A program made the position numbers and the translations under genes. 64,000 nucleotides of DNA, taken from NCBI GenBank assembly GCA_003024785.1, contig PUQB01000019.1, positions 991,002 to 1,055,001 of the forward strand, read 5' to 3'. Below are positions 1-64,000 of the stretch, piece by piece; the stretch's first letter is position 1, and the number at the start of each line of letters is the position of its first letter. Below the pieces are notes generated by a model. That model ran no database searches, had not been told where the DNA came from, and was given only the letters and a program-made list of their open reading frames with translations. The DNA is from Selaginella tamariscina. Its lineage: Eukaryota > Streptophyta > Lycopodiopsida > Selaginellales > Selaginellaceae.

Positions 1-2096
1 GTGGTTGCCAAAATAGGGAGCGCAGCTTTAAAATAATGATCCAGAGGACCATTGTCCTGGCACCTCGCTAACACTAACTCGGCAAATCGTTCATCCAACA
101 ATAGGCATTCAGCTTTCCATGCAGCAGCCATATCATCAGAAGACTTGCAGTTCTTCCAATGAATTCGACCTTCCACAGCAATGTATAGAGCACATAGAGG
201 AGGCTCTCCAACTCCATAGAGACGGTACGTTTGTGTCCTATTAATACACCGTAAGACATGAACAGACATGTTCCAGAGGAGCGGTCCATATAATGAGTTG
301 AAGCAGATCCCAAGTTGCTCAAATATGCCTTGAAAGGGTTCCATGCGTAGACAATGTTGCCATACGAGATGTCTCTGTGAAACGCCCCTGCTTCCCCAAG
401 TTCATCGATTGTCTTACCAATCCGGCTTATCACATCCAGTAGAACTTCCGTACTCAAGTCGAAGGACAGAGGCGTGAAATAGGAGTAATGAGGTAGTCCT
501 GCCCTTCCAAATCCTTTTCCTGATATCCATATGCCAGCAATGGCACGACCCCAATATCCTGGGGCAGCTCCAACATAGCTCGTACCTCTTCCCCAAGATG
601 AGGCCCTATTTTGACGACGACCTCCTGCCCTGCCATATTTGCCTGGTATACGACAATTCCCCTGCTATGGGATCCATCAACTTTGCTTGCCAAACCCCTC
701 AGACGTTTAACCGTTCGACCATCCCCTGTCGTGAATGCCGGGATGGAAGGAAGTGGCATATACCCGTGAAGTTCTCGATGGGAATATAGTAGTTTCAAAA
801 GCATATGTAGCCCAGGAGACGTGGTGCTAAAGTCCAGCTTCAGCCACCCGGTGCGCAAAACATGTTCCATCCTGCTGAGCATAATGATCATGATCTTTTC
901 CCGTCAGCTATATACCCATACGCAAAGCGTCGCAGGTGCTGGGCATCTAAAATGTCCCTGAGCCTGGAAATCAGCCCCAATTGCCCCGGCTAGTGCGTCG
1001 GCCAGGTTAAGGTTTTCCTTCAGCTCTACTGGAATAACCATGACAGAAATGTCGCAGCCGGCAGATAAACCATCGAAGTAAGCCAAGTCTGGACCGACAG
1101 CAGCATTAGCAACGCCACGCCTGTGAGTGTCCTCAGCCCTGTAGCAAATTCCAGCAGCTTGCAGCAGGCGACAGACCCCCCGTGTACCAGCTGCACACCC
1201 CCTCCCCTTTGGATCGCCATACTTCTTGAAACGACCCTCGACCTCTGCGTTCCTTTGCTCTGCTTCGGCTTCCGCTAACCTTAAGTCCTTGAAACTGTAG
1301 CTAGAGAGTTCCTCCTCATACCGTTTCGCTGCATCTTTCTCAGATTCCTTCTCCTTATGTTGAAACCCGATCACGAATTTTTCTAGCAGACTTTTCACCT
1401 GGTCCGTCACATCGATCTCAAAAGTTTCGAAAATGGAATGAGACTCCACCCAATCTTCCCTCCCCTGGAACTCCTTGCCGATTGTCAAATAATCCGTCTG
1501 GCTGGAAGCATACTTGATTCTCTTCAACTTCAAATCATAGCGTTTTCCATGCGAATACTGCACGCCAAGCTCGTCCAGCTTCTGATTGATTACTGGAATC
1601 AAGAATATAGAACAGGAAATTTCAGATTTGGATTTTGAGAAGCTTACCATCAGAATGGATTGGCTTTCAACTCCAAATCATGCGAATCCACGTGCGACAA
1701 CTGCACGCCAAGCTCGTCCAGCTTCCGCTTGATTACTGGAATCAAGAATTAGAACAGGAAATTCCGGATCTTGAATTTAAGAAGCTTACCATCAGAATTG
1801 CCGATGTCAGATTGAGCCGGCTTTACCACGAAAACATGGACTTGATCGTCTACCCTGGGAGGAATCTCCGCTGCCTTGATCTGTGTCCAGAAATAGCGCC
1901 CCTTGTGCGGCTTCAATGCGTAGGCGAGGGCGCCTTGCTGAACGCCCAATGCCTCCAACAACAACTCGCCGCTGCCCAATGCTGAAGGAGATAGAAGCAA
2001 AGGTGCAGCGCCATCGAGAATGCTCGCCACGGGGAGCTTAACACCTCGCGCAACCAGAACTTCCACATCATCACTCTCCTCAGAAAGCTTGTTCAT
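1..2096 (-). pseudogene. Crinkler-like protein: header, PD-(D/E)XK nuclease-like domain, protein kinase-like domain (partial, broken)
   Basis: Reading leftward, exon 1 (2096-1790) starts at an ATG and encodes an about 100-residue header ending in VHVFVVKPA, before a donor GTAAGC. A 1592-904 exon follows, with a charged helix and then PDLAYF...PVELKENL, which fits the D and E-x-K of a PD-(D/E)XK nuclease. A single in-frame TGA at 904-906 is followed in the same frame by a kinase N-lobe (VVKI lysine, a Glu in EEVRAM). After a frame slip near 455 comes a catalytic loop HRDISYGNIVY, and after a second slip near 200 the C-lobe continues to the window edge. The Mg-binding Asp position reads SNLGSAS, with Asn instead of Asp. 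The nuclease-kinase order is that of Crinkler-type effector-like proteins known in oomycetes, fungi and some plants; the kinase part also resembles FunK1. The family assignment is by motif only. It may be a pseudogene or an intact gene hit by sequencing indels; activity looks unlikely. Confidence 0.55.
1527..1800 (-). repeat. Tandem duplication of a mini-exon plus intron inside the Crinkler-like gene
   Basis: Two diverged copies of about 140 bp lie side by side. Each holds, in minus-strand order, the sequence before a GTAAGCTTCT donor, a 54-55 nt intron ending TTGATTCCAG, and an exon beginning TAATCA. Introns are 1789-1736 and 1647-1593. In the phase set by exon 1, the middle copy (1735-1648) reaches a TGA near its end, whereas splicing straight from 1790 to 1592 keeps the frame open. 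Confidence 0.75.
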
Positions 2097-2099
2097 CAG

Positions 2100-3169
2100 A
2101 CTTAGGTTAGGGCTTGTGCCACTGGACGGCCCAGATTATAGACGCCCCATCAATGGCCGGGATTGTGTTTGGGGCTATGAATGTTATGAAGGAGAGAGTG
2201 GCTCCACTCCAGAGGTGGTTACTTTCCTCCGAGGCCGGGGTTCTCCTCGTTGTTGCTTGGCTCACCATCTCTCTGGGCCTTCACAGCAGCGTCGGCTACC
2301 TTCTCACTTGGCTCGCCATAGCCAGGAAGCCCAACCCGACGAGCAGCAGCAGTACCAGCGGCACAGTTCCTGGCATCCAACGCCCAGAACCGCGGCACTG
2401 TATGCCTCGCCGCCGCGGGCCCGTTGTGCTTTACCGGTTGAGCGGTTGACCCGTCAATGGAGCCTCTGCTCGCCGTTGAACCCTTTGACTGCCACTACCG
2501 CCAGCGTCGCTTGAGCACGACTTCAGGGTCCCCTTGCTCGACCTCTGTCCTGTTCTTCCATAGTATGTACATGTGTCGCAAGCTAGCAGTTTCAAGTTGC
2601 CTCGCAAGGATTGGTGCGGCTGTCACCTCTCAGCGGCTTCTCCATTCTCGTGGACTGACTCGCCCAGCATGCCTCTGTATTGGCTACATTGCCATGGCCT
2701 GCACTCTACGTCCTTGCCCTTCTCGCTGGTGCTTCTGAGGGAACCGTGTACGACTGGCTTCTACGATCGTGTACATGGAGATCGAATACGTTGAAGGTGC
2801 CGGTCAGCGCCGAGAACGTGGAGCTGAGAACAGGATACAAGCACATGGAAGCACAAATAAGCTCAACTTTAGCTAGTCCTTACCATAGCCGACCTCCGTT
2901 TGACTCCGGACATTTTCAAGTCGAGACGATGGAGGTAATGAAGACGAGTTCTTTTCTTTGCTTTCAAAACTCGTTTTTTTCAAGGTGATCATGAACTGGT
3001 GGTACTTGCTGATTACTATTGCTTGTCCCCATGACATAGCTGCTCAATCCGACAGCCTTAGTATGATCGCGTCAGGTACCTCGACTCCTTCAGCATCGAA
3101 GCCCCCTCCTACCTCACAAGGCGCAGATCCAGAGACGTTCGCCAAGAACAAAGTAAATGCTGAGTAGGC
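2100..3169. other. Unassigned GC-rich segment with overlapping short ORFs
   Basis: This stretch is clearly richer in G and C than the AT-rich DNA that follows and holds several overlapping plus-strand ORFs of 60-160 codons, for example at 2020-2514, 2114-2449 and 2680-2988. Two of them include a hydrophobic stretch. None shows a family signature or convincing splice structure, and they overlap one another in different frames. It could be the upstream region of the minus-strand gene or a decayed gene. Confidence 0.3.
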
Positions 3170-3603
3170 AATTTAATTAGTAATTTAAATTTAAGTAGGG
3201 TAACTCAGAATATTTAAAGAATTTAAATTAGGGCTGAAATTGAATTTAAATAAATTAAAGAACATATTTAAAAATTAAAATATTTAGTAAATCACAAAAA
3301 TTAATGTATTAACCATATATATTTATGTACACATATGCATATGTGTATAAAAAGAATATATAAACATTATTACTTAATAACTAATAAAGCACTATGTGTT
3401 TAGGAAACCAATACTTACTGGTTATAATCTATAATTAAGTAAAATGTTAATTTTTAAGTTAATTATAATTCATAAAAACTTATGAAAAATACTATAATTT
3501 ACATTATACATTAATAATATTTAAATAAAATACGTATCTGCAACTCATAATCGTATTTATGCGTTTTATTTATTTATCTCTTTCATTTCACATTATATTT
3601 TAG
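3170..3603 (+). repeat. Dispersed repeat R1, copy A, left part
   Basis: The sequence from about 3170 to 3600 matches 14976-15420 at high but imperfect identity, including shared blocks such as AAGCACTATGTGTTTAG. Copy A is then interrupted by two insertions (3604-4094 and 4115-6034) and resumes at 6038. Confidence 0.8.
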
Positions 3604-4094
3604 GAAAAATTTCATTTATACTCCATCATATTTACATATATACCCTTATAAGTTTTATATTTACATATATACTCCTGAATTTTTAATTCAAAATTTCATA
3701 AATTTCAAAATTAAACATTAAAAAACATTTTAAAAATAATAAATTAATAAAAATTTATAATTAATATATATTTTATTATAGTTAGGTTCAAAATACAATT
3801 TATTAAATTATTTTTAAATATATTCCATTTTTTACTATGATAATTTTTTTTGACATTTAACACTTAATAAACTTTACTTATTTCATTTGTAATATATTGA
3901 ATTAAAAAATATATATTTTCAGTTAATATTATTATTTTAAAAGTTAAAATATTAAGTTTCCCATGGGTATATACGTAAATTTAAAACTTTTTAAAAGAGT
4001 ATATATGTAAATTTAAAACTTATGTAGGTACATATATAAATATAAAACTTCTAAAGGTATATATGTAATTTCAAGGGTATAAATGTAATTTTTC
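3604..4094. mobile_element. AT-rich inverted-repeat element (MITE-like), about 490 bp
   Basis: The left end (GAAAAATTTCATTTATAC, 3604 onward) and the reverse complement of the right end (GAAAAATTACATTTATAC, ending 4094) match. The similarity continues inward for over 80 bp through TTACATATATAC-type blocks. The segment is absent from the corresponding position of R1 copy B near 15.4 kb. No coding capacity is seen and no clear target-site duplication could be fixed, so the superfamily is unknown. Confidence 0.6.
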
Positions 4095-4622
4095 GTATAT
4101 TTATATGTAACTTAGGGTCGTTTCGCACCACACTTAACTTAACTTAGCATGCATAAGTTAAGTAAAAGTTAAGGGTGCATTTGATTCGCACCAACTCTCC
4201 CTTAAAAAGAAAAGTTAAGGGTTTTGGATTCGTACCAACCCTTAACTTAAATTAAGGGAATTTGTTAAGGGCAATTGATTCGCAGTCATCAACCCTTAAT
4301 CTTTTACTTAAATTAAGGGATTGTGTTAAGGGCAATGGATTCACATAGATACTTAAGTAAAAATATTAAAGGGTCATGAATTCGAATATTGTCCTTAATA
4401 TAATATACTTTATATTTACATTTAAGTTAAAATATTAACTTAATTATTTTTTAATGAACTTAACATATCTACATTCATATAACATTATTATGTCAAGTTA
4501 TAATAAATATTTTTAAATAATTTCAATTTACAATAAAAATTTATTTTCAATTTGTAATAAATTTTTTAACCACTTTAAAATATATTTATAATATTATTAT
4601 TTAAATAATTGTTTTGTTACAG

Positions 4623-4891
4623 GCAATGTTGGGAATTGTATGGGCATTTGCTGTAGAGAGGATGACCGGACAAACAGTCTGTATTCCGTGGGTAACACCG
4701 GTCTGTTTAACTTCTTTTGCAGTTGTTCAACTCTTCTGGTATGCCTCTCTTGTGCCAATGTTCAAGGGGGAGAGCCCGGACAGCCCGTCCGTGCAATGGC
4801 TGAGAGATGGAATGGCAGGACAGCCATGTTGGGTTTCCTTGCACTCGTCGTCACCGAGGCATTTACAAAGTCTCCAGTTTTTGGAATGTAA
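4623..4891 (+). pseudogene. Early light-induced protein (ELIP), captured C-terminal exon
   Basis: After a splice-acceptor-like TTGTTACAG the reading frame gives AMLGIVWAFAVERMTGQTV (first chlorophyll-binding helix), then a second hydrophobic helix ending LVPMFKGESPDSP. After a one-base frame slip comes AERWNGRTAMLGFLALVVTE (third helix with its Glu-x-x-Asn-Gly-Arg type motif), then a stop at 4889-4891. ELIPs bind pigment in thylakoids under high light or drying. The three-helix order and the MFKG linker are typical. The 5' exons (transit peptide, start) are absent and the segment lies wholly between the transposon inverted repeats, so it is a transduplicated fragment and probably not functional. 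Confidence 0.78.
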
Positions 4892-4968
4892 TCACACTTT
4901 CTGTGAGCAAGAGGAATGCACATATTTTGTAGCTTTAGGAAGGACGAACTGAGATGTAATTACTGCTG

Positions 4969-5310
4969 CCGGGCTTTCTGTTGCCCCATGAGCTCGGCCA
5001 ATGCTGGCCGAGCTCAAGCCAGTCCAACCAGGGGCTGCAGAAAGCCCAGCAGCAGTAGCTGCCGGGCTTTCGGCCGGCCCATGAGCTCGACAGCTATGGT
5101 GGGCAGAAAGCCCGGCAGCAGTTGCTGCCGGGCTTTCGGCCGGCCATGCGCGCCGATAGCTATGGTGGGCAGAAAGCCCGGTAGCAGTAGCTGCCGGGCT
5201 TTCAGCCGGCCCACGAGCTCGGCCAATGCCGGTCGAGCTCGTGCCATCCAGCCAGGGGCGGCTGAAAACCCGATAGCAATTGCAGTTGGGCTTTGGGCGC
5301 CCCTTGAGCT
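4969..5310. repeat. GC-rich array of tandem hairpins
   Basis: Several head-to-tail units of about 75-100 bp combine CTGCCGGGCTTTC with its inverted copy GAAAGCCCGGCAG, for example around 5105-5141. They alternate with perfect or near-perfect palindromes on GAGCTCGGCCA / TGGCCGAGCTC (4990-5015, 5215-5240). The array stands out sharply from the AT-rich surroundings and lies downstream of the ELIP stop, inside the Harbinger-like element. Confidence 0.8.
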
Positions 5311-6037
5311 CGAATAAAGCTAGTAGTCTCTATGGCCGCCTCCTGATGCAAATGAATGCAAATGAATGCAAGAAAAGAAGAAGAAAGGAAAGAACACTAC
5401 CTGATCTGCTTGTTCTTCTGCCATTCTCTCCTGATTTCTCCTGAATTCTTCTCTTCCTCTCCCGATGCGCAGAATCTACAGAGATGTATAGAGATGATGC
5501 GCAGAAACCTATAGAAATTAGGCAGAAGGAGAATATACTTAGAATATACTATGAATATATAAGAATAATGAGAAATTCATATTATTATTATTTTTATTTT
5601 AATTATATATGTTAAAATAAAAATATAAAATATAAATATATATTTTACATAAAAAAAATGCACATTACACATGTAAAATTTTATTTTTTATTTTATTTTA
5701 AAGAAGGTGCGAAAAAGGTGGCGAGCCTCGTGAGTCGTTAAGGGTGGCTAAGGACCCCCCACCTCCCTTAAATTTTCTTTGCAAATTTTCACTGTTCCCT
5801 TAAATTAAGTTAAGTTAAGGAAGATTGCGAAAGCACTGCCCTTAGTGGTCAAACCCTTAAAAAATCTTAAGTAAGTGACTTCTTAAGTTAAGGGCAGGTG
5901 TGAATTCAATACCCTTAGTGGTCAAACCCTTAAAAAAGTTAAGTAAGTGGTTACTTAACTTAAGGGCGAGTACGAATCCATTTTCCCTTACTTAAGCCCA
6001 CTTAAGTTAAGTTAAGTGTGGTGCGAAACGACCCTTA

Positions 6038-6203
6038 CTAGTTTACTCCATAACATATACATAAATATGTTAATGTACATTAATTCTTAAACTGATTCAT
6101 GAGGTGACGGAGGTATATTCGGTGGCACGTATGTACATAATACATACGTTTAACGCGAGTAATAAAGTATATTCATTTAGGGTTAGAGTAAACAGGGGAA
6201 TAT
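6038..6203 (+). repeat. Dispersed repeat R1, copy A, right part
   Basis: The sequence resumes R1 directly after the TTA duplication (CTAGTTTA) and ends with TTTAGGGTTAGAGT...ACAGGGGAATAT, matching 15443-15676. Immediately beyond it the sequence diverges from copy B: here an SSADH remnant follows, there an F-box/WD40 gene. Confidence 0.75.
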
Positions 6204-6248
6204 ATAAATATAATTGTCTAGTATATATACCAATGACGGGTTCAATTA

Positions 6249-6556
6249 TGCCAAGAAACTGACGGCAGGAGCTGCAGAAACAGTAAAACGGGTGTGTGTG
6301 TGTGTGTGTGTGTGTATTAAGTTTTAGCGTTGTATATGTATATCTTACTATTATACATGTACCCATATTAGTTTCACATAGAAGTTTCACATCTCAGTGG
6401 GAATGCACCAAGCATCATTTTAGATGATGCAGATATTGATGTGGCATATTTTATTAAATATGTTTAATTAACAAATGTATGACATATTAAATATGTAATT
6501 GATTATGTCATAGTTTCTATGTTGCTTGGTACAAGATGGTATGATATTATTAAAAG

Positions 6557-6587
<31 letters not shown>

Positions 6588-7166
6588 ACACACACACACA
6601 CATGTAATAATGTAGCTTTTAATTTCTGTTACGAAGGCATATATGAGAATTTTAAGGTGGAAACGGTCTAAAGGAAGGAGTTACACAGGTAATCAACATT
6701 ATTATTAGTATTAATTGTTATTATTGTTTCAGTAGTAGGAGATATTTTTTAAATTATTAACATTATTTAACTGTATACTTCTATTAATATAGTTTTAAGA
6801 ATAATATTAATATTACTGATGTTATACTAATTTATTTATGTAGGGTCCCTTGATCAATGAAGCGGTACAAAGGTAATGGGAAACATTCTTGTCTTAATTG
6901 TTTATATTAACGTGAATTATACAGGTTGAATTGCATGTACAAGATGCTCTATCTAAGGTAAAATATAATGTGTGTGTGTGTGTGTGTGTGTGTATCAGGA
7001 ATGGTGGGATTAAATGATATAATCTACTGAGGTAACTAATTTATTAAATTATAAAGTTAATAATATATTTAAATGCTTATCTGAAATGTTATATTCTATT
7101 TTGTTTAACTATGAAGGTTGCTCCGTTTGGAGGTGTGAAGCAGTCTGGTCTTGGACGGGATAGAAG
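6249..7166 (+). pseudogene. Succinate-semialdehyde dehydrogenase (ALDH5-type), decayed partial gene
   Basis: Six short exon-like blocks in the right order match the plant SSADH C-terminal half: KKLTAGAAETVKR (6249-6290), GNAPSIILDDADIDVA (6398-6446), a block with GIYENFK and NGLKEGVTQ (6637-6688), GPLINEAVQ (6844-6872), VELHVQDALSK (6925-6957) and VAPFGGVKQSGLGRDR (7117-7166), most with AG/GT borders. The exons expected to carry the catalytic Cys (SGQTC) and the EEIFGP segment are missing, as are the N-terminal half and the C-terminal end, and one block has a one-base loss. SSADH oxidises succinic semialdehyde in the GABA shunt in mitochondria; this copy cannot do so. Confidence 0.82.
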
Positions 7167-7338
7167 GTATCTCTCTCTCTCTCTCATATTGGTTTTCTGA
7201 TTTGATACATATGCATGGGGAACATTAAATAAAGAATAATGTAAGTCATATATAATTTATGGTTTACTATGTTTCTATAGTCACACATAATATACCAAAT
7301 GTAAAACATAATCTGTTTTATATGTACAACCGTGGTGG

Positions 7339-7340
7339 GT

Positions 7341-7410
<70 letters not shown>
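7339..7410. repeat. Compound microsatellite (GT)n(GA)n
   Basis: About 38 nt of GT repeat pass directly into about 28 nt of GA repeat. Similar short GT, CT and GA tracts occur at 6294-6315, 6558-6600 and 6970-6992, within introns of the SSADH remnant. Confidence 0.95.
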
Positions 7411-7414
<4 letters not shown>

Positions 7415-7449
7415 ATGAGAAGTTCCATTAGTAGACTGTCTTAAAGTTC

Positions 7450-9755
7450 AAGTTAGAAAATCATATTTTAAAGTTATTGATGAAAATAATGATATGATTT
7501 TTCCAAAACTTCTGTGTAATTTATTAATTTACATGTATGTATACACATGCACGGTGTATGTAACATATATACATGTAGAAAATGTGTGATTTGGAAACGC
7601 CTTCAGCTATCACTCATACGCATATATTACTTGGAAATATATATACACAGTAAACATGTATATTAATGCTGTGTACAGCTACATACGTATTGAGGCTAAA
7701 GAATATATATTTAAATATTAAAATATTAAAAAATATGTCAATATATATGTATCAAGGTTAAAGAATATTTTTTAAATAATTAAAAATATTAAAATGATCT
7801 CAGACAATATGAACAGTACTTAATTTTGAATGGATTATAATTTTGTAATATTTAGTGTGCCACAGTCCAATTGGAAGATTTTTAATGATTTAAAAATTTA
7901 AATTAGTGATAATGTTTTTTTTAATTTGTTTACATTATGAATATTTTATAATTAAATACTCAAGCTTGAGTAATATCAATTGGAGAATATTGACATTGTA
8001 ACAATTTTTCTTTAAAAAAAATTGCATTTAAAAGAATATTATGATAATCTTCAACTAAAATGTTTATACTATCTTTTAATAGCACTTCAAGTGCAATAAT
8101 CACTCAAAATATAAATGTAAGAATAAAAAGTACAAATCTTTTAATGTCCCTCGACCGTAAGTATAAATACAATAATATGCTTTTAATTCATGTCAAACGT
8201 AAGTATAATTGCAAGAATATTATTTAACTCATGTATAGTAATAGCAAATAAACACTATACATTAATTGAATAAACATTACGGTGAATTCAAAACAGGATA
8301 CAAACTTTATTAAAATGATACATAAGATTCTTATTATAATCAAATAAAAGTATATATAAGAAATTCTTGCAACTAATATTATTTGAGAGTTAAAGAATGT
8401 TCGTTTAGTGCATTAGATATTATAATAACATATTTTAATTGGTAATATTTAATCTTTTAATATCTCTAAAACACAAATATAAACGTAAGAATATTCTTCG
8501 AATATTATGCATTGTAATTGCATTGATTGGTACTACTTAGAGTTTGATTATATTTATATGGTAATAAAGTTCAAAAGCACCATAGCTAATTATAATATGA
8601 ATAAATTTAAGAAATCATTAAACTTAAATGTAAGGTTTGTTTTAAAATAAGGAATAAAAAAATCATTAAACTTAAATATAAAGGTTTTGTTTTTGAAAAA
8701 TGCTATTATATAAAAATTTATTAAAGCATAATCAATGTTTATAATAAGACTCACTTAACATACACAAATTGCCATCCAAGCATAAAGGTGAAGTAATTCC
8801 AAATTTATAATTTGAACTCATAAGTTTAATACAAAAATTATATGATAAAGAAAAAATATAAAATGTTAAATATAAAAGTTTATATTATGAAGATTTGTTA
8901 CCCACTTTGTAATTATAAGACTTTAAATAACACAATAAAATTTTAATTATGTAAGCACTTTTTGTTTGTTTTTCATTAATGAAAAATTGATATTTATAGT
9001 TTTTCAACTAACCTTTTCAAAAAAGATGTAAATATTATTGATAATAATATTTAATATATAATTATATTAATAATAAATCTCATCAAATGTTTTTTCCTAT
9101 TTCTAAATTTCTTTTTACAATGAATGTGTGTGTTTGTATTTAACATACATCACATACAACATTTACATCACTTATTAATAAACAATAGTTATGCATAGTT
9201 ACAAGGGTGTATTTTTTAGTATTTCTTAAATTTGATATTATTAATTAATGAATTTTCAATGTTTCTTTGTTCAGTTTTCCTTTATCATATAATACATTTG
9301 TTAACTTGATATATTAATTATGTTAAAAAATATACATTTAAAAATATATAATATATGAATATGCATATCATGAATATATAACATTATATAGTTTCGTAAT
9401 AACAATATGATGCACATATATAGGTGCATATTTGGGACAAAATGGAAAATTTCATATTTATTATGTGTTTTTCATTCTTATTTATATATACTTTCTTGTT
9501 TTGTGTGTATGTGTGGTTCGAGAGAGAGTTATTATATATTAAGTATATATTAATTTGAATTATTATATATATATATATAATAAAAGGTAAACAAAGTTTA
9601 ATATGTGATCCATAGTTTCAAAAGCAAATGATAATAAATTCATATAAAATTATTCATGTGTTTTGTACTTCCAATCATATAATCTTAATATGTGATATTA
9701 TATAGAATATACATATTACATATATAAATTATTTTTTCTATATAATATGATTATA

Positions 9756-9793
<38 letters not shown>

Positions 9794-12700
9794 ACATAAT
9801 TAATTAAATACATTAGTTGAGATAAATGCTAATTAGTAAATTGAACACACATGCACACACAAAGTTTAATATATTAAAAGATTTAATAAAGGACATCAAA
9901 AAAGCATTTAAACATGTTAAACTAACTAAATAAAAACATAATAAAGTTTGAAAAGTGCTTAAACCTAGTGCATAAATGTTTATAAATGCATTGTGTAGTA
10001 ATATTATTATGATAAAATAATTATAATCACAATTACCATTTTATCAAATTTGAAAGGTTACAAACTTAAATTTGTTAATGTTGTATAAAAGATTTTCTTT
10101 TTAACATATTAAAAGTTTTAAAATGGTGCAAGTATTCATATTGCATTCAAGCTATTTAAGTTATTTTTCATAATTGTAATTTTACAAAATATAAAAAAAT
10201 AAAATAAAATAAAAACATATATAAATATAAATACAAAACACTTATTAATTACACATAATAATTTTAAGACTTTATAAAATTTATACATAATCGACACTTT
10301 CAACATGTTTAACTTTTTCACATAAAAGGTGCAATTCAATTAGATTATTATGAACTCTTGATTATAATAGATTTTGTGTGTTAAAAATGTAATAATTACA
10401 ATAAAAAAAAGTGTAATAACTTATATAATATGTGAAAGATATTTAGATTTGCTTATTTTATTATTTATGTTAAAGCTCATGTGTTCCTTAAAAATGTAAA
10501 ATTAATATATAAGAACATCTTGTTATTTAATATTTTTATGATATATAAAAAATAAAAATAAGTGGTCTCATAAATTTGTTTTAAAATTATACAATCTGAA
10601 AATGTTAAAGTTTATTATCTTAGTGTTTTATAATAAACAATTATGTTTAATAAAATTATGTATAAGACTTAATTTAAATCAATTTTAAAGAATATTAATG
10701 AATGCTTCAATGTTTCTTAATAACATTGAAATAAAGAAGCAAATATTAAAATTCACAAAATTCACAAAATGAAACTTAAATTAAGTTGTGTAAATAATTT
10801 TATTATACATAATTGTTATTATAAAACATTAAGAAAATAATTTTAACTATATATATTTATAACAAACTCATTATTTATTTTTATTCTTTAACAAACCTGG
10901 TAAGAATCTTAAAAAAATATTTTCTTGTATTTAAACTTTACATTCTTAAAGAGGTACATGAACTTTAACATGAATAAAACATAAATTCAAATTATTTACA
11001 CATACTATATAAGTTATTATATTTCATCCTTATTGTACTTATTATATATTTGATTTATAAAATTTGTTGTGACTGAAGGCTTGAATAATTCACATGAAAT
11101 TTAAATGGCACATTTTGTGCAAAAAAAATTAAACATTTTAAAATTGTTGCAATTAAACCAATGATTATCTTGTATTTTAATTCTATACTTCCATTTCATT
11201 ATTTAAAATCAACTTTATAATAAACATCTGAATACTTAAATATAAATTGAACATTTACATTATTTTAAAGTTTTTTAGTTTATTTTGAAGAAAAAATATT
11301 TTTTTACAACATTAATAAATACGGAATTTACAATCCTTCAAAAGTGGTTATGATAATCATTCTCTTATTTTAAAGCTGTGTAATTAAAATCATTTTGTTA
11401 AATGGACTCCCACATATACTCTTGTAAACATTCTATGAATATGTTTTAAATGAATTAACATAAAGAACCAATAATTTACATGTATACATGCAATAAATAT
11501 TACATGTTTACCATGAATAAAAATGATCGATGTGTAATAATCTTATAAGAAGATCTCATAACTTATAAAGTGTCATAGTTTTTAATTATGACTTTTACTT
11601 TTACTTTTAAATTGATTGTTATTACTTACTAAACTATGTTGATAAGTCCTAAGTGTAAAAAAAATAGGCTCACCTAGTGCGTTTGGGTATTTAGTAATGG
11701 TCCAGCTAGGTATTGTTAAATATTTGCAAAAAACTCTAGTCGAAGCTATCACTTCTATATAAAAAACACTTACCTTTATTTTTTGTGTTTTTGATTAGAT
11801 TATTAATTAGTTTTGGTGATTGATGGTTGTTAAGTTAAATTCATCAAGTATATTCTTATTAAAAATGATATTTATGTTAGCCCACTTTACAATAGGGAGC
11901 TCTCTATCATATATATTAAGTAGTACATGTAGTGAAAGTTTATGGGTTCATAATTGAGCTTGTTATTATTATATTGGTGCAAGTTGTAGTTTATGTTGTC
12001 AAGGCAGAACCTTTTATTATGCCACCTCAACTTCCAAATGATAAGAGTACATTTGACTTTCAGAGTAACATACCCTTAATGTTAGTGTATTCATGTTTGA
12101 GAAGTCTTGTTAGAGTGCACATTCTAAAGGGATAAGGTTGAAGCATGTATCCAATCTTCTCCTCCATGTCAAACTAAGAGTAGCACTCACATCTAAGCAG
12201 GGCACATTCGTGTCCTTGTCCAACTATAGGCGTGGAACATGTTTTTTTCATCAAGTTCTTTTCCGAGGGTTCACAAAGGGGTTTTAGAGTTGACATTTAA
12301 GAACCACGTTTGTGGCACAATGTGTAACTTTTGAATTTAATGAACTATGACGAAATAGCCTACATCTTGAGAAATAATGTTACATAAAGATGTGACACTA
12401 GGCTAAATGGTAACAAAACTTGAGGCACACCCTTTGCGATTGTCTCATAAGTTTAACGTTGAGGGTTTGGATATTCTAGCAAGCAGGCGTGTTTATGCTC
12501 ATATCAGGGTTTAAACTTTTGGTAGGGGCTTAAGGAATGTTAAGTCTTGTAACTAAGTGTGTTATTGACACACTTGCCTAGGGGTGTTCTCCTTAGGATC
12601 CAAGAGTTGAATAATATAAGTTTATTAATAAGAGCCTTTTTACGAGGCACTTATAAAGTTGTCTACTTAAGGTTATTCAAAACTAACCTTAAGGAGTAAA

Positions 12701-13130
12701 CTTAGCATAACACTTTGTCTGCTTATGGCACACACTCATGGCCTCATTAAGTATTATTCTTAGGTCTAGGATATGACTTAGTCACTCAAACCGTTAAGAA
12801 TTAATCGTGGTTCAAGGTATCCCTTGTTGCCTTAAAGGGGTTATACTCCCTAATGAGGGTGATTCTTTAAGGGATAAATCACAATGCCTTGACTATATCA
12901 TGAAGGTGCAATGTTAAGGTATGAATCTGTTTAAGTCTTTAGTGTAAAATCCTAAAGTCTACTCGGATTGTCCTTTAAGATTCAGGGGATAGTCATTTTA
13001 GGGGACTTTATAATAGGACCTAAGTTTTGTGACATCTGAGTCAGGCTCTTGGCATTGTCTTTGAAGACTTAGCATTTGTGTTGACGTAAATGGCTACTTG
13101 GTAGCTACGTGTTGGCCTTTGGATTAAAAA
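7450..13130. other. AT-rich gene desert
   Basis: The stretch is dominated by A/T with (TA)n tracts, for example around 9755-9791. No ORF shows a family signature. The part from about 11640 to 13130 is less AT-rich and contains runs such as CCTAGGGGTGTTCTCC. It may be a decayed insertion, but no LTR pair, reverse transcriptase motif or gene could be recognised. Confidence 0.6.
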
Positions 13131-14730
13131 TTTAACATAAAAAAACATACACTTCAATCGAAATTATGACATAAACATATCAAATATATGGTGAAGGCAT
13201 TCATTATTATTGAAAAGAAATTTTCAATTATTAACTATATAAATAAATAAATAATAATCATGAATTGACTTTAAAACATACTTATCAATCAAATGTTAAA
13301 CAAAACCTTAGTGTGCTTTTAAGAAAACTAGTTTATTAATCATGATTCAAATGATAAATTATAAATAATAAATACCACTAACTTTTAAAGTCATCCCGAT
13401 ATACATTACTTTAAATGTCTTGAGCATGACCATGTAAAATAACAACATAAAATATACATATTCATCTATAAATAGTTATATAGATGTTTATATAGTTACA
13501 TTTATATATGTAATCACACATAAATAAATATTTAAAGATAAATAAATAGCAAACACTATATAAGATGTATCTTAGTTATATATTAATAAAAGTGTAGTTA
13601 AATGTATAAATTCAGTTTACTAATTTAACAAGTGCCATATTTGTGTATTGATATATGTGAATTTGTGTTTATATACTTGTGTATATTAGATAACATACAT
13701 AAATATATACATAAAGAGTGTATATTAATATACAGTTATTTTCACTTCACAAACATAAAACTTTAACTATGTTTCTCTACATATATTGTTACAAGGAGAG
13801 AAAATATATGAAAACACAACTTTAGTAGTATCCATTGAGGTGCATATATGTACTTATATATATGCATATGCAAATTACATATTTTATATAATGTAATAAA
13901 TAGCCATAAAAACTAACATGTATATTGATAATTTAAAGTGAAAATTATAAATTGCAAATCTATATAGCATTTATGAAGAATTGTAGAAATAGTGCCTCAA
14001 TAAATGTCTTTTTACAAGTTAGAACATAATTACATATATATTGTTGTCTACATATATAATGAATGCTATCTTATATTGTTTTATCCACTCATAACAATAT
14101 ATATAATTAAACAAAGTTGAAAGTTATATGTATGAGGAATTAAAATAATTGTGATATTAATGTACACTCTTTTTATGTATCTGTCCATGTAAATTATCTA
14201 ACATATACAAATATATAAATACATAGATGGTACATATTATAAAACTAGAGATACATGTTGCATAGTGTTTGTTATTTATTTATTTATAAATATTTATTTG
14301 TGTAATTATATTTACTATTATATATATATATATTATATATATATATGTGTGTGTGTGTAATTATTTAAACATTTATATAACCATTTATATATGTTTAATG
14401 TGAAGGGCATGCTTAAGACATTTATAGTTATGCATTTTGAAATAATGGTTTTTACATTTATCATCCCAAACATGGATATCATGTTGTTTTAATTCATAAT
14501 AATGTGGTTTATCAAATTTACATTAATTATTCATTATTAATTATTTATTTATATAATTGGCAATTAAATGATCTTTTAAAAAGATTTGTATCCATTGATA
14601 TGTCACTTACAATTGCACTAATTTTGAAATTTATGAAATTCTTTTCAATGATAATGAATACCTTTACAATATAATTTAACATAATTATGTTTATTTAGTT
14701 TCAAGTGCATATTCTCTTATTTAAAAAAGT
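13130..14730. repeat. Large imperfect palindrome (long inverted repeat)
   Basis: The left arm, about 13130-13815, matches the reverse complement of about 14075-14730. Paired blocks include AAATGTCTTGAGCATG near 13415 with its complement near 14405, the AACAAACACTAT / ATAGTGTTTGTTA pair near 13548 and 14262, and GAAGGCATTCATTATTATTG near 13190 with its complement near 14650. The spacer is about 250 bp. Arms are AT-rich with scattered mismatches and indels. No coding sequence is seen. Confidence 0.75.
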
Positions 14731-14975
14731 TTATGGATTGAATTATTAAAACACATTAGTCATTTTAATTCATAATAAGTATATAATATCCATTGCATGC
14801 TTAATAATTATTAATTCTTTATATTAATTCATTAAAATATATTCACACACATGCACAAATGTTTAGGGGTGCATTGTATTATATAACAAAATTTGAATCA
14901 CACACAACTGTAAAAATCAACAACCCTAAACCCTAAATGCAACAGAGGAAATATTTGTATAAGATGCTAGTTTAA

Positions 14976-15676
14976 ATTAATTAGTAATTTAAATGTAAAT
15001 TTAAGATAATTAGGGTAAAAGAAAGTAAGATATTTAAATCGGTGATTAAAATTGAATTTAAATAAATTAAGAAATATTTGAAAATTAAAATATTTAGTAA
15101 ATCCACAATATATATATAAACACAAAATTATTCATGTATTAAGTATATATATTTATGTACACATATGTATAAAAGAATATATAAACATTATTATTAATAA
15201 TACTAATAAAGCACTATGTGTTTAGAAAACCACTACTTATTGGTTATAATTGATAATTAACTAAGATGTTAATGTTTAAATTAATATAAATTTTAAAAAA
15301 CCAAAATATTTACATATACATTTATATTTATTACATTATACATTAGTTTAAAGTTTTAAATTAAATGCATATCTGTATATACATACTCAATATCATATTT
15401 ACGCATACATAGGGATATTTCTCATGATAGTTTAATATGTAAATTACTAGTTTATAGAATAATATACACAAAATATATTAATGTAAACATTAATGATTAA
15501 TTATAAAGCATATTCTTAAAATATATAATGTGGGTCAAATAGTAAATCGTGCATCATGGTGGATGGGCATATATGTGTTTTAATTTATGTATATACATAA
15601 TGTATATGTATGTGTGCACGTACGCACATAGTAATCAAGTATATTCGTTTAGGGTTAGAGTCAAACAGGGGAATAT
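14976..15676 (+). repeat. Dispersed repeat R1, copy B (uninterrupted)
   Basis: This copy aligns with copy A parts 3170-3603 and 6038-6203 but lacks the two insertions present there, so it is the empty-site version. It ends about 12 bp upstream of the F-box/WD40 start codon and therefore supplies that gene's proximal upstream DNA. Confidence 0.8.
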
Positions 15677-15687
15677 CCGGATCGTGC

Positions 15688-17263
15688 ATGGAACAGGAGC
15701 ATGGTGCAGGCGTACAGCAGGAGGTCAATTCGGAAATTCTACATGAATCTCGCCTTACATCGCTCCGCCAGCATTAATTCTCGAAATCCTTAAGCATTGG
15801 GCCCTCGGGATCTCTCTATTGCTGCCTGTATTTGTCCCCTCTTCCGTCTTCTTGTCTCCGATAGCCACGGTACATTTATATACTCATACAAATATATAAA
15901 TGCAATTGTTCTATATACCAATTATTAATATATCAATATATCTAATCTATCTAGTTTTTTTTTGTATTCTTAATATATATATATAATATAATATATATAT
16001 ATATATATAATATATATTAATATATATATATATATATATATATAGTTTAAATAAATAGGACTCTCAAACGTACGTATTAAATATGATAATCTGCACGCAC
16101 GCACGCACGTAATTGCATATATGTATGCAGGGTGGAAGGATTTCTACTGTGAGAGATGGGGAATGCCGACACCTGTCACACAGCAGCCACAGACAAGCGA
16201 GTGGAAGGCACTCTACGTGGCAAAGGAGTCGAGTTCAAAATCTCTGCTGGGCAAGTTCACAACGGACAGACTGTGTGGGCACACGGCCTCGGTGAGGGCC
16301 GTCCGAATGCTGGCGTCAGCAAAGCTAGTTGCATCCGCCGGCTTCGATAGCACCGTCCGACTGTGGGACCTTGAACAGGGGATACCGGTTGCGTGGTCGG
16401 AGCCTGTCCTGGATAACATCCGTGCCTTGGCAGTCGACCACCAGGTGCTGGCTTTAGGGTGCACTTCCGGAAGCATTCGACTGTTCCATGGCGATCATAC
16501 GTGTCCTTATTTCTTTGATCTGTTCGGTACATCTGCTGGGAGGAAGACAGTTTTTCGCGCCCATACAGGTCCGGTTACGTCTCTAGGTCTGGACACGAGG
16601 TGTATGTACAGTGGCTCTTGGGATATGTCAGTAAGGATATGGGAGAGGGAGAGGCTCTGTATGATCCGGAGCTTTTACCATTGGGACTGGATCTGGGCGC
16701 TGGTTCCACGCGGGGGACGTGTACTGAGTACCGCAGGGAGCGATGCGTACTCGTGGGACGTCGAGTCCGGTGAGCTGCTTCGGATGAGGGTGAAGGCCCA
16801 CGAGGGGCGGGCTTGTGCAGTGGAGGGAAGCCGGACAGGGCAGTTTGTAATGACTGGCGGGGAAGACGGCGCGGTTCGGATGTTCGATGACCGTGTGGCG
16901 CCTTCTTCGTCTCCGGAGGCTGCCGACTCGGCAGTAGCTGCCTGGCTACCGCATTCCAGTGCAGTGACTTGTCTGGCTTTTGACGACCCGTGGTTGGCTT
17001 CTGCCTCCCAAGACGGAACTATAGCTCTCATGGACTTAAGATATGTGATCCGGAAGGGGTACGGACGAGCGAGCTCGTTAGGGAACCCGAGGTATGCGAT
17101 GGTGAATGGGGATACCGTACAGCGGATGCTGTCGAGCGGGGGAGGGGGTGTGTATGCCGTTGATATAGGTTCGGACAGGGTTGTTTGTGGTGGAGATGAT
17201 ACCATGGTTAGGGTTTGGGATTTCTCGCAGGCCCTCGAGGTTCATAAGAAAGCTGACGGTTGA
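15688..17263 (+). CDS. F-box and WD40 repeat protein (SCF substrate receptor type)
   Basis: Exon 1 (15688-15869) begins at an ATG and encodes an F-box: APPALILEILKH, then LGPRDLSIAACICPLFRLL in a neighbouring frame, so one or two single-base slips interrupt the frame as given. The intron 15870-16130 has GT...AG ends. Exon 2 (16131-17263) is open for 377 codons: the F-box tail WKDFYCERWG, then at least five WD40 repeats with classical ends (STVRLWDL, MSVRIWERE, GAVRMFDD, GTIALMDLR, TMVRVWDF). F-box proteins of this build present substrates to a SKP1-cullin ubiquitin ligase, with the propeller as the substrate-binding part. The target is unknown. The gene starts just after repeat R1 and lies head-to-tail with the LEA gene. 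Confidence 0.82.
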
Positions 17264-17734
17264 GGAACCTCAAGAAGGTACAGAGGTTACAGAGGAAGGG
17301 GTTAACAAATTAAAAGAGAGGTTTTAATCTGTTTCTATTATTTATTAATTAATAAATTATTTTGTAAAACGGTTAAAATTAAGCTCCTTGGTCAATTTTC
17401 AAAGTTTCAACATATACAAAACACTCGGCAATTAAGAATTTGACACCTGGCATGAAGCACCTAGTGTATGTATACGTGACATACACATATGTGTACGTGT
17501 AGACTGTAACTATCCATGACAAAAAACGTGGGATACCTTTAAAGAAACTTGTACCGGAATCATAAAAATGTATGGATTCAGGAAATGCACCGAGTCACAA
17601 TTTATAAAAATAAATAAATAAATAATTTATCCTTGCCACCTAGCCAAAATGTTTGGTTAAAAATAATGTGAAACTTTGATACGTGTAGTAGACCTACTAA
17701 ATATCGACAGCTGGACAAAGATACGTAGCAGAAA

Positions 17735-17830
17735 TGGAAGCCGACACGTAGCGTCGAGACGACACGTGGAAGGCTAGCATGGACGCGTGTCGTCTGGCCG
17801 ACATTTCCTCTGCTGTACATATAAACACAA
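17735..17830 (+). promoter_or_regulatory. Stress-type promoter of the LEA gene (DRE, ABRE, TATA)
   Basis: Upstream of the LEA start, GCCGAC cores (drought/cold DRE-like) occur at about 17740 and 17797, and an ABRE/G-box ACACGTGG at 17762-17769 with further ACGTAG and GCGTGTCG motifs beside it. A TATA-like CATATAAAC lies at 17818-17826, about 130 bp before the ATG. The combination fits ABA- and dehydration-inducible control; function is inferred from motifs only. Confidence 0.6.
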
Positions 17831-17957
17831 GCAGCTCAGGGGCGAGACATCATTCCAAGGTTGTGAAAGCTTTGATCGATTTTTTATCGTAAGGTTTAGT
17901 GGGTCAATCGATTCGATTTTCTAAGGTTTAGATTTGATCTTTCTTCTATCATCATCA

Positions 17958-18962
17958 ATGGCGGATCAGGCACATAAGGTGAAGGAGGCTGGACAACGAG
18001 ACCGCCGACAAGACTGCCCAGCACGCCCAGGTGTGTATATATGTATGTGTGTATGTGTCTGTATTGTATAGCTTAGATCTGCAAGATTGCTCAGCATGCG
18101 TATGTACGTGTTTTTAGTTTAGATAGATACATGTTTATGTGTAATATAGCAGTGTGGATCTAGTAAATTACATAGTCTAATTAACTAAATTTAGTGTACA
18201 GTGGGATTTAGTAAATTGCTTAGTTATGCATCATGTCTGATAACTATTAATTTCATTCATATTAATTATAATTCATACAGGGTGCATACGGTACAACTCA
18301 GCAGAAGGCATCCGACTACACATCTGCGGACAGCATAAGGCCGGAGAGGTAGGTGACCACGCACGTGGCATCGGCCAAACGGCAGCCGACAAGACATATG
18401 CGGCCAAGGACACCGTGGCGGACAAGGCATATGCGGCCAAGGACACCGTGGCGGACAAGGCATATGCAGCTAAGGACACCACTGCTGACAAGACATATGC
18501 TGCCAAGGACACGACTGCTAGCTATCTGACTACCGCCAAGGATGCAGTTGTTAACAACTTTAACTGCCGCCAAGGATACAGCTGTCGAGAAGCAAACGGC
18601 TCCAAAGGACACGGGACTGCCAGCTATTTGACTTTCCGCGAAGGATACTACTGCTGACAAGGCAGTCCAGGCCAAGGACACGACTGCCAGCTATTTGACT
18701 TCCGCGAAGGATACTACTGCTGACAAGGCAGTCCAGGCCAAGGACACGACTGCCAACTACTTGGGTTCCACGAAGGATTCTGCTGCTGACAAGGCAGCGG
18801 CGGCCAAGGACACGACTGCTAACAAGGCATACTCCGCCAAGGATACAACCGCGGACAATGCCAAGTATGCTAAGGATGTCACTGCCGACAAGTCTGTCGC
18901 TGCTAAGGACCAGTCCCAGGACACCGCCTCTGGTTTGATGCAGAAGGTCCTTTAATTCACGG

Positions 18963-18998
<36 letters not shown>

Positions 18999-19141
18999 GA
19001 GAGAGTTGACATGTAATGTAGGTAATATATATATGTATATATATATATACAATGTATATGTGTACTGATGTGTGTGTGTGTATACAGGCAAAGGAGGCGC
19101 TTGGTTTGGGGGGAACTGGCAACACGACGACAACCCAGTAA
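17958..19141 (+). CDS. Group 3 late embryogenesis abundant protein (LEA_4, 11-mer repeats)
   Basis: Three exons: 17958-18030, 18281-18946 and 19088-19141. The protein begins MADQAHKVKEAG and is built of repeated 11-mers such as ADKAYAAKDTT, the hydrophilic amphipathic-helix repeat of LEA_4 proteins that fold on drying and protect membranes and enzymes. It ends GLGGTGNTTTTQ. Repeats fill residues from about 40 to near the C-terminus; a 75-bp unit is tandemly repeated at about 18610-18755. Frame slips occur near 17989, 18320 and 18565, and after each the correct LEA sequence resumes in another frame, which points to base-level errors or recent mutation. The upstream DRE/ABRE motifs agree with a dehydration role. 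Confidence 0.87.
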
Positions 19142-19273
19142 ATAAGACTGGAATAAGAAGCAAAATTTAATTTGCGAGATGGAGGGGTGGGATATTTTGT
19201 TAAAAAAAAAAAAAACATTGCTATTTTGCCTTGTTCATATATTTTCATAAATATATGCATATTTATGCCAATC

Positions 19274-19308
<35 letters not shown>

Positions 19309-20329
19309 CGTGTGTTTTCAAACATAATTGCAAGGTGTATACGTCGATTTCTTGATTTTGATGTGTATATATACAAGTACTGTATACGAACTTGTTCACG
19401 TGCATTAAAATAAAACTTCCAAATATATCATTATATTATAAAAGTAATATACATTTTATTAATGTAAAGAAGCGTTAGTGTTGGATCCACGTGAAGAAAC
19501 AAGTTTTCTATGTACCGGCCACGCACGCACACACATCATGTGTATGCGAATGCAGACACATACACATTTATCATAATGATGTGTATGCATAATGAAGTGC
19601 TTGCGCATGCAGGCAACAGCTCATTCTTTATTTATATATTACTTAATTAAATTATTTATTTATGAATTATTAAAGAAGGTAGTCCGTGAATGCCACCATC
19701 ACTGTTCAGACATGACAGGAGTAAACACTTTATACTTTGCAAAATATACATATACACACACATACACATGGTTATGTGTGCGTGCATGTATATACCTCGA
19801 AGTGGATCTGCTTTCACTAAAGGGAGCTGATATTGCTGGCAATCAGTAACTGGAACAACTTTACGTAAAATGAGAATTTCATTTATTCTAAATAAATAAA
19901 TTATTTATTTATTAAAATTATTCTATTTTATGAATATTGTTCTAGGTCCTTGTCAAGGTTTCACATAAGTTTGACTCCTGTCTCTTACAAAAATTTCAAA
20001 TTAAACAAATGTAAGATTTCAAAGCTTAAGGTTTTGAGGTAAATAGTTTGACATTACATTGTTTGCAGATCTGCTGGAGTTATGCACCACTGTGTGTGAA
20101 ACTTCAATGTTTCGAGGTATGTGAAATGTTTCTTATACATACAACATACATATAAACATATATAGTGCCTAAATGTTAAAATTTGCGAGAATGTAAGGAA
20201 AATGTGCGTGCGTGCGTGTGTGAGAGAGAGAGAGAGATAACTACACACACATATATAAGTGTGTGTGTGTAAAATTTGTTTTATAAAATTTATTTATTTA
20301 TTTTACTAATAGATACTTTTATTTCAGAA
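19142..20329. other. Intergenic region with microsatellites
   Basis: It holds GT/GC-type simple repeats (about 19277-19313 and 20201-20240) and AT-rich DNA. A TTTCAG just before the glyoxal oxidase ATG could mark a 5' UTR intron end. No gene was recognised. Confidence 0.5.
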
Positions 20330-20599
20330 ATGGCTAGAGTAAGGGAAGTATTATTGCTATTTATTTTAATACAAACAAGTTATGCACAAATAAAGAGTCC
20401 TGGGGCATGGAATATACTGGTGGAGAATGCAGGAATATCCGCAATGCATATGCAACTTACACATAACAACAAAGTTATTATTTTCGATGGTTTTAGTGCC
20501 GGCCCTTCAAACGTTACTCAGCCTAGCGGCGAATGCAAAACCACGTCGGGCCCTTCTCACGAGGTATATACATGTGTGTGTGTGTGCGTGCGTGTAGGT

Positions 20600-20635
<36 letters not shown>

Positions 20636-22649
20636 AAAATGCAAGAATGAATACCGATTATGTGGTACAGCTCGACTGTACGGCACATTCTGTAGAATAC
20701 GACGTTGCAAGCAATACGGTACGGCCTCTGAGTATATACACGGACACGTGGTGCTCGTCTGCGGCCACGATTGCCGATGGTACGGTCGTGCAGGTCGGTG
20801 GCCGTGGTAATGGCTCACAAACTGTACGGCATTTTACACCGTGTCACAAGTGTGACTGGGCTGAGTCTTCACAACAGCTTGCTGTTGAACGCTGGTATTC
20901 AACAAGGTATATTCTTAGTATAATAAAGAATATACCATATGTTTACTGATTTGTTTATGTTGAAACAGCCATGTCTTGCCGGATAACAGAGTTATTGTAA
21001 TTGGAGGACGTGGACAATTCAACTATGAGTTTATTCCACGTCAGCAAGATGAAGGAGTTCACCATCTTTCGCTATTGGCTGAGACTAATGACATGTCACA
21101 GGATAACCTTTACCCTTTTGTCCACCTCATTCCTGATGGAAACCTGTTTGTATTTGCAAACTCCGATTCTATTTTACTTGATTACAAAACACATCAAGTA
21201 CTTAAAAGGTTTGTGTGTGTGTGTGTGTTGTGTTTTATTAAAGAATTTAACGTAACGTTGTACAATAAACATGCATATGCAATAAAGTATATATATTAAA
21301 TTTTAAGTAATGTTATTAAATCTTTAATATATTTAAGTTTATTGATTATTTATTTATTTGTTTATTTTTCATTTTATCAAGGTTTCCCAGAATACCTGGT
21401 CTTGAAGCTCGGAACTATCCTTCATCCGGTTCGTCTGTAATGCTTGCACTTGATCCAGCTAATAACTACATGAACTCAGAGGTTCTCATATGTGGAGGTA
21501 TGTGTGTACGTATGTGTGTGTACATATTTGTAGATACTGTCACACGTGTAGATATATTATACGTCTCTTGAGTTTAATCAATGTATGTGTGTGTGTGCGT
21601 GTGTGTGTGTGTGTGTGTATGCATATTTATATGCAGGTGCTTCTCCATACAACTATGCACAAGCAAGCCAAGGAAATTTTATAAATGCCTCCAGAAACTG
21701 TGGAAGAATCAAACTTAATGATGCAGAACCCAGGTATATGTCTACTGTGTGTGTGTGCGTGTGTGAGAAAGAGAGAGTACATAGGTATTCAAACATGTAC
21801 ACAGCCGTAATATGTACATTCACACGTATACACATACGCACATATATGTGCTTGTGTTTACTAGATGGACAATGGAGGCGATGCCTGTGTCGCGCGTCAT
21901 GGGAGATATGGTACTGTTACCAACAGGGGACGTACTAATAATCAACGGTGCAGAACGCGGTACAGCAGGATGGCATAACGCGCGGGATCCCGCGCTGTCC
22001 CCCGTATTGTACAAACCAGACCGCAAGCTGTACGACCGGTTCCAGATCCTAGAGCCAGCGTCACGTCCACGTGTTCATCATTCCTCCGCCGTTCTGCTAC
22101 CGGACGCCAGCGTGTTGGTCGGAGGTTCAAATCCAAACGCGCGGTACAAGTTTGACGACAATACGGATGGAATATACCCGACGGATCTCTCACTCGAGAC
22201 TTTCCTGCCTCCATACCTCGACCAGTACTATACCGCGCGCCGTCCGTACGTGACGTATGTGTCTACCCCGGCGGCCGTACACGGTAAGGAGCTTACCGTA
22301 CGGTACCGGCTGCGTGGCCATTTTATGCCCGGTACGGTCAGTGTCGTACTGCTTGCGCCCCCGTTTGTGAGTCATGCAGTTTCCATGGGGCAGAGGATGA
22401 TTAAGCTTCCTATACATAATGTGACGTCTGTAGCTGCACCAGATTCCATCTCCGGCCAGGTATATTCTATACATATAAATTTTTTAATTTTAATTTTATT
22501 TATTTATTTATTTTGATTTACAGGTGCCAACGTACGAAATACTGACACGTATGCCTCAAACAGCAAATGTGGTTCCGAGTGGGTATTATATGTTATTTGT
22601 AGTTCATGCTGGACTTCCTAGTCACGCTACATGGGTGAAAATGGTCTAA
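20330..22649 (+). CDS. Glyoxal oxidase-like radical-copper oxidase (GLOX N-terminal plus DUF1929)
   Basis: Seven exons: 20330-20563, 20646-20906, 20969-21208, 21382-21497, 21637-21733, 21865-22459, 22524-22649. A signal peptide (MARVREVLLLFILIQTSYAQ) precedes the glyoxal oxidase N-terminal propeller: LDCTAHSVEYD with the radical-site Cys, TDTWCSSAATIADGT, GGRGQFNYEF with the cross-link Tyr. The DUF1929 part ends PPFVSHAVSMGQR with a copper His and stops after WVKMV. Such secreted enzymes oxidise aldehydes to acids with release of H2O2 in the cell wall. The usual axial Tyr-His-Ser is RVHHSSA here, so Tyr appears replaced by His. The exon 1-2 junction is one base out of phase; all other junctions are clean. 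The length, about 550 residues, is normal. I chose the ATG that begins the signal peptide. Confidence 0.92.
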
Positions 22650-22878
22650 GACCTTGTAAAAGAATAATAATCAGAATATTCGCTTAAATAATAATTTTTG
22701 ATAAAATTTTAATTATATTAAAAAATGCTATTCTATATATATATTTTTATTTAGTAATCGGTGCTATTTAAATGATTATAAAGAGTCATCAATTTAATTT
22801 AAATTTTTATTAAGATCGTGGAGTTCGAATCTGGTAATATTCCTAATTACGAATTTTAGGGCAGAAAATTAAATAGAA

Positions 22879-25930
<3,052 letters not shown>

Positions 25931-26548
25931 TATATTAATGTCTTTTCTATGTATGGCCATATGTATCACACACGCACGCACGCACGCACGAAAGAATAAT
26001 TTAGAAAAATATATATTAAAAAAAATTTAAAAATCGGAATAATAATATAAGAATATCAATTATTTAAAGTTCACAGTTTTGTGGAGACCATACACACATG
26101 AGAACGCTATGTGTGCATGCACGTATGTAAGTTGTGTAGATAATTTGAATTTTAGGTCATAAAGCATATTCTTTGAATATTCATGTCCCTAATTAAATAA
26201 TTAAAATATAATTATAATTAACTAGCAACAACTCCTCAGCTAAAAGAATGGAACAAGTCAGATATACACTTTCAACAACCACGCCAGTATACGTGTGTGC
26301 GACGTATAGTATATATATAATATATATATGTTTTTATTCACAGCCACACGATTAAAAACAGTGCATTATATATAAAACATTATCAACGGACAGAGTTAAA
26401 AATGTGGGATATGAACTAGGCTTCTTCCTTGTTCAAAATGTTTTTTTTTTTTTTTTTATTATATAATATTTTATAAATAATTTTAATTTCTAAAAATTAT
26501 TTCTCTGCAGTTAAATTAAACTATCTTAATTTCTTATATGGGAAGCTA
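25931..26548. other. Intergenic region between DNAAF1 and the PI-PLC-X gene
   Basis: AT-rich with a (GCAC)n tract near 25972-25989, a (TA)n tract near 26310 and a T15 run near 26441. No gene was recognised. Confidence 0.5.
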
Positions 26549-28156
26549 ATGCGTTTGTTTCTTCTATTCATCTCCTTGCTGCCTTATGTTCTGGGCGCAT
26601 GCTCGAATCATCAATGTAAGGTAAGTTATGCATAATTTATATAATAATTGATTTCACATAATTATATCATTGATTAAGTTATATATGTTATACATTTTGT
26701 TTATAGCTCAAAGATAAAGTGCTCCACTAACCAAGACTGTGGATCCGGACTCTACTGCAGCTCCTGTGTCGCGTCGCAGCGTATATGCATCCGAAGCAAC
26801 GCATCTGTTACGGTGTGTGTGTGCGTGTGTAGATAGATAGATATAGATACACACACACACACAAATATATACTTGTCTGTACATTTAATCTATATATTCA
26901 TATTATATAAAATGTTAAATATATTTAAATACTATATATTTTTGAAAATAGATTTAATATAATATTAAATATATTGCAATTTTTAAAGTCTAGGACGGAC
27001 TTACCGTTCAACAAGTATGCATGGTTAACTACACATAACTCTTTCGCAATCTCTTCGGAGAAACCCCGTTTCCCTGTTCCAGACTGGCCCCAGTAAACCA
27101 AGAGGATAGTGTTACAAGTCAGCTACAGGTACACACACGCGCGCACACACACACTTATATATTTTAATAAATATATATAATAATGCAGAATGGAGTAAGA
27201 GGTTTAATGCTGGACTTTTATGATTTTCAAAATGATATTTGGTTATGCCACTCTTTTGGAGGAAACTGCTATCCATTCACTGCATTTGTAAGTTTAATTA
27301 ACTTAATAACTAATAAAACAGTTTTATTAATTATTTATTAAATATATATTATTAATATAAGTTATTAATTATTTATTAAATATATGTTTATTAATATAGA
27401 GGCCTGCAGTGGAGACATTAAAAGAAGTGAACGTATTTCTTACAGCAAATCCAAATGAGATAGTTACAATCTTTATTGAGGATTATGTTAAAACAACAAA
27501 TGGATTAATTAACGTGTTTAAGGCTGCTGGATTAGATAGATTCTGGTATCCAGTTTCGAATATGCCCAAGTCCGGTGAAGACTGGCCAACATTAGCACAA
27601 ATGATATCGACTAATCACAGGTTAATTGTGTTTACTTCTTCAAAGTCTAAGGAAGATAGTGAAGGTGTTGCTTATCAATGGAGATACACATCAGAAAACC
27701 AATGTAAGCATATACACACACAGGTGTGTGCGTGTGTGTGTGTGATTATTAATATGATTATGTATGATTTATTATTGTAGATGGTGATGACAGTATACAA
27801 GCGGGAACTTGTACAAACCGTGCAGAGTCGCCGAGTTTAACATCGAAAACAGTTTCCCTCTTTGTGGAAAACTATTTCCCAACGACGCCCTCTGAGATTA
27901 CAGAATGCAAGATTCACAACCAGGGGCTGCTTGATATGTTAGATGTTTGTGCAAAGGCTGCAGGGAATAGATATGCAAATTTTTTAGCTGTAAATTTCTA
28001 TAAGGTAAATTAACTAATTAAATTATTAATTATAGTTAATTAATAATATTTAATTATTTTATTTATTTATTATTTTTGCAGAAAAGTGAAGGCGGGGGAG
28101 TTTTCCAGGCTGTTGATGTTGTTCAAGCAAAGTTGTCGAGTGTTAAATCAATTTAA
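26549..28156 (+). CDS. Secreted PI-PLC X domain-containing protein (plant type)
   Basis: Exons at about 26549-26620, 26707-26812, 26989-27128, 27189-27287, 27400-27703, 27781-28004 and 28082-28156. A signal peptide (MRLFLLFISLLPYVLGAC) leads into a Cys-rich segment (CSTNQDCGSGLYCSSC), then the X-domain: WLTTHNSFA with the first catalytic His, VRGLMLDFYDF, WLCHSF with the second His, NPNEIVTIFIEDYV, NHRLIVFTS, and AYQWRYTSENQYG. It ends in VNFYKKSEGGGVFQAVDVV. There is no Y or C2 domain, as in plant At5g67130-like proteins, so it need not be a classical phospholipase C. The exon 1/2 phase is off by one and exon 3 has one slip in a C-rich run near 27070; otherwise the frame is open. Confidence 0.87.
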
Positions 28157-28935
28157 AAAATACATATATATAGACTCTTGCTCCCTGTTTTACACAAAGA
28201 ATCTTCTTTATATATATATATATATATATACATATGTGTGTGTGTGCGTGCGTGTGCGTGGAATCATTTGTGGAGTATTTAACTATGATATTGTAATAAA
28301 CAAGCAAAACGTTTCTTAAGCATATAAATGTGCTTAAACTAAGGGAAAACAGGTGAATATACCAATTAATAATAAATTAACCAATGCCTGGATTCGAACC
28401 CGGAACTGCCGTACTGATAAAAATGTGATTACAGTACGGTCTTTTTAGGGTTCTTCGCGAGAAGGAGCTGCAGGTAGCCAATCGATTTCATCGGCGCCAG
28501 GAACGCGGCGGTAAGTAGCGATTTCTTCATCAGGCATCGCATTACATAGCACCCAGAGCAGCGGATTTCATAGGGTTCATGTTTTCCTGTTCAATCCATG
28601 GCGATGGTCATGCCGCTGCATAGGTTTTCTGCTGGTTTTCAATAGAGAATCCACAAATTTCAGATGTGTAGATTACGGGCAGAAACACAGCACAGAATAG
28701 ATGCATTAGAACATCCATTAGGTCATCTTTTGGGTACAAGCGGAAACCTCAATCTATGGCGGCCGCTACATTCCAGTACAAAGAATGCATAATTTTCAAG
28801 TCTTGATGGGTAGATTATGGATAGGCCGCTGCATGTATACTTGAAGCATTCCAGTACTGGGTTTCAGGAAGTCTTAGGTATTCGTTTGATGTATAAGCAG
28901 GGTCGTTGTTTACGCAGAACACAGGAAGAAAAGAG
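28157..28935 (+). promoter_or_regulatory. API5 upstream region with probable 5' UTR intron
   Basis: A non-coding exon near 28440-28510 ends GGCG before GTAAGTAGCG, and an acceptor AACACAG near 28923 lies about 12 bp before the API5 ATG. This suggests a 5' UTR intron of about 410 bp, common in plant housekeeping genes. A hairpin with an 8-bp stem CCGTACTG/CAGTACGG and a TTCGAA T-loop-like motif lie near 28390-28440. Confidence 0.45.
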
Positions 28936-31935
28936 ATGGCTAATGCAGACGAGAAGTCCGTGATTGACATGTTGTATGAGTATGGGGAACGACTTAGTAG
29001 TTCTCAAGATAAATCGAAGGTGTGTATATGTTTTGAGTTATATGGGGGGGAACTTACAATAATCTATGATTGAAGCAGAATGAAAGTGATTATCTCGGGA
29101 TTATTGAAGCAGCGAAATCGGCAGGCAACACTAAGGTGAAGCAACTTGCTGCCCAGCTCATTCCCCGGTTCTTCAAGTTCTTCCCCAATCTCTCTGCGCG
29201 AAGTCTGGAAGCTCAGCTAGATTTATGTGAAGAAAACGAGTTGGGGGTACGTCTTAATTATGTTCGCTGTTTAATCAATTTTATATACATTTGGAGTCAA
29301 TGCATACATGATTTAGTTGTTTTAAATATAAATTTTTCTTTTGGTTTTTAGTATTTGCTGACAAATCAGGGTCTGTATAACAGAACTGTCCCCTGCTATA
29401 TAAAAATTTGTGTTTTTACTGTGTGTATTGGTTTTCAGATTACGGTACAAGCAGTGAGAGGACTTGCTACCATTTGCAAAGACTCGAAGGACATGCTGCC
29501 AAAGGTTGCGGATGTGTTAGGACAGCTTCTTGCGACAGGTGCGCCTATATAAGTTTGATGGTTTTAACTGTATGCATATAATATAAGTACACACACGCAT
29601 AGTAACTAAAACCTTCACTTTTATGCCAGACGAACCTCTTGAGAAGGATGCGGTCCAGAAGTCTCTTATGTCTATTCTGAGACAAGATGCCAAAGGTAAA
29701 GATAAACATAAGTAAACATTGAAGTATATTAAATTTGATACTGAATTTGCTGGTATTTATATACAGCCACTCTTACGGCATTGTTTAAACACGTGGAGAC
29801 AGCGATGAGAATCTCCGGGAAAGAGTGCTTTCTTTTCTACGTGATAAGGTTTGTTCTAAATAGATTATACTAATGCGCTAGATTAGATAATTAACAGTGT
29901 TCAACCAGGTCTTCCCTTTGAAAAATGAGATTATCCAACCACAAGAGGAGATGGAACGACATATCACCGACCTCGTCAAAAAGGTTATAATAATGTGTGT
30001 GTGAGAGAGAGAGGTGTGCATTACGTTTTGTACATCTAAACTTCGTTATTTCAACAGTGCTTGCAAGATGTCACGGGTGCAGAATTCAAAATGTTCATGG
30101 AGTTTTTGAAGAGTCTTAGTATTTTTGGCGAGAACGCTCCACAGGAACGAGTTCAGGAATTATTGGAGATTGTTGAGTCACAAGCGGATTTAGATGCTCA
30201 GTTTAAGGTATTGTATACATATAATATAATATATATATAGTATATGTGTGTGTGTTGTAGTCGTTCGATCTTAATTTCTTAAGCCTCAATATATATATAT
30301 AGATAGATAGATAGATAGATACATCTAGCACAGCATAATATTTAAGTAGTACATGATAATAATGAAACCTTGCTACTTACAGGTTGAAGACACTGACCAC
30401 ATTGATCGGTTACTGGCTTGTTTGTACATGTCTATTCCCTTCTATTCGGTACGTGTATGTGCGTCTGTGTATCCAGCTGTGCAGATCACACTAAACTCTT
30501 GTTTGAATATAAACATAATGCGTGGTGCATTTTGTTTTGTATGCATTGTTTTCGTATTCTTAAGTTTGGATTTTTACAGCGTGGAGCTTCTAACAGCAAA
30601 TTTCTTAACTACATCAATAGGAATCTGTTTCCCGCATTTGACAAGGTACTTCAATTTATTGGTATAAATACCATATGTACTGTGTGTGTGTGTGTTATAT
30701 AATATGTTTATATGCATGTACGTGTATATATAACGTCTATTATTACATTGCAGCTTCCAGAAGATAAGAAGACGGAACTGCTGAAGAAAATAGCAGAGAG
30801 CGTGCAATATTGTTCACCCCAAGATGCCAGGAATCTTCTTCCGAATATTGTGCAGCTTTTGAAGGTACTTTTGCACATGTACACGTTACATCGTGTGTAT
30901 ATACACATATATATATAATGCTAATACACATACACATACACATACATATATGGTGTTATATGTGGATGCAGAAGTACATCCGAAGAGGAAGACACTGGAA
31001 GAATTCAACTATCTGCACTTGAATGTTTACTATTTGCTTTCACCAGCTTGCTCACAAGGTTCTCTCTCCCTCTCTCTCTCTGTATTGGAGTTTATGATAA
31101 TTAAATATATATGTAATATTATGGTAGATATGCGTGTATGTATACATATATAGACAATATACATACGGATGCTTACATCTCTTGTTTGTTCAGTCACCAA
31201 ATTCCACCAATAGTCTCTGCGGATACAAGATTGTGACTGGCCAACCGTCTGATCGTCTTGGAGAAGATTTTAGTGACCTTTACAAAGATTTAATAGAAAG
31301 GTACGTGTAGTAAATACGTTAGAGTCTTTGATAAACACATACATTGTTTATACCATATATTAATGCTGTATATTTATAACAAGGCTGGAGGTTACTGAAA
31401 CGCTATCTAAGTCGACAAAAGCGAAAATTAACACAGGAATGAACAAAGTGGTAGGCAAGGACGATGCAGAAGCAGTAAGTATTAGAATCCAAGTAAACTG
31501 ATTACAAACATCTCCAATATTACTCTAACAACATTTCTATATACATAAAGCAGTAATTTATAAAGTTTTCTGTTGTTTAGAAAGCGAAAAAAACAGCATG
31601 CTTAATTGGTTTACGCTCTTTGCAACAACATCTCAAGTTGGCTGAGGTAAATTAATGGGTAAATAAGTTTATAGACATTAAACAACTCTTAATACTGATT
31701 AATACTTTACTGCAGCCGTTAAAGCAAAGAGCACCGGTATTTCTTGGTGGGTCGGCGAATTTTAATCCATCGTGGAAAGAGACTACAAAAGGAGCACCTC
31801 AAGCTAACTCTTCACCAACCACAGGGTAAGCACTCTCCTCTCTTCTTATATATATGTGTGTCTGTGTGTGTGTCAATAGTGATGTAAAGTTTACATCAAT
31901 ATGGCTATATATGATGTCTACATCATAAACCACAT

Positions 31936-31993
<58 letters not shown>

Positions 31994-32329
31994 GGAGAGA
32001 AGAGAAGAGAGAGAGAGAGACACACACACACAAGAATATTATTCATTTTTTTTTATATACACACACACAATGCCGTTTAAGATGCTAATTAATTGTGTAT
32101 GTTAAAGGTTAAGCGTGCTAATGCGGCCAGTAATGGAAGTGGGAACAAAGAGGCCAAGAATGGACCAAAACCAGCTACAGCTAAACAGGGCAATAGCGGG
32201 GGTGTCGAGGGAAGCGTGGGGTGTCAAGGGGAAGTGGGGATTTCTAGGGGAAGAAGGGGGTGGCGAGGGGGCCGTGGCAGGGAAGGGGTGGTAAACTGGA
32301 CAATGTATACGAACAAGAAACGCAGTTAA
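28936..32329 (+). CDS. API5: Apoptosis inhibitor 5 (API5) family protein
   Basis: Sixteen exons run from 28936-29019 (MANADEKSVIDMLYEYGERL) to 32108-32329. The helical HEAT/ARM-like array is readable throughout: KVKQLAAQLIPRFFKFFPNL, VFPLKNEIIQPQEEMERHIT, DVTGAEFKMFMEFLKSL, ADLDAQFKVEDTDHIDRLL, NSLCGYKIVTGQPSDRLGED. The C-terminal tail is Gly/Arg-rich (GRRGWRGGRGR) after a basic KRANAASNGSGN region that could serve as a nuclear signal. Length and order match the plant API5 family, nuclear proteins linked to cell-death control and, in rice tapetum, to a helicase partner. One-base slips occur in exon 5 (near 29803), exon 11 (near 31010) and at the exon 15/16 junction. The start is the ATG at the head of the conserved N-terminus. 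Confidence 0.93.
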
Positions 32330-32770
32330 CAAGGTTTGTTTATCATTAATCTCTGCTAATTCTTGACTAACAAGGACTATAAGAAGAGCGGTTTTTGGTG
32401 ACTAACTTATATTGATATTCCTTTCGAGCATCATTCTTTTTATTTGTATTTCTATATCTAATATTAATATGATCCATATCAATCTCTGCTTGTTATCTCT
32501 CTCTCTTACACGCGCACGCACGCACACACAGCTTTGGGATATTATAATATGCTATTCTTATCTAAATTTCCACTAGTGACTTTATAATAAATATTCTAAT
32601 TTTAAAACACTAATCAAATCATATATAATATATGATGTGTGCCATGTGGCCACTTGTTCAGTGCGTTGGCGGGTTACTATTCGTCCGCGTGGCAGCGGAT
32701 CCTGTAAATATGTATATTGGCAGATAGATGTTCATCTTCTGATTTTTGTGTGTTTTAAAGGCATATAAAT

Positions 32771-33435
32771 ATGTCTTCTATGATGCAAAAGATCGGTGAG
32801 AAGCTCCACATTGGTGGGCAAAGGAAGGCTACTGCTCCGTACACTGCGTACGGTGCTCCACATGGTACAAGTGTGTGTGTGCGTGTGCGTGTGCGTGGAG
32901 AGAGAGAGTGTATCATTATCTCAGAGTGATAAGTGAGTGAGTGAGTGATAAACCACTTACAAATGATCTTTCCTCTTTCTGGTGTTTAATGCGCCATTGC
33001 GTGTGCGTGTGCGTGTGCGTGTGCGTGTGCGTGTGCGTGTGCGTGTGCGTGCGTGTGTGAGAGATAAACCAATTAACAATGATTTGCGTACATAGGCATA
33101 TGATGCTCCGCATGTGTGTGTTAATCTTCTCGACGTATTCCGTGCGTGCGTGCGTGCGTGCATTTGTGTGTGTGTGTGCCGCTAAACATGGTGAGACGTC
33201 CTCAAATGTATCTTCTCATGTGTACACCAACTTGAAATATGTGTTGTACGACACACTCACACTGAGCGTGTGTATTGTAGTACATACCACCGAGCAAAGG
33301 TGCCCATGGTGGGCAAGTGACCACCACTACATCACCACGCAGGGGAAGAAACACGAGGGACTGATTGACAAGCTTAAGAAGAAGAAGAAGAAGGAACGTA
33401 AGGAGCACAAGAAGAGAGGCAGTGACTCCGACTAG
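32771..33435 (+). CDS. KS-type small dehydrin (HIRD11-like)
   Basis: Exon 1 (32771-32864) begins MSSMMQKIGEKLHIGG, the conserved N-terminus of KS-type dehydrins, and continues through APYTAYGAPHG. Short exons probably follow around 33098-33115 (AYDAPH again) and 33178-33192, separated by simple-repeat introns. The last exon (about 33275-33435) has GQVTTTT, then the K-segment-like KKHEGLIDKL and a poly-Lys/Glu tail ending SDSD. These disordered proteins bind metals and membranes during drying and cold. The frame in the final exon slips once near 33335. Middle exon borders are uncertain. Together with the LEA_4 gene 13 kb away it adds a second desiccation protein to the gene island. Confidence 0.75.
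33000..33056. repeat. (GTGTGC)n hexamer array in the dehydrin gene
   Basis: About nine near-perfect GTGTGC units lie in an intron. Related GTGCGT-type tracts are at 32872-32896 and 33140-33180. Confidence 0.95.
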
Positions 33436-36217
33436 AATGTGTTATCTCTCTCTCTACCTGTTGTTTCATTTATATCTGGTATAACTCTTTAAGTAATTAA
33501 CAACATCATTAAGATGTAATAAATAATATTAAATTTATTATTAATAAAATGTGATTCACAAATGAGAATCTATACTTTTCTTTAGAGGTTATTTTTGAGT
33601 TTTAAAATCACTTTAATCCTTTAATACTTCCGTATGTTTATGTTTATTTCTTTTCTTTTTCTTTTTTTATCTTTTTTATAAATGCTAAAATATTAAAAAA
33701 ATCATTAAAATTAAATGTGCTTAATTGGTTAGCAAAGGCAAGCAACACAACAAATTCTTCTGAAAATAATATGGTACGCACTCTGTGTTGTATAAGCGAA
33801 TATCATATGTCATATTAGTACGACTTCTTAACTTTATGTATACACGTGTTTATAAGAAAATTCTATGATTTAGTTGAATGAAGCAAATAAAACTTATTAT
33901 TATTTAAATAGATTTTTAATTTGGAATTCATACCACAGTTTAAATTATATAATATAAAGTTTTAATCTTACATTGGAGATTGTTTTTATAGTTTAGCTAA
34001 TAAATTTTCTTTTATCCACCCGTACTTAATGATATTATCTTGAAATCTTTATTTAAAGTTTCATTATGTTCAAGTTTTAGAAATATAATAATTAATTTAT
34101 TTTTTTTTGTTTCAATTCTGAAGTGAAACAAAATGAAGTTATTACGTGGGTACATAAATATTATGAATAATTAGATATTAATAAATGCCATAATTGTTAA
34201 CATATTTATATTATATTATATATGTATTTGATTATTTTTGGATTTTAATAAATTGATAATAATTTAATTTTTTTTAAAGATGATTCAAATATTTAAAGTT
34301 TTTAACTAGTAACAAAATTAACCATAAAAGATATTCTTTTTCTTTAGTTTCTAAATTAGATTCATTTTTGTTTTGTAATATATATAAATTTCTTCTTAAT
34401 TAATAATTTTAAATCAATATATAAAAAAAGAGCTTTGAACTTCACTTATGATTTATAACTTGTATCTGAGTTCTTGTTCGAATGCAGTCCGAAATAAGAT
34501 TAAATACTTTCACATATAATATTATTTTACTTGTTTTATATGCATTTACATTTTTTAAAATTTTAATTTATAGATAAAAGAGAATTAGTTTTAGTTATAG
34601 TGGTAATAATGACAAACTGCAAATATCATTTTTTAATTTCATAATGTATTTATATCATTTTTATTATGATAAAACAATATTAAAGAATAAATATTAATAT
34701 AATAAAATAACTTTTATATTTTACAAATACATATTAGACATTCTCGTTTTAAGATTATATAAGCATTAGGTACACCTTTGTTTAAAATAATGTAATTAAC
34801 ATAAGATTAATAAAGAAACATTTTTTAACTTAATAAATACATAATGTTTTAAAATATGTTATAAGACTTGTCAATTATAAAACACATCATTTAATGTGTT
34901 TAAACCTTATTATTGCATTGTGAAATAAAAAGACATAGTAATATATTTAAAATAGTTATAATGCATGTAAAAGATTATTTTTTTATTTATCACATTTTTT
35001 AAATCCTCATAAGATTATATATTTGATTCGTTTTTATGAAATGTTAAGCTTTTTAACAATATTAAAATAATAAAATACTAATATTTATTAAAGATCATGA
35101 TTTTGTTTTAAAATTAATACTTTATACTAAGTAAATTTTCGTATTCTTTTTAACAATAAAAACATATAAACATTAACTAAAGATAAAGGTGTCAAATCAA
35201 ACATATATAAAATTCTTTTAATAAAATGTGATAAATGTCTTAGAAATAATTTTAATTTTAAAAGTTAACTACATTTCTTCTTTTGTGTGTTTACGTATTT
35301 AACTTCATTAATTATATAATAATTCATTGATTTTACTTTTAAAAGAATTCTTAAATAGTTATAAGTTCATATATATATTTAATTACACATATTACTTTTA
35401 TAAATAATAAATATAGAAATAAAACATTTCACATACGTAAATTTAATAACCTTAGAAGATGTATTATTAAGGTTATAAAAGTAATGGGAAGTACTGATTG
35501 CATGAATATTTATGAATGCATTCACCAATGATAAAAACACACACACAAATTAAAAGATATTAAACGATTAATATGTAAAAGATTTATAAAAAATGGGTAA
35601 AAAAAATAAAAATGAATATAAAAAAATATTCAAAATTATAAATACGACAACTTGTTAAGTTTATTTATTTCATACACAAGACTATTTACATAATTAACAT
35701 TGAATATTTAATTTATTTGGATTAATTTCCAGTATTTGCAATTACATATATGTACAATACACATATATGATTCATGTACCCATGTACAAATATGTATATA
35801 AATTTATAGACAAGAACATTTTTATAAATGTCTTTATTAAGTGTAACCAGTGCTTCGGACATTTTCATACATGTTTAATAAGTAAGAAATTAAAAAGCTA
35901 CAAAATTTCATCTAAGTATAAATCTTATTTCACTTTTAAGTTTTATTTAAGAAATTCAGTCATAAAAATTTTAAAATAATCTAATAGTATCTTATATCTA
36001 AAGTATCAATAATAATTGCTTAAATTTATTTAAACTATTTTAATGGTTTAAAACATAGAATATGCTAATAATATTTTATTTTAAAGTAAAAAGACTTAAA
36101 TACCAATAGTAAAGTATATCTTAAAAATATATATTAATTAAATAATATTTTGTTAAGGTCGTTTTAAACTAGAAACTTACATAAATTTGAATAAGAAAAC
36201 TTTTCGTGCTTTAATAT
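33436..36217. other. AT-rich gene desert
   Basis: Low-complexity AT-rich DNA. The longest ORF (35767-35979) has no family signature; its CNQCFGHFHTC does not fit a CCHC zinc knuckle. Confidence 0.6.
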
Positions 36218-36420
36218 TGAAAGAGCAGATATATATTCAGAAATGTAAATGTATTAGCTACAAAAACCCTGCTTATATACAGGAGACCTCCTGCCACGTG
36301 GCACACATGCGACACGTGTGCACTGACACATGGCGGCCAGATCACCACCCATGTGTCACTACATGTGTGTATATACACATGCGTATATACATTACGTTAC
36401 ATAATATACAGTATCTTACA
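36218..36420 (-). repeat. 3' LTR of the Ty3 element
   Basis: Nearly identical to 40922-41122, with one small indel zone near 36307-36325 and differences near 36235-36255. It contains the same G-box and TATATAAG motifs. Confidence 0.93.
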
Positions 36421-39400
36421 TTATCCCCCCTCTGCGGTTGTGTAGATGGTGATGGATCTGATGGTCCTGGATCCGTGTGAGTTGGGCCATCTAAGGTATG
36501 ACCGAATGTAGTCAACGAGTCTCGAACGACAAACCGTTTCATTCGAACTACGTGAACTATCTCAACCTCATGAGATCCCACCAACTGTACCTGATACACC
36601 TGAGGACCAACCTTTCGGAGTACTCGGTAGGGACCAAGCCACTTATGTAATAAACCAGTTGCAAGCCCAGGTGCAGTTAGCTTGGGAAAACGTACCAGTA
36701 CTAAGTCACCGTCAGCATAGTCTGGTGGAATTTGATGTCGTGCATTGTAAGAAGATTGTTGCCGTATTTGAGCTCGACCAAGATGTTCAGCAGACTCTGC
36801 ACGCAGAAGAGGTAAGACAGCATCCAAATGTCGAGCCCACATTTTGCATCCTCGGCACGTGGCAGATTCGATGATAATCCCAATTCACTAGGCAACTTAG
36901 GATCATATCCATACAATGCCTTGAATGGAGAGATACCAATCGAACTCTGAATGCCTGTTACATAAGCAAATCTCAAGCATCGCAAATACCAATCCCAGTC
37001 AGTGTGATTGAAGTTCACATACTTCGAGATCATACCCTTGAAGGTCCGATTCAATCGCTCCACCAAACCATCAGTTTGTGGATGATATGGAGAGGCAAAT
37101 GAGTGTTTTACCCCTAACCTCTCACACAACACTCGGAATACCTCTGCAATGAAAGCGGGGCCATTATCTGATAACATCCGCTCTGGACAAGAATGCTGCA
37201 AAACCACATTATCGAACAAAAACAAAGCTGTTGACATGGCAGTTGCATCCGGAAGAGCACCAACCTCCACCCAACGAGTTAAATAATCGATACGACAATG
37301 ATGTACTGGTTACCTTGAGAAGAACGTGGAAAAGGTCCCATTAAATCCACTGCAATTAACTCAAAAGGGCGAGAGACATTGATGGATTCTAACACCCCCA
37401 TGGCCCGAGTCGTAGAGGAATTCCGAGTTTGACAAATGGGACAGCTTTGAATATACCTGATCACATCACCACGCATGCTGGCCAATAAAAGGATCTGCGG
37501 AGCTTCTCCAACACTCGTTGGTGACCAAGATGACCTCCAACAATAGGTGAATCATGATATGCTCGAAGAAGGTGTGGAACATATGTAGAGGGCAACACCA
37601 CCATCTGTCTCTGGATTTGTCCCAATAAAATACAATAAACCATCCTGAAGTCGAAACTGAGCATGATATTGTCGAAACCGGGTTCGGAAGAGGATTGCAA
37701 ACGCATCCGTAATTGCCTCGTCCATGGTTCATGTTTTTGAGCATCCTGCCACTGTTCCAAGGATGGTAAGTCGGCATCGAATACCTGAGGGGCTTGTATC
37801 AAACCGAATGCTGCAGCTACTGCATGAGCAGGCAAAGTGGAATCAGAAAGGGGTGCTCGAGAAAGTGCATCCGCATCCACCATTGTTCGCCCAGGCCTGT
37901 GCACCACCTTAAAGTTATATACTTGGAGACGTAATGCCCATCTGGCTACACGACCCACTAAATTCTTCCGTTTTAAAAGGAAGTGACAGCAGCATGATCA
38001 CACTCCAAAAGTGTTTCACTCCCATGTAAGTAGGCATGAAGTCGTTCAAAACCCCAAACAGCAGCAAGGCATTCTTTTTCAGTAGTGGAATAATTCCGCT
38101 CAGCCGGCGTGAGTACTCGACTAATGTAAGCCACCGGGTGTCGAATTGAAGAATCCACAGCATCAGTTTGCATCAATACACCACCAATACCAACATCTGA
38201 GGCATCTACTCGTAAAATGAACGGACGAGTAAAATCTGGGTATTGAAGCAATGGTGGAGTTGTCAGGAACTCTTTTAACTGGTCAAATGCCTGCTGACAC
38301 CTGCGAGTCCACCTGAAAGATACCTGTGGACGAACTAACTCCCGAAGAGGGGCAGTTCGATCAGTGAGATGATCGATGAATCGACCCAAGTACTGCACCG
38401 TGCCCAAGAAACGCTGGACTTCCTGTACTGTACGGGGACGAGGGAACTCTCGAACAGCTCGCAACTTCATTGGATCCACCTGTAAACCCTCTCGAGATAT
38501 ACGGTAACCCAAGTAAGTGGTGTCGGTCGAACCAAACACACACTTTTCAAGTTTCAACTTCAGGCCAACTTCTCGAAATCGATCAAGAACGCGCCGTACA
38601 TCACGAATGTGATCCTCCCAAGAACCAGACCCATGAATGAGCACATCGTCGATAAAATCGGCAGTGATATCAGGCATATCGGAAAGAAGCTCATCCATCA
38701 TGCGTTGAAAGGTGGCAGGAGCTGAAGTCAATCCAAAAGGCATGACCAAAAACTCGTAAAGACCAAATGGTGTCCGGAAGGCCGTTTTTGGAATATCCTC
38801 CTCAGCCATAGGAACCTGCCAATATCCTGATGCCAAATCCAACTTAGTAAACCATCGACTCTGACCCAAACGATCTAATAGATCGGCAGAGTTCGGAAGT
38901 GGATAGACATCTTTGATGGTAACATCGTTAAGAGGTCGGTAATCCACACAAAATCGGAGAGATCCATCAGGCTTGGGAACCAAATGAGGTTCACATGCCC
39001 ATGGACTCCGTGATGGACGACACACCCTTTACCAATCATATCAGTAACAGCTGTTCGCATGGCTGATAACTCCTTTGGTGACCTGCGTCGAACCGGGACT
39101 TTGAAAGGCTTTGCATTGCCGTGGGTATACAGTGTCGAGTCTTCACACGTGCACCTTGGGACAGATCAAATTTGAACAAACTTGCATACTGCTTAAGTTG
39201 TTCGATGCAGTGTGCTCGACACTCAGGTGACGGATCCGGCATTTGAACCTGTTGAGATGAACACCACCCCAAGACCGGAATCAAAGGAGCTGTATGCGTG
39301 ATACAAACAGCAACAAGCTTCTCTGGACGTAAAGGAACAGACTGCAAGACACAGACTCCAAGCGTAATACAGGAGGAGAGAGTGAAAAATCACATACCTT

Positions 39401-40870
39401 TCGACTGCTTTAACCAATCACATCCCAGAATGATGTCAAAGACCTGGGAAGGGACAACCCTAAGAGACCCAGAGGGAAACTTACAGTTGGCACCCAAACC
39501 AGCGTAGTCGAAGTGGTGTACTGTGATACTGCACGAGACTGCCCATTACCATATAAAATGTGCAAGACCTTATCTGCACGTCTTAAGGGTAATGAGCACC
39601 GATGCGCTAGAGAAGTAGTTATGGAAGACATACTGGATCCTGTATCCACAAGCACTGTGACTGAAAGATCATTCACTCGTGCAGAAAATGTGAAAACTGG
39701 ATGATCTGGTGGAACTTGCAAACCTTGATATGCATAGCGGAAAAAAATGGAGGTGAAGTCTCCATCGCACGGGATCCCTCCGTCGCCCGTACGATTACTG
39801 GTTTTCCGCAACAGATCCATGCAAGAGAGGCTTCGTCATCTGGAAGCTCATCATCAGACATAATGGCCGCCACAGGCACACCATCCGGAACATATGGTCG
39901 CCAGCCTGGATGTGGTGGACGCCAATCAGGATACACATCGCATGCCCGCCAAGTATGTCCAGGCGCCCAACAGGCCCAACAATGAACTTGATTGGGTCGA
40001 CCTGCATTGTTCCGATTCCTCCTGTCACGAATCCGTGGATTTTGACCACCACGGGCAGGACTGGAGCAGGTGCAGGACGATTTCGTGGAGGTGGTCCACG
40101 GGGTGGGCCCCGAGGTCGACCACGAAAGGCTTGCCGTGCGGGCACATATGCAGCAGCATCAACCTCCATTGGATCAGCACGCTGAACAAGAGGAGCAGGT
40201 AACCCAAGGGGAACACGGCCCTCACCAGGCACCAACTCAAAACGTTGAGCTAGTGCAAAAGCTTCCTCCAATGTGGTAGGACGAAGAGCCCGAACGAATC
40301 GAACAAGTTCGGGTCGCATAGTTGGCCATAACATACCGAGCTTAATGGGCTCAGGCATGTTAGGATATGCACGCCGAACTAAATCCCCGAACCTAATACT
40401 GAACCGCATAACAGACTCACCAGGATGTTGTCGTATCGCATGCAGTTGTTGGAAAGCATCATCTGAATCCTCAACTTTGCCAAACGTACGTTTGAGGCAT
40501 TCCGTTAACCGATTACTATTGGCTTGAATCTCCGCAGCCAATCCATTATACCACTTGAGCGCAGGGCCTTCCAAACATGTAGGGAATTCTCTGAGAGCAC
40601 GGGCCTCATCCCAACCATGGTAACGAACAATGACTTGGAAATGATCAAACCAGTGGTATACATCATCTCCCGGATCACCACAAAAAGATCGGGGTCGAAC
40701 CCTCGGATTTGTGGCCTGTGAAGAAGATGAAGGAGTACTAGAAGCAGATCCCCCGGCATGAGGCTCAGGGGAAGAGGAGGACGACCCTCAACAAAGCGCT
40801 CCAACAACTTAGTTTGTGCATCAATAGCAGTAGCAATAATGCTAAAAGCCGTCTCCATGTTCATTGTCAT
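36342..40870 (-). CDS. Ty3/gypsy Gag-Pol polyprotein (with frame slips)
   Basis: The first Met is at 40870. Gag shows a retrotransposon capsid core (GPALKWYNGLAAEIQANSN, HPGESVMRFSIRFGDLV). A protease follows with LVDTGSS (about 39700). The RT-RNase H part is one open frame of 350 codons (39025-37973): KPDGSLRFCVDYRPLND, FTKLDLASGYWQVPM, an active site FIDD in place of YxDD, and RNase H with LRVDASDVGIGGVL. Integrase has the H2C2 finger (GGHLGHQ...CPIC), AVDLMGPF, SDNGPAF and HPQTDGLVERLNRT for the D,D,E triad, then a GPYRVL (GPY/F) module; no chromodomain was seen. Frame changes at about 40750, 39800-39100, 37960, 37300 and 36800 break the polyprotein; some may be sequencing errors given the otherwise fresh look. 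Confidence 0.9.
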
Positions 40871-40921
40871 GAAAAAAAAAAGGAAAAGGCGGAAGAAAGG
40901 AATACCCAACTTCTCCACCAA

Positions 40922-41122
40922 TGAAAGAGCAGATATATATTAAAAATGTCAGATATTAGCTACAAAAACCCTGCTTATATACAGGAGACCTCCTGCCACG
41001 TGGCACACATGCACACGTGGCGCTGACACATGGCGGCCAGATCACCACCCATGTGTCACTACGCATGTGTGTATATACACATGCGTATATACATTACGTT
41101 ACATAATATACAGTATCTTACA
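40922..41122 (-). repeat. 5' LTR of the Ty3 element
   Basis: On the minus strand it begins TGTAAGATACTG and ends CTCTTTCA. The interior just after it starts TTGGTGGAGAAG; this is not a standard initiator-Met primer site, so the primer tRNA is unclear. Confidence 0.93.
40974..41020 (-). promoter_or_regulatory. LTR promoter: two G-boxes upstream of TATA
   Basis: Reading the minus strand, CCACGTGT (41020-41013) and CCACGTGG (41003-40996) precede a TATA box TATATAAG (40981-40974) by about 15-30 bp. G-box/ABRE pairs this close to TATA are typical of ABA- or stress-inducible plant promoters. Confidence 0.6.
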
Positions 41123-41989
41123 ATATAATACTCCATAATCATGTATAACGGTTAACTCATAATGTATATAATAGTTTGTCCTAATGTGTAACATACATAC
41201 ATGGTTGCCTATTAACTTAGACTTTAAGCCTTTATTTACTTTGTCAATTCCTAGTAAGGTGAAAAATCATAAGAAATAACCTTTATTGGTGAATAAATCC
41301 TAGCTTTAAATAGTTTCATTCATATATGCCTTCAAACAAGTTCTATAATAATAATTTAACATAAAATTTCTCATAATTGTAACTCGTAAATAAATATTGA
41401 AATCACATCTTACGTTTTAATATCCTTTATTAGTTAAATCTATATATTATTTCTACATAGTAATTAGACAATTCTATGCATCGAACCAGGTTGTATATAT
41501 ATGAAAAAAAAAAAGAAACAAATTATTATTGTTTCTTTTCCATTTTAAAATGGAAAAACTTACAAATATTTAGCAATTTCCAAATTAGATCCCACTTTAT
41601 AATCGATTATAGAAAGAGAGGGGATCTCTCTCTCTCTGCATAGATACTGCTTAGTGATTCCACCTCGTATTCCAAAAACCCCGTTAACCATGAACGGTGG
41701 CGGCTTGGAAACAGCACTTGGCTTTGTTAACGATCTTGTAACCCTTGTCACTCTTTAACTTCCCTAATTATTAATATATTAATAACATATAAAATATACA
41801 TTTTAATTTTAAATCTGAAATTGCTTAACTAGAAATAATTATAAGATTCAAATATCTTAGTATTATCTTTTATACTATGCATGTTTAAATTATTAAAAAG
41901 GCATAAACCGATAATAACACCAACATATAATACGCGTTACCTTTGGTATATTAATATTGTAGTAAATGATATTTTACATGCATGTTCAA
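41123..41989. other. AT-rich spacer
   Basis: No gene recognised. A minus-strand ORF at 41560-41751 has a conserved-looking stretch (KPPPFMVNGVFGIRGG) but I cannot place it. Confidence 0.4.
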
Positions 41990-42268
41990 GCAAAGAAAAT
42001 TCGAATTGTTGAAAGGCAGTTCAGATTGCTACAACACAAGATCATCATGCAGCCGAAGTATATTCCTCAATTCGTTTTGGCGTGTTGCATTCTTCACAAT
42101 TATTGATAGACTTCAAGGAGGCTGAGCTTATTGAATTTGCTGATGTGATAACCGTCGAACATGAAAAATGCAGCTCTGTCTCAACTTGATCAAGGCTAGA
42201 ATGAGGAAGACTTTTGTAGAGGAGAGGTGTTAAGGAATCATTTGTCTCAATACTTAGCTGCTTTATAA
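41990..42268 (+). pseudogene. PIF/Harbinger (DDE_Tnp_4) transposase C-terminal remnant
   Basis: The frame reads KIRIVERQFRLLQHKIIM, then QFVLACCILHNYL, the conserved C-terminal end of Harbinger nucleases (hydrophobic-ACCxLHN motif). After a break it ends LRNHLSQYLAAL and a stop at 42266-42268. The catalytic DDE region is missing. In PIF/Harbinger elements this protein works with a Myb-like partner to cut at TWA sites. It could stem from the family that mobilised the element at 4115-6034. Confidence 0.65.
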
Positions 42269-42754
42269 ACCGTAATAAGCTTGCATGATCGGGTATCCAA
42301 TTTCCAGCTGGTTCATGCGAGAAGGCAACCGAAGCTACGTCCGTATGCTTTTCTCGTCATGTTGTCCATAACTCGTTTCAAAAACACAGTTAGCTTCGTA
42401 AACATGAAGGCAAATTCACAGCTACTCATGGAAAGTCGAGCTCTAGGAGCGATGGTAATACTCCCATGTGTGTGTCGGAGAGTTCCGGGTCCTAACTGTG
42501 ATAATTAGTGAAAGAAGTCGACGTTGAAACTCCATGGACATACTGTATCACGGACTGGTTCTTGGAGCTTGAGTGTATGCTAATGAAGCTCCTGCAACAG
42601 AGTCAAAGCGTATGCAAAAGCTTGGTTGGCAAGGCTGGCAGCACCAAGGATGCTGAGTCGGAATGTCATAGCGTGCACTTTGCCTTCTCCAACAGGAACA
42701 AATTTATATCAGAGATAATAGAGGTTGACTAGAACGGAGACGACGGAGGAGAAT
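42269..42754. other. Unassigned segment between transposase and PPR remnants
   Basis: Two plus-strand ORFs (42281-42508 and 42508-42732) with moderate GC content are present, but no family was recognised. Confidence 0.3.
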
Positions 42755-43200
42755 TCAGAAGAGCAGGTTGTTGCTTGGTTTTGCAAAGTTTATGAAAGTT
42801 TTGGTCTTGGTCTCAAAAATAGACCTGGTATCTTCATCACCATGTTGCTGACAAACGGATCCGACTTCAAACCAGCGGCAACAACCCGAGAATGCAGCTG
42901 TCTCCCTTGCAAAACTCTCACAGGCGTCCAAGATGACAGCGAACGTGAACTCAGTTGGTTGAGTTCCATCTTTGAAACAACGTGGACCTTGTGAAACGTA
43001 AGCGATATGAGATATGTCCACGGACCACCGTTTTCACGATTGTTTCTGTACACAGTTGGAGTTGAGAACATTCATGTATAACTCTACCACAAAGCTTCCA
43101 TGCTAGCGCATGCGATTGATAATGGCTGGTACGTGCTGTCCGGTTTGTGCCTTCAAAGAAGCATGAGTTGCTATGAAACACTTCACCATGTAGATTTAAA
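42755..43200 (-). pseudogene. Pentatricopeptide repeat (PLS-class PPR) fragment
   Basis: Minus-strand frames give GTQPTEFTFAVILDACESF followed, one base out of frame, by GRQLHSRVVAAGLKSDPFVSN. These are the hallmark PxxFTFxxxLxAC and GxxLHxxVVxxGxxSDxFVxN parts of P/L/S PPR repeats. Upstream sequence (43021-43200) is degenerate. PLS PPR proteins bind organelle RNA, mostly for editing. Only about two repeats remain, with several frame changes and no start, so this is a decayed fragment. Confidence 0.65.
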
Positions 43201-43382
43201 TTTAAACTTGAGTACTAAGTAGAGAAGGAATTCATCTTAATATAGTTTTCATAAGTGTAGCTTAAGTTTCTTGTGAAATCGTCTTAATGCAAAAACCCTA
43301 AGTCAAATAAATTAAACTTAAAATTCAAAATAAGTCTTATTTGTGAGGGCAAACATTACTTAACCTAAATTTATTAAGTTGA

Positions 43383-43428
43383 AATTAAAAATTTAAGTTG
43401 GGCTAGGTTGCTGTGCGAATGACCCTGG
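43383..43428. repeat. Possible Harbinger-type terminal repeat
   Basis: TTTAAGTTGGGC...GTGCGAATGACCC ends much like the right terminus of the 4115-6034 element (GTGCGAAACGACCC). No matching left end was found upstream, so the element would be truncated or its other end diverged. Confidence 0.4.
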
Positions 43429-43663
43429 CAAAATAATATCTTGAATATTCTGCCAAGACCCTTCATGTTTCGGAGTTTACAATGAATATATATATGTAAA
43501 GAAGCTCCAAAAACCAAGTTAATAATCTTGGTGCAAAGTTATAAACAGTTTAAACAACACCTTAAATGTATACGTGCATATATACAGTATATTCCCTTGA
43601 TAAATGAAAACAAACGTGTGTGTATAATTAGAATAAATTTTAATGTATCAGTATTGTGTATCT

Positions 43664-43730
43664 CACGTGGACAAACCGTCGGATCCTACACGTAAAAGTC
43701 GCCACGTGGATCCTTTCCAGGGCATAAAAG
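43664..43730 (+). promoter_or_regulatory. Polyubiquitin promoter: two ABRE/G-boxes and TATA
   Basis: CACGTGG at 43664-43670, CCACGTGG at 43702-43709 and a TATA-like CATAAAAG at 43723-43730 lie about 45-110 bp before the ubiquitin ATG. Confidence 0.6.
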
Positions 43731-43773
43731 CGACCTCTGTCCCTAGGGTTCTTAGTTGCAATCCATATTAAAG

Positions 43774-44435
<662 letters not shown>

Positions 44436-44962
44436 CATATTATTAATGTTAGTTAAATAGATGGGTTGGAATATATATAAAAGGGAATATAATATAACAC
44501 GTTTTAATTATTAGGCTATACGTTGGAGTTCAGTAATGCTTGTGTTTAATAATCCATAGATATGATGTTTTTATGTTATATATGGATGGATTATATGTTT
44601 CAAATCTGCTCTACGTATATATGATGAAATATATATTTTATATATAAAGTTCATATTAAAACTGTACTGTTTGAAAATTGTTCCATTCGTATTAGTAGTG
44701 TCCTATTTATATGATATTACTGAGTTAAATCCATTCGATGTGTGTATATAGAATCATTTTAATATATATAATGTGGTTTTAATACAATGTAATGTATATA
44801 TATATAATAACAATTTGTTTGGCAAAATATCTTGAATATCCTGGAAGATTCTGCCAAAATCCCTGAAATTGAAATAAATTCGATTTAATATGAATAAGTT
44901 TTACCTCGCCAATATATCCCAATGAAAATGAATTTTAATTATAAAAAACTTTAAAATACACA

Positions 44963-44996
<34 letters not shown>

Positions 44997-45154
44997 ACAC
45001 GCACACACAGGATCCTCACAATATTGTATCTTGTTCCCAATGATTCAGCCTTCATCTAAATACATATATACATATGTATGCATGCATACATGCCTACATG
45101 TACTTATGTATGTAGTGCATAGCCAGCAGAAATAACATTCCAAGTGAGTCTTTC
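44436..45154. other. AT-rich intergenic DNA with a (CA)n microsatellite
   Basis: A CA tract lies at about 44957-45009. A short motif TTGGCAAAATATCTTGAATAT near 44819 is repeated near 43427, right at the Harbinger-like end. No gene was seen. Confidence 0.6.
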
Positions 45155-45405
45155 AAAGTAAGAAAGTCCGTGCGAAGAACCTCCAATGTGCATGGCTTTG
45201 TTTGCTTAAAATTTTAGTGAATTAGAGAGAGGCTGAGAAAATGTATACATTTTGGTCGAATAAGGTTGTATTGTATGCATTCAGTACTATTATACTAAGG
45301 ATTATGTAGGAATTTGGCATGACATATGTTACTAATAATACTTGGACATAAAATGATTTTATTTCAGATGCATCATATATATCACTGAACAGCAAGAAAC
45401 CTATA
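45155..45405. repeat. Dispersed repeat R2, copy 1
   Basis: Matches 59745-59990 closely (for example AAGAAAGTCCGTGCGAAGAA with AAGAAAGTCCGTGTGAAGAA, and TAGGAATTTGGCATGACAT in both). It lies directly downstream of the LRR remnant; the other copy lies beside a protease-LamG 3' end. Confidence 0.8.
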
Positions 45406-46020
45406 TATGGGCTGTATTGTGCAGAGCCCCAGTTAACATATTGTTGCTGAGATCTAAATAAACCAAATTCTGCATCATTCTCACGTTTGAAGGAAGAGGG
45501 CTTGTCAGACTAACGTTACTAAGATGCAACCGTCTGATGCTCTTCATCTCACACACTGATAACAATATGCTTCCCACTGAGAATGAATTGGATGACAAAT
45601 CAAGCTCTTGTAAGTGCATGAGTTGAGAAATCTGTGGTAGGATGGAACTGTTGAGTCGGATGACACGAAGATTCAAAATTGTGAGGCTTTTTAATTCCCA
45701 AAATGGCAATGGTATGCCTCATGAAAGTGAATTCCATGCTAAAGTCAGTATTTTCAACTTTGTAAATTGATAAATCAGAGGTAAGATGCAACTATTGAAC
45801 ATGTTATATATTAAAATCTAGATGTCTAAGCTCCTCAGTTCCCACGTCAATGGTATGCCTCCTGAGAGTGAATTTCCTTCCAAAGTCAACACTTTCAACT
45901 TTGTAACCCGAGAAATTAATGGAAATCGAACTACTGAACATGTTAACATTAAGATCTAGATGCCTAAGGCTCTTCAGTTCCACAACGGCAACAGTGTGCC
46001 TCTTGAAAGTGAATTCCTGT
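45405..46020 (-). pseudogene. Leucine-rich repeat (receptor-like protein) fragment
   Basis: The 45709-45401 frame reads LKSLTILNLRVIRLNSSILP, LMHLQELDLSSNSFS, IRRLHLSNVSLTSPLPSNV, QNLVYLDLSNNMLTGAL, the plant extracellular LRR pattern (LxxLxxLxLSxNxLxGxIP). Upstream, two further diverged LRR-coding blocks of about 130 bp repeat the same words (near 45731-45860 and 45861-46020) with frame breaks. There is no signal peptide, transmembrane or kinase segment, so it is a partial, decayed copy. Confidence 0.68.
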
Positions 46021-46034
46021 CTATATATTCTTCG

Positions 46035-46125
46035 TGTGGCATAGGCATCTGTATCTTACTGAAAACATCTTCAATGGTTCCATCTCACCACTGATTTCTC
46101 AGCTTACAAAGTTGGAAGTGTTGGC
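46035..46125 (+). pseudogene. LRR fragment in opposite orientation
   Basis: The plus frame reads NIFNGSISPLISQLTKLEVL, one LRR unit of the same type, facing the minus-strand LRR fragment next to it. This marks an inverted junction. Confidence 0.5.
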
Positions 46126-46271
46126 TTTGTCACGAATCCAACACTTACAAAGAAGATAGTTTTGGAAGAATGATTGCTAAAATCAATGGATACGAATGCA
46201 TTCTAATAAAAAAGAGGAGATCAAATTCCTATTAAATGCAAACAAACTGCATCTCTACACACTTTTTCTTA

Positions 46272-46592
46272 CAAGACTTATAGTGCGCGGACCCGCAACC
46301 CACGAGGACTACGTCAACCGCGTAAACCACAAGACTTAGTGCCGCAGACCCGCAACGCGTGAGGACTACGTCACACGCGTAAACCACAAGACTTAGTGCC
46401 GCAGACCCGTGACCCGTGAGGACTACGCAAACGACAAGACTTAGTGCAGCAGACCCGTGACCCGTGAGGACTACGCAAACCACAAGACTTAGTGCTGCAG
46501 ACCCGTGTCCCGTGACTACGTCACACACACAACCACAAGACTTAGTGCTGCAGACCGTGACCCATGAGGACTACGTCACACACACACAAACG
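46272..46592. repeat. Minisatellite, six units of about 48-58 bp
   Basis: Units start AAGACTTAGTGC and contain GCAGACCCG and GTGAGGACTACG, with small deletions between copies. The array is GC-rich in an AT-rich neighbourhood. Confidence 0.92.
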
Positions 46593-46756
46593 ACAACTGT
46601 ATATAATGTATGTTTAGCGACTTTTTACAATTTGAATATTTAAAATATAGATGTTTATTGTTTATTTAAACTGCTGCACAGTAATTTAACTACAAAATAT
46701 TGACTTGTGTTTAATTTTTATTTAACAGTTTCGTAATCTAGTAATTGCATATTAAA

Positions 46757-47231
46757 TTAATCTTTATTATTTAGCTTTGCTCGGTCGCTATAGACTGTGT
46801 GGAACTGTCTCTGTGAACCTTCGTTTTTGCGAAGAACTGCGTTTTGTTGTTGTTGAATCATGATCCGACGTCTTGAATGAATCGATATAGTTCGAGCTTT
46901 TTGATGGTTGGCTTGTCGAGCTTTACTGGGTTCTTCATCCACTGTGATGTAAGAAAACTTAGTATATAGATATATGTTTGAGCATATATTTTATATATAC
47001 AGCTTATGTGAAAATTATAATGTATATATGTACATAGAGCTGTAAATCTATGCAGATACATACATATGTAGCTTTATAAACATACATACCATCTGTATAT
47101 CTATATCTACATAAAACGCCAAGTATATATCTATGTATACAAAATATGTATATATGTGCCATATATGAGTGTGTGTGTGTCTGTATAGCGCCCATACCTT
47201 CAGGCTCTGGTACAAACTCCTCATTTTGTCT
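46757..47231 (-). CDS. Small hypothetical gene, last two exons
   Basis: Exon 47231-47198 (NEEFVPEPE) has an AG before it and a GTATGG donor after it. It joins in phase to 46941-46757 (VDEEPSKARQANHQKAR... to a TAA) through a TTACATCACAG acceptor. The result is a hydrophilic, basic, Gln-rich tail of about 70 residues (QQQQNAVLRKNEG). I do not recognise the family. Upstream exons and the start were not found. The clean splice borders and continuous frame are the only support. Confidence 0.4.
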
Positions 47232-47585
47232 CTACTTCCATGAGCTGAAAACGTTAGCCATCTTTTTCTGTTGAATATATACTCGGGTACTAATAGAATA
47301 AGCTAAAACATCAGATTATATTAATATGGCTATATTGTTATATGTTATCTGTGTATAAAAAGTGTGTGTTTCTTTTGACAGACTTCTACCACACTGGAAT
47401 CTGCCCTAACGGATCTAAGAGCGGAGATATCCACACCAGAGAATGCTCCTGGGGGAATGAGAAGGTCACTAGTTTCAAATACTTTCTTCAAGTTTTTCTT
47501 ATGGATTGCCCAAAGTATGCATGTGCGCGCGCGCGCACGTATTTGTGTGATATATATAGCTACACATAACTCTGTGTGGGGGGTG

Positions 47586-49631
47586 CCCCACTGCTGAGCA
47601 GCACGCAACTGAACACTTGGTAGGTGCCTCACTACTGAGCGCTTTAATCTCATATTCAAAAAGAGCCCTACTATAAACCTTAACCCCAGAAATAGAGCCC
47701 TTAGAAGAATTTGTCTTCATCCTTGACGTCACATCCAATATACACAGGCAAACTCGACTTTAAGGTTCCCTCACGTCCCCAGTGTTCAAGTTCCCGTCCA
47801 CGTACAAACGACTATCTCTCCCATCTCTCACTGTAACAATGTTATGCCACTTACCGTCGTTGACCGACACACTTGCAGTAACCCGGAACTGAGTCGCATA
47901 ATCTCCATATACCCAAAACCCCTTTACAGTATATAACTTGTATTCTCAGTTGTAAAGATATCCACCAGGTCCCCTCTGCTGCACTATTCGGATGGGATTT
48001 TCACCCATGCCACCGCTCTTACCCGACAGTGATGCTTTCGTGCCACATGACACCACTCCCTTTCCGTTGAATGCAAGTCCACCACCTTGTTCCCAGTATG
48101 CACCAATGTGTGTTTCCCATACACACAGACATTACCTGAAATCTTTCCATTTGCTTGGCTGACAGAAGAGTCGTTAGCAACGCTGCCAGAGATCTCATCT
48201 AGCTCCCACCACCCAACAAGGTCCTGCATATTTAAAGATAGAGCTTTAGTCGGATACCATACAAATGAATTAACTGCACATTGTCCACGTGGAAGTCCAT
48301 GGTTTTTCACGCTGTAATCTCATGTATCCATTCTCTCCCCATGATGTACCCATGAATTCTTAATTATCCAATAATCGTTTCCATTTTCATCCCTTAAAAC
48401 TGATAGTGAAACTTTATCGTTACTGCATGAACCTCTGCATGTGAACATTGAGTTAATTATATGATATATAACTAAACTCTTCTATTAACACACACGCGCA
48501 CACACTTACACTCTTGTAGTTGTGGAATTCATCTGATTTTCCATCCACCACAGCAGTCACGGGCTGAATGGCAACAGCTTTGACAATGCCTATCATTACT
48601 AGATGCTGAGACCTTCTTGTAGCCGTCGATGGAACCATCCTGTCCCAATTATCAAGAGAATACAATCAACCTAATACTGTATATATGCTATCTTAACTAT
48701 TATATTCATCGAGAGAATGGAGATTGTCTGCGTGTGTTTTATGTGTGTATAAGTCATGCTTTTAAGCGCGCGTGCGCAAACAACATATGCACACGCTGAA
48801 GTACATAACTACTACTGCGGACCTTCTTTTTACAGGTGGCGTTAGTGCCCACGAAGGGGTAATTGGCGTCTACGTAGATGCCAGTGGCTGAATTTGCCAG
48901 ATAAAAAGAAAGCATACTGTGGAAATCCAGATTCACACCCTTTGTTCCGTACTTGGTCTCACAGTCAATCAACTGTTGTGCAGAAAGGTCAAGGAATTGA
49001 CCAGTTGCAATTCGTTTGGCTCCCTCGATTGCATCTGCTGTTGCAAATGCCCAGCTTCCTCCTGTACATAAACCACGTGTAAGCATGTCTTAATTATTCA
49101 TATACTAGAATTAGTATCTACCAATCGATTCAATTAGTTTAGTACCTCTACATCTAAACATTAAACTGATGCACACCTCTGTTCCTCCAGTCTATCGAAG
49201 TGGGAACAGGATCATCACCAATCAAATCTTCCACGCTTGACCTCTCAGAACTCTTCTCATACCTCACCACAGGCATCCCTGTATTAAATTAACATTGATA
49301 TATGTATGTCAATCCAACACACACACACACACAGCAGAGTACCTGCGCTGTTTGAGATATCAGAGAACTCATTGAGTCCTAGCATATACGAAGGAGGGGG
49401 CTGCTGCTTGTTATGCGTGTGAATACGCTCCAGCTTATTCCTGAATATTCTATAACGAAGCATCTTCTCGGAATCATGCCATACACCTTGTTGTGCTCAA
49501 CACACCAGTTCTCAAACATCTTCATTAGCCAAATCCTTCTTGGAGTACCCATAATCAACACTCGAACTTCGAACAGAAACTACGAACAGGAGCAGAGCAC
49601 AGAGGAAAATGAAGCTATATGAAGAAGCCAT
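47586..49631 (-). CDS. Papain-like (C1A) pseudo-protease with C-terminal LamG/concanavalin-like domain
   Basis: Exons about 49631-49343, 49278-49177, 49061-48833, 48639-48510 and 48434-47586. A signal peptide (MASSYSFIFLCALLLFVVSV) is followed by an I29 inhibitor propeptide (FENWCVEHNKVY, LGLNEFSDIS), then the C1A domain: PTSIDWRNRG, SWAFATADAIEGAKRIATGQ, LSAQQLIDC, DGSIDGYKKV, NDYWIIKNSW, ENGYMRLQR. The oxyanion Gln and catalytic Cys segment between DWRNRG and SWAFA is missing, and the NHAV His position reads NDKV; only the Asn in KNSW remains. With no intron follows a LamG-like module: LVGWWELDEISGSVANDSS, VQQRGPGGY, VNDGKWHNIVTVRDG, RLYVDGNL, ISGVKVYSRALFEYEI. Frame slips in exon 1, exon 4 and the LamG part (plus one stop near 47945) may be errors or decay. 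Likely secretory or vacuolar and non-proteolytic. Confidence 0.78.
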
Positions 49632-49919
49632 GTAGAAAAGAGGTGTCGTTTCACTCCCACGAGAGAAATGTGAACTTGTGACTTGTTCATTAATATGAAT
49701 ATACTGAATTACACAGATCGTCGATCCTTTCAAGTTCACATCGTACAAGTTTATTGCTCTCCCAACAAATATGATTTAAAAACCACATAACATACACACG
49801 TATATATAGTCATCGCATGGACCTTTGAAAATCCCCTGTACATTAGTACGAAACAATATCTTTCTTAGAAGAATTGAGAAAATCGATAGCTTTGGTGTGT
49901 GTTATAGCAACTCACATGG

Positions 49920-50540
49920 GTGTAGCTTTGGGCTGCTTCCAAAGTTCCATCCATGACAGCAGTCACGGCATCACTGACTCCTTCATTAATGTTATTATGA
50001 CTCTCTCTCTCTCTCACACACATATAATACATGTTCAGACAATGTTTTATACAACGTGGTTACTGTTAGAACAGAGCTATCTCAAGAACTGCCTCCCACG
50101 CACATACAGACATACTAAAGCTAACTATGCAGTGCTTTTAGCTATATCTCACATGTCAAACTCACTAGAACTAACCAGGAATTTAAAAGTGACACATGTG
50201 TATTACTATTAACAATATATGCAGCATAGACCTACATGTTAGCACTAAATGAGTTATATGACATCACTAATGATCTCTTTAACACTTGTGTGTGTGGTTG
50301 CTGGTTACGGAGATCATCCATAATCAATGCTTGAGGATTGAACAGAAACTGAATAGCAGAAAGAACATAAAAGATAATATGTGTGTGAAGACATTTTCAA
50401 CTATGTGTTATACATATTATAGCACACGTGCTATATCATATATATATATATATATATATATTCGTATTGGAGAAACGTGAACTATGAACAACCGAAATTT
50501 TATTTTCCCGCCAGTCACCCACCTGATTCGTTCTACATCA
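49920..50540 (-). pseudogene. Remnant of a second copy of the protease gene
   Basis: A block at 49938-49975 (CATGACAGCAGTCACGGCAT) resembles protease exon 4. A block at 50310-50365 resembles exon 1 (CATAATCAATGCTTG...GAACAGAAACT). The surrounding 50030-50540 DNA matches 58840-59400. Only scraps of coding sequence remain. GT and GA simple repeats fill 50540-50960. Confidence 0.5.
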
Positions 50541-51199
50541 TATTCCGCTCTCTCACGGACACACACAAACACACAGACGAAAATGTGGTTATAACATGTG
50601 CTGTATACATGCATAGATTAACAAAGTGAAACACAAATGTGTTTAATTTATGTCTTCGTCTCACAAACACACAAACACACACAAACACGTGATATGGTGT
50701 TTTGAACATGCATACGGATATAAACATTAACACAGTGGAAAATCGACCTTTCATGGTTATAAACATTGTGTGTGTGAGAGAGAAAAAATATATATGTTTG
50801 TTTTGTTACTATGTTGTGCAATTAACATTAATCATTCTTTAAAGTGAAATTTAAGAGCTGCATACATGTATAATTTATTCAAACACATTATATACATTAT
50901 ACCACATGCATCAAGTTTTGGCTTTTGGTGTGTAGAGAGAGAGAGAGACGAAACTTGAATCAAAATGTGCCAGAAGATTTAAGACAGTGAAAATGCTTAG
51001 TGATTGCGTAAGTGCATTTAACGTACTTAGAATATCCTAATATATATTTTAATATCAATCTTAGTATTTCTAATAACTCATAACAATAATAATAGTAGAT
51101 ATTGAAACTTCAAAAAGCATAATAAGAAAATATATTACTATAATAATACACATACAAGGTTTACCATTCATTATAAGTAAAGGTTACATAGAACGATGA
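50541..51199. other. Intergenic DNA with short simple repeats
   Basis: Contains CA/GT and GA tracts and AT-rich DNA. No gene was recognised. Confidence 0.5.
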
Positions 51200-52080
51200 T
51201 GTCAGAGTTTTTACTTGGTACTACAAAGGCAGCTTGCTAGATGCCAACCCTTGAATCCCTTTATGAAAGCCCACAAAATGTGGTAAAGTAACCCATGTTA
51301 GGAACTTGTTTCTTAAGAACTCACACTCTCAGTTGGCTAAGTCCATAGTCAATGCTCACCTTGTGAGTTAAGATGTGCAGGCTAGTCGAGTTATAAGTAT
51401 TGTTCTTAGCTTGGCGTGGATGAGGAGGTCAAAGCAAAGCCTCAACCACTATCTTATAGGACACAAACTTAGGCAATCCTTATGAACGGGTTAATAGACT
51501 AAATAATTGACTAACTCTTTGGATGTGACATACCTGATCACAAAAGCGAAATCTTATCAATGATAAGAGTAGGCTAACCCGAAAGTGGAACGTACCCTTG
51601 TTGTGTGGAAGTTAGGGCGGCACAATGAAGAGTTATGCCTTGATGACACAAGCTTAACTTGCACTAGTAAGAGAATAACAAACTTTCTTTTGAATCCAAA
51701 AACACTCATTACATATACTTTACTTATTTATGTAACGGAGCCCCCCGCCCCCATGTTTTTCTATTTGAGTAAATAAACCTAACCCCCAAGGGGGGTGGGG
51801 TTGGGCAACCCTAGGGGTGTCCCTAACCCTTTTGACATGCCATACTCATAAAAAAACCTAATTCGGAATGTCAAATCAAGGGAGAGTTTTTAAAATGAAA
51901 GTGTTAGCTTTGCTTAGAATTTTTTGTAAACACCTAACGACACCGGCTGGACCATCATTAAATACTCAAGTGCATTATGCGGGCTTGTTTTTCTACACCT
52001 AGGGTTCGTTAATACAACTTGGTAAGTAACAACAATCAACTCCAAAGTAAAAGTAAGGTCATAACCAAAAAACTATGACA
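51200..52080 (-). repeat. 3' LTR of the old Ty3 element
   Basis: Matches 57370-58250 over its whole length with many substitutions and indels. Confidence 0.88.
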
Positions 52081-52860
52081 CTCTTTCAGCCTTTGAAAAT
52101 CTCAACGTCCTCGTTGACAGATAACTCTAACTCCAATATTAGATTAAGTAAAGAAAATTAACCAAAAACTAACAGAATCACTCAATACAAAGTCAGTCAA
52201 AGTTCACTTAGTCTACATTACCTCCCCTTTGCATTACAAGTACTTCAAAACCATCATTCACTGAGTCATAAACTCAGTTGTTGGAGGCACCACCTGCAAA
52301 ACTAGAATTTATATTAGAGGATTCTAGTTAATATTGTCTGTTAGCCTGTAAGTTAATAAGAAATAAAGCTAGCTTTATTTCTCAATATCATTTTTAGCTT
52401 GAGATCTCGCCTCAAATTCTTCACCAACTCCATTGCGTTTGTAGATTCTTTAATGTTCTCATGTCGATTCACACGTTAGATAACCCTTCCACTTGATGAG
52501 ATACTCTAGCTTATGTTTTCACGACCCATAAACTTTCCTTATGCTCAATATGGATTCGAATTCATACTCTTTCTCTTCACTGACTAGTTCAAGGGGCAAA
52601 CGTAAGTTACTGTATCTCTCTAAATGTTCTCATCCTTGTGAAATGGTTCGAGTAAATTGATATGAAACACATTATGTATCGCTACTCACTTTACCACCTT
52701 GTACGGACCTATATAGTGCAATAGAAATTTCCTTGAAAGAGTTGTTGAAACCGTCAAGTTTCTAGTATTAAACAACACCATATCCCCAACTTAATATTCT
52801 ACATCTTGCCAATGCTTATTGTACTGTTGACAATATCTTTCTTGTGCTGCATTATTACTT

Positions 52861-52994
52861 GACGAGCACCATCCCATGCACGATACAATTATCCAGTGAA
52901 CTCTATTACAGAGGGAACTTGAATGGCGACGAGCACCATCCCATGCACGATACAATTATCCAGTGAACTCTATTACAGAGGGAACTTGAATGGC
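52861..52994. repeat. Perfect 67-bp tandem duplication in the old Ty3 element
   Basis: 52861-52927 and 52928-52994 are identical (start GACGAGCACCATCCCATGCA). In so degenerate an element this must be much younger than the insertion, or an assembly artefact. Confidence 0.9.
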
Positions 52995-53299
52995 ATCGTC
53001 TTTCTATAACACCATGCTCTAAGAAATTCCACCCTTGTTCCCAGTTAATACTTCCATTGGGCTACACCCAATTGCAATGTGTATCAAATTATATAACATA
53101 TCTCAGTCATATTCAAGTGTTCAACCTAATCAAGTTGATCACCTTGAATATAACATTTAAGATAGTCCTCGACTTCTCGGTTCACCATCTCTGTTTGACC
53201 ATCTATTTACATATGATAACCATACTAAACTTCAACATCGTACCAAACTATTTAAATAACGTTCCCCAAAACTTACCTATAAATTAAGGAAACTAATTT

Positions 53300-55430
53300 G
53301 AGATCATCATTTTCAGTAGTCTACGTACTCTTACGACCTTGTGAAAAAATAGCTTTGCTGCTTGTTTCACATTCACCGTCTTTACAGTTGGAATGAAATG
53401 AGCAACCTTTGAAAATAGATCAATCACCACCATGAGGGCATTGAAACCACAAGATTTTGGCAATCACGTGACAAAGTCCAAAGTAACACTTAAAAATGGC
53501 CGCTCTAGAATCAATATACACTGCAACTTTCAAGCTCATTTTTGCGATTGACTCTTCACTTGTTAAAATGTGGGGCATATCTTAACATACTCAACAACGT
53601 CGTTTATCATTCCCAACCAATAAAATCCATGTTTTAGTAGAGCCAATGTCTTATGCCTTCCACCATGTCTTGCCAAAGGAACATCTTGATGTTCTCTTAA
53701 CAGCCTTTGCCTCTATGTCTCTTCTGGAACATAAAGTCTCTTCTCTTTATAATAAAGAACCCCATCCTACACTACAAAATGCACTTGCTTGGTGCATCCA
53801 TTCCACTTTCATCATCTCTTTATAATTGATGAACATGTTTCCTCTTTGCTACTAAGTTCAAGGCTTCTTTAACAAACATATCTTGAGGATATGCTATCAC
53901 AAATTTATCTACCAAGGTTGACATTGGAATCAACATAATATGAAGATGACCCGTCCTACTGAGTGTGTTAGCTACCACATTGTCTTTTCCCACCTTATGT
54001 TTAATTTTAAGTTGAAATCAAGTTAACTTTTGTTGCCATCTAGCATACTTTGATGATAACTTCGATTGCATAGTGAAGTACCTTAAAGTTACACTATATG
54101 TTCAAACCACAATGTCATGACTTGAAAGATAATGATGCCAATACTCCAAAGAAGCAACAATAACATACATTTTTTTTTTGTGAGTAAGCCATCGGATTTG
54201 TGTGGCATCCAACTTCTTCAAGAAAAAGGACACCGGATGTACTTTTTGTTACAATACACCACCAATTGCATAGAAGCATCACACTCTACCTCAAATGGAT
54301 CTTCAAAAATTGACAATTGTAAAACCGATTTATAAGAGATAACTTATTTAAGTTTGATGAATGCCCGTTGGTACTTTGGAGTCCAATGCTATAGAATGTT
54401 CTTTGTGAGATATGTCAATGGTGCTACTATCTCTGAGTAATCTTTTATGAACCTACGATAATACCTTATCAGACTAAGAAAAAAATTGACTTTATGCACG
54501 TCTTTCAAAATTGACCACTTGGTAATAGCTTAAATTTTCTTTAGATTCATGGTAACCTTTCCACTTGAAATCGAGCGTCCCAAGAAATTAATCTTGGTTT
54601 GATCAAACACGTATTTGCTTTCCTTAGCATACAATTGGTTCTCCTTCAGTCTCTGAAACACCTTTTTCAAGTGTTGTACATGTTCTTCAATTGTTACAAA
54701 ATATCATACTATGGACTCATCCAGATAGTCTCTAACAACATCATCCATCATTGTCCAAAAAGTTACTGGAGCATTGCACAATCCAAATGGCAAGACTAGA
54801 AACTCGAATGATCCATAACACGTTTGAAAAGTTATCTTCTCAATTTCATTCTTTGCTATTAGAATCTGATAATACCTAAATCTGAAATCTATTCCTGAAA
54901 AATACTTTGCTTTCAATAGTTTATCAAACAAGTCATCCACTTGCAGAAGAAGATACTTCTTTTTTATAATTATTATATTTAGTGCTTGATAATCCACACA
55001 TATCTGCATCATACCATCTTTTTTCATTATAAAAAGGATCGGTGCGCCATACGGTGATCGACTAAGCTGAATATGTCCTTGACTAATCAATTCCATTAGG
55101 TGTCTTTTCAATTCCATCAACTCTTAAGGATTTAACCAATAAGGGGCTCTTGTTAAAGGAGACGAACATGATAGAATCTATATCTTATGATCCACCCTTT
55201 GATGTGGAAGTAACTCGAGTGGTAAGTTTTCTAACAACATGTTCTTAAACATGTTTAAGACTTTTAAAATTGGACCGAAAACGGGTTTCTGATCATCTCC
55301 TATCTTAACTTCTTCGGTATCTAAAAACCATCGCAAGAATACATGTTCTCGATGTTTAACTGCCTTACATAATTGTGTCATAAGATTCCAATACTTGTTA
55401 GTTAGCGTCTTCATCTTGATTGTCATTTTC
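53300..55430 (-). pseudogene. Decayed Ty3 pol (reverse transcriptase and integrase remnants)
   Basis: The RT part, 55120-54704, retains SPYGAPILFIMKKDG, ICVDYQALN, GIDFRFRYYQI and FLVLPFGLCNAPVTFWTMMD but ends before the YxDD box. Integrase pieces at about 53500-53340 read KSCGFNALMVVIDLFSKVAHF in frames broken by stops, and a zinc-finger zone lies near 53600. Many stops and shifts make it inactive. The Gag region (about 55800-57000) is barely recognisable. Confidence 0.8.
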
Positions 55431-57369
55431 TTGCCACCTTTCTTTATTTAGAGTATAATCCAATTGTCATTTGATCCCCTCATCTCGACCACATGCTTGT
55501 GAAACCAATACATACTTAACACAAAGTCAAACTCTGTCATATTCAAGAAAAATTAAGTATAGCTTAGCTTTCCAACCCCCAATTTAGACATGAAGTGCCC
55601 TTGTTACATCATTAGTATTCTGAGAACTTTTGTTAAAATTATTTTTTATTTCATTCATTTTTATTACATCCAAATTCAATTAATGAACTAAACTAGTTGA
55701 TACAAAGTTGTATGTTGTTCCCGTGCCGATCATCATTCAAACTCAGTCCCCTCGTAATTTTCTTATCAGATATAGTAAAGGATTAATTTTGTCTTGAATA
55801 AAAAACAAGGCAAGTTGTGTTTGACACAACAATACCTCTTTTGATTCTTCTTTTTGGATTTTTAAGCATTTCAAGTTCAATAACTTCCTCTTCTACCATT
55901 ACTTGAAATGACTCAACTATTGTGACGGTGCTCGAATTCTTTAACAAAAATGACCAAACTTTTTAAATTATAACACTTTGGAGCTCCGCTTGCGGACTGC
56001 GGAGGTGTAGACTTCAGGGTCAAGCCCTTGGCCTGCTAAGGTGGTGGTAAGGCTAATGGTTTTTGAGGTCCATTGAGCTTTGTTGATGTCTCCAAAAACT
56101 TTAAATTGCCAACAAAGGACTCGCACTTTGAGTTAATAGTGACTGATTTGATCATTTCTTGAACTTTCTCCATTCGAACGTTAGAGGATAACTCCACAGT
56201 TTAGGTTTTGATTCATCGCCTTTATTGTATAAGTCCTCCAATGACATGCCATAAGCAACCTTCTAGGCTACCTTCTAGCAATCCCGATAATTTGTCGATT
56301 TGTACATTAAGATCTCATTTCGAGTCTTTTCATTCAAGTTAGTTATGAAGCAACTTCGAGCTTCATCATCGCTCATATTTGGGACCAAACATCGTACATT
56401 CTCAAAATGATAAATATAGTCCATTGGTTTCCCCGAAGCCCCTATTTACAAATTGTTAAATCAGCATGCAATCGCAATCTAATGTCATCCGGCATATACT
56501 GTTTTTTGATCTTTTTTTCATGCATCTCTAGCTGTTTCAGTATCCATGTTCACCTTCAATAATCCACCACCAAGTTTTAGCTTCTCCTTTGAAAAACTAC
56601 TTGGCATACACAACCTTTTCTGTTTTTCTTACGAAAGCGCCCTCAAAATAATTTTCCATATCATACAACTAATCATTCAAAACTTTGTAATTTTTAAACC
56701 CATAAAATTTGAAGGCTTGACTGATTTAAACTTACTAGGACCACTGCCATCTTCATTTATCAAAGAATATGATCTAAAGGAACATGACTCTAAATCATGC
56801 TTCTTCTTTGTGTGTATGGTACTGTGACAACCACTAGAATCCGAAGAGCAACATTATCAATTCGATCGTTCAAATCTAAAACATCCCCTCGAAGTTCATT
56901 TAGGGCATCCATCATTATTTCTCATCAACCAGGTCGCAGTCTAACCTTAGGAGGTTGACTTAGGTTAGCTTTATTCATCTCCTTATTTTGAGCCTCTACG
57001 ACAACCCTCTCTACCTCATGCTCCAATTGCTTTCTTTGCTCATCGTATTGAACCCTAGTTTCAACACTAAAAGATTATGCTTGAAATATTACCAATACGA
57101 AGCTAGAAACACCATGCACAAGTTGTACACCTACACACACCAACCTAAACCAGCACAAGACTTTTGGACATACCTAAAATCTCACGTCGACTCGCTAAGT
57201 AAGTTCTCTAAAGATTGATAATTCACAGGATCAAACTTTTTATGCATAGTATAAACATGTTAATCGAAAATGATAGAGTAAATTAAGAATCTAAAGTTAT
57301 TTAAATATTAAAACACCCTATGACTTTAGGCAGTTCTATTGATCGTAGAAAACTTGTTCCGATACTAAT

Positions 57370-58250
57370 TGTCAGAGTTTTTACTTGGTACCATGAAGGC
57401 ACCTTGCCATATGCCAACATTGGAATCAAACCCCAAGAAATGGTAAAGTAACCCATGTTCTTAGGAACTCACACCCTCAGTTGGCCAAGTCCATGGTCAA
57501 TGCTCACCTTGTGAGTCAGGATATGCATGCTAGTCAAGTTGCAAGTATCGTTCCTAGCTTAGTATGGATGAAGCAGCCAAAGTAAGGCCTCAATCACTAT
57601 TCTTACAAAACATGAACTTGGGTAATCCTTTTTAGGCTTGTGAGCGGGTTAACAGACCAAAGAATTGACTAATTCCTTAGACGTGATGTACCCAGTCACA
57701 AAGGTGAAATCCTTCTAATAATAAGGGTAGGCTAACCCAAAGGTGAAATATATCCCTATCATGTGGAAGTTAGGGCGGCAAAATGGAAAGTTGTGCCATA
57801 ACGACATAAGCTTAGCTTGCACTAGTAGGAAAATAATGAGCTCTCTTTTGAACCTAAGAACTCTCATTACATATACTCTACCTTATTTATCTTTTTCCTA
57901 TTTGAGTAAATGGGCTGGCACAGAATGCCAGCCCTAATGACAAAGACCTAACTCCATGAGGGCAGCCCTAGGTTAGGTCAACCCTAGGGTGTCCCTAACC
58001 CTTTTTGGCATGCCATACTCATAAAAAACCTAACTAGGAGAGTTTAATTTGAAGAGAGTTTTCTAAATAGAAGTGCTAGATTTGCTTAAAGTTTCTTACA
58101 AATACCTAACGACACTTTATCGAACTATCGTTGGATATACAAGTGCATTATTCAGGCATGTTTCTTCTACACCTAGGGTTCGTAAAACACAACTCATAGA
58201 TAATAATAATTAGCTCCAAAGTAAAAAGTCATAGTAAAAAAATAACAACA
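57370..58250 (-). repeat. 5' LTR of the old Ty3 element
   Basis: Partner of 51200-52080; adjacent to the primer-binding-like site at 57369-57354 (minus strand). Confidence 0.88.
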
Positions 58251-58689
58251 TCATCAAAATTTACTTTTTTGATCTAGGTGGAGGGCTTTGCAGCAAACCA
58301 CCCAGAAACCCTGATCTGAGTGCTTAGCGGCACTCGGGCCATGCCATGTTATATTGAGGCGAGGCAGGGGATGGATGTGTTGGAATCCGCAAAAACATTA
58401 ATTTAACATAGGTGAAAAATGAATTACATATTTTAAGATATTCAACTTAACAACTAGTGACAAAAATTTACATAATCGCTTCATGTTATATTGTTTTTAG
58501 AAAAAACTTTATGAACACTTAGTCCATTTTTATTTAAATATTTAAAAAATAGAGAAAATTATATTAAAAATTAGAAACATTAATGTAGTTTAACCTTTAA
58601 ATTATTGTTTGTTTCGTTTTGAAAAGGTTTGGTTTATCCCAATATAAAATCAAATTTCCTTATTATAACTTTAGTATGTACATTTGACA
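58251..58689. other. Spacer beyond the old Ty3 element
   Basis: A GC-richer patch at about 58275-58395 (GGAGGGCTTTGCAGC, GAGGCGAGGCAGGGG) has no recognised origin; AT-rich DNA follows. Confidence 0.4.
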
Positions 58690-58735
58690 GGTGATATAGG
58701 GCCGGATCATCACCCATGTCACTACATATGTACGT
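58690..58735. repeat. Short fragment of the young Ty3 LTR family
   Basis: GGGCCGGATCATCACCCATG...TCACTACAT resembles the LTR segment at 36334-36364 (GGCCAGATCACCACCCATG), with point differences. Confidence 0.5.
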
Positions 58736-58839
58736 ACTACATCTATAACACACATAATACATAGTTTATAGTCTATGTTAAACTTGACTATTCAAACATA
58801 TAGTATATTCGGACAAATAACTTTTAATATTTATCCAAC

Positions 58840-59400
58840 ATGCCTGCTTCTAGGTATGTTAGAACAGAGCTATCTCCCCACACACAAACGTATAGGAAAG
58901 CATGCATGCATGTATCATTTAACAGATATATACTCCTTTTGCGTCATGTGCATATGCGTACACACGCACGCGTATACGAAAGCATGCATGCATTATCATT
59001 TAACAGAGATACTCCTTTTGCATTATGTGCATATATGCACGCACGAGCGCCGGCATGTCTGCATCATTAGCGATGTCTAACATGTCGGAAGAGCTAGACC
59101 ATGCTCGAAGTATACATAATCAATGCCAGAAACCATAGATAGTAGAGAGAACAGAAGAAAAGAGAATGTATATGTGTGAAGCCATGTTCAACTATGTGTG
59201 ATACATATAGCACGCTGTATATCCTATATATACTCATATACGTCCTGCGGAAGAAATGTCAATTGTATGTGAACTATCACAATGTACGTACGTGTACTGC
59301 ACCTTACGGTTTGTCCAACCTCTTTCATGCAAAACCCGGCACTTGATACGAATCGGATTTTCATTTTCCGGTCAACCAGATATCTGATTCGCAATATGTC
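58840..59400. repeat. Degenerate copy of the 50030-50540 protease-locus DNA
   Basis: Shared blocks include GTTAGAACAGAGCTATCTC (58858 and 50067) and TGTGTGAAG...TTCAACTATGTGT (59173 and 50382). There is an internal direct repeat, GCATGCATGCAT...CATTTAACAGA (about 58900 and 58982). Confidence 0.7.
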
Positions 59401-59744
59401 CCTCCACGCACTGTCTGCATGGCACTATCTCTCTTAGGTGCGATGGGAACTCTCTCTCTCTCTTCACACACACAAACACATGAAAATGTGATGCATGTTA
59501 AACATCTTCAAAGCGAAACACAAAATGTAGTTGAAATTACATCTTACAAACAATGCTAAATAGAACGTATGGTTTCACAAACTCGATCTACACCCCGCAG
59601 TGAACTTCTGCATAAAGTCAAATAAGTAATAACATGCTCATAAAACTACAGTACTCACAATATGCCTCCCACGTGTATCTTGTTCCTAATATGCTAAGAA
59701 GATTCGGCCTTTCAAAACTGAAGGTGTAAAGAAAGTCCGTGTGA

Positions 59745-59990
59745 AGAACCTCCCATGTGCCATAGCTTCGTTTGCTTAAAAAGATTTCAGTCAATTACAG
59801 AAGAGGCTGAGAAAATGCAGCCGGAATCTTGATATACATTTTTGGTCGAATAAGGTTGGCATTCAGTACTATTATACTAAGGATTCTGTAGGAATTTGGC
59901 ATGACATCTGTACTAATAATAACTTGACATAAAATGATTTTATTTCAGATGTATTCATATATATCACTGAGCAGCACGCAACTGAAAACA
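59745..59990. repeat. Dispersed repeat R2, copy 2, joined to a protease-LamG 3' end
   Basis: Matches 45155-45405. Its right end (GAGCAGCACGCAACTGAA, about 59968) matches the end of the LamG gene at 47595. The copia element begins about 20 bp further on, so a second LamG-gene copy was split by that insertion. Confidence 0.75.
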
Positions 59991-60007
59991 CTTGGTAAGT
60001 GAAAAGG

Positions 60008-63000
60008 TGTTAAAACACGAGCCAAGCCCAGTATCAACTAACCTATGTTTTTGTATTTCTGGATACTATTTATACAGTTTTCTTTATAACTATATATGGT
60101 AGTTCTCCATAAGTATATACGGCCTAAGCTATATATGGTCTAAACATATATAACTGTTCTTCCAGCTTGGACTCCACGCTGGATATCTCAACACTCCCAC
60201 TCAGCATGAGAGTTCAAGATGGTCATTCAAGACCGGTGTCGTTGGAACTATCCCTGCTCAAGGCCTTGGTCATAATATCTGCAACCATCTCGATACTAGA
60301 CACATGCTTGAGTTTGATATTCCGCTTGAACCTCTTGTGGATGAAGTGGTACTTCACATCGACATGCTTGACTTTGTCATGATGTCTGGGTTCTCTGAAG
60401 TAGCTATGGCACTAGTGCTGTCACAGTATATGTGATCGGCCTGGAAATGAAATTCCCATGTCCTTCAGCAACTTCATCAACCACGTTGCTTCCTTGGCTG
60501 CCTCTGTTGCTGAAATGTACTCGGCCTCCATCGAGGAGAGTGCAATCACTCGCTGCAGTCTGCTCATCCAACTGATAAGCCCATCATCCAAAGAAACACA
60601 TATCCTGAAGTGGACTTCCTAGTCTCCTGTTTCCTGCCCAATCTGAATCTGTGAAACCCACTAGATCCATTACCATGTGATCTCCTGTAGAGCTCCCACT
60701 AGCTGAATATGTGAGACAAAACCCGACTGTGCCTCGCAAGTATCGTAAGATACGTTTGACTGCTGTCCAATGAGCCTCTCTGGATTCTCTACAAACCTGG
60801 AAACCACTCCGACTGCAAAAGCCAAGTCTGGTCGAGTGGAAATGGCTAGATATAACAAACAACCAACTATCTGCCTATAAGGAACCTGTGCCATGACTCG
60901 TCTCTCCTCCTCAGACGTCGCTGTTGATCTTTTGAAAGTGTGTGTGTACGTCCATGGGGGTGCTGACAGGGTTGCTGTCGGCCATGTATACTTTCTGAAG
61001 TATCTCTTGCACATAGTGTGCTTGAGATAGCTGAATCACCCCTGCAGCTCTATCCCGGAACACCTGAATGCCCAAACAATAGCATAGGTCACCGGCTGCA
61101 GAGATCTCAAACTGAGATCGAAACTGGTGTTCAAAGAATTGAACAAGCCGAAACTGGCTTGCGGCCATGATGTTGTCATCAACGTATAATGCCAGGTATG
61201 CAAAGTCCACTCCCTGTCGAAAGACATATACGTTTCCATCTGCAGTGGACTTCTGGAAACCGATGGAGGTGAGAAACCTGTCTACATGATCATACCAGGC
61301 TCGTGGTGACTGCTTCAAGCCATACAGGGCCTTTCGAAGACGACAAACGTTGTGTTCTTGTCCTTGTACCACGAATCCCTCAGGCTGTGTAGTGTAGACT
61401 TCCTCCTTCAGCTCTCCATACAGGAAAGCAGTCTTTACATCAAGCTGGTGAACCAAGCTAGTTGCTATCCGAAGAATGAGACGAATGGAAGCCATCTTCA
61501 CCACTGGTGAATACGTCTCATAGAAGTCAACTCCAGCGATTTGTGAGAATCCTCGTGCAAAACGAGCCTTGTATCGGAGTACTTTCGCCATGTGCATCCA
61601 GCTTCTTCTTGAATAGCCACTTGGTACTTACAGTGCGGCAACCGTGGGGAAGAGTAACAAGCTCCCAAACCTGGTTCTTGAGGAGAGAAGCATATTCCTC
61701 CTCCATGGCAGCCCTCCATTCTGCGCCTCTGTGATTGCATGCCTCATGCACTGTCCGGGGCTCCCGAGGATACCTGGAGGTGAAGAAGGAGGTTGAAGAC
61801 TCATCAGCTTCTCTTGCCTTTCGTGACTTGTAGCTAATTCTCCCACTTCTCGTGATTGTGTTGATGGGTCGGATGGATTAGGTACCTGCGGAGGTGCTTG
61901 CTGAAGTGGAGGAATCTCCTCCTCACTCAGATCTAATCTGCTCAATTGCAATCTTGGATCTTCCCCAATCCCCCTGGATCAGGCCCATGTGCTGGTGGAT
62001 CCTGTGGTTGCTCTTCCTCAAGAATATAGCCGTCGGATTAACTTGAACTGTAAACCTATCTTGTAAAGCATATCCTCATTAAACTTAACGTCTCGGCTCA
62101 CAACAATTTTCTGGTGAGTGGGATCGTAAAGCCTATATGCCTTGCTCTCATGGCAATATCCCACCATGATATACATGTTACTCTTCTGCTCCAACTTACG
62201 ACGGAGTTCTTTGGAATGTGCATATGCCAGGCACCCAAACACACAAGGTGTTTCAAACTGACTCGCTTCCCAGTCCACCGGGTGAATGGAACTTCTCCAC
62301 CAATGCTGCTTGCAGGAAGTCGATTCCGGATGTAGCTGGCTGTGCTTAAGGCCTCTGCCCAATAATTGAGCGGTGTTCCTGCATGCATAAGCATGCATCT
62401 TGTCGTCTCCACTAGAGTCCGATTCATTCTCTCGCCACTCCATTTTGCTGAGCTGAGTATGGGGCTGTAAACTGCTGCTGAATCCCAGATTCTTCACACA
62501 ACTTCTTGAGCACACTTGCTTGATACTCCCCACCTCTATCACTCCTAAGTACGGATTTTCAAATTCTGCCACACGTTTTCTGCAGCAATCTTATATAGCC
62601 GAAACATTTCTGCTACTTCTGATTTGTTAATCAAGAATTTCACCACTGTGTAACGAGTATAATCATCTATAAACGTCACAAAATACCTCCTTCTTTCAAT
62701 GACTGAACATGCATTGGTCCACACACGTCTGTGTGCACTAATTCTAGAGGTTGAGTGGTCTTACAGCAGATGCCCTTACTGGGAACGGCTGCCTATGTTG
62801 TCTTCCAAAACAGCATGCCTCACAGAACTCAAGGTTGTCTCTAAGTACCTGAAAGTCTGAAAGCTGGTCCTGGTCCGAGCTACAGCTCGAATCGCTGCCT
62901 CGTTTGCATGTCCCAATCGTTGATGCCATCGTTGAAGAGTTGTGGAGAAGATCTTCTTCTTGGGTATCACCAATGTGGCGTCTAGCCTATAGTTCCCAGC

Positions 63001-64000
63001 ATGTCTTGGCCACGTGCTACTATGGTTCCTTGCTTGTCAGTGTAAGTGATCTTGTCCTTATCGATTTGACCTTTCCAACCGGCATCTGCTATCTTCCCAA
63101 CCGAGATAAGAGTTTCGCTGAGTGTGGGGACATAGTGAACTGTCGAAGTCGACAATCTCACCGTTCTGGAGTTGAATCTCTACTGTCCCGACTCCTGCAA
63201 TGCTCAATGGTCGATGATCTCCCGTGTAGACTCCTTCTCCCACTGGGATTGCCTGATATGTCTTAAAAGCGGCAAATACTGGAGTACAGTGAACATTGGC
63301 ACAACTGTCCAACCAGAGGATATTTTCTTCCTCGAAAGGACTGAGGTTAGTGGTTACCATGAGGGCCATCGCTGATTGCCCTTGTTCTTCAGTTCGCTTG
63401 CTCGTGGTTTTCCTGCTGCCTTGTCCGGACAGCTCTTGGCAAAATGCCCCATCTTCTTGCAGTAGTTGCATAGTCCAAGCTTTGACGGTGGAATGTCCTG
63501 CCTATTTGTGCTACTGCTACCTTTATAGTGTGAAGCACTGCTCCCACTCCTCACTGACTGTGGATTGAAGTTGGTTTTCTTTTCGAATTGGCTGAAGTGA
63601 AGAGGACTTGAGAATGTCCCACCATACCGCTGGTTATGTTTGCTTGAGGATTTGGATCATGGTTGATGACTGCAGCTTGAATCTCCTGATAAGACATCCC
63701 TGATGTATTCTCCATGTCGTCTTGAGAGTCACGTGGTCTGGCCTAGTAAGGCCCTGAGAAGCACCGTGGTTTTGTCTATATCTGAAATGGTCTGTCCAGA
63801 GCAGTGAGCTGAGCAAGAATGGACTTCATTCTTCCGAGGAACACAGATGCTAGTTCGTGGGACCAAACTCGAGATTAAAAAATTTTCCTTTCAGCGATAC
63901 CACGGATCTCTCCTTCCGTGCCTGATTGCCAAAAATTGCCTTCAACTCTGTCCAATTCTCGGAAGCTGACTTGCTTAGATTCAGGTGATGGTGGTGATGC
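60008..64000 (-). mobile_element. Ty1/copia LTR retrotransposon, partial (runs off the right edge)
   Basis: The domain order on the minus strand is Gag, protease, integrase, RT, RNase H (copia order). A candidate 3' LTR of about 157 bp (60008-60164; TGTTAAAACACG on the plus strand, ends TTCCA) abuts the end of RNase H. It cannot be confirmed because the 5' LTR is outside the window, and no good polypurine tract was seen. Confidence 0.85.
60170..64000 (-). CDS. Ty1/copia Gag-Pol polyprotein, 5' partial, frame-broken
   Basis: From the right: a UBN2-type Gag ([13 protein letters not shown]) and a CCHC knuckle [14 protein letters not shown] (about 63470). The protease is [10 protein letters not shown], with Cys where the DSGA signature has Gly. 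Integrase has [11 protein letters not shown] and [17 protein letters not shown], open at 61597-60911, has [31 protein letters not shown] and the YVDD active site. RNase H has FTDSDWAGN, and the tail is [13 protein letters not shown] then VADIMTKAL. Several frame changes (near 62570, 62430, 61740, 61600, 60900, 60600) break the frame. The integrase and RT cores are well conserved, so it is not very old. Confidence 0.9.

Follow-up and report, generated by a model that had tools for sequence, protein, structure and literature searches.

Structure of the element and its target site

The window, i.e., the whole 64,000-nucleotide stretch of Selaginella tamariscina DNA analysed here (36.4% G+C), contains a transposable element of 1,920 bp at positions 4115-6034. 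The element is bounded by 32-bp terminal inverted repeats (4115-4146, plus strand; 6003-6034, minus strand) that are identical at 32 of 32 positions, and it is flanked on both sides by a TTA target-site duplication (4112-4114 and 6035-6037), which confirms the 1,920-bp insertion proposed in the preliminary description of this DNA. Together with its duplications, the element occupies C493:995113-997038 of the assembly. When up to three mismatches are allowed, the only matches to the 32-mer end within the window are the element's own two ends, and 100 shuffles return none. The 250-300 bp that follow each end are rich in CCCTTAA/TTAAGGG motifs: the element has 16 such motifs, every one of them within 300 bp of its left end or 320 bp of its right end, and five are found in the remainder of the window.

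From left to right, a subterminal region rich in these motifs (4147-4350; nine of the 16 are in the first 300 bp) is followed by AT-rich element DNA (4351-4609), which is shared with a 4.7-kb relative of the element, L062, up to position 556 of the latter and ends at the left breakpoint, 4609/4610. The next 353 bp (4610-4962, plus strand) are a captured segment of an early light-induced protein (ELIP) gene, oriented opposite to the genes of the transposon family. Beyond this segment lie a GC-rich array of palindromic units belonging to the element (4963-5325), element DNA on that side from which the minus-strand genes of the family start (5326-5737, minus strand), and a right subterminal region with seven motifs (5738-6002). 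It is only a guess that a stretch combining an ATG, at about 5422, with a GT is a first exon. The palindromic array (taken as 4955-5325) is predicted to fold far better than shuffled sequences (z -12.3). It is present in other family members, often in a longer form, and there it is located upstream of the beginning of the Myb-like frame or overlaps with it. The array could be a break-prone site; its candidacy as captured cargo was rejected because siblings without the cargo have it too.

A stretch without the element lies at 15.2-15.7 kb of the same window. The joined junction (4098-4114 plus 6038-6104) aligns with 15400-15519, around the TTA of the unoccupied site at 15444-15446, with a score of 67, while the best of 1,014 other window segments scores 38 and none of 2,000 single-base shuffles reaches 67. 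Both flanks align there in order (3170-3540 with 14974-15375 at 75% identity; 6158-6203 with 15630-15676 at 94%). The earlier claim of an empty site at 15.44 kb thus holds for the junction, but the site is an unoccupied, diverged paralogue with flanks about 75% identical, not a near-identical copy, and a second insertion of about 0.49 kb is absent there as well. This AT-rich, MITE-like insertion (approximately 3604-4097) has imperfect inverted ends of about 87 bp, and its right end nearly abuts the left TTA of the Harbinger element. The 46-47 bp at 94% identity, amid flanks that are about 75% alike, are possibly a conserved regulatory piece or an exon. An allelic empty site was sought with the right flank, which matched itself, the 15.6-kb repeat and two paralogues of 72-80% identity, at C493:946.5-947.4 kb (about 50 kb from the element, on its own contig) and at C98:40.5-41.3 kb; these paralogues align from window position 6236 onward only, so that the junction falls outside their alignment.

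Elsewhere in the window, a minus-strand open frame at 74-664 matches Pfam Pkinase_fungal (PF17667, E 6.3e-8), here in a plant genome. Retrotransposon reverse-transcriptase frames lie on the minus strand at 36342-40939 and 60670-63501, with an RVT_1 match at 37973-39028 (E 1.6e-35); the others were recognised by eye.

The transposon family and its full-length relative

The whole assembly (300,702,823 bases in 1,391 contigs) was searched for relatives of the element, and siblings proved numerous. With the element as query, at least 317 matches were obtained (40 of 513 candidates scored). The 23-bp family end, at up to two mismatches, occurs 161 + 150 = 311 times genome-wide, against 0 + 0 for the reversed control, and four copies of the cargo were found. 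The 4.7-kb relative L062 (contig C1281) has the same ends, with TAA on both sides. It carries on the minus strand a transposase, recognised as DDE_Tnp_4 (PF13359) in two open stretches (E 2.2e-13 and 4.8e-8), and a second, Myb/SANT-like gene (Myb_DNA-bind_4, PF13837, E 1.2e-14). Such a gene pair characterises PIF/Harbinger elements. Since a relative with the same ends carries both, the window element can be assigned on sequence grounds to the PIF/Harbinger superfamily, and the Harbinger-like label that it was first given stands. This coding evidence comes from one full-length relative, and further pairs of family ends sit 4.6-5.2 kb apart.

Matching 3-bp duplications flank all 14 elements in which both ends were read, a count that omits one-ended loci and loci with unpairable ends such as L015. 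The duplication is TTA or TAA in ten of the 14, and TGA, TCA, TTT or ATA in the others; siblings devoid of the duplication, which the preliminary description had named as evidence against its own reading, are thus not the case. MULE or Pack-MULE, CACTA and Tc1/mariner elements were considered and rejected on the end sequence, which begins with GGGTCG, and on the duplication length of 3 bp. The target duplication of MULEs is 8-10 bp long, and CACTA ends begin with CACTA or CACTG.

Relative to L062, the window element consists of L062 positions 62-556, of 353 bp foreign to L062, and of L062 from about 3555/3715 to 4796. In other words, 353 bp take the place of approximately 3 kb of L062-type sequence that includes the transposase and Myb-like genes. 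The two genes of L062 lie in this missing part, and a scan of 12 of the window copy's 47 listed frames gave no match to a transposase. This agrees with the original view that the cargo is not transposase; it is expected of a non-autonomous member and leaves the membership unaffected. Pfam searches with the other open frames of the element gave a sub-threshold CbiX match only, an NCBIfam search gave nothing informative, and the exact 23-bp end pattern has no match in viral contigs.

Among the matches listed, query positions 499-853 are covered by the four cargo copies only, and siblings align over 1-498 and again from 850 or 854. Nine short elements without the cargo were compared with L062, four of them from 30 loci of the element-query search and five from the listed family ends. 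Eight of the nine have no L062-foreign stretch of 30 bp or more and are internal deletions with varied breakpoints, three of which have 16-23 unmatched bases at the join. L066 (C1178) was considered as a second host capture and rejected: its L062-foreign stretch of 589 bp recurs in at least eight other places, six of these recurrences being no more than 6 kb from one of the 100 family ends listed, and is probably family DNA. A 2.2-kb family member, L012 (C631), is nested in another member of the family, with TTT on both sides.

The ELIP cargo and the resident ELIP genes

The cargo comprises the final 13 bp of an ELIP intron with the splice acceptor TTACAG (4610-4622), the last exon through the stop codon, covering the end of helix I and helices II and III (4623-4891), and 71 bp of 3' flanking sequence up to the right breakpoint with its microhomology (4892-4962). 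Resident ELIP genes encode GPETINGRL, followed by an intron with GTAAGT that ends in TTACAG, and then by AMLGIVWAF; the cargo begins 13 bp before that exon. Read across the intron, ETINGRL and AMLG form the LHC-type NGR-AMLG motif. When the cargo is aligned with resident ELIP genes, as had been proposed, it differs from L035 (C604), the closest full ELIP match, by 2 substitutions in 351 positions. The partial match L063 (C1260) shows 1 in 175, and L036 and L037 show 10 and 11 in 352, with indels in addition. L035 for the ELIP part and L062 for the element are best taken as relatives of the exact source and progenitor. At L063 (C1260:9000-11600), the start of an ELIP first exon is joined straight to the end of the last exon; match coordinates indicate a truncated ELIP match of the same kind at C1036:6382-6569.

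Compared with the closest ELIP gene, the last exon in the window has lost 10 bp, gained 1 bp and lost a further 12-13 bp. The window cargo is frameshifted, with the end of helix II in one frame and helix III in another, and between the 10-bp loss and the 1-bp gain even the first frame is non-native. The helix III frame matches Pfam Chloroa_b-bind (E 1.4e-4) and LHC-family chains in the PDB (E down to 3.3e-8). The other frame gave nothing relevant in Pfam and no LHC-family chain in the PDB, which is partly explained by the non-native frame of its middle section. The name ELIP also leans, as supporting evidence only, on a match to an Arabidopsis ELIP1-like sequence. Read in this way, the cargo is a fragment of an ELIP gene, comprising the last exon and the splice acceptor before it. 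The preliminary description spoke of a captured ELIP gene whose three-helix end, with splice acceptor, forms the cargo. Capture, last exon and acceptor all stand, but the piece accounts for 353 of the 1,920 bp, the remainder being element DNA, and it is not one open frame. Nor is it a complete gene: it has no transit peptide and no first half of helix I, and its helices are not all in frame.

The 96-residue ELIP exon has 142 matching places genome-wide, which are match rows and not genes. Of these rows, 35 span residues 1-96 without a stop, two of them being cargo copies. The matches are mostly clustered, on C604 and its likely haplotigs, on C882 and C113, and on a few other contigs. An intact 96-residue last exon is present in 16 of 26 ELIP loci (L035-L060), some of which are probably two haplotypes of one gene; L035, the closest resident gene, is out of frame through a lost T. 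According to a published review, S. tamariscina has 300.73 Mb of PacBio assembly with 37.4% G+C, an estimated genome of 150 Mb and 74 ELIP genes, and ELIP expansion in resurrection plants takes the form of large tandem arrays (PMC8558194). As the assembly is twice as large as the estimated genome, it seems to contain both haplotypes, and the order of ELIP matches on C1036 and C809, which parallels that on C604, agrees with this.

Copies of the cargo and their divergence

The same cargo is found in four places, i.e., in the window and on C482, C1378 and C599, and the three other copies show 0/351, 0/347 and 0/341 substitutions in the cargo relative to the window copy. The flanks of the four copies have no mutual similarity over 1.2 kb a side, and their target-site duplications are TTA, TAA, TAA and ATA. 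As the flanks are unrelated and the 3-bp duplications separate, the capture was followed by transposition, and the shared junctions, together with two differences from L035 that are common to all four copies, fit one capture. The C1378 and C599 copies have an uninterrupted frame, of 87 and 89 aa, as far as the native ELIP stop, and the C482 copy is frameshifted like that of the window. The C599 copy sits between genes and not in an intron, as judged from flank frames recognised by eye; of the three cargo copies with listed flank frames, C599 alone had recognisable ones. Between copies, the two arms show 9-14 gaps against 7-12 substitutions, while the cargo has gaps and no substitutions. Since both the copies and the resident genes show many gaps in relation to their substitutions, indels and single frameshifts may partly be assembly errors.

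The arms differ from those of the window copy by 1.0-2.5% in the same three comparisons in which the cargo differs by none. At the rate of the arms, the chance of zero change in the cargo would be approximately 0.7%, 1.3% and 2.3% for the three comparisons taken singly, which are not independent. Such a pattern is not predicted by a single capture followed by plain transposition; gene conversion, polishing of repeats, or a higher apparent change in the AT-rich arms could account for it. In trees of the two arms, one branch had a length of 0.77, and the left-arm set was contaminated by several loci that have a right end only and a spurious "left" match.

Origin of the captured segment

Altogether, these findings make it very probable (about 0.9) that the window element is a non-autonomous PIF/Harbinger element of the Pack-PIF kind, arising from a full-length relative of 4.7 kb. 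It has the features of Pack-TYPE transposons, i.e., a host coding fragment between the ends, a parental gene family elsewhere in the genome, and movement after capture. The capture itself was probably achieved by template switching. According to this model, a break in an element, either after excision or at the palindromic array, would be followed by repair synthesis that switches from the element to the ELIP gene and back, with a microhomology of 4-7 bp guiding one side. The resulting chimera would retain the ends and subterminal repeats and would then have been moved in trans, presumably by the transposase of full-length relatives, with the ELIP piece as a putative passenger.

Both breakpoints lie in the interior of the element. 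At the right junction, L035 reads ...TTATTGCTTATT and L062 reads ...GCTATTGCTGCCGGG, with TATTGCT in common. In 20,000 draws of random junctions, at least 7 bp are shared in 0.07% and at least 4 bp in 1.9%. All four cargo copies have TACTGCT at this point, against TATTGCT in L035, L036, L037, L039 and L063, so that a 7-bp run presupposes a subsequent substitution at one base, and the run seen without a break is 4 bp long. Microhomology at the left junction is about 1 bp. A survey of element arms covered 31 of the 142 ELIP places, with about 1.5 kb of flank (1.0-1.4 kb in L063, and less at L043, one side of which is cut short by the end of its contig). Arms were found at four of these 31 loci, which are the four cargo copies, and at none of the other 27. 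The internal breakpoints, the microhomology and the armless ELIP loci fit gap-repair template switching better than a fusion of neighbouring insertions. In such a fusion, two family members would have flanked an ELIP last exon, their outer ends moving jointly and their inner parts being deleted, which would likewise yield a left arm, host DNA and a right arm. This is the published model for Pack-CACTA and other Pack-TYPE elements, including Pack-PIF (PMC8903248). With arms checked at 31 of 142 places, a neighbouring insertion could have been missed, or it could since have been lost. However, a fusion requires two deletions that both end near one 353-bp stretch, the non-cargo ELIP loci bear no arm in the flanks surveyed, and the internal deletions with varied breakpoints in eight of the nine non-cargo short elements look as if they came from gap repair. 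We therefore consider fusion of neighbours rather unlikely in this case.

It is also conceivable that the element is a mobile terminal-exon cassette, spliceable onto genes near new insertions, which also shifts between element copies by gene conversion. Were this improbable idea true, a desiccation-tolerant plant would harbour a mobile unit in which the coding last exon for a thylakoid photoprotection protein moves jointly with its splice acceptor, stop and 3' flank. It is very improbable that the captured exon has been retained because it has a function, such as that of a mobile terminal exon which genes close to an insertion acquire by splicing. The start of the piece 13 bp before the exon, its acceptor, stop and 3' flank, the two copies without an interruption before the native ELIP stop, and the unchanged cargo between changed arms would all suit such a role, but the window and C482 copies are frameshifted, the cargo is devoid of a transit peptide and of the first half of helix I, and the C599 copy seems to be intergenic. 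Finally, the possibility raised at the outset that misassembly placed element ends around a resident ELIP gene can be dismissed, for although the assembly is indel-rich and seemingly contains both haplotypes, the two junctions are identical at four places with different flanks and their own duplications, ELIP genes with exons and introns of their own reside elsewhere, without element arms in the flanks examined, and an unoccupied paralogous site exists within the window.

Relation to known systems and significance

An origin by template switching can be compared with several known systems. Ds elements arise by abortive gap repair of Ac. The window element is like them in being an internal deletion of an autonomous element, which in Ds sometimes carries filler DNA. 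In contrast to Ds, it belongs to PIF/Harbinger and not to hAT, and its filler is a nearly complete exon. The Pack-TIRs of animals have been attributed to fork stalling with template switching or to gap filling, and the features used to recognise the latter include internal breakpoints and microhomology (PMC8277862), both of which are seen here. The same study gives a median of 224 bp for the captured piece, against 353 bp here, and describes multicopy Pack-TIRs with distinct duplications and distant donors, as in the present case; most of its cases are single-copy and near their donor (PMC8277862), and ours is a plant PIF/Harbinger element.

The preliminary description held that gene capture is much less well known for PIF/Harbinger elements than for MULEs and Helitrons, which has to be qualified: Pack-PIF elements of maize and rice have already been described among the Pack-TYPE transposons (Gisby and Catoni 2022, PMC8903248), in the one article that a search of open-licence papers for such elements returned. 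They share with the window element PIF/Harbinger ends, a 3-bp duplication, a host gene fragment, the lack of a transposase and multiple copies. The present case differs in that a full-length relative, close resident genes and both breakpoints are found in one lycophyte genome, and in that internal breakpoints with microhomology suggest template switching and not neighbour fusion. No account of ELIP capture by a transposon was found in the titles and abstract openings of the open-licence literature searched. A description of Pack-PIF elements appeared in 2022, and the novelty here lies in the case itself, in which the host is a lycophyte, the captured piece is an ELIP exon, and every ingredient can be seen.

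For cut-and-paste transposons, it is not settled whether host exons are gained through neighbour fusion or through template switching in repair. A single genome here supplies a full-length relative, both junctions and the resident ELIP family, which allows a direct comparison of the two models for a PIF/Harbinger element. The suggestion that ELIP copies spread in this way could matter finds no support, since the search yielded four captured fragments as against large ELIP clusters, and nothing indicates that the element spreads working genes. In S. tamariscina, the large ELIP family is mostly clustered, and capture by a transposon is seen to add fragments only.
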